This document shows, in pieces, positions 1 through 35,848 of a stretch of 35,848 nucleotides of DNA. The position numbers were made by a program, and so were the translations under genes. The DNA lies in the IMG/VR virus record IMGVR_UViG_3300025467_000038, positions 1-35,848 of that record; one strand, given 5' to 3'. Positions within the stretch are counted from its first letter, which is position 1. Every line of letters begins with the position of its first letter. Under the pieces are notes generated by a model. It was given only the letters and a program-made list of their open reading frames with translations. It was not told the DNA's origin and did not search any database. The stretch comes from a virus.

Positions 1-1909
1 CGTCTATAACACCATTACCAGCTACTGCACCAGGAAATGCTGCATTTAAAGTAGCTTGTGGGTTACCGCCAACAGTTGGTACCGTACCAATAATAGTAAC
101 TGAAGTACCGTTTTTACCAGAGTAACCTGATGTACCTACATAACCACTATAACCAGAAATACCTGTAAAACCACTTATACCACTAAAACCAGATATACCG
201 GTGTAGCCTGAAATACCACTAAAGCCGCTATAACCTGAAATACCAGTATAACCACTTATACCGCTGAAACCAGATATACCTGTATAACCGCTAATGCCTG
301 TAAAGCCTGAGTAACCAGATGTACCAGAATAACCTGATATACCAGTATAACCAGATGTACCCGTAAAGCCTGAATAACCGCTTATACCAGTAAAACCGCT
401 AATGCCACTAAAACCAGATATACCACTAAAGCCAGAGTAACCAGAAATACCACTAAAGCCAGATATACCACTATAGCCGGTGTAACCACTAATACCGGTG
501 TAACCGCTCGCACCAGAGTAACCGCTAATACCAGTGAAGCCGGAATAACCACTAAAGCCTGAATAACCTGAAGTACCTGTAAAACCACTATAACCGGAAA
601 TACCAGAATCTCCACTAAAGCCGCTAATACCTGAGAAACCAGAATAGCTACTATAACCGGAATAACCACTTATACCGCTAAAACCAGAAGCACCGGAATA
701 GCCAGATACACCAGAACCACTAAAACCGGAATAACCTGAAATACCGCTATAACCTATATAACCAGAGTAACCACTAAAACCTGTGAAACCGCTAATACCA
801 GAATAACCAATTGGACCGCTATAACCTGAAATACCAGAGAAACCAGAATAACCAGAAGTACCTATACCACTGAAACCAGAATAACCTGAAGTACCAGAAG
901 CACCGTCTTTACCAAAAGGTAGGTTAGTTACTATTCTACTATAGTGCTCGGTACCGAGATAATAATATGCAACGTTTACACCACCACCAGCATTCGGATC
1001 AGACATATCAGTTGTCTGAGCATAAATGTCAATCTTAATTCTATCGTTAACATCTAATGGTATAGGTTCACTAATATAATACTGTGTTCTACTAAACAGT
1101 ATTTGTGCACCATAGGTTCTAGTTAATGGATCGCTAGTTACCGAAAATAATTGAGTAGCTGTAACATTATCAGCAGACAATTTGCTTACTACATATGTTA
1201 AATATGTATTTGCTGAAGCGCCTGGACCATAACAGCTATAATACGAATCAAAGTACCAACTACCTGAGTCAATTAATGACCTACCAGGAAAACCAGAAAG
1301 GGTAATTGTTTTGGTGATTGGTACTGGGTTTAATGGCTGATTAAAAAACCCTGAATCGTCTTCTGTTTCGTCTCCTATTTCTCCAGTAGGTTCAGAAAGT
1401 ACTACATAACCAGGAAATTCAGAAGGTATATTAGTAGGGTAAAGAACTAAACCGATAACCGATTGACCAGAATAACCAGACTCCCCACTATAACCAGATA
1501 AACCAGAATCCCCACTAAAACCGCTTATACCTGACGCGCCAGATGTACCGCTAAAACCAGAATAACCAGAAATACCTGTATCGCCGGAATAACCACTAAT
1601 GCCGCTAAAACCAGATTGACCATCAATACCAGAATAACCAGAATAACCTGAAGCAGCTGCAATACCAGGTAAACCAGAGTAACCAGACATACCGGTTGCA
1701 CCACTATAACCAGATTGTCCTTGAGGGCCTACATCACCTTGCGCACCTTGAGGTCCTTGAGCGGATACAGCAGAAACTGCAACTGAATACGTAGAAAATG
1801 TACCGTCTGGGTTTTGTTGTTCAAGAAACAGCAGATCCTGAGGAAGTATCACGCCTGCTGCTGACAGCTCGTGTGGATAGACTATTGACGGGTAACTAGT
1901 ATCAGCCAT
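1..1909 (-). CDS. Collagen-like tail fibre/adhesin, C-terminus off the left edge
   Basis: An open frame starts at ATG 1909 and runs without a stop to the window edge (636 complete codons), so the gene is partial at its 3' end. The N-terminal ~52 residues (MADTSYPSIVYPHELSAAG...) look like a virion-attachment segment. Residues ~53-150 are Gly-X-Y triplets, first QGPQGAQG-type and then GYSG-type. Residues ~151-333 form a non-collagenous domain. Residues ~334-601 are about 90 more Gly-X-Y triplets, mainly GYS, GIS, GFS, GFT and GTS. The last visible part (GTSVTIIGTVPTVGG...) begins another non-repeat domain. Collagen-like fibres are common in large myoviruses, where the triplets form trimeric rods; a receptor-binding tip beyond the edge is inference. 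It lies 10 nt after the 1920-2948 gene, and a late-type octamer overlaps that gene's stop. Conventional ORF calling misses it because no stop lies in the window. Confidence 0.9.
   Translation of the reverse strand, partial: MADTSYPSIVYPHELSAAGVILPQDLLFLEQQNPDGTFSTYSVAVSAVSAQGPQGAQGDVGPQGQSGYSGATGMSGYSGLPGIAAASGYSGYSGIDGQSGFSGISGYSGDTGISGYSGFSGTSGASGISGFSGDSGLSGYSGESGYSGQSVIGLVLYPTNIPSEFPGYVVLSEPTGEIGDETEDDSGFFNQPLNPVPITKTITLSGFPGRSLIDSGSWYFDSYYSCYGPGASANTYLTYVVSKLSADNVTATQLFSVTSDPLTRTYGAQILFSRTQYYISEPIPLDVNDRIKIDIYAQTTDMSDPNAGGGVNVAYYYLGTEHYSRIVTNLPFGKDGASGTSGYSGFSGIGTSGYSGFSGISGYSGPIGYSGISGFTGFSGYSGYIGYSGISGYSGFSGSGVSGYSGASGFSGISGYSGYSSYSGFSGISGFSGDSGISGYSGFTGTSGYSGFSGYSGFTGISGYSGASGYTGISGYTGYSGISGFSGISGYSGFSGISGFSGISGFTGISGYSGFTGTSGYTGISGYSGTSGYSGFTGISGYTGISGFSGISGYTGISGYSGFSGISGYTGISGFSGISGFTGISGYSGYVGTSGYSGKNGTSVTIIGTVPTVGGNPQATLNAAFPGAVAGNGVID
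109..911 (-). repeat. Long Gly-X-Y coding repeat (collagen block II)
   Basis: A degenerate 9-nt-period repeat encodes about 90 uninterrupted Gly-X-Y triplets within the fibre gene. On the plus strand it reads as endlessly varied 'accagaataacc' and 'ccactaaaacc' units. Codon-level variation is high although the peptide is almost invariant (GYSGISGFSG). Confidence 0.93.
1460..1756 (-). repeat. Gly-X-Y coding repeat (collagen block I)
   Basis: This shorter collagen block of ~33 triplets lies near the N-terminus of the fibre gene. It starts with Gln/Ala-rich triplets (QGPQGAQGDVGPQG) and changes to GYSG/GFSG triplets. One short interruption (GIAAASG) breaks the triplet register near position 1650. 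Confidence 0.85.
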
Positions 1910-1916
1910 ATTCTAT

Positions 1917-1924
1917 TACTTAGT
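1917..1924 (-). promoter_or_regulatory. Late-promoter-like octamer ACTAAGTA
   Basis: Reads ACTAAGTA on the minus strand, 7 nt before the ATG of the collagen fibre gene, and contains the stop codon of the preceding gene. It resembles the T4 late promoter TATAAATA and recurs before many genes here. Confidence 0.5.
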
Positions 1925-2948
1925 TGTTAGGGCTGCGAAGTCCGAAATAACCTAGATTTACTCCATTAGTTTCTGCAGCTAGTGCACTAGCGGTAGGTGT
2001 ATGCATACCACCACCAGCATATAGATTTACTAAAGTTATATTGCTATCGTAAGCACCATATACTCCTGTGTCTGGGTTACCGGTTACCCCGCTGTAACCG
2101 CTATAACTTAAATATCCAGATAATGGTGCGTTATGATTAGCTGTATAATCGTAAACATTATTTCTAGTGTATTTGTCAACGTTCTGAAAATAATTCTTTT
2201 CGTTTCTATTTTCAATAACTCTAGCATTATTATTACCATTAATTGTAGCAGCAAGAGGTACTGGGCCGGCAACTTTATTGTCGAATACTTGTTGGCTGAG
2301 ATTTTCTCTAGGAGATTGTGGTTCGTAGGTATAATCAAAGCGCTTACCTCTTACCATCCATATATAATGACCGAGTAATTGATTGTTTTGCCCTGAACCA
2401 GATTGATCTACACGTTCTGTTATTTCATATATCTGTCCAGATCTACCGTTTGGACGGGTAGTACCATATTCATATAACTCTATAAGATCACCTGCTTTAG
2501 GTTCAAATGTATATCTACTTGCAACTGAACTTAATGCAGAACTTGACATAGTACTTGTAAATGTTTTAATAGCAACAATAGCTGTAAGATCTGCTGTACC
2601 TTGTATACCGAATTTACTTAATATAATACTGTCATTATTAAGAGTTACTGCCATTACAATTGGTATGGGTGGTAAATACCCAGCTAAAGGCTGTTCACCA
2701 TAGAAAAAGTCGTGACCGGAAAGAGTGTATTGATTAACGTAATAATTTACGTTCATTCCGTATTGGTTTATTTGTTCAGCCCACCAATTATTAAATAGTT
2801 GGATTTGACTAGCATTATTTGTAACATCTAAATAACGTATTGGTCCGATCGCGCACTCATAACCCCCGGGTACGTTTGTACCAACTGGATATGCTGTTCC
2901 TGGTGCAATATATGGACCGGTATCTACACAATACTGAGCTATTGACAT
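1920..2948 (-). CDS. Structural/fibre-associated protein, unknown
   Basis: A 342-residue protein if started at ATG 2948 (MSIAQYCVDTGPYIAPGT). The frame stays open to 3050, but the extra 34 residues are hydrophobic, overlap the divergent gene at 3004, and lie upstream of a late-type octamer 5 nt before ATG 2948, so the shorter start is preferred. The protein is rich in Tyr, Asn and Gly and has no membrane segment. Near the C-terminus it carries a short GYLSYSGYSG stretch like the collagen-type triplets of the next gene. I do not recognise a family. The tight linkage (10 nt) to the fibre gene suggests a baseplate- or fibre-attachment protein; that is inference. Confidence 0.8.
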   Translation of the reverse strand: MSIAQYCVDTGPYIAPGTAYPVGTNVPGGYECAIGPIRYLDVTNNASQIQLFNNWWAEQINQYGMNVNYYVNQYTLSGHDFFYGEQPLAGYLPPIPIVMAVTLNNDSIILSKFGIQGTADLTAIVAIKTFTSTMSSSALSSVASRYTFEPKAGDLIELYEYGTTRPNGRSGQIYEITERVDQSGSGQNNQLLGHYIWMVRGKRFDYTYEPQSPRENLSQQVFDNKVAGPVPLAATINGNNNARVIENRNEKNYFQNVDKYTRNNVYDYTANHNAPLSGYLSYSGYSGVTGNPDTGVYGAYDSNITLVNLYAGGGMHTPTASALAAETNGVNLGYFGLRSPNN

Positions 2949-2953
2949 AAAAA

Positions 2954-2961
2954 TATTTACA
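2954..2961 (-). promoter_or_regulatory. Late-promoter-like octamer TGTAAATA
   Basis: TGTAAATA on the minus strand, 5 nt before ATG 2948. It supports that start over the longer open frame. Confidence 0.5.
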
Positions 2962-2987
2962 ATATCTATAGAATTAATCAGCATTAT

Positions 2988-2995
2988 ACTAAATA
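2988..2995 (+). promoter_or_regulatory. Late-promoter-like octamer ACTAAATA
   Basis: ACTAAATA, 8 nt before ATG 3004. It is back-to-back with the octamer at 2954-2961, making a compact divergent promoter region. Confidence 0.5.
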
Positions 2996-3003
2996 ATATT
3001 ACA

Positions 3004-4014
3004 ATGAGTAAGATAAAGAGTTTATCCGAGTTGGGTGATTTGTATGGCACGATTCAAGAATCTGCTGTCAACCAGCCTGCAATTGATATGGGCAATAATA
3101 TGCCTGATATCCTTTTAACAGATGCTACACAATATGTACCAGCTGGAAAAGCCCCTAAAACAGGTTCTGCTTTCGGTAAAGAAGACGGTATTGAAGAAGT
3201 AGCTAAAGGCACGGGTCCAGAAGCTGCGGATAACTTTGATAAGAAACTTGCTAAAGAAGCTGATCTTACAAAAGCTGGTGAAGCTACAAAGGGTGTAGCT
3301 AAAGAAACTAAAAAGGAAACTAAAGAAAAGAGGGAAGCTCTTCCTGATAAAGAAGAAAAAGTAGAAGAGACTGTAGATTCTGCTTCGAAAACTCCTAAAT
3401 ATAAGAAACAACAATTTATTATGCCTAAATCAAAATTCCAACAATTGTATGAGGACGCAATGCAAAAAGGTCCTTTCGTTAAAGAAGAAGAAGAAATGGC
3501 TCCTATCGCCCCTGCAGCAGATGATACTAGTGCAGAGATCGATGCTGAACCAACTGGTACAGAAGAGAAGCCTTTGACCCACGAAGAGATTATCGAAATG
3601 CTTGAAAAAGCACTAGAAGCTCTTAAGAAGCACGCTGGTTATGAAGATACCCACGGTGGTAAAGACATCAGCGCTGGTGGAGAAGAAGAAACAGCTCATA
3701 TGGAAGACTCTTCCGAAGAAGAAGAGGAAGAAGAAGAATCAGCAATGGAAGAAGCTGTTGATGCTGAAGATCTAGGTCACCCACTTGAAGGTGCTAAATC
3801 AGAAGAGCTCAAAGATGGTCACAAGATTCATAAAGTCGGTGGTTCAGGTGTAACTAAAGTTAAAGGCGCTGCTTCAGAGCAGGGCGCTAACTTTAAGAAC
3901 GAGCCAGCTCCTAAGAAAGAAAAAGAATCAGCTCATCTTAAAGACGGACATAAACTTCACACAGTCGGTAGCTTAAAGCCAACTAAGGGTGAAGAAAATA
4001 TGTTCACACAATAA
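3004..4014 (+). CDS. Charged Glu/Lys-rich repeat protein beside terminase
   Basis: A 336-residue, highly charged, low-complexity protein. The N-terminal ~30 residues look ordered (MSKIKSLSELGDLYGTIQES). The middle alternates Lys- and Glu-rich stretches, and an acidic run of about nine Glu residues falls near residues 240-250. Two copies of a Leu-Lys-Asp-Gly-His-Lys module start at residues ~269 and ~312, each followed by a similar Val-Gly...Thr-Lys tail. A short segment (IMPKSKFQQLYEDAM, residues ~139-153) may be an interaction helix. It is a single-gene unit: octamer promoter upstream and a hairpin terminator 40 nt downstream. Its composition and its place beside the terminase resemble phage scaffold or prohead-core proteins, but I cannot assign it, and no protease site was established. 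Confidence 0.82.
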   Translation: MSKIKSLSELGDLYGTIQESAVNQPAIDMGNNMPDILLTDATQYVPAGKAPKTGSAFGKEDGIEEVAKGTGPEAADNFDKKLAKEADLTKAGEATKGVAKETKKETKEKREALPDKEEKVEETVDSASKTPKYKKQQFIMPKSKFQQLYEDAMQKGPFVKEEEEMAPIAPAADDTSAEIDAEPTGTEEKPLTHEEIIEMLEKALEALKKHAGYEDTHGGKDISAGGEEETAHMEDSSEEEEEEEESAMEEAVDAEDLGHPLEGAKSEELKDGHKIHKVGGSGVTKVKGAASEQGANFKNEPAPKKEKESAHLKDGHKLHTVGSLKPTKGEENMFTQ

Positions 4015-4052
4015 GTTTTTAGGCATAACTTAATTCGGAGTTAAATTCTCCT

Positions 4053-4079
4053 AAAACCCGCTGCAAAGCGGGTTTTTTT
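4053..4079 (+). terminator. Rho-independent terminator
   Basis: A perfect hairpin AAAACCCGC-TGCAAA-GCGGGTTTT is followed by a run of seven T. It sits between the convergent genes 3004-4014 and 4078-5850 and reaches the terminase stop codon. On the minus strand the trailing U-run is weaker, so it mainly serves the plus strand and may act on both. Confidence 0.9.
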
Positions 4080-5850
4080 ATCTTAGAAACCTGTTACCTA
4101 AGATACTTGGTACGGTTGTACCAGGATAACGCCATCCCTGTTCGTGTAATTCATCTAGGTCAGAGTTAACCTGATCATTTGGTTTATTACCAATAAAGAC
4201 AGGATTGTACGGTACTATGTTTTCTTCTTTTTCTGTACCAAACTTTCTATACATTTCAGATGGCTTTGGAAAACTCACTACAAAAGGGTCCCAGTTGTTA
4301 GGTAACATTTTTAACGGTCTACCATTAGCATCTTGCTGAGTTACTTCATAGAATTGTTCTACTACTTTAGGTTCTAATATAAACATTGCCCATATAAGAG
4401 CTTCTACTCTATCGTCCAAATACTTATCTGATTGTTTCTTCCACACCCCGTTATCTTGACGTATGTATGTTTTAAATTCGTTTATAGTTTCCTTATCGTA
4501 TAGTTTAACGCAGCGCAATACGTTCATCCAATAACGAAAATTGGACATTGAATTAAACTTACTATTAGTATGAGCGTAAACACCTAAGCGATTATCCTTT
4601 TCAGCTTTTTCAGTGAACGAACCCATACTTGGAGTATACTTTACTATATTAGGATATTGATGAGTATTAACTAAAGCATCTATAACAGATGCACCGCAAT
4701 TATTGCGTTCAATTAGCAACGGTGGGTTACCCCATTGACCGGCTATTTCTAATAATTTCCCAGCAAAATTAAACGGGTCTAGTTTATTATTAGCATATGT
4801 AGCGACCTGTTCTATGTTAGTTAAATCTGTTACATCTACTACCTGTATAACAGAGTTAGCTCTACCAATACCTTCTCCAACGTCAACACCTATACTATAG
4901 AAGTGTCCGTCGATATGATCTTTGTATATTTTAAATGTATTTTCATCATCTACAAACACAGGTTCCGGTGCATTAGCAGTAAGTTCATCTAACTGGTCTT
5001 TATCGAATATGTTTTCACCAGCCGCTCTAAACTCATTACCATATTCTTGATTAAAAGCTTCCACAGAACCTAGCGCTCTTGCAGTCATTTCTTTCCATTG
5101 TTCATCTCTACCAGGTACCTCCCACCAGTCTACTCTTTCACTATGCCAGCCGTTTTTATTTGCAACTGCATCTGTGTATGTGTTAAAAAATAAATTGCCT
5201 ACACCGTTAGGGGTAGATAGCATAAAAATTTTTGATTTTTTAGAAGACGAAATAACAGGAAATACCGATTCCCAAAAGTCGTCCATAAACTCTGGTGGAA
5301 TAAAGGCGGCTTCGTCTATGAGTAGACAATTAATAGACTCACCTCTGGCAGCATCAGATGTCGTAGTACTAATACCAATTGAACTACCATTAGCTAGTAC
5401 TAAGCCTGTTTTAGCATATTCTATTACACCAGGCTTCATATAATTGGGTAACATTTCATATGCTAAACGAATACGTTTAAATATATTAATAGCAGTGCCT
5501 TCTTTATTAGCAATTAATAGTACTCGAAAATCGTCTTGGAAGCAAACCATCCACAAAGCAAATATAGTTAAAATGGTAGTTTTACCAATTTGACGGCTTG
5601 CTAACACAACGTTAAATCTATTTTCTACTAGGGCTTTTAATATACGTTTTTGGTAAGGGTAAAGTTTAATTGGTTGTTTGCCTTCGTCTAGATTAACAAT
5701 ATAAAAGAAACGAGAGAAGTGTAATATAGATTTGCGAGCTCTTTCTAGATCTTCCACCATTTCTGGTGTCCAGTTAAATTGTGTTTCTGGAACAGGTAAG
5801 TTCTTATTACCTAAGTAGAACGTTGTCTGATCTTTTTTTGCCCGTGGCAT
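4078..5850 (-). CDS. terL: Terminase large subunit (T4 gp17-like)
   Basis: A 590-residue DNA-packaging motor. It hydrolyses ATP to translocate DNA into the prohead and cuts the concatemer. Visible motifs are the Walker A-type SRQIGKTT at residues 85-92, Walker B with catalytic Glu in CLLIDEAAF (D179, E180), the coupling motif LSTPNG at 211-216, and the RNase H-like nuclease domain starting YSIGVDVGEG (D323) with LIERNN downstream. Length is close to T4 gp17 (610). The start at ATG 5850 follows an octamer by 5 nt. It is transcribed away from the tail genes, whereas in T4 gene 17 runs in the same direction as gene 18. No small terminase subunit is recognisable nearby. Confidence 0.97.
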   Translation of the reverse strand: MPRAKKDQTTFYLGNKNLPVPETQFNWTPEMVEDLERARKSILHFSRFFYIVNLDEGKQPIKLYPYQKRILKALVENRFNVVLASRQIGKTTILTIFALWMVCFQDDFRVLLIANKEGTAINIFKRIRLAYEMLPNYMKPGVIEYAKTGLVLANGSSIGISTTTSDAARGESINCLLIDEAAFIPPEFMDDFWESVFPVISSSKKSKIFMLSTPNGVGNLFFNTYTDAVANKNGWHSERVDWWEVPGRDEQWKEMTARALGSVEAFNQEYGNEFRAAGENIFDKDQLDELTANAPEPVFVDDENTFKIYKDHIDGHFYSIGVDVGEGIGRANSVIQVVDVTDLTNIEQVATYANNKLDPFNFAGKLLEIAGQWGNPPLLIERNNCGASVIDALVNTHQYPNIVKYTPSMGSFTEKAEKDNRLGVYAHTNSKFNSMSNFRYWMNVLRCVKLYDKETINEFKTYIRQDNGVWKKQSDKYLDDRVEALIWAMFILEPKVVEQFYEVTQQDANGRPLKMLPNNWDPFVVSFPKPSEMYRKFGTEKEENIVPYNPVFIGNKPNDQVNSDLDELHEQGWRYPGTTVPSILGNRFLR

Positions 5851-5855
5851 ACTAA

Positions 5856-5863
5856 TACTTATA
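5856..5863 (-). promoter_or_regulatory. Late-promoter-like octamer TATAAGTA
   Basis: TATAAGTA on the minus strand, 5 nt before the terminase ATG. This is the TAAGTA variant that is common in this window. Confidence 0.55.
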
Positions 5864-5872
5864 TGGATATTT

Positions 5873-5891
5873 TATAAATCCAATATAAATC
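5873..5891 (+). promoter_or_regulatory. Two tandem TATAAATC octamers
   Basis: TATAAATC occurs at 5873-5880 and again at 5884-5891. The second copy is 6 nt before ATG 5898. Both lie in the divergent spacer with the terminase promoter. The last base departs from the T4 consensus TATAAATA. Confidence 0.45.
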
Positions 5892-5897
5892 ACAGTG

Positions 5898-6593
5898 ATG
5901 AATGGCTTATCACTTACCGGAAACAAGTTTAACACTGAAGGTTATTGGCGTACGCCTTTATTAAATTATATTGATATTAGGTTTACACACGGCCCTAATC
6001 CAGTTTATCCTGGGCCAGAGTTCTTAGAATTATTTGATCAAGAAGGGTACGTAATAACGAGACTAGAGCAAAACTATGCGGAAGTTAATGGTACCCAGCT
6101 AGACTTACATTATAAAGATCAGCATTGTATAAAGAGAAAATGGATGGTACAGGATGAAGCGTATATTAAAAAAGAAGGCGTATTTACCGGGGCTTGTCTT
6201 AACCATAGTCTATTTCTTGAACGTAGAGGCTTTGCTGATAAAGCTTTAGAACAACTTAAAGAGTGGGCTGTATGGAACACTCAAATGTATAAGCTTATTA
6301 ATTTAAAACCAAAATGGGGTATAGACTTTTCAATAGACTACACTGATAAAGAAGGTAACGCTATTGAAGTAATACATTACGAGCACGATGAGTTTAGCCT
6401 TGATGCTATAGAAGAACGTAGAAATGAAGTAGAAGGTAAGTTTTTAAACACGGATTGGAATGATTTTGCTATTGAAATCTTAAAACGAAAAGACGAATGG
6501 ATAAATCTAGATTTATTTGCACAAGGTGACTGGAAGTGTGCGTATTTAGGCATAAAAACAGACAGTCAGAAAATGATATCCTGGGCAGTTTAA
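5898..6593 (+). CDS. Conserved-looking phage protein, unknown
   Basis: A 231-residue soluble protein (MNGLSLTGNKFNTEGYWRTPLLNYIDIRFTHG...). A GTG codon directly before the ATG would add one residue; ATG 5898 is preferred because of octamer spacing. It is rich in aromatic residues (Trp, Tyr), has a mixed alpha/beta pattern, and has no membrane segment, signal peptide or catalytic motif that I recognise. It is the first gene of the plus-strand block between terminase and tail genes, where T4-like phages often carry neck or tail-completion proteins, but the sequence does not identify it as one. Gene 6623 follows after 29 nt with its own octamer. Confidence 0.8.
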   Translation: MNGLSLTGNKFNTEGYWRTPLLNYIDIRFTHGPNPVYPGPEFLELFDQEGYVITRLEQNYAEVNGTQLDLHYKDQHCIKRKWMVQDEAYIKKEGVFTGACLNHSLFLERRGFADKALEQLKEWAVWNTQMYKLINLKPKWGIDFSIDYTDKEGNAIEVIHYEHDEFSLDAIEERRNEVEGKFLNTDWNDFAIEILKRKDEWINLDLFAQGDWKCAYLGIKTDSQKMISWAV

Positions 6594-6604
6594 GTTGATT
6601 ATTA

Positions 6605-6612
6605 TGTAAATA
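6605..6612 (+). promoter_or_regulatory. Late-promoter-like octamer TGTAAATA
   Basis: TGTAAATA, 10 nt before ATG 6623. Confidence 0.45.
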
Positions 6613-6622
6613 TCTACATAGT

Positions 6623-7690
6623 ATGTTACAAACCGATAGCAGTCTCACATTTCAGTATCACGACGAACTCAATCCGTTGATATGGGAACAGGGTGTACTT
6701 AAACCTGAAATAAAAGAAAAGCTGCTACAAACTGCAGAAGCATTTCTCGAAACTGTAGAAATACCAGTTGACGTAGAAGATATAACCTTGACTGGTTCTT
6801 TGGCTAATTACAATTACACTAATTACAGCGATTTTGACTTACATATTATAACAGATTGTAGAGAGTACAATATTAATAAAGATATACTCAAAGATTATTT
6901 TAAAGCTAAAAAAACAGTCTGGAACAGCTCTCACGAAATAAAAATCAAAGGCTACGATGTTGAGGTCTACATACAAGACATTTTAGAGCCTCATCATTCT
7001 TCAGGTGTATATTCTATTAAAAACAATGAATGGCTAGTTAAACCGGTTAAAGCTGAACACGTTGATAAAAAAGCTATACTTAAAAAAGTAGAAGCTATGA
7101 AACAAATGATCGATCACGCATTAAGCGATGATTGTGACTTAGAGTGTGCAGAAATGGTGAAATCGAAGTTATTAAAAATGAGACAGGCCGGACTAGAAAA
7201 AGACGGAGAGTTCTCTGCGGAAAACTTAGCTTTTAAAGAGCTAAGAAGATCTAAAGATTTAGAAAGATTAATATTAGGTGTAATTGCTAAAAAAGATAAA
7301 GAACTGTCCTTAAACCAGGAGAGTACATTTAAAAACTATTTTAGTATGCCTGGTATACAAAAAAGCGGTAAGGGTAGTCGCGGTCCTAGACACCAAGGGG
7401 TGACGGCTGGTTTAAGTAAGCTTGCAAAAGCTAATACAAAATCAGTCAATGTAGTCGCTAAAGTACATAGCGGAATGGAGACGCCTTTTCACGAAATTGA
7501 GAATCTAAAAAAGAAACCTCAAGGTAAAACTTATATTACACCTCAACTAGCTCATACTATTACCGGTCATTACAATATGAATATAGATAAGGTCAGTAAC
7601 GGAGAACCACGCGGTTTAAGCACTAGTGGTATCAAGATCGGTTACGATCCTGTTGTAAAAAAATACTATTTAATTAAAAATAAAAAATAA
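6623..7690 (+). CDS. Nucleotidyltransferase-fold protein with extra C-terminal domain
   Basis: A 355-residue protein. Residues 57-74 carry the pol-beta-superfamily signature: Thr-Gly-Ser (57-59) followed by Tyr-Ser-Asp-Phe-Asp (D70, D72), which would bind metal and nucleotide. A likely third acidic residue is in VEVYIQD (E114). Family members transfer nucleotides to tRNA, proteins or small molecules; the substrate here is unknown. The N-terminal ~240 residues hold this domain and a helical region. The C-terminal ~110 residues are basic, rich in Gly, Lys and Thr, and resemble no domain I know. Its stop overlaps the next start (TAATG), so it is coupled to a tube-fold tail protein, and late expression with the tail is likely. 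Confidence 0.82.
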   Translation: MLQTDSSLTFQYHDELNPLIWEQGVLKPEIKEKLLQTAEAFLETVEIPVDVEDITLTGSLANYNYTNYSDFDLHIITDCREYNINKDILKDYFKAKKTVWNSSHEIKIKGYDVEVYIQDILEPHHSSGVYSIKNNEWLVKPVKAEHVDKKAILKKVEAMKQMIDHALSDDCDLECAEMVKSKLLKMRQAGLEKDGEFSAENLAFKELRRSKDLERLILGVIAKKDKELSLNQESTFKNYFSMPGIQKSGKGSRGPRHQGVTAGLSKLAKANTKSVNVVAKVHSGMETPFHEIENLKKKPQGKTYITPQLAHTITGHYNMNIDKVSNGEPRGLSTSGIKIGYDPVVKKYYLIKNKK

Positions 7691-8310
7691 TGAGCGAAAC
7701 TCCAAATTACCAACAAGCTATACTCAATAAAAGTAGAAAAGATAAATTTCTATTAGTGTTGGATTTGCCTGATGTTCTTAAAAAAATTAACGCAGTAAGC
7801 CAGGAAGGTAGAGAAAGTAAGAGTGTGTTTCTAGATTCTTTACAATATTCAGTTTACGGTACTGTAGTGCCTCCAACTAATATTAACGCTGCAGCTCTAT
7901 CATATGCAGGCCAAACTTTAAGTCTATCTACAGGTAAGAGAGAAAAATATGCAGATATAACAGTTAACTTTACAGTTGACAATGGATTCAATAACTGGTG
8001 GGTATTGTGGAAGTGGCTGGATTATATAAACGGAGCGCAAACCAGTATACAGGATTCTGATAACTTAAACCCGGCAGCTACTGATTTTCAAGGCAGGCCA
8101 TTTTATGCAAGTACCGGTAATTTACAACCTTACCAAACCACCATTAATGTGTTTGGTTTGGATGAATACAACAATAAGAAAATCCGTTGGACGTATTCAA
8201 AAGCATTTATTACCAATTTAACTGGAATAACTTATAGTTATAGAGATGCTGAACAACTTGAGTCCTCGTTTACGTTCTCATTTAGTCAGTTAAATGCAGA
8301 ATTACTTTAA
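7690..8310 (+). CDS. Tail tube-fold protein (gp19-like, diverged)
   Basis: A 206-residue protein. It has the general pattern of myovirus tube proteins: an N-terminal FLLVLDLPDVL strand, a central beta-rich region (YGTVVPPTNINAAALSYAGQ), WWVLWKWLDYINGA where gp19 proteins have their helix, and a C-terminal FITNLTGITYSYRDAEQ...FTFSF strand pair resembling the gp19 ending. The start overlaps the previous stop (TAATG). It precedes the sheath gene, where T4 has neck and tail-terminator genes, so it could instead be a tail-completion or terminator protein. The fold call is by eye and less certain than for 10697-11218. Confidence 0.68.
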   Translation: MSETPNYQQAILNKSRKDKFLLVLDLPDVLKKINAVSQEGRESKSVFLDSLQYSVYGTVVPPTNINAAALSYAGQTLSLSTGKREKYADITVNFTVDNGFNNWWVLWKWLDYINGAQTSIQDSDNLNPAATDFQGRPFYASTGNLQPYQTTINVFGLDEYNNKKIRWTYSKAFITNLTGITYSYRDAEQLESSFTFSFSQLNAELL

Positions 8311-8336
8311 ACTTACAGAGTTTCGTTTCGAAATAG

Positions 8337-8344
8337 CCTAAATA
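8337..8344 (+). promoter_or_regulatory. Late-promoter-like octamer CCTAAATA
   Basis: CCTAAATA, 16 nt before the sheath ATG 8361. This is one of the longest leaders among the octamer-linked genes. Confidence 0.5.
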
Positions 8345-8360
8345 ATAGTATATCACTACT

Positions 8361-10676
8361 ATGGCAACTTTACGTACTATACAATCTCCTGGTGTACAAA
8401 TTAGAGAAGTAGATCTAAGCCAAACAGCGACTTCCCCAAACGGAACAAGCGTGTTTATCGCAGGTTTTGCAGCTCAAGGACCAACGTCCGAAATTGTAAC
8501 ACTTACATCTGTTTCTGATTTCGCTAATATATACGGTACACCAACAAATGCCGCTGAACGTTATTTTTATTATTCTGTACAACAACAGTTTACAGGCGGT
8601 ACAAACGCTCAAGTACAGGTTGCTCGCTTACCATACGGTCCTGCGTTAGGAGATGGTTTTTCAGATAAATACAGTGCTTTAGTTTACCCAGTAGTACCTG
8701 TAACAAATTCAACCCCGCTTTCTGCTGCAGTACAAGCCGGATATACAGCATTATTAAGTAATGCAACATCATATTATTTCGGTCAACCAACATTAATAAC
8801 ACTTTCAGAAACTGATTACATTAATTTAAAGCAAAATAACTTATTCTGGAGTGCAAGTGCAGGTGGTAATTATCCTACAATTGCCGGATTCGATAGCCTC
8901 TCTGGTACAGGTTACGGATTAAACGGTGTTGGTATGATTGTTGTAAATGAAGCACAAACAACTATCAACGAAAAGTTCGAAGGCTTCTATTTTAATATTG
9001 CTGAAATCAACGCAATTAATCCAAGTACTCCTTATAAAGAAGTACAGGCTTTACACACAATTAATGCTAATGGTACATTAGATATAACAAATTCTCCAGT
9101 AGTTGGCTTCCAACTTTCTGCTACAGCAGGTAGTAACATTGACAGCGTATCTCGTACGATTGAAAATATTCCTACATATGACCTAACAATTAGCTCAACA
9201 GTAGGTTCAACAAGCTATAGCGATATTGCTATTCTTTCATTAATAAAAGTTAAAACAACACCTTTTGCTGCTAACCCATTACAATTAACTTATGGTTTAC
9301 AAGAAGGTCATTCAGTATCGTTCTATTCTAACCGTTTAATTCAGGACGTTAACGGCGGTGCTCCTAAGAACGATTTTGCTGAAACAGTAATTAATAACAA
9401 TTCAGCAAACATTTCCGTATATATTAATCCTTATATTGCTAATCAAACAGCCTGGATTGATAATAACGGTAATGCGGTAAAATCAGTAAGAGTAATAAAG
9501 ACAAGTGACGTAACCACTTCACCATCTATACTTGCTGCAGGCTATCAAGCAGCTGATGCATTATTCCCATTAGGTAATTATGCTGAGTCTTTAAATTTAA
9601 GTAACTCTAGTACTAAGCGAATCGGTGACTTACCTAACAAATTAAACTACGTATTAAATCAATTAGTAAATACTGATGTATATAACGTAGATGTAGTTGT
9701 TGATGCAGGTCTTTCTACTATCAATGCATTTGCCGGTGGAGACGGGTTTTTTGATGATACCGCTTATACAGCAACTATTAATTCTGATTTAACTAACCTG
9801 TTTACTAACGACGGTACGTTTAGCTTCAGCGGTAACGGTACAGCTACAGGCTGGAAAGCAGTTACTGACATCTTCAGTCAATTTGCTGGCGATCAACGCA
9901 AAGATTGCGTGTATATCTCTGATCCATTACGTAGTATTTTTATACAGGGTGCAAACTTTAAGACCCTAGACGATAAGACAACAAACTTCTCGAACAACAT
10001 TTACTGGCCTTTACGTAACTGTTACAATCCTTATAACACAAGCTATACAATTGCTTACGGTAACTGGGGTGCAGTACAAGACGTATTCACTAATAAATTA
10101 GTTTGGGTACCGTTCTCAGGCTATGCTGCAGCAACATTTACAAAGAATGATGCAGTAGCTTATCCTTGGGGTGCACCTGCTGGTTTAAATCGTGGTACTA
10201 TTACAGGTCTTGTAGATATTGCGTTGAATCCAAATCAAAAACAACGCGATCTACTTTATAAGATTTCTATTAACCCTGTAGTGAACTTCCCTAATGAAGG
10301 TCTATCAATCTACGGACAAAAGACAATGTTAAAAGCTCCAAGCGCTTTTGATCGTATTAACGTTCGTCGTTTATTCCTCTTCTTAGAAAAGTCAGTACTT
10401 AATACTTCAAAACTTTTCGTATTTGAACCTAATACAACATTTACACGTAGTAGATTAGTTAATACTATTACTCCTGTATTTGAATTAGCTAAAAATACTC
10501 AAGGTCTTTACGATTACAAAATCATTTGCAATGATACCAACAACACTCCAGATACTATCGATCAAAATGAGCTTGTTGTAGATATCTACATTAAACCAGT
10601 TCGTACTGCTGAGTTTATCTTAGTGAACTTCTATTGCACTAAGACATCTCAAGACTTTAACGAATTACTACAATAA
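8361..10676 (+). CDS. Contractile tail sheath protein (gp18-like)
   Basis: A 771-residue protein opening with the typical sheath N-terminus SPGVQIREVDLS and a following ...GTSVFIAGFAAQGP segment. The C-terminal region holds the conserved core: KDCVYISDPLRS, WPLRNCYNPYN, WVPFSGYAAATFTKND, NPVVNFPNEGLSIYGQKT and RRLFLFLEKS. T4 gp18 is 659 residues; the extra length lies in the middle, as expected for surface-exposed insertion domains. The sheath polymerises around the tube and contracts to drive it through the envelope. It has its own octamer promoter and is followed directly by the tube gene, the standard gp18-gp19 order. Confidence 0.96.
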   Translation: MATLRTIQSPGVQIREVDLSQTATSPNGTSVFIAGFAAQGPTSEIVTLTSVSDFANIYGTPTNAAERYFYYSVQQQFTGGTNAQVQVARLPYGPALGDGFSDKYSALVYPVVPVTNSTPLSAAVQAGYTALLSNATSYYFGQPTLITLSETDYINLKQNNLFWSASAGGNYPTIAGFDSLSGTGYGLNGVGMIVVNEAQTTINEKFEGFYFNIAEINAINPSTPYKEVQALHTINANGTLDITNSPVVGFQLSATAGSNIDSVSRTIENIPTYDLTISSTVGSTSYSDIAILSLIKVKTTPFAANPLQLTYGLQEGHSVSFYSNRLIQDVNGGAPKNDFAETVINNNSANISVYINPYIANQTAWIDNNGNAVKSVRVIKTSDVTTSPSILAAGYQAADALFPLGNYAESLNLSNSSTKRIGDLPNKLNYVLNQLVNTDVYNVDVVVDAGLSTINAFAGGDGFFDDTAYTATINSDLTNLFTNDGTFSFSGNGTATGWKAVTDIFSQFAGDQRKDCVYISDPLRSIFIQGANFKTLDDKTTNFSNNIYWPLRNCYNPYNTSYTIAYGNWGAVQDVFTNKLVWVPFSGYAAATFTKNDAVAYPWGAPAGLNRGTITGLVDIALNPNQKQRDLLYKISINPVVNFPNEGLSIYGQKTMLKAPSAFDRINVRRLFLFLEKSVLNTSKLFVFEPNTTFTRSRLVNTITPVFELAKNTQGLYDYKIICNDTNNTPDTIDQNELVVDIYIKPVRTAEFILVNFYCTKTSQDFNELLQ

Positions 10677-10682
10677 CCTTTA

Positions 10683-10690
10683 CATAAGTA
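10683..10690 (+). promoter_or_regulatory. Late-promoter-like octamer CATAAGTA
   Basis: CATAAGTA, 6 nt before ATG 10697, the first gp19-like gene. Confidence 0.55.
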
Positions 10691-10696
10691 TTTAAT

Positions 10697-11218
10697 ATGT
10701 CACAAACAATACAAGACTTCTATAGAGTAGCACAGCAAAGAGACTTTGCTCGTGACTATATGTTGCGCGTAGTCTCTCTCGGTAATAATATTCTCAACGA
10801 AGATGATTTCGTTTATATTACTACAGCTACTCTACCTACTAGAGATATTCAAAATCAAACCGCTACTTATATGGGTCTTGATTTTAATATTCCTGGTACA
10901 GTAAAGTATACAGGTAGTAATGCTTGGAACGTTGAATTCCGCGCTGATAAAGCTAGCTTGATTCGTCAAAAGCTTGAAGCTTGGCAAAGAGGCGAAATAT
11001 TCAATGACCAAACAAGTACAGGTAATCTCGCAGTTCCTGGTCCTGGTTCAGTTATTCAACTTCATCAAATTGATGATAAATTGAATGTACTTAACGTATA
11101 TAACTTATTCGGATCTTACATTCAAAAGCTCGGTGATATTAAATATGATATTACTGGTACAGGTGCTCCATTAAAGTTTACAGCTACATTAGCTTATCAG
11201 TATTGGTCACAAGGTTAA
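10697..11218 (+). CDS. Tail tube protein (gp19-like, copy 1)
   Basis: A 173-residue protein, close to T4 gp19 (163). It begins with the DFYRVAQQRDFARDYMLRV motif shared with the next two genes. The gp19 pattern follows: TATLPTRDIQ, GLDFNIPG, WNVEFRADKASLIRQKLEAW, a variable loop, then LFGSYIQKLGDIKYDI and the terminal ATLAYQYW. It directly follows the sheath and has its own promoter and terminator, so it is the best candidate for the major tube protein that needs the highest dose. A hexamer-stacked tube inside the sheath is the known family role. Confidence 0.92.
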   Translation: MSQTIQDFYRVAQQRDFARDYMLRVVSLGNNILNEDDFVYITTATLPTRDIQNQTATYMGLDFNIPGTVKYTGSNAWNVEFRADKASLIRQKLEAWQRGEIFNDQTSTGNLAVPGPGSVIQLHQIDDKLNVLNVYNLFGSYIQKLGDIKYDITGTGAPLKFTATLAYQYWSQG

Positions 11219-11240
11219 GCCATATAAAGTATTAGTAAAT

Positions 11241-11266
11241 AACCCGGCTGCAAAGTCGGGTTTTTT
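11241..11266 (+). terminator. Rho-independent terminator after the tube gene
   Basis: Hairpin CCCGGC-TGCAAA-GTCGGG (one G-T pair) with six T following. Loop and stem resemble the terminator at 4053-4079, as if copies of the same element. It isolates the sheath/tube units from later paralogues. Confidence 0.88.
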
Positions 11267-11277
11267 ATTGTTTAAAG

Positions 11278-11285
11278 CTTAAGTA
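11278..11285 (+). promoter_or_regulatory. Late-promoter-like octamer CTTAAGTA
   Basis: CTTAAGTA, 5 nt before ATG 11291, just after the terminator. Confidence 0.5.
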
Positions 11286-11290
11286 TTAAT

Positions 11291-11872
11291 ATGTCAACAC
11301 TGAACAGTGTAAAGGATTTTTATAATATTGCTCAAAAACAGGGCTTTAGTAAGAAGTATAATTTCAAGGTATCTAATATAGTTAATGCGCCTGTCACGTT
11401 TGAGGAGAAAGATCTGCTGTACTTGCAAACGGCCTCTTTACCTGCTCGTGGAACTAATACCACTAATGTACCTTATAGAGCTTTCGAGTTTGTAGTGCCA
11501 ACAAATGCTACATTTCCTTCTCAAAAACAATGGAGAGTAACGTTCTTTTCAGATAACAAACAGTATATAAGAAGTCTGTTCGAGTCCTGGAGTGATGCAA
11601 TGTACAATCCGTTTAACAATCAAAGCAAAGCTATTGCAGGAGATAATGCTTTTATAAATTGTCGTTTAGATTTACAGCTATTCAATGAAGGAGTAGAGGT
11701 AGTAAATGACTTAGTAGCTAGTGAAAAAGTAGCGATTGCTAAAACATATCAATTTTTTGGAGTGTTTCCTATACTCTTAGAAGGAGTAGAATATGATATA
11801 TCCAACACAGGTACAGAGATTGCTAAGCTACCGGTAGTACTAGCATTCCAATATTTTAAAATTAAGTCCTAA
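11291..11872 (+). CDS. Tail tube-like protein (gp19-like, copy 2)
   Basis: A 193-residue paralogue of the tube protein. It shares the N-terminal SVKDFYNIAQKQGFSKKYNFKV motif, the TASLPARGTN strand, FVVPTNATF, WRVTFFSDNKQYIRSLFESW and the ending FPILLEGVEYDIS...LAFQYF. It differs most in the central loop (PFNNQSKAIAGDNAFINCRLDLQLF). Tandem gp19-like genes in large myoviruses are probably minor tube or baseplate-proximal tube-like subunits; T4 itself uses gp48 and gp54 for that. It has its own octamer promoter and ends inside the promoter of the next gene. Confidence 0.88.
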   Translation: MSTLNSVKDFYNIAQKQGFSKKYNFKVSNIVNAPVTFEEKDLLYLQTASLPARGTNTTNVPYRAFEFVVPTNATFPSQKQWRVTFFSDNKQYIRSLFESWSDAMYNPFNNQSKAIAGDNAFINCRLDLQLFNEGVEVVNDLVASEKVAIAKTYQFFGVFPILLEGVEYDISNTGTEIAKLPVVLAFQYFKIKS

Positions 11873-11875
11873 GTA
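11868..11875 (+). promoter_or_regulatory. Late-promoter-like octamer CCTAAGTA
   Basis: CCTAAGTA, 5 nt before ATG 11881. It contains the TAA stop codon of copy 2, so promoter and coding end are fused. Confidence 0.55.
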
Positions 11876-11880
11876 ATAGT

Positions 11881-12489
11881 ATGGCGCAAACAGAACAAAC
11901 ATTAAAGAGTTTTTACTCTGCAGCTCAGAAATACGGTTTTTTGAGAGATTATCAGGCTAGAGTTGAAAACCTAACTTTTGGAGATCAAACATTTCCGAAA
12001 GATTACTTGTTGTATATTAAAAATTTTAGTTTACCAAACGCTACCAAACAATTTGCATCGGTTAAGTATTTTGGTGTAGATGTACACGCACCAGGTCCAA
12101 GAGATTATGGTAATAGTAAGAGCTGGGATGTTACATTCTATATGGACCAGGCTTTAGAAATTAGACACTTTTTACAGAAAAGAATGTACGAGACTGCAGT
12201 TAATAGTGCAAACGTTATTAACCACAAGCAGGTACCAGGAGACGAAAATGTAATACAAATTAACGTGTTAGATGACAAGCTAAATATTGTTGACATTTAC
12301 AGAATATATGGATTGTTTGTTATTGACTTGCCCGCAGTATCATTTGATGTTTCGGGTAGTGGTAAAATACAGGAAGTAAAAGTTAAGTTCGGTTATCAAT
12401 GGTGGTCGCGCGAAAGTGCAAGTAGTGTATTGGGTACTCCTACAACTGTACAAAACGGTACAGACTTACCCGCTCCATCTAATCAATAA
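11881..12489 (+). CDS. Tail tube-like protein (gp19-like, copy 3)
   Basis: A 202-residue third tube paralogue. It has the same LKSFYSAAQKYGFLRDYQARVENL N-terminus, the NFSLPNATKQ strand, YFGVDVHAPGPRDYG, WDVTFYMDQALEIRHFLQKRM and the ending LFVIDLPAVSFDVS...VKFGYQWW. A Ser/Thr/Pro-rich tail of ~28 residues (SASSVLGTPTTVQNG...) extends past the usual gp19 end. It is the first gene of an apparent unit continuing to 14842, since the following genes have no octamer, which couples it to baseplate hub genes. Confidence 0.88.
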   Translation: MAQTEQTLKSFYSAAQKYGFLRDYQARVENLTFGDQTFPKDYLLYIKNFSLPNATKQFASVKYFGVDVHAPGPRDYGNSKSWDVTFYMDQALEIRHFLQKRMYETAVNSANVINHKQVPGDENVIQINVLDDKLNIVDIYRIYGLFVIDLPAVSFDVSGSGKIQEVKVKFGYQWWSRESASSVLGTPTTVQNGTDLPAPSNQ

Positions 12490-12491
12490 AA

Positions 12492-13184
12492 ATGGCAATC
12501 GTAACACAGGACACTTTACAGGGCTCTACACGCGGTATTGAAAAATTTACCGATATTTTTTCTGATCCTAACTTTCATATACCAGTTGAGGCTAATTTTA
12601 TAGTAAGTGTACAAAATTTAACTAGTATAATTGATAATTTAAATAATATCAATAGCCAAGTTATAGATAACACAATTGATGTACAGAATACTAAGCAATA
12701 CTGGAGTAAAGTTAATGGAGACGAGTTATTTTTAGCTAACGGTATAACCGTTCCTGGTGAAGCTGTAAAATCTGGAAGAGCGGGTTATACGGAATTATCT
12801 ACTCTAGCGGGCGGGTTTCTCTCTAGCCCTGTACTACAAGGTCGTAGTTCGTTAAGAGATATAGAAATTTATTTTTTAGAAACAAATAAATCTTTTGTAG
12901 ATTATGTGGTGAGGCCTTGGTTAATAGCTTCTTCTCATTTCGGTTTATTTGCAAGAAGTAGTACTACGGCTGCTCAAAAACAAAACTTTAAAACTGATAT
13001 ATCGGCATTCTTTTTGGATAGAACTGAAGCGGATAATTTTCCTAAAGTACGTAAAGAGATTATATTACATAATGCAGTACCGGTAAGTGTAGAGCCGCAT
13101 ACATTTAGATATGGCAATAATACAGATACTGGTGTACGCTCTATAAGAACTACCTGGACATACTCTAATTATACAGTAAAGTAA
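12492..13184 (+). CDS. Tube-fold baseplate/tail protein
   Basis: A 230-residue protein starting 2 nt after the previous stop. Features include PVEANFIVSVQNL near residue 32, GITVPGEAVKSGRAGY, SSLRDIEIYFLETNKSFVDYVVRPWL (the helix-preceding region of tube-fold proteins) and a C-terminal RSIRTTWTYSNYTV strand. This resembles the gp19/gp48/gp54 tube-initiator fold, though weakly at sequence level. Between the gp19-like genes and the hub-assembly genes, a role in tube initiation (gp54-like) is plausible; I did not see a diagnostic motif. Confidence 0.68.
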   Translation: MAIVTQDTLQGSTRGIEKFTDIFSDPNFHIPVEANFIVSVQNLTSIIDNLNNINSQVIDNTIDVQNTKQYWSKVNGDELFLANGITVPGEAVKSGRAGYTELSTLAGGFLSSPVLQGRSSLRDIEIYFLETNKSFVDYVVRPWLIASSHFGLFARSSTTAAQKQNFKTDISAFFLDRTEADNFPKVRKEIILHNAVPVSVEPHTFRYGNNTDTGVRSIRTTWTYSNYTVK

Positions 13185-13190
13185 TATGCA

Positions 13191-14114
13191 ATGCCATTTA
13201 AGCTAAATGCATATTTACCTAGTAAACAAACTGAGGTACAGATAAAAGAGCTCTCCTACAAACAATACAGAGAGCTTGTTAAGAGCCTGTATAATGTTAG
13301 TAAGAAAGAAACAATCCAGCAGTATAATTCTATATTAGAAGATTTGTGTCCGGATATAGTAGGTAAAAATATAGCTTTTGAGGATAAATTATCCTTACTA
13401 ATAACAGTACGAAACTATTGTGTAAGTCCTGATTTAAAGCTAAAAGGCACATTGTCATCAGGAGAAACGTTTAATCACGCATTAGAAGTGGATACTTTAC
13501 AACAATTAGTTAACACTATAAATAAATCCAAAACTATAAGCTATAATGCATTTGAGGTAAGTTTTAGTTCATATAAAATAAAAGACGAGTATGTTTTCTC
13601 CAATAACAATTATAGTACTTTTGTTGTTTTAGCGTCTTACATAGATAACATTAAAGTAGATAATGAAGCTGTAGATTTTAAGGATTTAACATTAGAAGAA
13701 CGTGTTAAAATAGTAGAGTATTTACCACAGGCATTAGTATCTTTATTACAAACTGAGATTACTAATATAGAAGCTCAATACGATGTTAGGGATTTACTCG
13801 TAGTAAAGAATCCTTTGAACGGAAACATTATGCTACGTCTTTCTTGCAACATAACATATAGTGTTATGCAAAAGTTAATCGAGTTGTTGTATTCGGAAAA
13901 TTTAAACAACGTGTACCGAGCTTTTTATAATATAGTTAATTATGCCGGGTTTTCAGCTGAATATATAGACAGTATCACACCATCAGAAATGCAAGTATAC
14001 TGGATGTACTTTATGCAGGATAGAGAGAAATCAAAAGAAGCTTCAGGGTCTAGAGAGCAATCTACCCCTGCAGGTAGTTTAGGTGCTTCTCCTAGCTCAG
14101 AATTTGGGTTTTAA
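13191..14114 (+). CDS. Baseplate hub assembly protein (gp26-like)
   Basis: A 307-residue, mostly alpha-helical protein. The opening is typical of the T4 gp26 baseplate family: FKLNAYLPSKQTEVQIKELS followed by KQYRELVKSLYN, and FEDKLSLLITVRNYCV near residue 65. T4 gp26 is 208 residues and needed for assembly of the central hub. The C-terminal ~25 residues are Ser/Gly/Pro-rich and probably disordered. It starts 6 nt after the previous gene with no octamer and lies 2 nt before a shorter relative, making a tandem pair. Confidence 0.75.
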   Translation: MPFKLNAYLPSKQTEVQIKELSYKQYRELVKSLYNVSKKETIQQYNSILEDLCPDIVGKNIAFEDKLSLLITVRNYCVSPDLKLKGTLSSGETFNHALEVDTLQQLVNTINKSKTISYNAFEVSFSSYKIKDEYVFSNNNYSTFVVLASYIDNIKVDNEAVDFKDLTLEERVKIVEYLPQALVSLLQTEITNIEAQYDVRDLLVVKNPLNGNIMLRLSCNITYSVMQKLIELLYSENLNNVYRAFYNIVNYAGFSAEYIDSITPSEMQVYWMYFMQDREKSKEASGSREQSTPAGSLGASPSSEFGF

Positions 14115-14116
14115 AT

Positions 14117-14842
14117 ATGAAAAACATAAACAATTTTTTAAGTGCAATATCTGCAGCGGAAACAGTAAAGGTGTATTTACCTTGTTTACAAAAAACGGTA
14201 TTATTTAAGTCTCTTAGTGCTAAACAAATAAACACGTTTAGAAATATAAAAAATGATGCTTCATATTATGATACTGGTTTTATTAAAGCTACCTATAAAA
14301 TAATACAAGAGAATTGTATAGATGCTAGTATACTAGACAAAATAACAGTGGTAGATAAAAATATTATACTGTTAGAGCTAAGAAAACAGGCTCGAGGTTC
14401 ATTAGTTGATGAAGGTGTTAATTACAGTAGTACTCTAAGAAATATTAAAGATATAGTTTTACCTGAACAAGAATCAGTTACTGTTGATGTTATAACGCTT
14501 GACTTACAGGTACCTCTTGCAAAGGAACAATACGAGATAGAAGCAGAACTAAGAAACACGGCAATAATTGAAATTGAACAGGTTGCTCAGAATATTGTTA
14601 CAAGTAACTTAATTAAATTTATTAAAGAGGTTAAGATTAATAATATTCCTCAAAATTATAAAACTTTAAGCTATAAAGACCGTATGCTTATAGTTGAACA
14701 TTTACCATCAGCATTCTTAGCATTAGTACAAAAATACGCGGTAAAAGTTGATGAATTAAATGCATTTCTTACTCAAGTAAAATTAGACGATAATGAAACA
14801 TATAGCTTTAATATTGACTCGGATTTCTTCTTAGGTTTATAA
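14117..14842 (+). CDS. Second gp26-like baseplate hub assembly protein
   Basis: A 241-residue helical protein similar in layout to the preceding one: KVYLPCLQKTVLFKSLSAKQINTFRN near the N-terminus, then NIILLELRKQARG, and the shared segment YKDRMLIVEHLPSAFLALVQK, matching LEERVKIVEYLPQALVSLLQ in the neighbour. The shared LP(S/Q)A motif and adjacent position indicate duplication and divergence. In T4 the helper proteins gp26, gp28 and gp51 assemble the hub; which one this replaces is unknown. It ends the unit that starts at 11881. Confidence 0.7.
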   Translation: MKNINNFLSAISAAETVKVYLPCLQKTVLFKSLSAKQINTFRNIKNDASYYDTGFIKATYKIIQENCIDASILDKITVVDKNIILLELRKQARGSLVDEGVNYSSTLRNIKDIVLPEQESVTVDVITLDLQVPLAKEQYEIEAELRNTAIIEIEQVAQNIVTSNLIKFIKEVKINNIPQNYKTLSYKDRMLIVEHLPSAFLALVQKYAVKVDELNAFLTQVKLDDNETYSFNIDSDFFLGL

Positions 14843-14861
14843 CATAAACCCCGTTTCTATA

Positions 14862-14869
14862 CCTAAGTA
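14862..14869 (+). promoter_or_regulatory. Late-promoter-like octamer CCTAAGTA
   Basis: CCTAAGTA, 5 nt (TTTTT) before ATG 14875. Confidence 0.55.
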
Positions 14870-14874
14870 TTTTT

Positions 14875-17070
14875 ATGGCGGATGCTGACTTAAAACAATC
14901 CATTGATGCTCTCAATATGAATATTGGAGGGTTATCAGATTCTGTAGCTAGGTTACCGTCTAGTATATCCGATGTCAATAAAAGCACATTGGGCGCGGTA
15001 TTGCAAAATATGCAGGATAACGCTAATACGACGTTGTCTACTATACAAGGTCTAGGTTCTACTATAGCTTCAAGTATAGGTACGGCATTAAATCAAAATA
15101 ATTTAATTAGTAGTATTAACGAGTTGGTTAATGCAGTCAACATACAGACTGTTGTTCAAGATGAGGCAAATAAAACAAAAAAGAGAGCTCCAGCAAATAA
15201 TGACGATAGAGCTAGAGAAATTGAATTGCTAGAATCTATTGCTAGATCTGCAAGGGAAAATAATAGTAGACAGGCAAATAATGAAAAACAGGCTAAAGAG
15301 GAAAAAAACGTTAAAGAAGAATATGTTGAAAAAATGCAAACTGTTGAAGAGCAGCTTAAACAGCAGCAAGAAGATTTAGCTGAAAAAGGTTATAATTCGA
15401 AAAGAGAAGCGGTACGTAAAAAATACAGTACAGCTAAATATTCTGAAATTGCTCCTGAAAAAAGAGGTTTGCTTGGTAATATAAAATCATTTTCGGAGCG
15501 TTGGGATAAGAGATTGGCTGATTTAGAGAGTGCAGAACTTAAGGATATAGATAAAGAGTTTGAAGCGGAACTAAAGCAAGAAAAAGATTTAAAAGAACAG
15601 AAAAAAAAATTAAAGGAAGAAGAAAAACTTAAGCTCAAAGAAATTGAGAAAAGAACAGAATCTGAAAAAGAATTAGAAAGAAAGAAAAAAGCTGGAGAGG
15701 TAGTTGAAGAAGCTGGTGGACAGATTGCTATAAATACTGAAGCTGCAACTAATGAAGCTCAGGAAAAAGCTAAAGAAGAGGCGGCAGTAAAAAAGCAAAT
15801 ATTAGAAAATAAGAAGGCTGCAGAAGAATTCTTAAAAGAACAGGGAGAAAAGCCTGAAGAATTATTTCCGGGAGAAATACTTGCTACTATAGCAGAATCA
15901 GAGCTTAAAAAGCAAGAACAACAAAAGAGTTTAAGAGAAAAAGCTGAAGAAGCAGCTGTATCGGGTTACTCTGGTACTTTACAGTTAAACGCTAACGGAG
16001 AAAGTGGAGCTGCTGCTTCTGGTACGCTTGCAAATCAAAAAGAAGGTGCACCCGGTGCTCCTATAGTCGTTAATATACAACCAGGAGTTAGTGGGGCGGG
16101 TATTGGTATTAATGTAGATGACTTAGCACCAAAAATAGCAGAAGCTATTGTTAACTCTCCTTTAGCTGTAGAAATAGGTAAAGCAGTAGGGGAGGTAATC
16201 ACCAAAAGCGAAGAAGAAGAAAACGAGCTTAAGCAAGAAGAAGCCCCTTCAGCGACTCCTGGTTCATCGGAAACTAGTGGGGAAGGTGTTGAAGGTGTAC
16301 CGGTATTAGTTTCGGAAACACCAGCAACACCACCCTCTGTCAAGCCTGGCTACAAAGTCGAGCAATACACAACTAAGACAGGTAAAACTAAATACAAATA
16401 TAAAAGAATAAGTGATAACAAATATGTTAAAGAATCTGAAGCGTTAATTAAACCTGCTAATATTTCCGGTACAGGTAGTGATCTTACCGAGTCTGTTGGG
16501 GGTGCACCCGAAAAACCAGTAACACCTGCAGGGTTACCACTACCAGAATTTGCTTCAGGCGGCTCTGTTGAAGAAGGTATGCCTGCAGTAGTAGGGGAAA
16601 AGGGACCGGAATTGTTTGTTCCCTCGACTAACGGTCAAATTATAACAAATGATAGTTTTAAATCGGTAAGCGAGAAACAAACCGAGCTAATCAAAGGAGT
16701 ATCTGCTATACAGAATACTGCAAATGCTATAAACACCACTACAAATAATAGTGCTAAAAATATAGATAATATAAGCAATATCGGCCCTTCTACCACTTCT
16801 AGTGTGCTAGAGACTATATCTAAGTCTACTCCTGTTAATCAAAAAGGAGACGAAACGGCTAATTTACTCGTAGCTATTAACAAAACTTTAATGGATTTAA
16901 GTAACAGATTAGTACAGACACCAAATCAAAAGCAACAAGGTACAAGCAGTAATAACTCTGTAAGCACCACTTCAAATAATGTGTATTCTTTAAATGTACA
17001 AGGTAATCCAATTGCTAATGCCCGTCAAAGAACAGACAGTATGATGTATTTAAGAAGGGTTGCTAATTAA
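14875..17070 (+). CDS. Tape-measure-like coiled-coil protein
   Basis: A 731-residue protein. The N-terminal ~110 residues are helical and Ser/Asn-rich. Residues ~115-360 form a long, highly charged Glu/Lys coiled coil. Residues ~385-545 are Gly/Pro/Thr/Glu-rich linkers. Residues ~555-580 carry ASGGSVEEGMPAVVGEKGPE then LFVPS, a motif very common near the C-terminus of tape-measure proteins. It sits before the tube-cap gene, matching the hub/tape position (T4 gp29, 590 residues). If it spans the tube at ~1.5 angstrom per residue, tail length would be about 110 nm, similar to T4; that is inference. It lacks the hydrophobic helices of many siphovirus tape measures. Confidence 0.75.
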   Translation: MADADLKQSIDALNMNIGGLSDSVARLPSSISDVNKSTLGAVLQNMQDNANTTLSTIQGLGSTIASSIGTALNQNNLISSINELVNAVNIQTVVQDEANKTKKRAPANNDDRAREIELLESIARSARENNSRQANNEKQAKEEKNVKEEYVEKMQTVEEQLKQQQEDLAEKGYNSKREAVRKKYSTAKYSEIAPEKRGLLGNIKSFSERWDKRLADLESAELKDIDKEFEAELKQEKDLKEQKKKLKEEEKLKLKEIEKRTESEKELERKKKAGEVVEEAGGQIAINTEAATNEAQEKAKEEAAVKKQILENKKAAEEFLKEQGEKPEELFPGEILATIAESELKKQEQQKSLREKAEEAAVSGYSGTLQLNANGESGAAASGTLANQKEGAPGAPIVVNIQPGVSGAGIGINVDDLAPKIAEAIVNSPLAVEIGKAVGEVITKSEEEENELKQEEAPSATPGSSETSGEGVEGVPVLVSETPATPPSVKPGYKVEQYTTKTGKTKYKYKRISDNKYVKESEALIKPANISGTGSDLTESVGGAPEKPVTPAGLPLPEFASGGSVEEGMPAVVGEKGPELFVPSTNGQIITNDSFKSVSEKQTELIKGVSAIQNTANAINTTTNNSAKNIDNISNIGPSTTSSVLETISKSTPVNQKGDETANLLVAINKTLMDLSNRLVQTPNQKQQGTSSNNSVSTTSNNVYSLNVQGNPIANARQRTDSMMYLRRVAN

Positions 17071-17073
17071 GTA
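17066..17073 (+). promoter_or_regulatory. Late-promoter-like octamer ATTAAGTA
   Basis: ATTAAGTA, 5 nt before ATG 17079, overlapping the stop codon of the tape-measure-like gene. Confidence 0.5.
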
Positions 17074-17078
17074 ATAAT

Positions 17079-18164
17079 ATGGACAGCCTGGAATTTACTA
17101 CACTAGACGAAATAAATGGCGGAGCACCAACTCTACTTAAGAGGGGTAATGGCGCGTTTAGTGTGTATGAAGATTATCCTTGGGCTATAGGTGGTTCTGC
17201 TAGTTTAAAAAGTTACGTACCTTATATACAGTTATCTGAAATTAAAATTACTTCAAGTGCACAGTTACGTCAGCTTAAGTTATCCGTAGCTCAAAACACT
17301 ACTTCTACTCTTGCTAGAGCGGTTGGCGGGGCAATTGCTGGTAACGGAATAGCGCCTGTTGTAGGCGGAGTTATTGGAGCAGCATTAGGTGCTGCAAGTG
17401 CGCCTACCTGGGTAGATCCTTATAACGGTTTATATGACGGAGAGAAGACTGGGTTTGTTTATACCTTACCTTATTTAAGTCCGGATAATATGGTAACTAG
17501 TAGCATAGGTACCTGGAGCAAGGTAGATGAAAATAAGACTGCTGAGCTTTTAAAGAAAGCAGGCGGTAGTATTATAAGTTTAGTAGGTGGGGAGCCTGCG
17601 CTGGCTGAAGCTACAAAACTTGGAGATACTCTCTCCGAAGCATATGATACAACAAAAGCAATTAATCAATTGCAGGCAGAATTAGCTAATCCTGGTTCTT
17701 CAAAGGAATCTGTAAAGTATTTTGCACCTAGTGATGCTGGAGATACTATTAATACTTCTTTTTATCTGTTTAATACTACAAGTCAAAAAGAAATGCAAAA
17801 AAATTGGGAGTTTCTCTTTGCATTTAACTATCAGAATTTACCTAATAGAAAATCTATAAACTTAATGGATCCGCCTAGCTTGTATGAGGTTACAGTTCCT
17901 GGTTTTAAGTATTTTCCTTGGGCATATGTATCAAATTTTAGGGTAGAAAATATAGGTACTACCCGTATGGTAGACATAACAACTGGTGAAGTTGTAAGCG
18001 CGTATAGTGCACTTACTAATTCTAATGTAAAGATTATACCTGAAGCATATAAAGTAACTATATCGTTGCAAAGCTTGTTTATAAATGCTCGTAACTTATT
18101 CTACTATATGTATGACGGTAAAGAATTAAGTCCTAATAGTGTTATAGTTAACCGAGGAAAATAA
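17079..18164 (+). CDS. Baseplate tail-tube cap (gp48-like)
   Basis: A 361-residue protein, nearly the length of T4 gp48 (364). The C-terminal half has the tube-cap pattern: MDPPSLYEVTVPGFKYFPWA, YVSNFRVENIGTTR, then PEAYKVTISLQSLFINARNL. Residues ~80-106 are a hydrophobic Gly/Ala stretch (AVGGAIAGNGIAPVVGG) that looks like a buried or membrane-active loop. gp48 caps the hub and starts tube polymerisation. It starts a likely operon running to 23520, with no further octamer and start/stop overlaps between the later genes. Confidence 0.78.
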   Translation: MDSLEFTTLDEINGGAPTLLKRGNGAFSVYEDYPWAIGGSASLKSYVPYIQLSEIKITSSAQLRQLKLSVAQNTTSTLARAVGGAIAGNGIAPVVGGVIGAALGAASAPTWVDPYNGLYDGEKTGFVYTLPYLSPDNMVTSSIGTWSKVDENKTAELLKKAGGSIISLVGGEPALAEATKLGDTLSEAYDTTKAINQLQAELANPGSSKESVKYFAPSDAGDTINTSFYLFNTTSQKEMQKNWEFLFAFNYQNLPNRKSINLMDPPSLYEVTVPGFKYFPWAYVSNFRVENIGTTRMVDITTGEVVSAYSALTNSNVKIIPEAYKVTISLQSLFINARNLFYYMYDGKELSPNSVIVNRGK

Positions 18165-18165
18165 T

Positions 18166-18525
18166 ATGGACGGACAAAAGCAAAACAATATTTCAGCTCT
18201 ACCCACGTTAAACACCCTAGCGTTAGAGAATTTATTTAACGTATATAATGATGGACAGAATTACTTTTATAATTTAATTGGTACTGTTAATATACCCGTA
18301 GATTTAGATCCTACTACATATGGTTATTATACAGTTACGTCTGATAATACACCTTGGACACTTGTATCTCAAAAAGCTTATAATACGCCTTCTTTATGGT
18401 GGTTAATATGCTGTACAAATAATATACAGAACCCAGTTCAATTTCCTAAAGCCGGCACCCAACTAAAGATATTAAAACCTAATTACGTATCAAGTATATT
18501 ACAACAAATAACTACTAGTAGCTAA
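18166..18525 (+). CDS. Baseplate wedge protein (gp53/LysM-like)
   Basis: A 119-residue protein. After an N-terminal YFYNLIGTVNIPVDL segment comes a LysM-like motif: YYTVTSDNTPWTLVSQKAYN, then SLWWLICCTNNIQNPVQFPKAG and LKILKP. This pattern matches the conserved part of T4 gp53, a wedge protein that cross-links hub and wedges. It is shorter than T4 gp53 (196). It starts 1 nt after the previous stop and overlaps the next start (TAATG). Confidence 0.78.
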   Translation: MDGQKQNNISALPTLNTLALENLFNVYNDGQNYFYNLIGTVNIPVDLDPTTYGYYTVTSDNTPWTLVSQKAYNTPSLWWLICCTNNIQNPVQFPKAGTQLKILKPNYVSSILQQITTSS

Positions 18526-20099
18526 TGGCTATATCTAATACAACTGTTAATAGTGTGCCTTCTAGTGAGGTTAATACTAAGTTTTACAATCGGCAAAAAT
18601 ATCAAATTGATGTTATATTTGATAATTTGCAAGGTAATAAATTTCAGTTAAACATAGCTAGCTTAGTTTCTCTAGATATAGAAGAAGATAGTAGATCTTG
18701 GTTTAAGAAGGCTAGTCTTGTTATAAAAAATCCTGATAATATATTTGAGCAAAAAGTAACTGCAAGTGCTTCGTCAAATCAATACTATAAGTTTCGTAAT
18801 GATGGTAGAGATTTAGTATATGTAACAGTTAAAATACTTAATGATAGTACTATTAAAGAGGCTGATTTACAAATAGATTATAATGTCTGGGGTATGTCAT
18901 ATGTGTTTTCTATTTACGATAGAGAAGAAATACCAGGTGACACTACCAAACAAAAACAATTAAAGCTTTATTTGTGGGAATTTGAGCAGCAAATTCTTAG
19001 TGAAACTAACGTGCAATGGTCTACAAATGAATTGTTATCGAGTGGATTAGTACCGGCTTATGCTACTGATGAACAGAAATTAGTACCTACAGGTAAAGCT
19101 ATTAAGAGTTTATTAACTAAAACTTTAGAAAAGTATTTACCGCAGTCATTTACAAAAGACTGGGATGATGGTTCTAGTAAAATATTTTATAGTGCTCCAG
19201 CGAATTATAAAGCAGCAGATGTACTCAATTATTTGTTAAAGAAGCAGGTTAGTTCTCAAATAGGCACGGACAGCGGCGCAGATCCTTGTATACTGACTCG
19301 TACTCGTTACACAAATCAATGGTCTTTAACTTCTTATTCCAACTTCTTTGCTAAAGCAATTGATAACAAGTCTACTACTAACAACACTAATCCAACACCA
19401 CAAGCAGGTAGTTTACAAAGAGAGATCATACAACTGGCTTCTCAAACTGGTCAAGAACAGAATGAATTTTTATTCAATTTACCACAATCTCCGTTTAGTT
19501 CTTATATTAATAATACTAACTTCTTTGATCCTATAACTAGTGTAATTAAGAATATTAATTTTGTGGATATGGCGTCTATGGATAATACGGAGTTTATGGT
19601 AACGTCTCCTTGTTATAGTAATGACTTTAAAAATAAAACATTTAGTGTAGATTTTACTAATAATGATATTGCTAACGTGAAGGGGTTTATTGACAAGAAT
19701 TATTCAAATAAACTTAAGCTATATGCAAAACCTGACACATTAGTCACGCTTAATAAAAATAAAACAGATACCCACGCGGTTAATAACATATACTCATACA
19801 GCCCAGATAAAGTAAGTCGTTTTGCAGAGGGTAGAAATTCTTTGCTTACTGCTGCTTTATTCTACAATACTTCTGTAAGCTTTACCACTCTAGGTTCACC
19901 TATACGAGAAGCCAATACATTTATCAGTATAGAAAAAGCTAAAGGTGGTGTTTTGGATGAGTTTTACAACAAGTTACTAGGTCAGTGGATGGTATATAGT
20001 GTAATACACCGTTTTAGTGAAACTTCGTATACTAATGATATAGTAGCTCTTAGAGTACACGCAAACGACAACATTAACATTAACTCTAATATATCATAA
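18525..20099 (+). CDS. Baseplate hub protein (gp27-like)
   Basis: A 524-residue protein, longer than T4 gp27 (391). The N-terminal region (FYNRQKYQIDVIFDN...SLVSLDIEEDSRSWFKKASL) is the beta-rich tube-like domain expected of hub proteins. The central KIFYSAPANYKAADVLNYLL and ILTRTRYTNQWSLTSY segments fit gp27-like hubs. The C-terminus, WMVYSVIHRFSETSYTNDIVALR, is also typical. The trimeric hub joins spike and tube. It is coupled by TAATG overlaps on both sides, next to a 416-residue unknown and the spike. Confidence 0.8.
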   Translation: MAISNTTVNSVPSSEVNTKFYNRQKYQIDVIFDNLQGNKFQLNIASLVSLDIEEDSRSWFKKASLVIKNPDNIFEQKVTASASSNQYYKFRNDGRDLVYVTVKILNDSTIKEADLQIDYNVWGMSYVFSIYDREEIPGDTTKQKQLKLYLWEFEQQILSETNVQWSTNELLSSGLVPAYATDEQKLVPTGKAIKSLLTKTLEKYLPQSFTKDWDDGSSKIFYSAPANYKAADVLNYLLKKQVSSQIGTDSGADPCILTRTRYTNQWSLTSYSNFFAKAIDNKSTTNNTNPTPQAGSLQREIIQLASQTGQEQNEFLFNLPQSPFSSYINNTNFFDPITSVIKNINFVDMASMDNTEFMVTSPCYSNDFKNKTFSVDFTNNDIANVKGFIDKNYSNKLKLYAKPDTLVTLNKNKTDTHAVNNIYSYSPDKVSRFAEGRNSLLTAALFYNTSVSFTTLGSPIREANTFISIEKAKGGVLDEFYNKLLGQWMVYSVIHRFSETSYTNDIVALRVHANDNININSNIS

Positions 20100-21349
20100 T
20101 GGCTTTAAGTGCACAACAGGTAATCAAAACATACGACTATTATAACTCGTTAACCTTGGTGCCTGGTTACGTTGCTACTGGTTACGAGCAAGAGCAGTAT
20201 ATTGCTAAAGCTCAGTATAGTACAGATTTTTCATCTAACCCGATTGGTTCTAAGGTAGACTTCTTTACTCATTTAAATGACCCTTGTATTAGTATAGTTG
20301 CACCGCACCCAGTGTTTACTATACCTAAACCTTTATCAGCTCTTGATCCACAATGGTTTAACGGATATTGGGATGAAGCAATGTTCTATTCTCATCCACT
20401 GGTTAAGGAGCAAATAAGCGCAAACGCGCCCGACGTTTATCAAGACTTTTCTGACTCAGTAGGTACACTGACATATACCCCTAATGATTTTGACCCAGGT
20501 AATCCCGGTGCGTATGGACACGATGCATTTAATTCAGGTTTATTAGGTAAAATACCGTCTCGTTTATCAAATCAGGTAAACAAATTAAATGGTGATATGT
20601 TTAAGTTGTACGAAAAGTTTTCTCCTGCCGGGCTAGGTTTAGATAAAAACACTTTTGTATCTCAGGTATTCGCACATCAATCTAGTACCTACACATTACA
20701 GGCTGGTATTGCAACAAGGTTTGGTTCGTTAAAAATAAAGCTACCATTTAATACAAATATGACTGGTAACTTAATAGACCCTGTTGCTTGGACTCAAAAG
20801 AATGTTATTGAAGGGGTAAACACTGCAGTAGATAAAATAAATGGAGTAATTAAGACTCCAGGTAGATTGTTATCAGAAGGGTTAACAAAGTTAAAGTCTT
20901 TATTACCAAAGATAACATTACCTTCATTGAGTAAGTTACTTGGGTTAAATGTACCAGATAGTAACATTAGCAATGTCTTGGCTTCTTTACAAACTTACGG
21001 TAACGCTGTTAAATCAATATTAAGTACTGCTCAAGGTGTAATTACAGCTGCTCAACAAACCCAACAAGCCATACAACAAGGTATTGGCAGTGTAGCTGGT
21101 ACCATTAATCAAGAAACCGGTAAACTTGTAAATGTGGTAGATACTGTTAACCGTTTACCCGCTACTGTACAAGGTATTAATAGTGTAGTAAACGTAGGTG
21201 GTACTACCGCAGGAATGACCTATCAAACACCAAACGCTATAACTGGATTAAACAAGAATAGCGTAGTAATTATACCTGGCAATACAATTAACTCTCAGGG
21301 TAACGACTCTGTAGTTAAAGTTGTCACCAATCAATATCCTGTAACCTAA
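20099..21349 (+). CDS. Baseplate-associated structural protein, unknown
   Basis: A 416-residue protein coupled to both neighbours by TAATG overlaps, so its stoichiometry may be tied to hub and spike. The N-terminal ~190 residues are aromatic- and Pro-rich (VPGYVATGYEQEQYIAKAQ, PHPVFTIPKPLSALDPQWF). The middle and C-terminal ~170 residues are amphipathic helices rich in Gln, Ala, Leu and Ser (VITAAQQTQQAIQQGIGSV), like a small coiled-coil or membrane-active segment. I know no family for it. Its position between hub and spike suggests a hub accessory or injected protein; that is inference. Confidence 0.75.
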   Translation: MALSAQQVIKTYDYYNSLTLVPGYVATGYEQEQYIAKAQYSTDFSSNPIGSKVDFFTHLNDPCISIVAPHPVFTIPKPLSALDPQWFNGYWDEAMFYSHPLVKEQISANAPDVYQDFSDSVGTLTYTPNDFDPGNPGAYGHDAFNSGLLGKIPSRLSNQVNKLNGDMFKLYEKFSPAGLGLDKNTFVSQVFAHQSSTYTLQAGIATRFGSLKIKLPFNTNMTGNLIDPVAWTQKNVIEGVNTAVDKINGVIKTPGRLLSEGLTKLKSLLPKITLPSLSKLLGLNVPDSNISNVLASLQTYGNAVKSILSTAQGVITAAQQTQQAIQQGIGSVAGTINQETGKLVNVVDTVNRLPATVQGINSVVNVGGTTAGMTYQTPNAITGLNKNSVVIIPGNTINSQGNDSVVKVVTNQYPVT

Positions 21350-23520
21350 TGATCGAAAAATACAATAGCATTTATCTTGGTATAGTAGTACAAAACAATG
21401 ACCCTGAATATAGAGGTCGTATTAAGGTTTGGGTACCGCATATATCTGTAAACGTATATAATAAGTGGAATCAGTTAAAACAGGATCAAACGTTTGCATT
21501 TCCTGGTTCCCCGGGTGGAGAGAATTTAAGCTTAATACTAGGGGATTTAAAAGATCAATTGCCCTGGGCTGAATTTTCTAGCCCTATAATGGGTGCTTCT
21601 ACAGGCGGTTACTATAATGCTTATAGTGATACTAATTCAGTTTCAGATGCTCCTATAAATTATGGTCAGCCTGGTACCAATTTTTCTAACTCATCTTCTG
21701 CAACTCAAATAGACCCGGAAAATAAAGGTGGTAAGCCCGGGGCGTACTTTGAGTCTCATCCAGTAACTGATGCTTTTGGTAATACTGCTAAGATTAATGC
21801 TCAACAATTTAATCAATTCTCTAACACATATAAGCCTGCTACATATTCAAATTCAGCTAAAGGTGTATTCTCAGTACCTAATGTAGGTGCGCACGTTTGG
21901 GTATTTTTTAGAGATGGTAGTCCTCTTTATCCTGTTTATTTCGGGGCAGCATTTGGTCAAGAAGATCTAAACAGTATTTTTAAGTCAGGAGATGGTTCAT
22001 ATCCAGATTATCCAGGTTCTTATGAAAATAAGAACCCTAGAGCTGGTGCACCTACAGTAGACCATTCTACCTATCGTAACAAAATGGTTATTAATCAGCG
22101 CGGTGCAGCTATAGAAATAATTAACACGACTGATAGAGAGTCTTATAAGGTAACTCACTTTAATGGTGGTTTTTACGAGCTCAATAACAAGTATACGTCT
22201 TTATTTAACCCTAAAAACTTTCAGTTACTAACTCTTAAAGATAAATTTGAAACTATTAACGGTCATAGCAACCTATTTGTACAAAGAGATAGTGATAACA
22301 TTATACAAGGAGATCATTGGCTTAAGGTCGGTAATTTTAATATTGATGCAGCTGCTGGTTGGACTGATCTTTATAAGCAATTAGCTTCTGCAGTTGATTC
22401 AGCTACTATTGCAGCTACATTACAGAGTTTAGTAAACCCGTTAGCTGATCAAGAAAAGACAATGGGATTCGGCGGTAATAGCTTTGAATTTATAGCTAAA
22501 CATAAAGTTTCAACAATAGGCTTAGTAGCTAATACTTTACCGGGATATACCCAAGATCCTTTTGCTAAAACAATAACTACAGGTGTTTATCCAAACTTAG
22601 CAGCTGGTTATTTTGCTCCAATACAAACTCAAATTGCAGGGTTTAAGGAATTATTTGTACCCGATATGCCTGGCGGTAATTATGATATATTTGCAATGAA
22701 TCGCGTTAAGATTCAGGCAGGTACTGGTGGTGCAACATTACAGACTTCCGGTAACTTAAAAATAAACGGCGGTACAGTTAATGTAAGAGGTGAGTACGTA
22801 GGTATTGGTGCAAAAGACGGGCAAGTAGACGTAAACGCTACAGTTGTTACTATTAATGGTGACTCTGTAATACTTAAGAACAATATCGGTAAACAGGTAG
22901 TAGTGGATAGTACTTTAGGTGTAACTAAGAACGTTATTATCGGTGGAGGTGCTTATGTAGAAGGAGAGTTATTCGTTAATCATATAACAGCTCCAATTGA
23001 ATACCAGGTAACCGAAAACACTCAAATTGTTGCAATTGGACCTCCAGTAAACCCAGGCGGTGCACCTGGAGTACCTGCAACAGGTTGGTCTATTGATGGT
23101 GCTTTAACTCAAGGTGTACTAAATGTAAGTCTTGTTGAAGGAGACCTAGCTACTACAGGCAATACCGCGGTACTAACTGTTGATGTGGGTAGTTTGTTGA
23201 ATTTACTCGGTGGGGTGCTAACAATTGCACAACCACACTCTCACGTGTTTAAAAACATACCTCTTACTCTTAAGAACAAGCCTGCAGTTGAGGGAGTGCC
23301 TATTCCAGGACCAAATGAATTTAACGAATACGCAACTAGTAAGATCGGTGTTTCAGACAATAAAGCTATTGGTTCTGAAGCAAGATTTGACGGTAGAGTT
23401 GCAACTGTTGGGGTACCACCACCTTCAGTGTATTCAGTAGGCACTGAAGGTTTACCGACTAATTACCCGAACGGTCCTGGTTCTATAAACGCAGGACCGG
23501 CGGTTAAACCTGGTACTTAA
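21349..23520 (+). CDS. Baseplate central spike (gp5-like), no lysozyme domain seen
   Basis: A 723-residue protein. The N-terminus (YLGIVVQNNDPEYRGRIKVW) is the OB-fold typical of gp5/VgrG spikes, continued by FSVPNVGAHVWVFFRDGS and PLYPVYFGAAFG. The region from ~residue 440 (YDIFAMNRVKIQAGTGG, LKINGGTVNVRGEYVGIG, VTINGDSVILKNN) is a repetitive beta-helix, as in the gp5 needle. T4 gp5 carries a lysozyme domain between these; here residues ~230-430 show no recognisable catalytic motif. A C-terminal ~180-residue Pro/Gly-rich region follows. It ends the tail operon, and its stop overlaps the convergent stop of 23517-24008. Confidence 0.85.
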   Translation: MIEKYNSIYLGIVVQNNDPEYRGRIKVWVPHISVNVYNKWNQLKQDQTFAFPGSPGGENLSLILGDLKDQLPWAEFSSPIMGASTGGYYNAYSDTNSVSDAPINYGQPGTNFSNSSSATQIDPENKGGKPGAYFESHPVTDAFGNTAKINAQQFNQFSNTYKPATYSNSAKGVFSVPNVGAHVWVFFRDGSPLYPVYFGAAFGQEDLNSIFKSGDGSYPDYPGSYENKNPRAGAPTVDHSTYRNKMVINQRGAAIEIINTTDRESYKVTHFNGGFYELNNKYTSLFNPKNFQLLTLKDKFETINGHSNLFVQRDSDNIIQGDHWLKVGNFNIDAAAGWTDLYKQLASAVDSATIAATLQSLVNPLADQEKTMGFGGNSFEFIAKHKVSTIGLVANTLPGYTQDPFAKTITTGVYPNLAAGYFAPIQTQIAGFKELFVPDMPGGNYDIFAMNRVKIQAGTGGATLQTSGNLKINGGTVNVRGEYVGIGAKDGQVDVNATVVTINGDSVILKNNIGKQVVVDSTLGVTKNVIIGGGAYVEGELFVNHITAPIEYQVTENTQIVAIGPPVNPGGAPGVPATGWSIDGALTQGVLNVSLVEGDLATTGNTAVLTVDVGSLLNLLGGVLTIAQPHSHVFKNIPLTLKNKPAVEGVPIPGPNEFNEYATSKIGVSDNKAIGSEARFDGRVATVGVPPPSVYSVGTEGLPTNYPNGPGSINAGPAVKPGT

Positions 23521-24008
23521 GAACGCGGTAATACGTTATTAGTAGTAATAATTTGAATAGGTTCTTTAGTCTTAATCTTTAGATTATTAGTCTTAAAGAA
23601 CTTATTCGGTACGTTAGTAATAGCCTGGCCAATAGATGATACTGGATACTTTTGACCCTTCTTAGAGGCATTGAAGTTGTATGCGCCTGTCTTAATAGAA
23701 TCAATAACAGTAGCTACATCATCATCTTCTGGAATCTGTAATACCCAGCCTACCAAGTCTTTAGTAATAATACCAGTAGTATCTGATACAAGCATAACGA
23801 ATTGTTGCTTTGGTTTTGGTTCGCCTTCTTCATCGTTGCCTGTTTCCTCAGCAGGATCAACACCTTCTTCTGCTTTAGCGACTTCATCAACAGCTACAGT
23901 GGCGTTGCTTAATAAATCAAGAATTTCGTTAATCTTTTCTTGATCGTCAATAGTTTCTTGTAAAGCTGCAACAACAGCTTGTAGTTTGATATATTCTTCC
24001 TTACTCAT
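23517..24008 (-). CDS. Hypothetical protein with acidic linker
   Basis: A 163-residue protein. The N-terminal ~45 residues form a helix (EYIKLQAVVAALQETIDDQEKINEIL). An acidic Glu/Asp/Pro linker of ~25 residues follows. The compact C-terminal domain starts at QQFVMLVSDTTGIITKDLVGW and includes QIPEDDDVATVIDSIKTGAY. I do not recognise the fold. It is convergent with the spike gene (stops overlap within TTAA) and divergent from 24108. A 14-bp perfect palindrome lies 12-25 nt upstream of the start, and no late octamer is seen, so its timing may differ from the tail genes. Confidence 0.78.
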   Translation of the reverse strand: MSKEEYIKLQAVVAALQETIDDQEKINEILDLLSNATVAVDEVAKAEEGVDPAEETGNDEEGEPKPKQQFVMLVSDTTGIITKDLVGWVLQIPEDDDVATVIDSIKTGAYNFNASKKGQKYPVSSIGQAITNVPNKFFKTNNLKIKTKEPIQIITTNNVLPRS

Positions 24009-24019
24009 AGGTGTAATAC

Positions 24020-24033
24020 TATGTTATAACATA
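24020..24033. promoter_or_regulatory. 14-bp perfect palindrome, possible operator
   Basis: TATGTTATAACATA is exactly self-complementary and lies in the divergent spacer just upstream of the 24008 start. It could be a repressor site or an RNA hairpin; no binding protein is identifiable. Confidence 0.35.
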
Positions 24034-24088
24034 TTTTTACTTTATCAAGTATAATCTTTGGATATTTCTTGTTTAAATAGGGTGTACG

Positions 24089-24096
24089 CATAAATA
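24089..24096 (+). promoter_or_regulatory. Late-promoter-like octamer CATAAATA
   Basis: CATAAATA, 11 nt before ATG 24108. It differs from the T4 consensus only in the first base. Confidence 0.5.
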
Positions 24097-24107
24097 TATT
24101 AACTAAT

Positions 24108-24332
24108 ATGAAGTTTCAAGAGCTATGCGAACAATATGGAATGTTAAAGAGAGAACAGCGTATGTTCTATCCTAAGAACTTTAACTTATCCGAAAAGTTC
24201 ATTAGTGCTTTAAAAGAAGAAATTGCTTTACAAGAAAAAGCAGGTATTGATGCTAATAAGTTTGCACATAAACTTAATAGAGCGCTTCAGTTTCATATTG
24301 ACGAACATAAAAAAACCCCTGCACCGAAGTGA
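24108..24332 (+). CDS. Small helical protein, unknown
   Basis: A 74-residue, mostly helical, charged protein (MKFQELCEQYGMLKREQRMFY...FAHKLNRALQFHIDEHKK). There is no signal peptide or catalytic motif. The opening resembles that of 26735-27133 only in being a short amphipathic helix. It is a one-gene unit with an octamer promoter. Its last seven codons (KKTPAPK, stop) are encoded inside the hairpin that acts as terminator for the opposite-strand gene 24370-25101. Confidence 0.78.
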   Translation: MKFQELCEQYGMLKREQRMFYPKNFNLSEKFISALKEEIALQEKAGIDANKFAHKLNRALQFHIDEHKKTPAPK

Positions 24333-24338
24333 GGGGTT
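24309..24338 (-). terminator. Terminator for the outer-membrane gene, inside a plus-strand CDS end
   Basis: On the minus strand the stem AACCCCT/AGGGGTT with an inner CAC-TTCG-GTG hairpin is followed by seven T. It lies ~30 nt past the stop of 24370-25101. The same bases encode the C-terminus and stop of 24108-24332. The plus-strand U-run is poor, so it works best on the minus strand. Confidence 0.85.
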
Positions 24339-24369
24339 AGTTGTCTAAGGGTGTGAAAAGTTCTAGTTA

Positions 24370-25101
24370 TTAGAACTTGAATTTGTAACCAACGTTATAA
24401 CCAGTGATTTGAGCAGCTGAGTCTGTTAATGAGGTGCGTTGTGCAAATAAGTTTGCATTGATACCGTGCCAATCAAGACCAATACCTGGTTGATAGTACT
24501 TCTTAACGTTCTTAAGAGCAGCAATTGTAGCAGCGCCTGGATCATTGAAACCAACAACTAGTGCTGGAACAATTTTAAGAGCACCAAATGTATTGATTGG
24601 TGTGTTAACACCGAATTCAAAATTGTTGCTACGATTAACTGTATCGTTAAGAGCGCGGCCTTGCCAGTTAAGATGACCACCAAACCAGCTACCACTTAAT
24701 TTAACAAATGGTAAGAAGTTGTGATTAGCTTGACCAGTAGCTTCTGCTGCATTTACGTGTCTTAATTCTGCACCGAGTGTTAAGTCAGCGAGAGGAGACG
24801 TGAATTTATAACCAGCATCAAGATAAACGCGCTTTAGACCAGATGCATCGGTTGTTGATACTGTTTTACCAGCTACAACTGATGTTGTGGTTGTGTCGCT
24901 AACTTTGTCAAATGCTGTTACAGCAAGATCAATGCCGTATACATTTGTACCAACGCCAGCTGTTGCATAGTTAGTACCGACTAATAGACCTTGTTGGATT
25001 AGCTTTGAGGTAAATCCGACATCTAAGTCACCGCTAACTGGAGCAGCTTTTACAACGATTGCGATTAATGACAATGCGAGGAATGTTAATAGTTTCTTCA
25101 T
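24370..25101 (-). CDS. Outer-membrane beta-barrel protein with signal peptide
   Basis: A 243-residue protein. Residues 1-19 are a clear signal peptide (MKKLLTFLALSLIAIVVKA, cleavage before APVSG). The mature part alternates polar and hydrophobic residues in strands about 10 long (IDLAVTAFD, RVYLDAGYKF, LTLGAELRHV, NFEFGVNTPI, IGLDWHGINANLFAQ). It ends in a beta strand with terminal Phe (GYNVGYKFKF), the classical BAM-recognised C-terminus. Length suggests about 8-12 strands. It is preceded by an exact T4 late octamer and followed by a strong terminator, so it is a dedicated late transcript. Roles could include blocking receptors (superinfection exclusion) or porin-like change of the host surface; neither is shown by sequence. 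Confidence 0.87.
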   Translation of the reverse strand: MKKLLTFLALSLIAIVVKAAPVSGDLDVGFTSKLIQQGLLVGTNYATAGVGTNVYGIDLAVTAFDKVSDTTTTSVVAGKTVSTTDASGLKRVYLDAGYKFTSPLADLTLGAELRHVNAAEATGQANHNFLPFVKLSGSWFGGHLNWQGRALNDTVNRSNNFEFGVNTPINTFGALKIVPALVVGFNDPGAATIAALKNVKKYYQPGIGLDWHGINANLFAQRTSLTDSAAQITGYNVGYKFKF

Positions 25102-25107
25102 ACTCTA

Positions 25108-25115
25108 TATTTATA
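25108..25115 (-). promoter_or_regulatory. Exact T4 late-promoter octamer TATAAATA
   Basis: TATAAATA on the minus strand, 6 nt before the ATG of the outer-membrane gene. This is the only exact T4 consensus match I noted before a gene here. Confidence 0.7.
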
Positions 25116-25167
25116 TATTATTACCAAATTTAATCAACTTTTATTAATATTTTTTTACAAAAGGATT

Positions 25168-25803
25168 TTATAAAAAACTCGGGCCCTTTTGTCCCTGCTT
25201 GATTCCCATAACTTTACGTACTAATAGTTTGAAGTAGAAATAAATTGTTAGTCCGATTGATGGTAATAAAAGTTTATTACAATCTCCCTTTATTTTACTG
25301 GAACCGATACGATATACTACGTTCAGTTTTCTACCGGTTTCGTGTTTAACGCTGTTAATGTTAACTGTACTACCGGTGTAATCTTGATCAGACCAATTAT
25401 CTACTAGTATATCTGCATTCATTCTATTACCTGTACCTTTTAATGTACCAAGTATAACAACATCACTACCGCCTTTAACACTAAAAATTTGATTACCGAT
25501 ACCGGGTGTTGAATTACCGAAAGTTCCGTGCACAACAGCAGATACTTTATTGTTTATATCTACAGAACACTCACTGCCCTGGTCTACTACTAAATTAGTT
25601 AACGTAATCTTAGCATTATCTGCAAGTTTTAAAATACTAGCAAATGAAGTAGGGTTGGGTGGGGTAAATGCTGTGCTGTTGTCGGTTGGAGCTGGTACCT
25701 GTACAATATAAGGACTACCCGCACTTAGGGACCAAGCACCTGTACCTTCAGCATTGCAAGCGTAAGAAAGATAATTAACGTCTATAGATGTAGATTTGCT
25801 CAT
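25168..25803 (-). CDS. Hypothetical beta-rich protein with C-terminal hydrophobic segment
   Basis: A 211-residue protein. Residues ~50-165 have repeated beta segments with hydrophobic positions at regular spacing (ITLTNLVVDQGSECSVDIN, VSAVVHGTFGN, QIFSVKGGSDVVILGTLKG, ADILVDNWSDQ), reminiscent of a short parallel beta-helix. Residues ~178-195 (LLLPSIGLTIYFYFKLLV) are a probable membrane segment followed by a basic tail (RKVMGIKQGQK), the layout of a tail-anchored protein. No signal peptide. I recognise no family. It has an octamer 7 nt upstream and lies 66 nt before the outer-membrane gene on the same strand, so both may act at the envelope. Confidence 0.75.
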   Translation of the reverse strand: MSKSTSIDVNYLSYACNAEGTGAWSLSAGSPYIVQVPAPTDNSTAFTPPNPTSFASILKLADNAKITLTNLVVDQGSECSVDINNKVSAVVHGTFGNSTPGIGNQIFSVKGGSDVVILGTLKGTGNRMNADILVDNWSDQDYTGSTVNINSVKHETGRKLNVVYRIGSSKIKGDCNKLLLPSIGLTIYFYFKLLVRKVMGIKQGQKGPSFL

Positions 25804-25810
25804 AATAAAC

Positions 25811-25818
25811 TATTTACC
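25811..25818 (-). promoter_or_regulatory. Late-promoter-like octamer GGTAAATA
   Basis: GGTAAATA on the minus strand, 7 nt before ATG 25803. Confidence 0.4.
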
Positions 25819-25838
25819 TTAATGTCTTACTATTCAAT

Positions 25839-25873
25839 AAAAAGGAACCCGGCTCAGATTGCTCCAAGCCGGG
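25839..25873 (-). terminator. Hairpin terminator, probably bidirectional
   Basis: Stem CCCGGCT/AGCCGGG (7 bp) with a 12-nt loop. On the minus strand a five-T run lies 4 nt past the stem; on the plus strand CGTTGTTTTT follows. It separates the 25895-26080 gene and RNA operon from the 25803 gene. Confidence 0.8.
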
Positions 25874-25894
25874 CGTTGTTTTTCTAGTTAATAG

Positions 25895-26080
25895 TTAAAA
25901 AAGATGCTGGTGAGGAAAACCAACGTGATCGAAAAACCACTGTTTTACCTTTTGCCAACTTCCTTTTAGGTTTTCAACGAACTCTGACTTTACCTTGCGG
26001 CTACCCACCTTGTAATCATCGAGGGCGATTTTTACAAGACCAGCAACAGCAAGATAACTTGTTATCATTAATGCTTGCAT
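25895..26080 (-). CDS. Small possibly membrane-anchored protein
   Basis: A 61-residue peptide. Residues 1-20 (MQALMITSYLAVAGLVKIAL) are hydrophobic and could be a membrane helix or signal anchor. The rest is basic and amphipathic (YKVGSRKVKSEFVENLKGSWQKVKQWFF) and ends GFPHQHLF. I know no family. It follows the tmRNA-tRNA-Glu unit on the same strand after 145 nt and is followed by a terminator. The leader contains several alternative hairpins. A short amphipathic membrane peptide fits a holin-like or envelope-acting role, but nothing proves it. Confidence 0.6.
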   Translation of the reverse strand: MQALMITSYLAVAGLVKIALDDYKVGSRKVKSEFVENLKGSWQKVKQWFFDHVGFPHQHLF

Positions 26081-26090
26081 AGTTGTTGTT

Positions 26091-26146
26091 GAGGTTAGAA
26101 CCTCGGCCCGAGGGCTTCGGTTGTTATGCTGGATACTGTCACCAGC
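26091..26146 (-). promoter_or_regulatory. Cluster of alternative hairpins in a leader
   Basis: Between tRNA-Glu and the 26080 start lie GAGGT-TCTA-ACCTC (26091-26104), CCTCG-GGC-CGAGG (26101-26113), CCGA-AGCCC-TCGG (26108-26120) and GCTGG...CCAGC (26128-26146). The first three share bases and exclude one another, as in attenuators. No known riboswitch class is recognised. Confidence 0.35.
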
Positions 26147-26225
26147 ACAAATACTTACTTGGGTTTCTTAAATAATATTAAGAAAATCCATAGGAATAAA
26201 CTATCACTTCTATTTGGATTAAGAA

Positions 26226-26300
26226 TGGTACCCCTACGCGGAATCGAACCGCGATTAGCGAAATGAAAATCCGATGTCCTAACCGTTAGACGATAGGGGC
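26226..26300 (-). tRNA. tRNA-Glu (anticodon TTC), CCA encoded
   Basis: 75 nt including the encoded CCA. Acceptor stem GCCCCTA/TAGGGGT (G1-T72 wobble). The D arm contains GTCTAACGGTTAGGAC. The anticodon loop TTTTCAT gives TTC; its stem starts with a T-C mismatch. The T arm CGCGG-TTCGAAT-CCGCG is perfect. It lies 7 nt downstream of the tmRNA on the same strand, so both probably come from one precursor. Confidence 0.93.
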
Positions 26301-26307
26301 AAAAAAA

Positions 26308-26690
26308 TGGTGGACCTGCCGGGTACTGCCCCCGGGTGTTCTGTAATGTTCTTATCAGTTTCTACAAGCTTATCATTACTAATAAGATGTATACCCGTAA
26401 TGCTAGTATACAAATTGTTTGGTAGTATTCCTGCTATTCTACTACCATTGAATAGTCAGTCTCGCTGAATGACGGTTATAGTATATAGCGAGAATCTATA
26501 TTATAACCGATCGAGCTTAAGCAGCTGCGAGTGCGAAGCTTTCGCCGAATGAAAGAGATTCTTTCACGGAAGCGACTGCGTTCTTGAGGCTTTGAATGAT
26601 GCCGTTTGTTTTTGTAGTAATTTATAAAGGATTTACTAATCCTGCTTGCTTCTAATACATCTGCCACAGAGTCGAATCTGGTACAGGCCC
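26308..26690 (-). ncRNA. ssrA: Transfer-messenger RNA (tmRNA), one-piece, with 18-residue tag
   Basis: A 383-nt tmRNA that rescues stalled ribosomes and tags the nascent protein. The tRNA-like ends pair perfectly (GGGCCTG with CAGGTCC), with the G3-T70 pair and A73 that identify alanine, and CCA is encoded. The 5' side has the D-arm segment CAGATTCGAC. The T stem CCGGG/CCCGG has an atypical loop, GGCAGTA. The tag frame (26517-26573) starts after CAGTC, like TAGTC in E. coli, and reads ASVKESLSFGESFALAAA then TAA. Four pseudoknots can be drawn: PK1 26614-26642, PK2 26461-26509 (CTCGCT/AGCGAG), PK3 26421-26455 (CTATTC/GAATAG, GGTAGTA/TACTACC) and PK4 26374-26412 (CATTAC/GTAATG). The order is normal, not permuted. 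A few phages are known to carry tmRNA. Confidence 0.96.
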
Positions 26691-26710
26691 ATTAAAATAT
26701 GTTAAAGAAC

Positions 26711-26718
26711 TATAAGTA
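26711..26718 (+). promoter_or_regulatory. Late-promoter-like octamer TATAAGTA
   Basis: TATAAGTA, 16 nt before ATG 26735. The same short spacer (26691-26734) must also hold the promoter of the divergent tmRNA, which I could not pin down. Confidence 0.45.
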
Positions 26719-26734
26719 ATATAATATATTTACA

Positions 26735-27133
26735 ATGAATAGCAACTTAAAAGTTTTAGCGGAGCAATATCAAACAATACTCGAAAAACGTGTTCAACCT
26801 GAACCAGAAACAGAAGAGTCGTTTGAACAGTTCTTAACTAAAAGAGCTGCGGGTGCTGCTAAAATTGCTCATAGTTCAAAAGAAAAGGGTGGGTTTGCTA
26901 CTTTAACAGCTATTCATTTTGCTGCTAAAGCTAAACCTTATAAAGAATCAGAGCAGTGGGCTACTAAAGAAGGTAAAGACGCACATTACAAAAAAATGGC
27001 AGAAGAAGTTTATGCTAAATTAGCAAATTTAGATAAACTATCTCAAAAAGAGTTTCAAGCTCTTATGGGTGAGCTGGAAGTTTGGGGCGAAGTATATATT
27101 CGCTCAACTAAGCCTGAAAGTTTAAAGATTTAA
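26735..27133 (+). CDS. Helical phage protein, unknown
   Basis: A 132-residue, charged, alpha-helical protein (MNSNLKVLAEQYQTILEKRV...). The middle has FLTKRAAGAAKIAHSSKEKGGFA and AIHFAAKAKPYKESEQW. The C-terminal part reads KEFQALMGELEVWGEVYIRSTKPES. No membrane segment, metal site or catalytic motif is visible. It stands alone between the divergent tmRNA and the convergent tRNA-Gly, whose CCA end lies 2 nt past its stop codon. No function assigned. Confidence 0.8.
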   Translation: MNSNLKVLAEQYQTILEKRVQPEPETEESFEQFLTKRAAGAAKIAHSSKEKGGFATLTAIHFAAKAKPYKESEQWATKEGKDAHYKKMAEEVYAKLANLDKLSQKEFQALMGELEVWGEVYIRSTKPESLKI

Positions 27134-27135
27134 AT

Positions 27136-27210
27136 TGGAGCGGAGTGACGGGCTCGAACCGTCGACATCCTCGTTGGCAACGAGATATTCTACCACTGAA
27201 TTAACCCCGC
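27136..27210 (-). tRNA. tRNA-Gly (anticodon GCC), CCA encoded
   Basis: 75 nt with CCA. Acceptor GCGGGGT/ACTCCGC (one G-T pair). D arm TTCAGTGGTAGAA. Anticodon stem TCTCG/CGAGG around TTGCCAA gives GCC. T arm GACGG-TTCGAGC-CCGTC. It begins 24 nt after the stop of the sulfotransferase-like gene 27234-28238 on the same strand and may be processed from its transcript. The gene may serve the Gly-rich collagen fibre, although GCC reads GGC/GGT only. Confidence 0.94.
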
Positions 27211-27233
27211 GTATAAAATATTTAGTTAAGATC

Positions 27234-28238
27234 TTACTTTTTCCAGCTGTCTCTATCGTAATTAAAGCGTTCAAACCATTCCTGCATATTCTCATAAACC
27301 ATATCAGCTAATTCTTGAGTATAAAACGAACGCCAATCTTCGCTATATAAGGTATACAAATCTATAAGCTTTACTTTTTCTTTAAACCCGTCAGGCACTA
27401 TGAAAAAGTTTCTTAAAAAGGTTTTTAATTTATTGTCGGGTATTTCTTTAAGCTGTCCGTATAATTTTTTTAACTGTATCTGAGAATAACTTTTAGGGGT
27501 AGTTTTAAAAATAGCATTGTATATTTTCGGGTTATTTTCTATAAAACTAGTAAAATAATTTGTATTATAATTGTCAAATAAAGTTAAACATACAATTACA
27601 TATTTTAATAAAGTACTGTTATACTGTGTAGTACAAGGATTAGTTGTATTAAGCTTAGTTACACCGGGTACTTTGAGTATATCTTCTTTATAGTTTTCTA
27701 AACGTACAATATAATCTATTTTTTCTGGTAGTTTTTTAGGTTTGTACAAAACTACCTTACCGTCATCAACGTATTTTTGAGCTATCTTTTTATTTTTACT
27801 AATCTTCATCCAATCTTTAAATGAATCTAAGACTGGCGGATTCGATAGGTAAACTTTTGTTGCAGTAGTACCATCCTCGCCGTTTTTTACTTCATCAAAC
27901 CACAAAGGCATTTTATCTAATATGTCTAAATACGGACTGTATGGTCTGATAGCCAAGGATTGTGCTAACTTCCATTGAGAAAAAACTAAAGTATAAGGAT
28001 TACGCACATTAACTATAACTGGGTATTTGGAGTACTCTTCTGGTATTTCAAGGGCGTGGGTGTAAGGTCTAGCACCGGCAAATGTATGGCCGTTTGTCTG
28101 GACTATATTGATACCATTAAGGTGCATAGTATCAAACGTTGCTCTAGATCCAGTACGAGGCGGTAAAAGCCAAATATGATCGTTAGATAAGAAATTCATA
28201 CCGCTACTTACCCGTTGTGGTAAAAAATTAAATGTCAT
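27234..28238 (-). CDS. Sulfotransferase-fold protein 1
   Basis: A 334-residue protein. The 5'-PAPS-binding loop is WLLPPRTGSRATFDTM (R28-T29-G30-S31-R32). The 3'-phosphate motif is VIVNVRNPYTLVFSQW (R79, N80, P81, S87). These are the two cofactor signatures of the sulfotransferase superfamily, which moves sulfate from PAPS to sugars, lipids or tyrosines. The middle (~residues 100-290) is larger than in the two relatives downstream. The C-terminus, LADMVYENMQEWFERFNYD then RDSWKK, is shared with both. The start at 28238 abuts the divergent octamer of the SGNH-like gene. Acceptor unknown; a phage or host glycan is plausible. Confidence 0.8.
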   Translation of the reverse strand: MTFNFLPQRVSSGMNFLSNDHIWLLPPRTGSRATFDTMHLNGINIVQTNGHTFAGARPYTHALEIPEEYSKYPVIVNVRNPYTLVFSQWKLAQSLAIRPYSPYLDILDKMPLWFDEVKNGEDGTTATKVYLSNPPVLDSFKDWMKISKNKKIAQKYVDDGKVVLYKPKKLPEKIDYIVRLENYKEDILKVPGVTKLNTTNPCTTQYNSTLLKYVIVCLTLFDNYNTNYFTSFIENNPKIYNAIFKTTPKSYSQIQLKKLYGQLKEIPDNKLKTFLRNFFIVPDGFKEKVKLIDLYTLYSEDWRSFYTQELADMVYENMQEWFERFNYDRDSWKK

Positions 28239-28245
28239 ATAAGTA
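28238..28245 (+). promoter_or_regulatory. Late-promoter-like octamer TATAAGTA deciding a GTG start
   Basis: TATAAGTA, 7 nt before GTG 28253. It begins on the last base of the divergent gene's start codon. The usual spacing supports GTG as the true start. Confidence 0.5.
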
Positions 28246-28252
28246 ACAACGC

Positions 28253-28999
28253 GTGCAACAATTAGACCATAAAGATAAAAGTGTGTGGGCTAATGGCCTA
28301 TACAAAAATATAGCTAATACTGAAGTAGAGTGGCTTAGAATGGATTCTAAGGAAAGATTTACAGAGCATTTAAAGACTCGTAAAGATAATTTGCAAAAGT
28401 ATGGATGGTTAGATACTAAATTTACATATAAGTTTAATAAGGATGGGTTTAGAAGCATAGAGTTTATGCAAAACCCAGATATAATGTTTTTAGGTTGTAG
28501 TTACACGCTCGGTATCGGTCTACCAGTAGAATGTACCTGGCCCGATATAGTTACTAAAGCATTAAATATAAAAAGCGTTAACTTAGGAATAGGTGGTGGA
28601 GCAATAGATACTTTTTTTAGGATTAGCTTACACTGGATAAATAAATTAAAACCTAAAACTGTAGTGCTTTATGTACCGTTCAAAGAGAGATTAGAAATCA
28701 TAAGAAATAACGGGTATATATATCTGTCGTCCCATTATTTTGAACAATATAATGTTTTTCTTGAAGATTGGTTTGCAAATCGAGAAAACTCTTATTTTAA
28801 TTACTTAAAAAACGTTTTAGCTATAAAACAGGTATGCCAAGATAATAACACTAAGCTAATTGTGTTTGACGAGACTCCCGAACGTATAGATTTTGCTAGA
28901 GATTTGTCTCACCCGGGGGTAGAGACAAATAAACTTATTGCTCAAATTGCATTAAAGCATATTGAGAGTAATCAAGATTTCCAGCTATCTTTTGAATAA
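28253..28999 (+). CDS. SGNH/GDSL-like hydrolase
   Basis: A 248-residue protein starting at GTG (MQQLDHKDKSVWANG). Block I is IMFLGCSYTLGIGLP with G81-C82-S83, i.e. Cys where the family name-giving motif has Asp but with the nucleophile Ser kept. Block II is NLGIGGGAIDTFFR. The C-terminal D-x-x-H is DLSHPGVETN (~D216, H219), so the catalytic Ser-Asp-His could form. Family members deacetylate or de-esterify sugars and lipids. It is the only plus-strand gene in the sulfotransferase cassette: divergent from protein 1 and convergent with protein 2, overlapping that gene by 28 bp at the 3' ends. Removing acyl groups before sulfation is a possible joint role, inferred from position only. Confidence 0.78.
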   Translation: MQQLDHKDKSVWANGLYKNIANTEVEWLRMDSKERFTEHLKTRKDNLQKYGWLDTKFTYKFNKDGFRSIEFMQNPDIMFLGCSYTLGIGLPVECTWPDIVTKALNIKSVNLGIGGGAIDTFFRISLHWINKLKPKTVVLYVPFKERLEIIRNNGYIYLSSHYFEQYNVFLEDWFANRENSYFNYLKNVLAIKQVCQDNNTKLIVFDETPERIDFARDLSHPGVETNKLIAQIALKHIESNQDFQLSFE

Positions 29000-29682
29000 C
29001 CAAATGCAGTAAAATCTGCTTGATAAGCTTTATACACTACGTCTGCTAAGACTTGTGAAGTATATGCGGCTTTCCAGGATAGGTTATTAATATTAATATG
29101 ATGATATCTATCAGTGTAGATATTCATTCTGTAAGCCCAATTATTAACTATACCCGGTATAACTGTACTTAACCCCGTTACACTCGCACTTAAACTTTCT
29201 AAACGTACGAAATTAACATTAGCTAAATCAATACCGGCTACGGCTAGTTGATCAGTGATTTGTCCGCGTGATACTCCTATCAAAGGTGAACCACTGGTTG
29301 GTGTAAAGTAAGTCCAACAACCCTTGTCTGCAGTAGGAGAAGCTGAAAGCGGTTGAGACCATATACCTGTAGCATCTCTATTGAGAATAAAAGAATCAAA
29401 CGCAACAGTGGGTACTCCTTTAGCGGTTAAAAATTTATTAACGTGTAACCAATCTGTAAACACAATGTCGTATGGGTTTCTTATAGTACAAACGATCGTT
29501 TTGTATGTAGTGCCAGCTGGAATAGCAAAATTACGAGTAAACTCTACAGGGGCTGCAGACACGCCTGTTGTTAATACGGATTGCTCATCGTTAATTTCAC
29601 TTAAATATGAATAAAGAGATCTTGAACCTGTAAAAGAAGGCGCGAGTTGTACTGTAGATAAAGCTGGATAAAATATGGCCAT
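28972..29682 (-). CDS. Sulfotransferase-fold protein 2 (diverged)
   Basis: A 236-residue protein from ATG 29682 (MAIFYPALSTVQLAPSFTGS). An upstream TTG at 29697 would add five residues but lies within the octamer promoter. The cofactor loop is SFTGSRS (G19-S20-R21), with Ser-Phe in place of the Pro-Arg or Pro-x of its relatives. The 3'-motif is IVCTIRNPYDIVFTDW (R68-N69-P70, T76 for Ser). The C-terminus VLADVVYKAYQADFTAFGYS then KDSWKS matches the other two. The middle is Ala/Thr/Ser-rich and lacks most basic residues, so it may be a changed or inactive member. It is the last gene of the 31300-28972 run but has its own octamer. Confidence 0.75.
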   Translation of the reverse strand: MAIFYPALSTVQLAPSFTGSRSLYSYLSEINDEQSVLTTGVSAAPVEFTRNFAIPAGTTYKTIVCTIRNPYDIVFTDWLHVNKFLTAKGVPTVAFDSFILNRDATGIWSQPLSASPTADKGCWTYFTPTSGSPLIGVSRGQITDQLAVAGIDLANVNFVRLESLSASVTGLSTVIPGIVNNWAYRMNIYTDRYHHININNLSWKAAYTSQVLADVVYKAYQADFTAFGYSKDSWKS

Positions 29683-29687
29683 AACTA

Positions 29688-29695
29688 TATTTATC
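29688..29695 (-). promoter_or_regulatory. Late-promoter-like octamer GATAAATA
   Basis: GATAAATA on the minus strand, 5 nt before ATG 29682. It decides for this ATG against the upstream TTG. Confidence 0.55.
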
Positions 29696-29697
29696 AA

Positions 29698-30072
29698 TTA
29701 TTGAACGCCTTTTAAATACGGACAAGAGAAGTTTTTACATATATTTGGACGTATTTCATACACACTACAACATTTTAGCGTTGAATTATAAAATATACAA
29801 GGCTTTCTAACGTGTTTATTATCAACTCTTAGCGCAGGATAATGAGACGGATTCTGATAAAAAGATCTCTCCGGAAACAGTTTAGAACCTTCCTCATATT
29901 CTAAAAATACATCTTCTTTTTGTACATTAATACCAGAAAACTTTAACTTGAGTCTATTTAAAAATTGTTCTGAGTCGTCGATAGGACCTATTATAAAGTC
30001 TCTATCGTCAAGCTGACAGCAACCACCGTGGTTGCCTTCAAATCCTAAACATTTTTCACTACAATGGTTCAT
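29698..30072 (-). CDS. YkgJ-like zinc/iron-chelating cysteine-cluster protein
   Basis: A 124-residue protein. Clustered cysteines sit at both ends: CSEKCLGFEGNHGGCCQLDD near the N-terminus and KPCIFYNSTLKCCSVYEIRP then NICKNFSCPYLKG at the C-terminus. The C-C-x-(I/V)-Y-x-x-R-P-x-x-C-(K/R)-x-F pattern is the signature of the YkgJ/CxxCxxCC family, thought to bind zinc or an iron-sulfur cluster. Biochemical role in phages is unknown. The start overlaps the upstream sulfotransferase-like stop (ATGA), so translation is coupled, and it sits between sulfotransferase-like proteins 2 and 3. A redox or maturation partner for the cassette is a guess. Confidence 0.82.
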   Translation of the reverse strand: MNHCSEKCLGFEGNHGGCCQLDDRDFIIGPIDDSEQFLNRLKLKFSGINVQKEDVFLEYEEGSKLFPERSFYQNPSHYPALRVDNKHVRKPCIFYNSTLKCCSVYEIRPNICKNFSCPYLKGVQ

Positions 30073-30722
30073 CGCTTCCAGCTATTTTTTTCGTAGCCTA
30101 ATTTTTCAAATTGATGTTTATATGCATCGTAAACTAAATCTGCAAGTCTAGAATTATACATATAATAAGTTTTCCAATCAGCATAGTTACCAGTTCTTCT
30201 TAAATCGCCTCGAGGGTCATCTACCCCTTCGTATTTGTACTGATTGTTTAAAATATTAGAAATAAAGTCCATTTGTACAAATGGTGAGTCTATTTCAACG
30301 AAAGGTATTTTTTTAATATCTTCTTGTAAATTCTCGTATCGTATAAAATGCTTCGGTTTAAACTTTTCTATAGAGTTTTCATAATGGTCCATTATACCTT
30401 CTGGGTTCTTTAGCACAAACTGTTCAAAATCGCATAATACTTTTAACTCTCCTTTTTGTTCTTTAAAACAAGATAAATGCCAAGATGAAACCGCCCTTGA
30501 GTACGGGTTTCGTATTTGCATTATAATAGGGTAACTAGTCTTGTCAGCGGGTACGTCGTAAGAATGGGTATGCGCTACATATCTTATATTAGACTTATCG
30601 CTAAATTTTGAATCTAATTCGTAGTTATAAAAATCGTAATGTTTAAATATTTCACTAACAGCTCTAGAACCACATCGCGGACTAGCCCACCATATATAAC
30701 CTACTTTATCAGAAACGTTCAT
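30069..30722 (-). CDS. Sulfotransferase-fold protein 3
   Basis: A 217-residue protein from ATG 30722, which overlaps the methyltransferase stop as ATGA; the frame is open seven codons further upstream, but the overlap supports this start. The cofactor loop is YIWWASPRCGSRAVSEIF (R16-C17-G18-S19-R20). The 3'-motif is IIMQIRNPYSRAVSSW (R71-N72-P73, S79/S80). An AHTHSYD segment follows the loop region. The C-terminus RLADLVYDAYKHQFEKLGYE then KNSWKR is the shared ending of the trio. It is the most canonical of the three and close to single-domain size. It is coupled on both sides: methyltransferase upstream, YkgJ-like downstream. Confidence 0.82.
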   Translation of the reverse strand: MNVSDKVGYIWWASPRCGSRAVSEIFKHYDFYNYELDSKFSDKSNIRYVAHTHSYDVPADKTSYPIIMQIRNPYSRAVSSWHLSCFKEQKGELKVLCDFEQFVLKNPEGIMDHYENSIEKFKPKHFIRYENLQEDIKKIPFVEIDSPFVQMDFISNILNNQYKYEGVDDPRGDLRRTGNYADWKTYYMYNSRLADLVYDAYKHQFEKLGYEKNSWKR

Positions 30723-31300
30723 AACTTCTGATACACCCAGCAATACTCTCCTGACACAACCTGTAAACCTGGCGAATATTGAAAAAATTCGTCTACAGCT
30801 TTTTTAACGCCTGGAAATTTATGTCCGTGTTCAGGGTCAGAAGGATCAAAATAATCGTGTCCTGCAATAATACCACCTTTGCGTAGTTTCATATACCAGG
30901 CATCTAGATCAGCTTTTACATCCTCATATTCGTGACTGGCATCAATAAAAATAAAGTCTATAGATTTGTCAGGATAAGTTTTAGCAGCTTCTAAAGAAGC
31001 CATACGAATTGGATTGATAATGTGCTTTACCGGCTGCATATTCTCTAAAAACTGCATATATAGAGCATTCTGTTCATCTGGTTTTAAGTTATGCTCTACA
31101 CTACCTTGCCAGGTATCTATAACGTCAAACTTAATATTTTTACCGGAATTAGCTATTTCTACGGCTGCAAATGCAGTAGATTGTCCCATCCAAGCGCCTA
31201 CTTCAACCATATGAGAACCTTCTTGCATACAACCTATAACTGTCTTGTATAAACTAGGGAATGTAAACCAACCCTGTATATTCCAGTAATAATGATCCAT
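30719..31300 (-). CDS. SAM-dependent methyltransferase (class I)
   Basis: A 193-residue protein of the Methyltransf_24 type. Motif I is MVEVGAWMGQSTAFAAVEIA (residues ~31-50, the SAM-binding Gly loop). FDVIDTW gives the acidic residue that binds the ribose. IDFIFIDASHEYEDVKADLD and GGIIAGHDYFDP follow, typical of sugar or small-molecule O-methyltransferases with a metal site. The substrate is unknown. It is the first gene of the coupled set methyltransferase - sulfotransferase 3 - YkgJ, with an octamer 9 nt upstream. Together with the sulfotransferases it suggests glycan decoration by methylation and sulfation (inference). Confidence 0.85.
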   Translation of the reverse strand: MDHYYWNIQGWFTFPSLYKTVIGCMQEGSHMVEVGAWMGQSTAFAAVEIANSGKNIKFDVIDTWQGSVEHNLKPDEQNALYMQFLENMQPVKHIINPIRMASLEAAKTYPDKSIDFIFIDASHEYEDVKADLDAWYMKLRKGGIIAGHDYFDPSDPEHGHKFPGVKKAVDEFFQYSPGLQVVSGEYCWVYQKL

Positions 31301-31309
31301 ATTATGATT

Positions 31310-31317
31310 TACTTATA
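31310..31317 (-). promoter_or_regulatory. Late-promoter-like octamer TATAAGTA
   Basis: TATAAGTA on the minus strand, 9 nt before the methyltransferase ATG 31300. It would drive the coupled cassette genes. Confidence 0.5.
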
Positions 31318-31328
31318 CTTGATATCAT

Positions 31329-31583
31329 TCAACTATATTTAAATTCAGTAACACTAACCCCGGATCCAGACCACTCTACTCCAAACACTCTTGGCGGTTT
31401 GTCTAAAGTTTGAGCCAGACCTTTGGCTACATTAACAGCTTCCCCTGGTGTGAGGAAACTTTTTGCCTGTTTTGGGTCGGTACACCAAATATCTTTATCT
31501 AGATCTACTAAGAATAAGCCTTCCTGTAAGACATTCTTTGCAGACATTCTTACTACAGATATGTCCATTATAATATGGTTCAT
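31329..31583 (-). CDS. Small hypothetical protein
   Basis: An 84-residue protein (MNHIIMDISVVRMSAKNVLQEG). It has a mixed alpha/beta pattern, a single Cys, and a C-terminal beta hairpin-like end (RVFGVEWSGSGVSVTEFKY). No motif is recognised. Its ATG overlaps the stop of the 31580-31768 gene (ATGA), so the two are co-translated. The methyltransferase gene follows after 28 nt with its own octamer. Confidence 0.7.
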   Translation of the reverse strand: MNHIIMDISVVRMSAKNVLQEGLFLVDLDKDIWCTDPKQAKSFLTPGEAVNVAKGLAQTLDKPPRVFGVEWSGSGVSVTEFKYS

Positions 31584-31768
31584 CGTATACGTTTTTTATC
31601 AAACATACCGTAAACTTCACTTCGGCCCGATTGATATCTAACTACTAAAGTATCACTAGATAAGTTATAGTTTACTATTGGATCGCTTCCTTCTGGTATA
31701 TTAAATACCGGTGTACCGTCTGTATTATACGCTATAATACCGTTATCAGTTTTCTCTACGTACCACAT
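31580..31768 (-). CDS. Small beta-rich hypothetical protein
   Basis: A 62-residue protein (MWYVEKTDNGIIAYNTDGTPVF...), with alternating beta segments (IIAYNTDGTPVFNIP, NLSSDTLVVRYQSGRSEVYG) and a basic tail DKKRIR. It resembles a small SH3- or ferredoxin-like barrel by pattern only. It begins one nucleotide after the stop of 31770-32069 and overlaps the next gene by 4 nt, so it is part of a tight operon. Confidence 0.65.
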   Translation of the reverse strand: MWYVEKTDNGIIAYNTDGTPVFNIPEGSDPIVNYNLSSDTLVVRYQSGRSEVYGMFDKKRIR

Positions 31769-31769
31769 A

Positions 31770-32069
31770 TTATTTTAAACGTCGTAATTTGTTTTCAGCC
31801 TGTAAACATCTAATATTGTTAAGTGTTTTTTCAATGCCACGAGCTGTTTGTATCTTCATTAACAAAGTATCAGTACGATTATCTACATAATCCTGAATAT
31901 CTAAAGGCTTAATGTATTTCATACCTTCATTACTATTGAAGTCAATACCTCTATCTTCACACTTCTCAGCAATAATATCTACTGCTTCCAGTAAAGCTGC
32001 CCATCGAGCAAATTCGTAAGAGGTAATACTACGACTACCGGTTGATGTATGTTCAATAATGTCTTCCAT
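31770..32069 (-). CDS. Helical hypothetical protein
   Basis: A 99-residue, largely helical protein (MEDIIEHTSTGSRSITSYEFARWAALLEAVDIIAEKCEDRG). The C-terminal helix is basic (GIEKTLNNIRCLQAENKLRRLK). No DNA-binding signature is certain and no catalytic motif is seen. It lies 5 nt from the upstream membrane/zinc-ribbon gene and 1 nt from the downstream small gene, within the minus-strand operon. Confidence 0.7.
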   Translation of the reverse strand: MEDIIEHTSTGSRSITSYEFARWAALLEAVDIIAEKCEDRGIDFNSNEGMKYIKPLDIQDYVDNRTDTLLMKIQTARGIEKTLNNIRCLQAENKLRRLK

Positions 32070-32074
32070 TTATA

Positions 32075-32476
32075 TTATAACGTTGTCTTACTTAAAGTGA
32101 TTGGTTCGGTAACTACAGCTGCTTCTACATTTACATAAACTGAATTCTTAGCCTGGCAGCTTGTACAAACAAAACCTGTATCTTCATTTGCGTTAATGAC
32201 TACTTGATTAGTAACTTTACAAGCAGCACAAGGTACATTGAAGGTTATTCTAGAGAGTATTTCAAGCTCTTTAAGGTTTTTATCAGTAATATCTTTAGCT
32301 GCACGATAATCAAGATATGCTCCGTAAAGATAAAATATAACAAATTGCGCAACTAAGGTACTAAAGAACCATAGCGTAACAGATTGTTTGGTAAAAAATG
32401 CTATACCACCAAAGACAGCGCTAACAGCGGCCGCTTTTAATATAGCTCCTATTAAAGTTAATAATGTTTGTCTCAT
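32075..32476 (-). CDS. Two-helix membrane protein with zinc ribbon
   Basis: A 133-residue protein. Residues ~5-28 (LLTLIGAILKAAAVSAVFGGIAFF) and ~33-53 (VTLWFFSTLVAQFVIFYLYGA) are probable membrane helices. A charged linker (DYRAAKDITDKNLKELEIL) leads to a C-terminal zinc ribbon with CAAC and CTSC knuckles about 20 residues apart. The last ~20 residues are polar. The combination suggests a membrane-tethered nucleic-acid- or protein-binding domain; I know no named family. A 7-bp inverted repeat lies 2 nt upstream of its start. Confidence 0.75.
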   Translation of the reverse strand: MRQTLLTLIGAILKAAAVSAVFGGIAFFTKQSVTLWFFSTLVAQFVIFYLYGAYLDYRAAKDITDKNLKELEILSRITFNVPCAACKVTNQVVINANEDTGFVCTSCQAKNSVYVNVEAAVVTEPITLSKTTL

Positions 32477-32478
32477 AT

Positions 32479-32498
32479 GTTACTCGTATTAGAGTAAC
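32479..32498 (-). promoter_or_regulatory. 7-bp inverted repeat between two genes
   Basis: GTTACTC-6 nt-GAGTAAC lies between the stop of 32503-32898 and the start at 32476. It could be an mRNA hairpin affecting translation of the membrane protein, or an operator. There is no U-run, so not a standard terminator. Confidence 0.35.
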
Positions 32499-32502
32499 TT
32501 AT

Positions 32503-32898
32503 TCACTTAGGTGCAAGAGTAAATTTATTTAATTGGGCAGCTAATTCTTTATATGCTACCATAATGCCTGCTAATTTGGCACGAAATCTTTTTAATTCAG
32601 CTTCTTTGCCTTTGAATAAAGGCATATTACCCGCAGTAGCTGCTTTGTTCTTTAAATCTAATGTTTGTAAATAAAGATTAGCTAATTGTACTACTGCATC
32701 TTGTAAAGGATATGGAAGTGCTTCTGGATTGACTCCACCCTGACCGTTATTTTTTAAATTGGCTAGCTTCTCTAAAGTAGGGACATCATCTCTGCTATAC
32801 TCATAAGCAGACATAGTTTCAGGAGTGCGTGGTTGACCACCTACACCTGTATAGTATTCGGCTTCGCTAAGTAGTTTACTTGTTTTTCTTTTGCTCAC
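32503..32898 (-). CDS. Helical hypothetical protein, GTG start
   Basis: A 131-residue protein starting with GTG (MSKRKTSKLLSEAEYYTGVG) and overlapping the upstream zinc-ribbon gene by 23 nt. After a flexible N-terminal ~35 residues come helices with heptad-like spacing (VPTLEKLANLKNNG, LQDAVVQLANLYLQTLDLKNKA, EAELKRFRAKLAGIMVAYKELAAQLN). This suggests a small helical bundle or coiled coil. No motif for catalysis or DNA binding is seen; the family is unknown to me. Confidence 0.7.
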   Translation of the reverse strand: MSKRKTSKLLSEAEYYTGVGGQPRTPETMSAYEYSRDDVPTLEKLANLKNNGQGGVNPEALPYPLQDAVVQLANLYLQTLDLKNKAATAGNMPLFKGKEAELKRFRAKLAGIMVAYKELAAQLNKFTLAPK

Positions 32899-33070
32899 GG
32901 TCTTCTATACTTACTACTCCGACCTTGAATCTACCAGTACATTTTGGGCAAATCCAATGAGCTTCATTAACAATTTGTGTACCTCTATTAACTCTTACAG
33001 CTCTAGGATGTACAGGTCCATATCCGCATATATGGCAGCTTTCTGGACGCGGAACTACTTGTTCGTTCAT
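32876..33070 (-). CDS. Small zinc-ribbon protein
   Basis: A 64-residue protein from ATG 33070 (MNEQVVPRPESCHICGYG). An upstream in-frame ATG at 33106 would overlap the exonuclease and is disfavoured because an octamer lies 7 nt before 33070. CHIC near residue 12 and CPKC near residue 42 form a four-cysteine zinc ribbon. HPRAVRVNRGTQ between them is basic. Small phage zinc ribbons often bind nucleic acid or the transcription machinery; no partner is evident here. It sits directly after the exonuclease gene. Confidence 0.75.
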   Translation of the reverse strand: MNEQVVPRPESCHICGYGPVHPRAVRVNRGTQIVNEAHWICPKCTGRFKVGVVSIEDREQKKNK

Positions 33071-33077
33071 AGACGAA

Positions 33078-33085
33078 TACTTATC
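33078..33085 (-). promoter_or_regulatory. Late-promoter-like octamer GATAAGTA inside the exonuclease end
   Basis: GATAAGTA on the minus strand, 7 nt before ATG 33070, overlapping the last codons and stop of the exonuclease gene. Confidence 0.45.
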
Positions 33086-33992
33086 CAAACATCTTACAGA
33101 AATCAACTAAAGCCTGGTTATTTGCTTGCTTATTAAAGACTTTCTTCCATTCGTCTATTTTATCTAGAATACTACTAAACTCTAATTCTTTACATTTTTC
33201 TTCAAAATTGTTAAAATCTGTTTTAACTGTATTTAGTATAGTGTACTGTTCAGTATATAATTCAGTTTCTTCAGGATGTACCGCTAAACCGTGCGTTAAG
33301 TCAACTAAAAGTCTATTAGTTTGTATTATACTATCGCATAATTCTAGAGCTTTAGGATCTTTAGCAGTCCATTGTTTAGCTAGTTTTTTACCTCTTACTT
33401 TACCTACTCCTTCAATACCTTGTACATTATCGGATTTATCTCCAGCGATACACTTATAAATAACGAATTCTTCTGGTGTTAAACCGTAATGTTCTTCAAA
33501 GTTATTAACATCTACAAGAAGTTTTTTAATTGGGTTATAGAAAGAAACATCCGGGTTAACTAATTGTGCAAAGTCGTTATCTACACTTATGATAATTTTT
33601 TTGCCCTGTACTTCTTTACTTAACCAGCTAATAACATCATCCGCTTCTAGGTTACCTGGAAATATATTCTTTATTCCAAGTGTTGTAGTAATTTCAACTA
33701 TAGCATCAGCTTCTCCGTAAACAGCTTTGTTGCGTTCTTGATCTCTATTACCTTTATAAGTTCCTTCTGTAAGTGTTTTACGAAAGTTTTCTTTATTGCC
33801 TAACTTCTTGTCCCAGGCAATATAGATTCTATCTGCATTAAATTGAGCAGCATTAGACTTAATGGTTTTAAGAAAAGCAAAAATGCTGCCAGTGTTAACT
33901 CCCTTCGAGTTCACTAGAGGCTTTCCTACGTTGTTTGCGATCCAGTACGCTCGATGTAGCGTGTTGTTTCCGTCTATTAAGAGCGTCGTCAT
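33081..33992 (-). CDS. rnh: 5'-3' exonuclease, FEN/T4 RNase H family
   Basis: A 303-residue protein, the same size as T4 RNase H (305). Metal-binding acids are in order: LLIDGNN (D7), IYIAWD (D61), LEADDV (E116, D118, D119), SVDNDF (D138, D140) and AGDKSDN (D185, D188). The helix-hairpin-helix IEGVGKVRGKKLAKQW follows. The family removes RNA primers and flaps from lagging-strand fragments. The start overlaps the upstream gene by 98 bp in another frame, unusually long for this window, yet both frames look genuine. It lies upstream of small zinc-ribbon genes, away from any polymerase gene in the window. Confidence 0.92.
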   Translation of the reverse strand: MTTLLIDGNNTLHRAYWIANNVGKPLVNSKGVNTGSIFAFLKTIKSNAAQFNADRIYIAWDKKLGNKENFRKTLTEGTYKGNRDQERNKAVYGEADAIVEITTTLGIKNIFPGNLEADDVISWLSKEVQGKKIIISVDNDFAQLVNPDVSFYNPIKKLLVDVNNFEEHYGLTPEEFVIYKCIAGDKSDNVQGIEGVGKVRGKKLAKQWTAKDPKALELCDSIIQTNRLLVDLTHGLAVHPEETELYTEQYTILNTVKTDFNNFEEKCKELEFSSILDKIDEWKKVFNKQANNQALVDFCKMFG

Positions 33993-34278
33993 CTTGTTTT
34001 AATTTAAGGTTGTATTCTTTTATGCAGCTATTATAAACGCTTTTAGGTAAAACGTCAACTAAATCTAGTATTTTATTTTTTAATCCCGATTCTATTTCGC
34101 TATTAGGTATAGTTCTTATATGTCTATCTGGCAAAGAAAAGAAAACAGTTACACCAGGACCATAAGAAACTGGTACTAACCATTCTCCTTTATAAACACC
34201 TTGTAGAACTACGTAAATGCTTCTTTCTTTAGGAAAGAAAAAACTTTTAATCTTGTTCAGTATTGTCTTTAAAACCAT
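33895..34278 (-). CDS. Hypothetical protein with basic C-terminus
   Basis: A 127-residue protein (MVLKTILNKIKSFFFPKERSIYVVLQ). A basic amphipathic helix leads into a beta-rich core (GVYKGEWLVPVSYGPGVTVFFSLPDRHIRTIP) resembling a small SH3-like barrel. A strongly basic tail (KQHATSSVLDRKQRRK) follows, which is translated from bases that also encode the exonuclease N-terminus. It overlaps the upstream gene by 32 nt and the exonuclease by 98 nt. A nucleic-acid-binding role is plausible from charge only. Confidence 0.68.
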   Translation of the reverse strand: MVLKTILNKIKSFFFPKERSIYVVLQGVYKGEWLVPVSYGPGVTVFFSLPDRHIRTIPNSEIESGLKNKILDLVDVLPKSVYNSCIKEYNLKLKQDDDALNRRKQHATSSVLDRKQRRKASSELEGS

Positions 34279-34687
34279 ACGGGTCCTGTCCGTTGCTGTT
34301 CATTATGTTTTGGTTTATTTTATACATTACACGACGAAAACGTTCAAGTAAAGCATCGTGTGCAGCAGGATCTTCAGCGGAAACTATTTCAACTGGCTGA
34401 TTGTTTAAATCATAGCCAATAAGCATATAAGGCCCGAGAAACTCTTTAATTTGCATATCTAGAGAATCGATTTCCTTGCGTTTCTCGTTTACGATTTTGC
34501 CTTTTAAAGTTTTCATATACTCAAGCTTAGCAAGTTGTATCATTTCAGCGATTTTTGCTTGCTCTGCCTGAGTCATAGCAGCCGTATCTGCAGCTGCTAC
34601 TGGTTTTAAAGCATTAGCTTGCTCAGAAGTTTGTGCTTGTTTTTTAGTCTGAGCCTTATTACCTTTCATTGGTTTTTTAGCGGCCAT
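34247..34687 (-). CDS. Hypothetical helical protein
   Basis: A 146-residue protein. The N-terminal ~40 residues are Lys/Gln/Ala-rich and probably disordered (MAAKKPMKGNKAQTKKQAQT). Then come helices (EQAKIAEMIQLAKLEYMKTL, NEKRKEIDSLDMQIKEFL) and a domain with MLIGYDLNNQPVEIV and HDALLERFRRVMYKINQNI. No motif is recognised. The start at 34687 follows an octamer by 6 nt, so it probably heads the unit that also includes 33895-34278 and the exonuclease. Confidence 0.72.
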   Translation of the reverse strand: MAAKKPMKGNKAQTKKQAQTSEQANALKPVAAADTAAMTQAEQAKIAEMIQLAKLEYMKTLKGKIVNEKRKEIDSLDMQIKEFLGPYMLIGYDLNNQPVEIVSAEDPAAHDALLERFRRVMYKINQNIMNSNGQDPYGFKDNTEQD

Positions 34688-34693
34688 TAATAT

Positions 34694-34701
34694 TATTTAG
34701 T
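34694..34701 (-). promoter_or_regulatory. Late-promoter-like octamer ACTAAATA
   Basis: ACTAAATA on the minus strand, 6 nt before ATG 34687, in the 17-nt gap after the GTP cyclohydrolase stop. Confidence 0.45.
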
Positions 34702-34704
34702 GTC

Positions 34705-35418
34705 TCACTCAGCAGAAGCTACAAAGTCATAAAATTCTTTACGAGTTTGTGGTTCGTTCATAAAATCCCCGGATAGCTTAGAGGTAATCATAGCACATCC
34801 GTGATGTTTTACACCGCGGTGACAAGCGCAGGTATGAGCACACTTAAGAATAACTGCTACACCTTGGTTACCAGTACATAACTGATCAATTGCTTGATGT
34901 ATCTGAACAGTTAACCCTTCCTGGATTTGAGGGCGGCGTGCGTAATGCTCTACAATACGATTAAGCTTTGATAAACCAATAACTTGACCGTTCTTATCAG
35001 GAATGTAGGCTACGTGAGCTACACCAGTAAATGCTAAGTGGTGATGAGAACACATAGACACAACAGGTATATTCATCTGACTCACAATACCATCATAGCC
35101 ATCTGATGGAAAAGTAGTAATCTTTGGCGGACCTTCATAGCAACCTTTAATAAGGTCACATACATAAGCCTTAGCTACACGACGAGGGGTATCAGCACTA
35201 TTGACGTCATTACGCCAATCAATGCGTAAAGCATCTAGAAATGTTGAATACGCTTCTGCTGCTTTATCAATAATTGCTTTCCTATCTTCTTCTGTAGTAA
35301 GCATACTACTATTAGCTGTAGGAAGTGTTGGGTGTTTAACTTCGTTTGACATATTAAAAGATTTTACGGACTTAAACTTTTCGCCCGATGTATAACTCTG
35401 ATTTGTTGTTGATTCCAT
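34705..35418 (-). CDS. folE: GTP cyclohydrolase I
   Basis: A 237-residue enzyme that turns GTP into dihydroneopterin triphosphate and formate, the first step to folates and to 7-deazaguanines. Zinc ligands are visible: MCSHHH (C123, H126) and HTCACHRGV (C197). The core follows E. coli FolE closely: [31 protein letters not shown] and ITSKLSGDF. The N-terminal ~30 residues are unconserved; ATG 35352 ([11 protein letters not shown]) is an alternative start that avoids the 47-nt overlap with the upstream gene. In phages it often serves deazaguanine DNA modification or nucleotide synthesis; no other pathway gene is in the window. Confidence 0.95.
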
Positions 35419-35698
35419 ATTTTACTAAATAGCTTATTATAACCTCAATTGAGTCGGTTTTCAACTTAAACTTTTCAGGAATAAATTGGCCACCATCATA
35501 TAACTCAAAATAATTTTCACCAAAATTTTTATCATTGTTATAACAGGTGCAAATAACTGATGCACCGTGTGGATCTATCATAACTGTCCAGCTACGAGGA
35601 TCTGCTTCACTATACTCATCAAACAGTCTATAGACTAGATAGCCTGAGTCTTTAAGCCTTTTAATAAAGTAGCTTTGTGTTGTTATCTTATTAGCCAT
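35372..35698 (-). CDS. Hypothetical protein
   Basis: A 108-residue protein ([29 protein letters not shown]). It has a compact alpha/beta pattern: helix, then strands [19 protein letters not shown] and [15 protein letters not shown], then helix [14 protein letters not shown]. It resembles small phage proteins of unknown function and shows no catalytic motif. Its start overlaps the stop of the partial upstream gene by one base (TAATG), and its end overlaps folE, so the three genes are probably co-expressed. Confidence 0.75.
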
Positions 35699-35848
35699 TA
35701 TTTAACTAGTCCTGAGATTACAAAAGTAAAATCAGTCTCTGCAGTTGGCTTAACGTAGAAAGACATTACTTTGAACTTTAAGTTGATACCTACTCTAGCT
35801 GAATCAAACTTTACCCCTGTTAATATACGAAATATATCGAGATTAAAC
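35698..35848 (-). CDS. C-terminal end of a gene entering from the right edge
   Basis: The frame is open from the window edge to a TAA at 35698-35700, giving 49 residues (FNLDIFRILTGVKFDSARVG...TDFTFVISGLVK). The pattern is beta-rich. It is partial at the 5' end and too short to identify. The TAATG junction with the next gene and the shared strand support a real coding end rather than a chance frame. Confidence 0.7.
   Translation of the reverse strand, partial: FNLDIFRILTGVKFDSARVGINLKFKVMSFYVKPTAETDFTFVISGLVK

Follow-up and report, generated by a model that had tools for sequence, protein, structure and literature searches.

A phage-encoded one-piece tmRNA with an alternative D-loop/T-loop elbow

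The viral record analysed here, a stretch of 35,848 bases referred to as the window, carries a genuine phage tmRNA that is a new member by sequence, and the unusual part of this RNA is the elbow formed by its D-loop and T-loop, which an earlier note on this DNA had overlooked. As a whole, the data are best explained by a working one-piece phage tmRNA that would use the AlaRS and SmpB of its host and that has an alternative elbow (probability roughly 0.8).

A complete tmRNA at this locus had been proposed in the earlier note, together with a covariance-model search as a check; both its position and its strand were correct. The Rfam model RF00023 matched the reverse strand from 26690 to 26308 over its full length (model positions 1–374 of 374) with a significant 57.2 bits, above the gathering score of 47 (E = 9.3e-22 for 701 bases searched), in a search that made the match visible with permissive filters only; neither ARAGORN nor an Rfam scan run with default filters over the whole window reported a tmRNA. 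The tmRNA strand had a minimum free energy of -108 kcal/mol (z = -4.5 against dinucleotide shuffles). The parts of the gene are listed in Table 1 and include, as previously described, the G3-U70 alanine pair with its CCA end, and a CAGTC resume context followed by GCT and an in-frame tag. The conserved element upstream of the gene is probably a promoter or leader, a role that we infer, since a consensus promoter scan counted no more sites than in shuffles.

Table 1. Features of the tmRNA locus in the window.
Feature	Position	Strand	Evidence
One-piece tmRNA gene (ssrA), 383 nt including CCA	26308–26690	-	Full RF00023 model; 78-pair covarying structure in 18 tmRNAs
Acceptor stem 5' strand GGGCCTG, with G3	26684–26690	-	Invariant in 18/18 aligned tmRNAs
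Acceptor 3' strand CAGGTCC (U70 pairs with G3), discriminator A, CCA	26308–26318	-	Sequence and alignment
D-loop equivalents of A18-G19 (canonical G18-G19)	26678–26679	-	Covaries with T-loop position 55
T-arm CCGGG-GGCAGTA-CCCGG, non-canonical T-loop (G54 G55 C56 A57 G58)	26319–26335	-	
Tag frame ASVKESLSFGESFALAAA and TAA; resume codon GCT after CAGTC	26517–26573	-	
Pseudoknot 1 (GGATT/AATCC, AGTA/TACT)	26616–26642	-	Double changes in both stems (helices 5–6)
Pseudoknot 2	26460–26509	-	Helices 7–8, helix 8 invariant
Pseudoknot 3	26421–26455	-	Helices 9–11
Pseudoknot 4	26374–26412	-	Helices 12–13
Upstream element TAAATAT.TTATATTACTTAT.GTT.TTTRACATATTTTA	26691–26740	-	Conserved in most of the window clade
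tRNA-Glu(ttc), canonical TTC T-loop and GG D-loop	26226–26300	-	7 nt downstream of tmRNA; present or absent among relatives

For the analysis of covariation, 18 tmRNAs were aligned and P1, P2, the T-stem and the four pseudoknots were written down as 78 pairs. In this structure 96.7% of the cells were paired, the measure most favoured by the structure having been drawn from the window sequence. Twenty-five pairs had changed on both sides, compared with 11.1 in column shuffles (none of 500 shuffles reached 25), and when partners were slid by 1–3 columns only 1–4 double-change pairs were found. Two of the double-change pairs (CG to AU and CG to GC) lie in the T-stem and occurred in eight of the 18 tmRNAs, with a third in one tmRNA. 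The acceptor stem of 7 bp, its G3-U70 pair and A73 were invariant, and the CCA was encoded in 16 of the 18. The four pseudoknots recognised in the earlier note showed compensatory changes among the relatives, one of the two stems of pseudoknot 2 being invariant. Together these data are strong evidence that the tmRNA structure is under selection.

Relatives were gathered with a 16-base 5' pattern and with the neighbouring ORF, which is transcribed divergently (26735–27133, + strand) and codes for a 132-aa protein conserved in 29 loci and without a PHROG or Pfam match. About 25 freshwater phage contigs carried a related tmRNA beside the same neighbour gene, and the first set cut out contained 13 distinct complete tmRNAs of 381–383 nt. 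Where the neighbour ORF was at least 69% identical and the contig extended far enough, the tmRNA (at least its 5' end) was present; three contigs with a neighbour ORF of at most 62% identity (L056, L057 and L058) gave no Rfam tmRNA match, and ARAGORN found no tmRNA in L060. In the more distant contig L055 (76%) the locus is occupied by another tmRNA, which has an ordinary elbow and encodes a tag of 23 residues; two further phage relatives (L081 and L119) also had ordinary elbows. All complete members of the window clade have kept G3-U70, the tag frame and the stop codon, with GCT or GCA as the resume codon. One clade member (L040, 94–472) has no encoded CCA and is followed by a tRNA-Met gene; the L055 tmRNA likewise lacks an encoded CCA, and its tRNA-rich contig contains a group I intron match at 9902–10090 (- strand; 45.3 bits, short of the 50 bits set as gathering score). 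The sequence that follows tRNA-Glu in the window (26160–26220, reverse strand ATCCAAATAGAAGTGATAGTTTATTCCTATGGATTTTCT) comes straight after the tmRNA in L004, L007, L011 and L043, so that tRNA-Glu has the look of a cassette gained or lost by insertion or deletion. The idea that the T-arm was acquired together with the downstream tRNA cassette found no support, because relatives with common downstream sequence carry different T-arms.

Few features of tRNA-like RNAs are as conserved as the D-loop/T-loop elbow, whose structure is thought to be tuned by modification of its uridines. The window tmRNA has neither the T-loop TTCRANT nor the D-loop GG of a canonical elbow: its T-loop reads GGCAGTA, and its D-loop, CAGATTCGAC, has AG instead of the GG that in most tmRNAs is separated by a single base from the TTCGAC that follows. 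The tRNA numbering used for these residues (Table 1) was inferred by alignment. The tRNA-Glu and tRNA-Gly of the window have ordinary elbows.

To follow the elbow across tmRNAs, a general pattern with an unfixed T-loop was used to collect viral tmRNAs, and a pattern allowing G or T at position 54 and A or G at positions 57 and 58 to collect further viral and bacterial ones, giving 161 sequences that represent a pattern-search sample rather than an exhaustive census. Among these distinct sequences, G18/U55 was found in 49, A18/G55 in 105 and G18/G55 in one (L050), while the D-loop was unreadable or different in six. After grouping into 78 clusters by body similarity, 28 were G18/U55 and 47 A18/G55 by majority state, without a mismatch (Fisher test, 3e-21), three clusters with unclear or compensated D-loops having been set aside. 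As the bacterial sequences in this covariation set were picked by T-loop, its G18/U55 class is viral; canonical bacterial D-loops were read in only three cases. Positions 54 and 58 were U-A or G-G only in the main set, though the pattern permitted mixed forms, and a single C54-A58 (L305) was added by the reciprocal search, in which A18 was fixed and the T-loop left free. This search returned 14 distinct viral tmRNAs, nine of them new, and all 14 had G55 C56. Pairing between positions 19 and 56 was kept by compensation in L066, L118 and L140 (A18 U19 with G55 A56) and in L138 (G18 A19 with U55 U56). The covariation of 18/55, 54/58 and 19/56 suggests that the D-loop and T-loop still dock in the window tmRNA.

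Both elbow states occur in the window clade. Canonical G18/U55 is present in L051 and L052 and G18/G55 in L050, which shows that the 18/55 covariation is not absolute; A18/G55 is combined with U54-A58 in L035, L040, L002 and others, and with G54-G58 in the window, L001, L004, L011 and L047. Among 58 complete viral tmRNAs found outside the clade by the general search, 47 were G18/UUC, eight A18/G55 and three in rarer states. The two outgroup sequences on the tree of tmRNA bodies are G18/U55, which is thus likely ancestral. On this tree there are four changes at position 54 and four, identically distributed, at position 58, suggesting that T-arm states recur or are exchanged; as the clade tree is poorly resolved, with few supported inner branches, only the scatter of T-arm states was used. 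The A18/G55 elbow, often with G54-G58, was also found in tmRNAs of Saccharibacteria, other Patescibacteria, Melainabacteria and some Clostridia and Bacilli, in genome assemblies that are mostly metagenomic and are not viral contigs. In both phage and bacterial tmRNAs, the alternative elbow seems to be a variant that recurs. We dropped a claim of enrichment in phages and rarity in bacteria, since the search frame catches only about 2–3% of bacterial genomes even for canonical loops and gave three alternative against five canonical elbows in a Patescibacteria sample.

The earlier note had placed the novelty in the tag, an 18-residue peptide (ASVKESLSFGESFALAAA) ending in ALAAA. The commonest tag length is 10 (PMC11915505). 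Close relatives at the same locus have tags of 17–18 codons in all complete clade members (ASVKESLSFGESFALAAA, ASVKESLSFSESFALAA(A), ASVMDSFNTSESFALAA(A), ASVMDSFNTSESFALVAA and similar), the tag of L081 has 19, and other tmRNAs met in the analysis have 19–28 residues. The ends ALAA, ALAAA, ALVAA, VLAAA and AFAAA all occur among close relatives. Both length and end being polymorphic in this way, neither was retained as the novel feature, and the third alanine and the varying C-terminal ends give no sign of special design. Two tag types, ASVKESLSF.. and ASVMDSFNTS.., are found on one scaffold. The accompanying suggestion of ribosome rescue by the phage is well supported in so far as the gene is complete and plausibly able to rescue.

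In the mechanism that we propose, the one-piece tmRNA belongs to a T4-like phage of freshwater, probably a lytic one, and would most likely be charged with alanine by the host AlaRS through G3-U70 and bound by the host SmpB, so that stalled ribosomes could be freed during infection; alanine and the 18-residue tag ending in ALAAA would be added, and the products would be marked for tail-specific proteolysis by the host. SmpB binding needs the D-loop/T-loop interaction, and in the T-loop of E. coli tmRNA m5U is made by TrmA and pseudouridine probably by TruB (PMC3968760). In the window tmRNA, A18/G55 would take the place of G18/U55 (pseudouridine) and G54-G58 that of U54-A58, with G19-C56 kept. 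As positions 54 and 55 are not uridines, TrmA and TruB could not modify them, and the elbow would have to be stable without m5U54 and pseudouridine-55. Four bacterial genomes whose tmRNA has this elbow also encode SmpB, consistent with a functional RNA. A search of 15 related viral records, most of them fragments, gave no SmpB; we therefore take the protein to come from the host, on which the function would then depend.

Several other explanations have to be weighed against this one. The tmRNA could be a decoy whose altered elbow binds SmpB or AlaRS unproductively and inhibits host trans-translation, as proposed for mycobacteriophage DS6A, whose tag-less tRNA-like domain alone inhibits tmRNA (PMC4131195; PMC11915505). 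SmpB does bind at the elbow, but a decoy needs no tag frame, resume context, stop codon or four pseudoknots, all of which are kept with compensatory changes, and the same elbow is used by bacteria with SmpB; we consider this quite unlikely. It is also unlikely, if slightly less so, that the tag is the point, with a changed degradation signal that sends rescued proteins to a different protease or makes them decay more slowly during infection: the two tag types on one scaffold and the variable C-terminus would suit this idea, whereas every end is near the usual ALAA-type signal and the extra alanine is polymorphic. As ssrA is often an integration site (PMC11915505; PMC9004378), a non-functional relic of a host ssrA left by prophage integration was considered as well, but it is contradicted by the covariation of a full-length gene, by the position of this gene among T4-like structural genes, by its conservation at one locus in many contigs, and by relatives in other phage lineages (L055, L081 and L119), and is highly improbable.

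A more serious contender, which we rate at somewhat less than an even chance, is that the RNA is functional and its alternative elbow a neutral variant that behaves like the canonical one and has nothing to do with modification enzymes. Within one phage clade canonical and alternative states interchange, as might be expected of a neutral elbow, and bacteria use both (five canonical and three alternative elbows in a Patescibacteria sample examined with the same search frame). Against this, positions 18/55 and 54/58 have changed in a coupled manner, repeatedly and in many clusters, and intermediates therefore look disfavoured. A broader proposal is that a second, widespread tmRNA elbow (A18/G55, often with G54/G58) works without T-loop uridine modification, that phage lineages pass back and forth between it and the canonical elbow by coupled changes, and that gene finders miss its G54/G55 form, leaving part of the phage repertoire unannotated; we put this forward tentatively, as only just short of an even chance. 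When ARAGORN was run on tmRNA sequences extended by flanks of 100 bases, it detected none of the 46 that have a GGC T-loop, 37 of the 63 TGC forms and 36 of the 49 TTC forms, so that ARAGORN-based counts of tmRNA-bearing phages are probably low. It also missed L051 and L052 despite their ordinary loops, and the T-loop is thus not the sole cause of the misses. The recurrent natural replacement of 18-55 and 54-58, with an intermediate in one phage clade, offers a direct way to probe the role of the elbow and its modification in SmpB binding.

The window contains T4-like terminase, tail sheath and baseplate genes. The terminase and sheath were only about 30–38% identical to those of cyanophages, Rhizobium/Sinorhizobium phages and Mosig and pointed to no host, and the nearest phage DNA in the annotated collection gave a match of only 11% (E = 0.1). 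A 243-aa protein (24370–25101, - strand) matches nothing in PHROG or Pfam; its start resembles a signal peptide and it looks like an outer-membrane protein, which may point to a Gram-negative host. Three proteins encoded on the - strand (27234–28238, 28972–29697 and 30069–30743) have similar C-terminal ends (...DSWKK, DSWKS and NSWKR); one of them matches Sulfotransfer_1, and they are possibly a duplicated sulfotransferase-like family. A GTP cyclohydrolase gene lies at 34705–35418 (- strand; PHROG 2197, E = 8e-62).

Phage tmRNAs are already known, from 402 of 18,146 phage genomes (PMC9004378) and as 79 unique sequences (PMC11915505). With the standard one-piece tmRNA (RF00023) the window tmRNA shares the G3-U70 and CCA acceptor, the reduced D-loop, the long P2, the four pseudoknots, the resume codon, the ALAA-like tag end and the stop codon; it differs in having GGCAGTA and AG instead of TTCRANT and GG, and it scores only 57 bits; default filters remove it and ARAGORN does not report it. 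The mycobacteriophages Bxz1 and Wildcat, Bacillus phage G, OM43 phage Melnitz and Pelagibacter phage Mosig likewise encode tmRNA genes. The tmRNA of Melnitz is two-piece, in contrast to that of the window, and that of Mosig has a permuted gene order and combines A18 with the T-loop TGCAACT, which is window-like at 18/55 but keeps U54-A58. G55 and GG T-loops have published precedent: in the part of PMC1168896 consulted, G replaces U342 (position 55) in Caulobacter tmRNA and GG replaces U341-U342 in the mitochondrial tmRNA of Reclinomonas americana, in both cases on the second chain of a two-piece molecule, unlike the one-piece window tmRNA, and that part makes no mention of a matching D-loop change. 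Unusual purine-purine 54/58 pairs (A54/A58) occur in eukaryotic tRNA-Ala (PMC7566577). In the literature searched, we found no description of D-loop/T-loop covariation of this kind, that is, of coupling between 18/55 and 54/58 in tmRNA. The tmRNAs of the bacterial groups with the window-type A18/G55 elbow differ from the window tmRNA in acceptor stem, tag and body, and two of them (L196 and L191) have a 17-nt T-arm identical to that of the window.

Follow-up and report, generated by a model that had tools for sequence, protein, structure and literature searches.

In the window (the whole 35,848-nt stretch of viral DNA analyzed in this study), all six cassette ORFs were found to be present (6/6). 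The SGNH/GDSL-type hydrolase is encoded on the plus strand (28253..28999), and the other five genes are encoded on the minus strand: a class I SAM methyltransferase of the Methyltransf_24 type (TylF/CmcI-like; MT, 30719..31300), the predicted active sulfotransferase ST5 (30069..30722), a CxxCxxCC-type cysteine protein (YkgJ, 29698..30072), the sulfotransferase-fold paralogue and predicted pseudoenzyme ST3 (28972..29682), and the larger, predicted active paralogue ST1 (27234..28199). The conserved ATG starts of ST5, ST3, and ST1 are located at 30722, 29682, and 28199, respectively, rather than at the upstream starts. The downstream edge of the cassette is a tRNA-Gly(GCC) gene (27136..27210, minus strand), and its downstream border is marked by a conserved 132-aa gene (MNSNLKVLAEQYQ..., 26735..27133, plus strand). 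Beside the sulfotransferase locus stands a conserved anchor, a phage tmRNA gene (26308..26690, minus strand; RF00023, 57.2 bits, E 1.2e-20), which is adjoined by tRNA-Glu(TTC) (26226..26300, minus strand). Replication genes (a 5'-3' exonuclease and FolE) lie upstream, and near the cassette the phage encodes a protein whose N-terminus is of the export type and which is conserved at 94-95% identity. No membrane segment or signal peptide was predicted in any of the six cassette proteins, and the NCBIfam scan of five of them gave no match (0/5). The T4-type late promoter TATAAATA occurred less often than expected by chance, and promoter-like sites of the sigma-70 type were not in excess over shuffles.

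ST1, ST3, and ST5 are paralogues by sequence. The first-pass annotation had reported a GSR loop, an RNPY...S/T-x-W motif, and a common C-terminal ending in these three proteins, had read them as paralogues, and had noticed ATGA overlaps between cassette genes, and all of this was borne out. The loops are PPRTGSR in ST1, SFTGSR in ST3, and SPRCGSR in ST5; the three versions of the second motif are RNPYTLVFSQW, RNPYDIVFTDW, and RNPYSRAVSSW; and the ending LADxVY...F(G/N)Yxx(D/N)SWK is shared by the three proteins, ST5 having L in place of F. Two exact ATGA overlaps couple MT, ST5, and YkgJ in the window. In profile-profile comparison by hhalign, ST5 was paired with ST3 at a probability of 99.5% and with ST1 at 99.8%, and the match between ST3 and ST1 (97.8%) was confined to the last 37 residues; a single-sequence search inside the window likewise paired the three proteins. 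The tree of the paralogues showed three separate clades (support 100/100 for ST3, 100/100 for ST1, and 93/88 for ST5), each found in most relatives, and dN/dS, taken from the least saturated pairs, was well below 1 for each of the paralogues. Beyond these relatives, ST5, ST1, YkgJ, and the L013 homologue had no match in 50,697 records of isolated phages, a match of ST3 in these records (E 0.9) was regarded as chance, and the A2 profile found no homologue in bacterial genomes.

Sequence and predicted fold place ST5 in the P-loop sulfotransferase superfamily, and by sequence ST1 is probably a member as well; both retain an invariant His, the Arg of the PAPS loop (PRxGSR), and the RNPY site for the 3'-phosphate. 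ST5 scored above the curated cut-off of Pfam PF00685 (27.7 bits versus 22; E 2.2e-6). When its AF2 model (pLDDT 83.6) was compared by VIA-align, the top 50/50 rows were sulfotransferases, with Z of 8.2-9.6 over 166-205 residues; Foldseek alone gave no match with E <1e-3. The ST1 of the window had no Pfam match and was placed by its hhalign match to ST5. The His and Arg positions were taken from sequence alignments, in which H60, R78, and S86 were invariant in ST5 (n=16), and the loop (PSB) Arg, H61, and R79 were invariant in ST1 (n=5), with the 3'-PB Ser in 3/5. By alignment, both proteins therefore retain the 5'-PSB basic residue, the RNPx...S 3'-PB, and a His at the catalytic place. We believe that ST5 and ST1 are likely to be working sulfotransferases, for which PAPS binding and sulfate transfer are predicted.

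The first-pass annotation had spoken of three sulfotransferases. The fold and the paralogy stood, and ST3 left the list of likely enzymes: two likely enzymes and one pseudoenzyme are predicted. The AF2 model of ST3 (pLDDT 85.4) also gave sulfotransferases in the top 50/50 rows of VIA-align, with a best Z of 9.7. However, in 6/6 ST3 orthologues the PAPS-loop Arg was replaced by F/Y/L and the catalytic His was missing; the 3'-PB Ser was present in 1/6, and before E167 no charged residue was invariant. Because these catalytic residues are lost, yet dN/dS is approximately 0.16 in the closest pair, ST3 is predicted to be a retained pseudoenzyme. ST3 matched no Pfam family above cut-off; the weak match to BT_2262-like_C (E 0.025) was under the cut-off, and the PHROG tail-fibre matches, at E 0.15 for ST3 and E 0.055 for SGNH, were too weak to be accepted.

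The remaining three proteins differ in the strength of their assignment. MT matched PF13578 with 74.7 bits (cut-off 26.3; E 1.2e-20). YkgJ matched PF03692 marginally (23.6 bits, cut-off 23; E 8.7e-5), has eight conserved Cys, and is the best-conserved member of the cassette. It belongs to a family of the metal/FeS-binding type and may bind a metal or an FeS cluster; its comparison with solved structures gave no credible match. Among YkgJ records outside the clade, an ST was present in 5/11, a raw count without a background rate that is suggestive only. The SGNH protein has the block I motif GCS and the block V motif DLSH in the window, and GCS and DLEH in L025, and its profile, which includes a third SGNH-like row, matches SGNH/GDSL esterases (4.2e-5).

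The grouping of these genes, which the first-pass annotation had picked out, recurs in related phages; the two outcomes that it had named as contrary, a missing sulfotransferase fold and no conserved co-occurrence, were not seen. The carriers are uncultured contractile-tailed phages, the block adjoins the tmRNA gene, and all records compared are partial metagenomic contigs. Across six diverged lineages, MT24, ST5, YkgJ, and ST3 were found in 6/6, ST1 in 5/6, and SGNH in 2/6 (window/L007 and L024/L025 only), and the order ST5-YkgJ-ST3 was unchanged in 6/6. In relatives the MT orthologue occupies the corresponding position; it is inverted in L020 and duplicated in L026. A deacylation-sulfation-methylation pathway had been proposed; because SGNH is optional and lies on the opposite strand, deacylation is not a core step, and such a pathway is not what is conserved as a unit. 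Homologues of the border gene hold the same position in L010, L020, L023, L025, L026, and L072. A tmRNA stands beside the ST locus also in L010, L014, L017, L020, L025, L026, and L079, and the linkage holds in three phage clades. In relatives, tRNA-Gly(GCC) sits between ST3 and the next gene, and short conserved "repeats" at the cassette edges proved to be tRNA genes.

Between most lineages, FolE is 94-99% identical in amino acid sequence, with about 80% in comparisons with L020, whereas the identity of cassette proteins between lineages is 54-81% for ST5, 28-76% for ST3, and 29-53% for ST1. Between L025 and L010, the DNA just downstream is 97.4% identical over 4.26 kb, ST5-YkgJ is 68.5% identical, and ST3-ST1 has no DNA similarity. 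Because the cassette diverges far more than its flanks, it behaves, at the sequence level, as an allele-swapping island.

In a remote ST group, an APS-kinase-like gene is adjacent in 7/7 records (PF01583, 70 bits, above the Pfam cut-off; TIGR00455 (apsK) of NCBIfam, 78.5 versus 138.7, below the equivalog cut-off). APS kinase was not found in the 97-kb contig of this phage or in its nearest relatives, so PAPS must be supplied by the host. This phage also has a carbamoyltransferase, two GT2-like proteins, and two MT24 proteins; a GDP-sugar epimerase, a GlcNAc GT, and a GT2 surround the ST in the L014 group, and Trp halogenases or a 2OG oxygenase occur at the L072/L079 locus. Glycan genes are thus abundant in these phages, a setting that would suit surface glycan editing, and the substrate may be host LPS, the virion, or something else.

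We give about even chances to the explanation that the cassette is a phage sulfation module on an exchangeable island at a tRNA/tmRNA locus. Its likeliest target would be either the surface of the phage itself, with decoration of fibre or capsid, or a glycan precursor in the cytosol. PAPS made by the host would be the cytosolic sulfate donor for ST5 and ST1, and the His would act as general base in the transfer to hydroxyls on a glycan or protein made by phage or host. The same target would be methylated by the coupled MT and trimmed by the optional SGNH esterase; ST3 may have a non-catalytic role, as a partner or in presenting the substrate, and YkgJ may be a metal/FeS-binding accessory. The purpose may be to keep a surface variable in competition with host receptors or with other phages, which would account for the recombinational swapping of the block while the flanks stay near-identical. 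Tentatively, we speculated further that the two active sulfotransferases, the dead paralogue as partner subunit, and the metal/FeS protein together sulfate a surface of the virion or the host. Recombination at the tRNA/tmRNA locus would then exchange the chemistry of this surface among phages, like a serotype cassette.

The host surface may instead be edited, with lipid-linked O-antigen or capsule precursors sulfated and methylated on the inner leaflet and the new cell surface blocking superinfection or readsorption. Consistent with this are the GTs, the GDP-sugar epimerase, and the MTs that the phages carry near the locus, the neighboring protein with the export-type N-terminus, and the hypervariability of the locus; however, the cassette has no membrane or exported enzyme, unlike O-antigen seroconversion modules, and the glycan genes could serve virion decoration equally well. 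We regard it as possible but rather doubtful, and because the cassette proteins have no membrane or export signal, host LPS editing is no more likely than modification of the virion or a cytosolic glycan. Unlikely, in our opinion, is a neutral cargo (moron) locus beside the tRNA/tmRNA genes, in which unrelated genes are gained and lost and the six genes are not one pathway. The tRNA borders, the optional SGNH, the inverted and duplicated MT, and the other cargo in L072/L079 point in this direction, but the constant order ST5-YkgJ-ST3, the ATGA coupling, the low dN/dS of all three paralogues, and the ST-tmRNA linkage in three clades argue against it. We consider it still less probable that ST, MT, and YkgJ modify a small molecule, a nucleotide, or a phage DNA base (DNA hypermodification) as anti-restriction. 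The enzymes are cytosolic, the exonuclease and FolE lie upstream, and the carbamoyltransferase and GTs of the same phage are of types also known from DNA hypermodification. However, no dedicated base-modifying gene was found in the annotated parts (a subset of ORFs was scanned), the locus is a tRNA/tmRNA region rather than a nucleotide cluster, and we know of no described case of DNA sulfation by PAPS sulfotransferases.

For phage sulfotransferases, the locus offers a concrete system, with a conserved gene order, predicted catalytic residues, and a natural pseudoenzyme control, and the allele-swapping signature points to competition at a surface. Phage-made sulfate esters, should virions or infected cells bear them, would be a surface chemistry new to phages.

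Compared with the sulfotransferase superfamily PF00685/PF03567 (SULT, heparan sulfate 2-O and 3-O sulfotransferases), the three paralogues are alike in fold, PAPS loop, and RNPx...S 3'-phosphate site, and ST5 and ST1 have the His at the catalytic place. However, they are small (217-321 aa) and very diverged; ST5 is above the Pfam cut-off, whereas the ST1 and ST3 of the window match no Pfam sulfotransferase model and ST3 has no catalytic residues. Phage O-antigen seroconversion modules (GtrABC, O-acetyltransferases) are membrane enzymes of temperate phages. A surface-glycan change may be the common purpose, and the locus is variable, but the cassette enzymes are soluble sulfo- and methyltransferases. 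The flagellin lysine methylase FliB, whose substrate is a surface protein, carries a single [4Fe-4S] (PMC8598068). YkgJ resembles PF03692/FliB in sequence, being Cys-rich, with a CC pair and eight conserved Cys; it differs in having 124 aa and C-x3-C-x9-CC, not CX4CX3CC. A search of the literature under the exact phrase "phage-encoded sulfotransferase" gave no match, and the first-pass annotation knew of no described phage system of this makeup. Phage sulfotransferases as such have been reported repeatedly as auxiliary genes of unclear function in OM43 phages, glacier-ice viruses, and estuarine viruses (PMC10580990; PMC8290583; PMC12285232). Those reported are single Sulfotransfer_3-type genes or bare annotations, whereas here three paralogues occur in a conserved, swapping cassette beside the tmRNA.

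The six ORFs and motifs named in the first-pass annotation were all found in the cassette (window 27234-31300), and its ATGA joining of three genes corresponds to two exact ATGA overlaps that couple the methyltransferase (MT), ST5 and YkgJ. The ATG starts of ST5 (30722), ST3 (29682) and ST1 (28199) were conserved in orthologues. The SGNH hydrolase gene, on the plus strand, is arranged head-to-head with ST1 and shares 28 bases with the 3' end of ST3. The proposed paralogy of ST5, ST3 and ST1 was borne out by profile–profile matches (hhalign probability 99.5% for ST5–ST3, 99.8% for ST5–ST1, and 97.8% for ST3–ST1, confined to the last 37 residues) and by a 30-protein tree in which ST3 (100/100), ST1 (100/100) and ST5 (93/88) each formed one group, so the triplication predates the split of these phage lineages.

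The sulfotransferase fold was also supported for ST5 and ST3. ST5 was above the Pfam Sulfotransfer_1 cut-off, and with its AF2 model (pLDDT 83.6), Foldseek placed sulfotransferases at nearly all leading ranks (best E 0.016). ST3 had no sulfotransferase match in Pfam; its model had a pLDDT of 85.4. In VIA-align, where Z below 8 can be common, all 50 rows listed were sulfotransferases for ST5 (Z 8.2-9.6) and for ST3 (best Z 9.7), and the list for ST3 was headed by heparan sulfate 3-O, 2-O and 6-O sulfotransferases. The fold call draws on all rows being of one family and on coverage of the full domain rather than on Z by itself.

In an alignment of 16 sequences with identity down to 26%, ST5 H60, R78 and S86 were invariant, and the loop Arg was present in most. 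R78 and S86 form the 3'-phosphate site, and HMMER aligned this RNPY site with the RNP...S site of mouse SULT7A1. All five ST1 orthologues kept the loop Arg, His and RNPY. In the six ST3 orthologues, the loop Arg was replaced by F, Y or L, the His was absent from all, the 3'-phosphate-site Ser remained in one, the RNP Arg was missing in one, and no charged residue before E167 was invariant. Yet the reading frame was open in all six lineages, and dN/dS was 0.16 in the closest pair (L023-L026), other pairs being near synonymous saturation. From these sequences, ST3 is best read as a pseudoenzyme that has been retained and may act as a partner to ST5 or ST1.

Conserved co-occurrence, as the first-pass annotation expected, was found: MT-ST5-YkgJ-ST3 was kept in six lineages (window/L007, L010/L011, L012/L020, L023, L024/L025 and L026), of which five also have ST1 and two have SGNH; MT was in reversed orientation in L020 and present twice in L026. 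Protein identity across lineages was 54-81% for ST5, 28-76% for ST3 and 29-53% for ST1; for the flanking folE it was 94-99% between most lineages and about 80% to L020. L025 and L010 shared 97.4% DNA identity over 4.26 kb just downstream of the cassette, compared with 68.5% across ST5-YkgJ and no DNA match across ST3-SGNH-ST1. Recombinational replacement, rather than ordinary drift, best explains this contrast. Short shared stretches at the cassette edges turned out to be tRNA genes.

The window record (35.8 kb) was assigned to a contractile-tailed phage with terminase, tail sheath and baseplate hub genes, and matched part of the 97-kb IMG/VR contig G001/L007 at 99.6-99.98% identity. The data are partial metagenomic contigs, and collection scans were pattern-based. 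On one side of the cassette are replication genes (exonuclease, FolE) and on the other a tRNA/tmRNA stretch, after which comes a conserved 243-aa OMP-like protein with a hydrophobic export-type N-terminus (24370-25101, minus strand; 94-95% identity in the clade, a weak homologue in L014), possibly a phage-coded outer-membrane protein. The tmRNA (26308-26690, minus strand; RF00023, 57.2 bits, E 1.2e-20) was missed by ARAGORN; seven of eight relatives scanned had a tmRNA, and in relatives it sits just downstream. An ST homologue also adjoins tmRNA in two more distant clades (L014/L017; L079), so the link is old. The tmRNA tag of the L014 group is ATKKSKVISYNFTSRKEVALAA. At L072 8136-8243, an Rfam Atu_At1 sRNA match just above threshold (64.1 vs 60) adjoins 27 bases that exactly match sequence at the 3' end of the window tmRNA; this may be a diverged tmRNA region. 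The ST homologue match in L093 (G008:C1:53012-53605) reads across one in-frame TAA.

In every record of one group with remote ST homologues (L085-L090, L095), an APS-kinase-like gene, above the Pfam cut-off and below the NCBIfam equivalog cut-off, directly follows the ST and precedes an NMN-adenylyltransferase-like gene (L088 1780-2602). None was found in the 97 kb of this phage, so the host would supply PAPS. The same phage encodes a carbamoyltransferase, two GT2-like, two further MT24 and one radical-SAM-like protein; the second modification island of this phage (G001; L108 3091-8621, 9936-10553 and 11961-12719) holds radical-SAM-like, carbamoyltransferase, MT24, two GT2-like and possible SGNH genes. 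Around the ST locus in relatives lie a GDP-sugar-type epimerase, GlcNAc GT, GT2, 2OG oxygenase and Trp halogenases (two PF04820 genes at L072 8288-11107; also L078). With such neighbours, a decorated glycan or protein would be the natural candidate substrate. A hydropathy scan found no TM or export signal in the cassette proteins, so the chemistry is predicted to be cytosolic, where it could reach virion proteins, nucleotide sugars and lipid-linked glycans of the inner leaflet. The contig that encodes the carbamoyltransferase, GT2-like, further MT24 and radical-SAM-like proteins also carries genes for large proteins, probably fibres, whose collagen-like repeats read GAQGAQG and SGYSGYSG (L110 7033-13898; L109 14850-17732); the abundant Tyr and Ser of these proteins could conceivably serve as acceptors.

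Of the cassette proteins, YkgJ was the best conserved (73-77% to the window copy inside the clade and 50-55% for distant phages), and eight of its Cys are conserved. Among proteins with a similar motif, the best studied is FliB, a flagellin methylase that binds one [4Fe-4S] (PMC8598068). ST5, ST1 and YkgJ had no match among 50,697 records of isolated phages, and a profile search of bacterial genomes found no homologue. Studies have already reported phage sulfotransferases, with function unclear there (PMC10580990, PMC8290583, PMC12285232). New features of this locus are the triplicated cassette, its retained and apparently dead paralogue, the coupling of ST5 with YkgJ and the putative swapping of alleles at a tRNA/tmRNA site.
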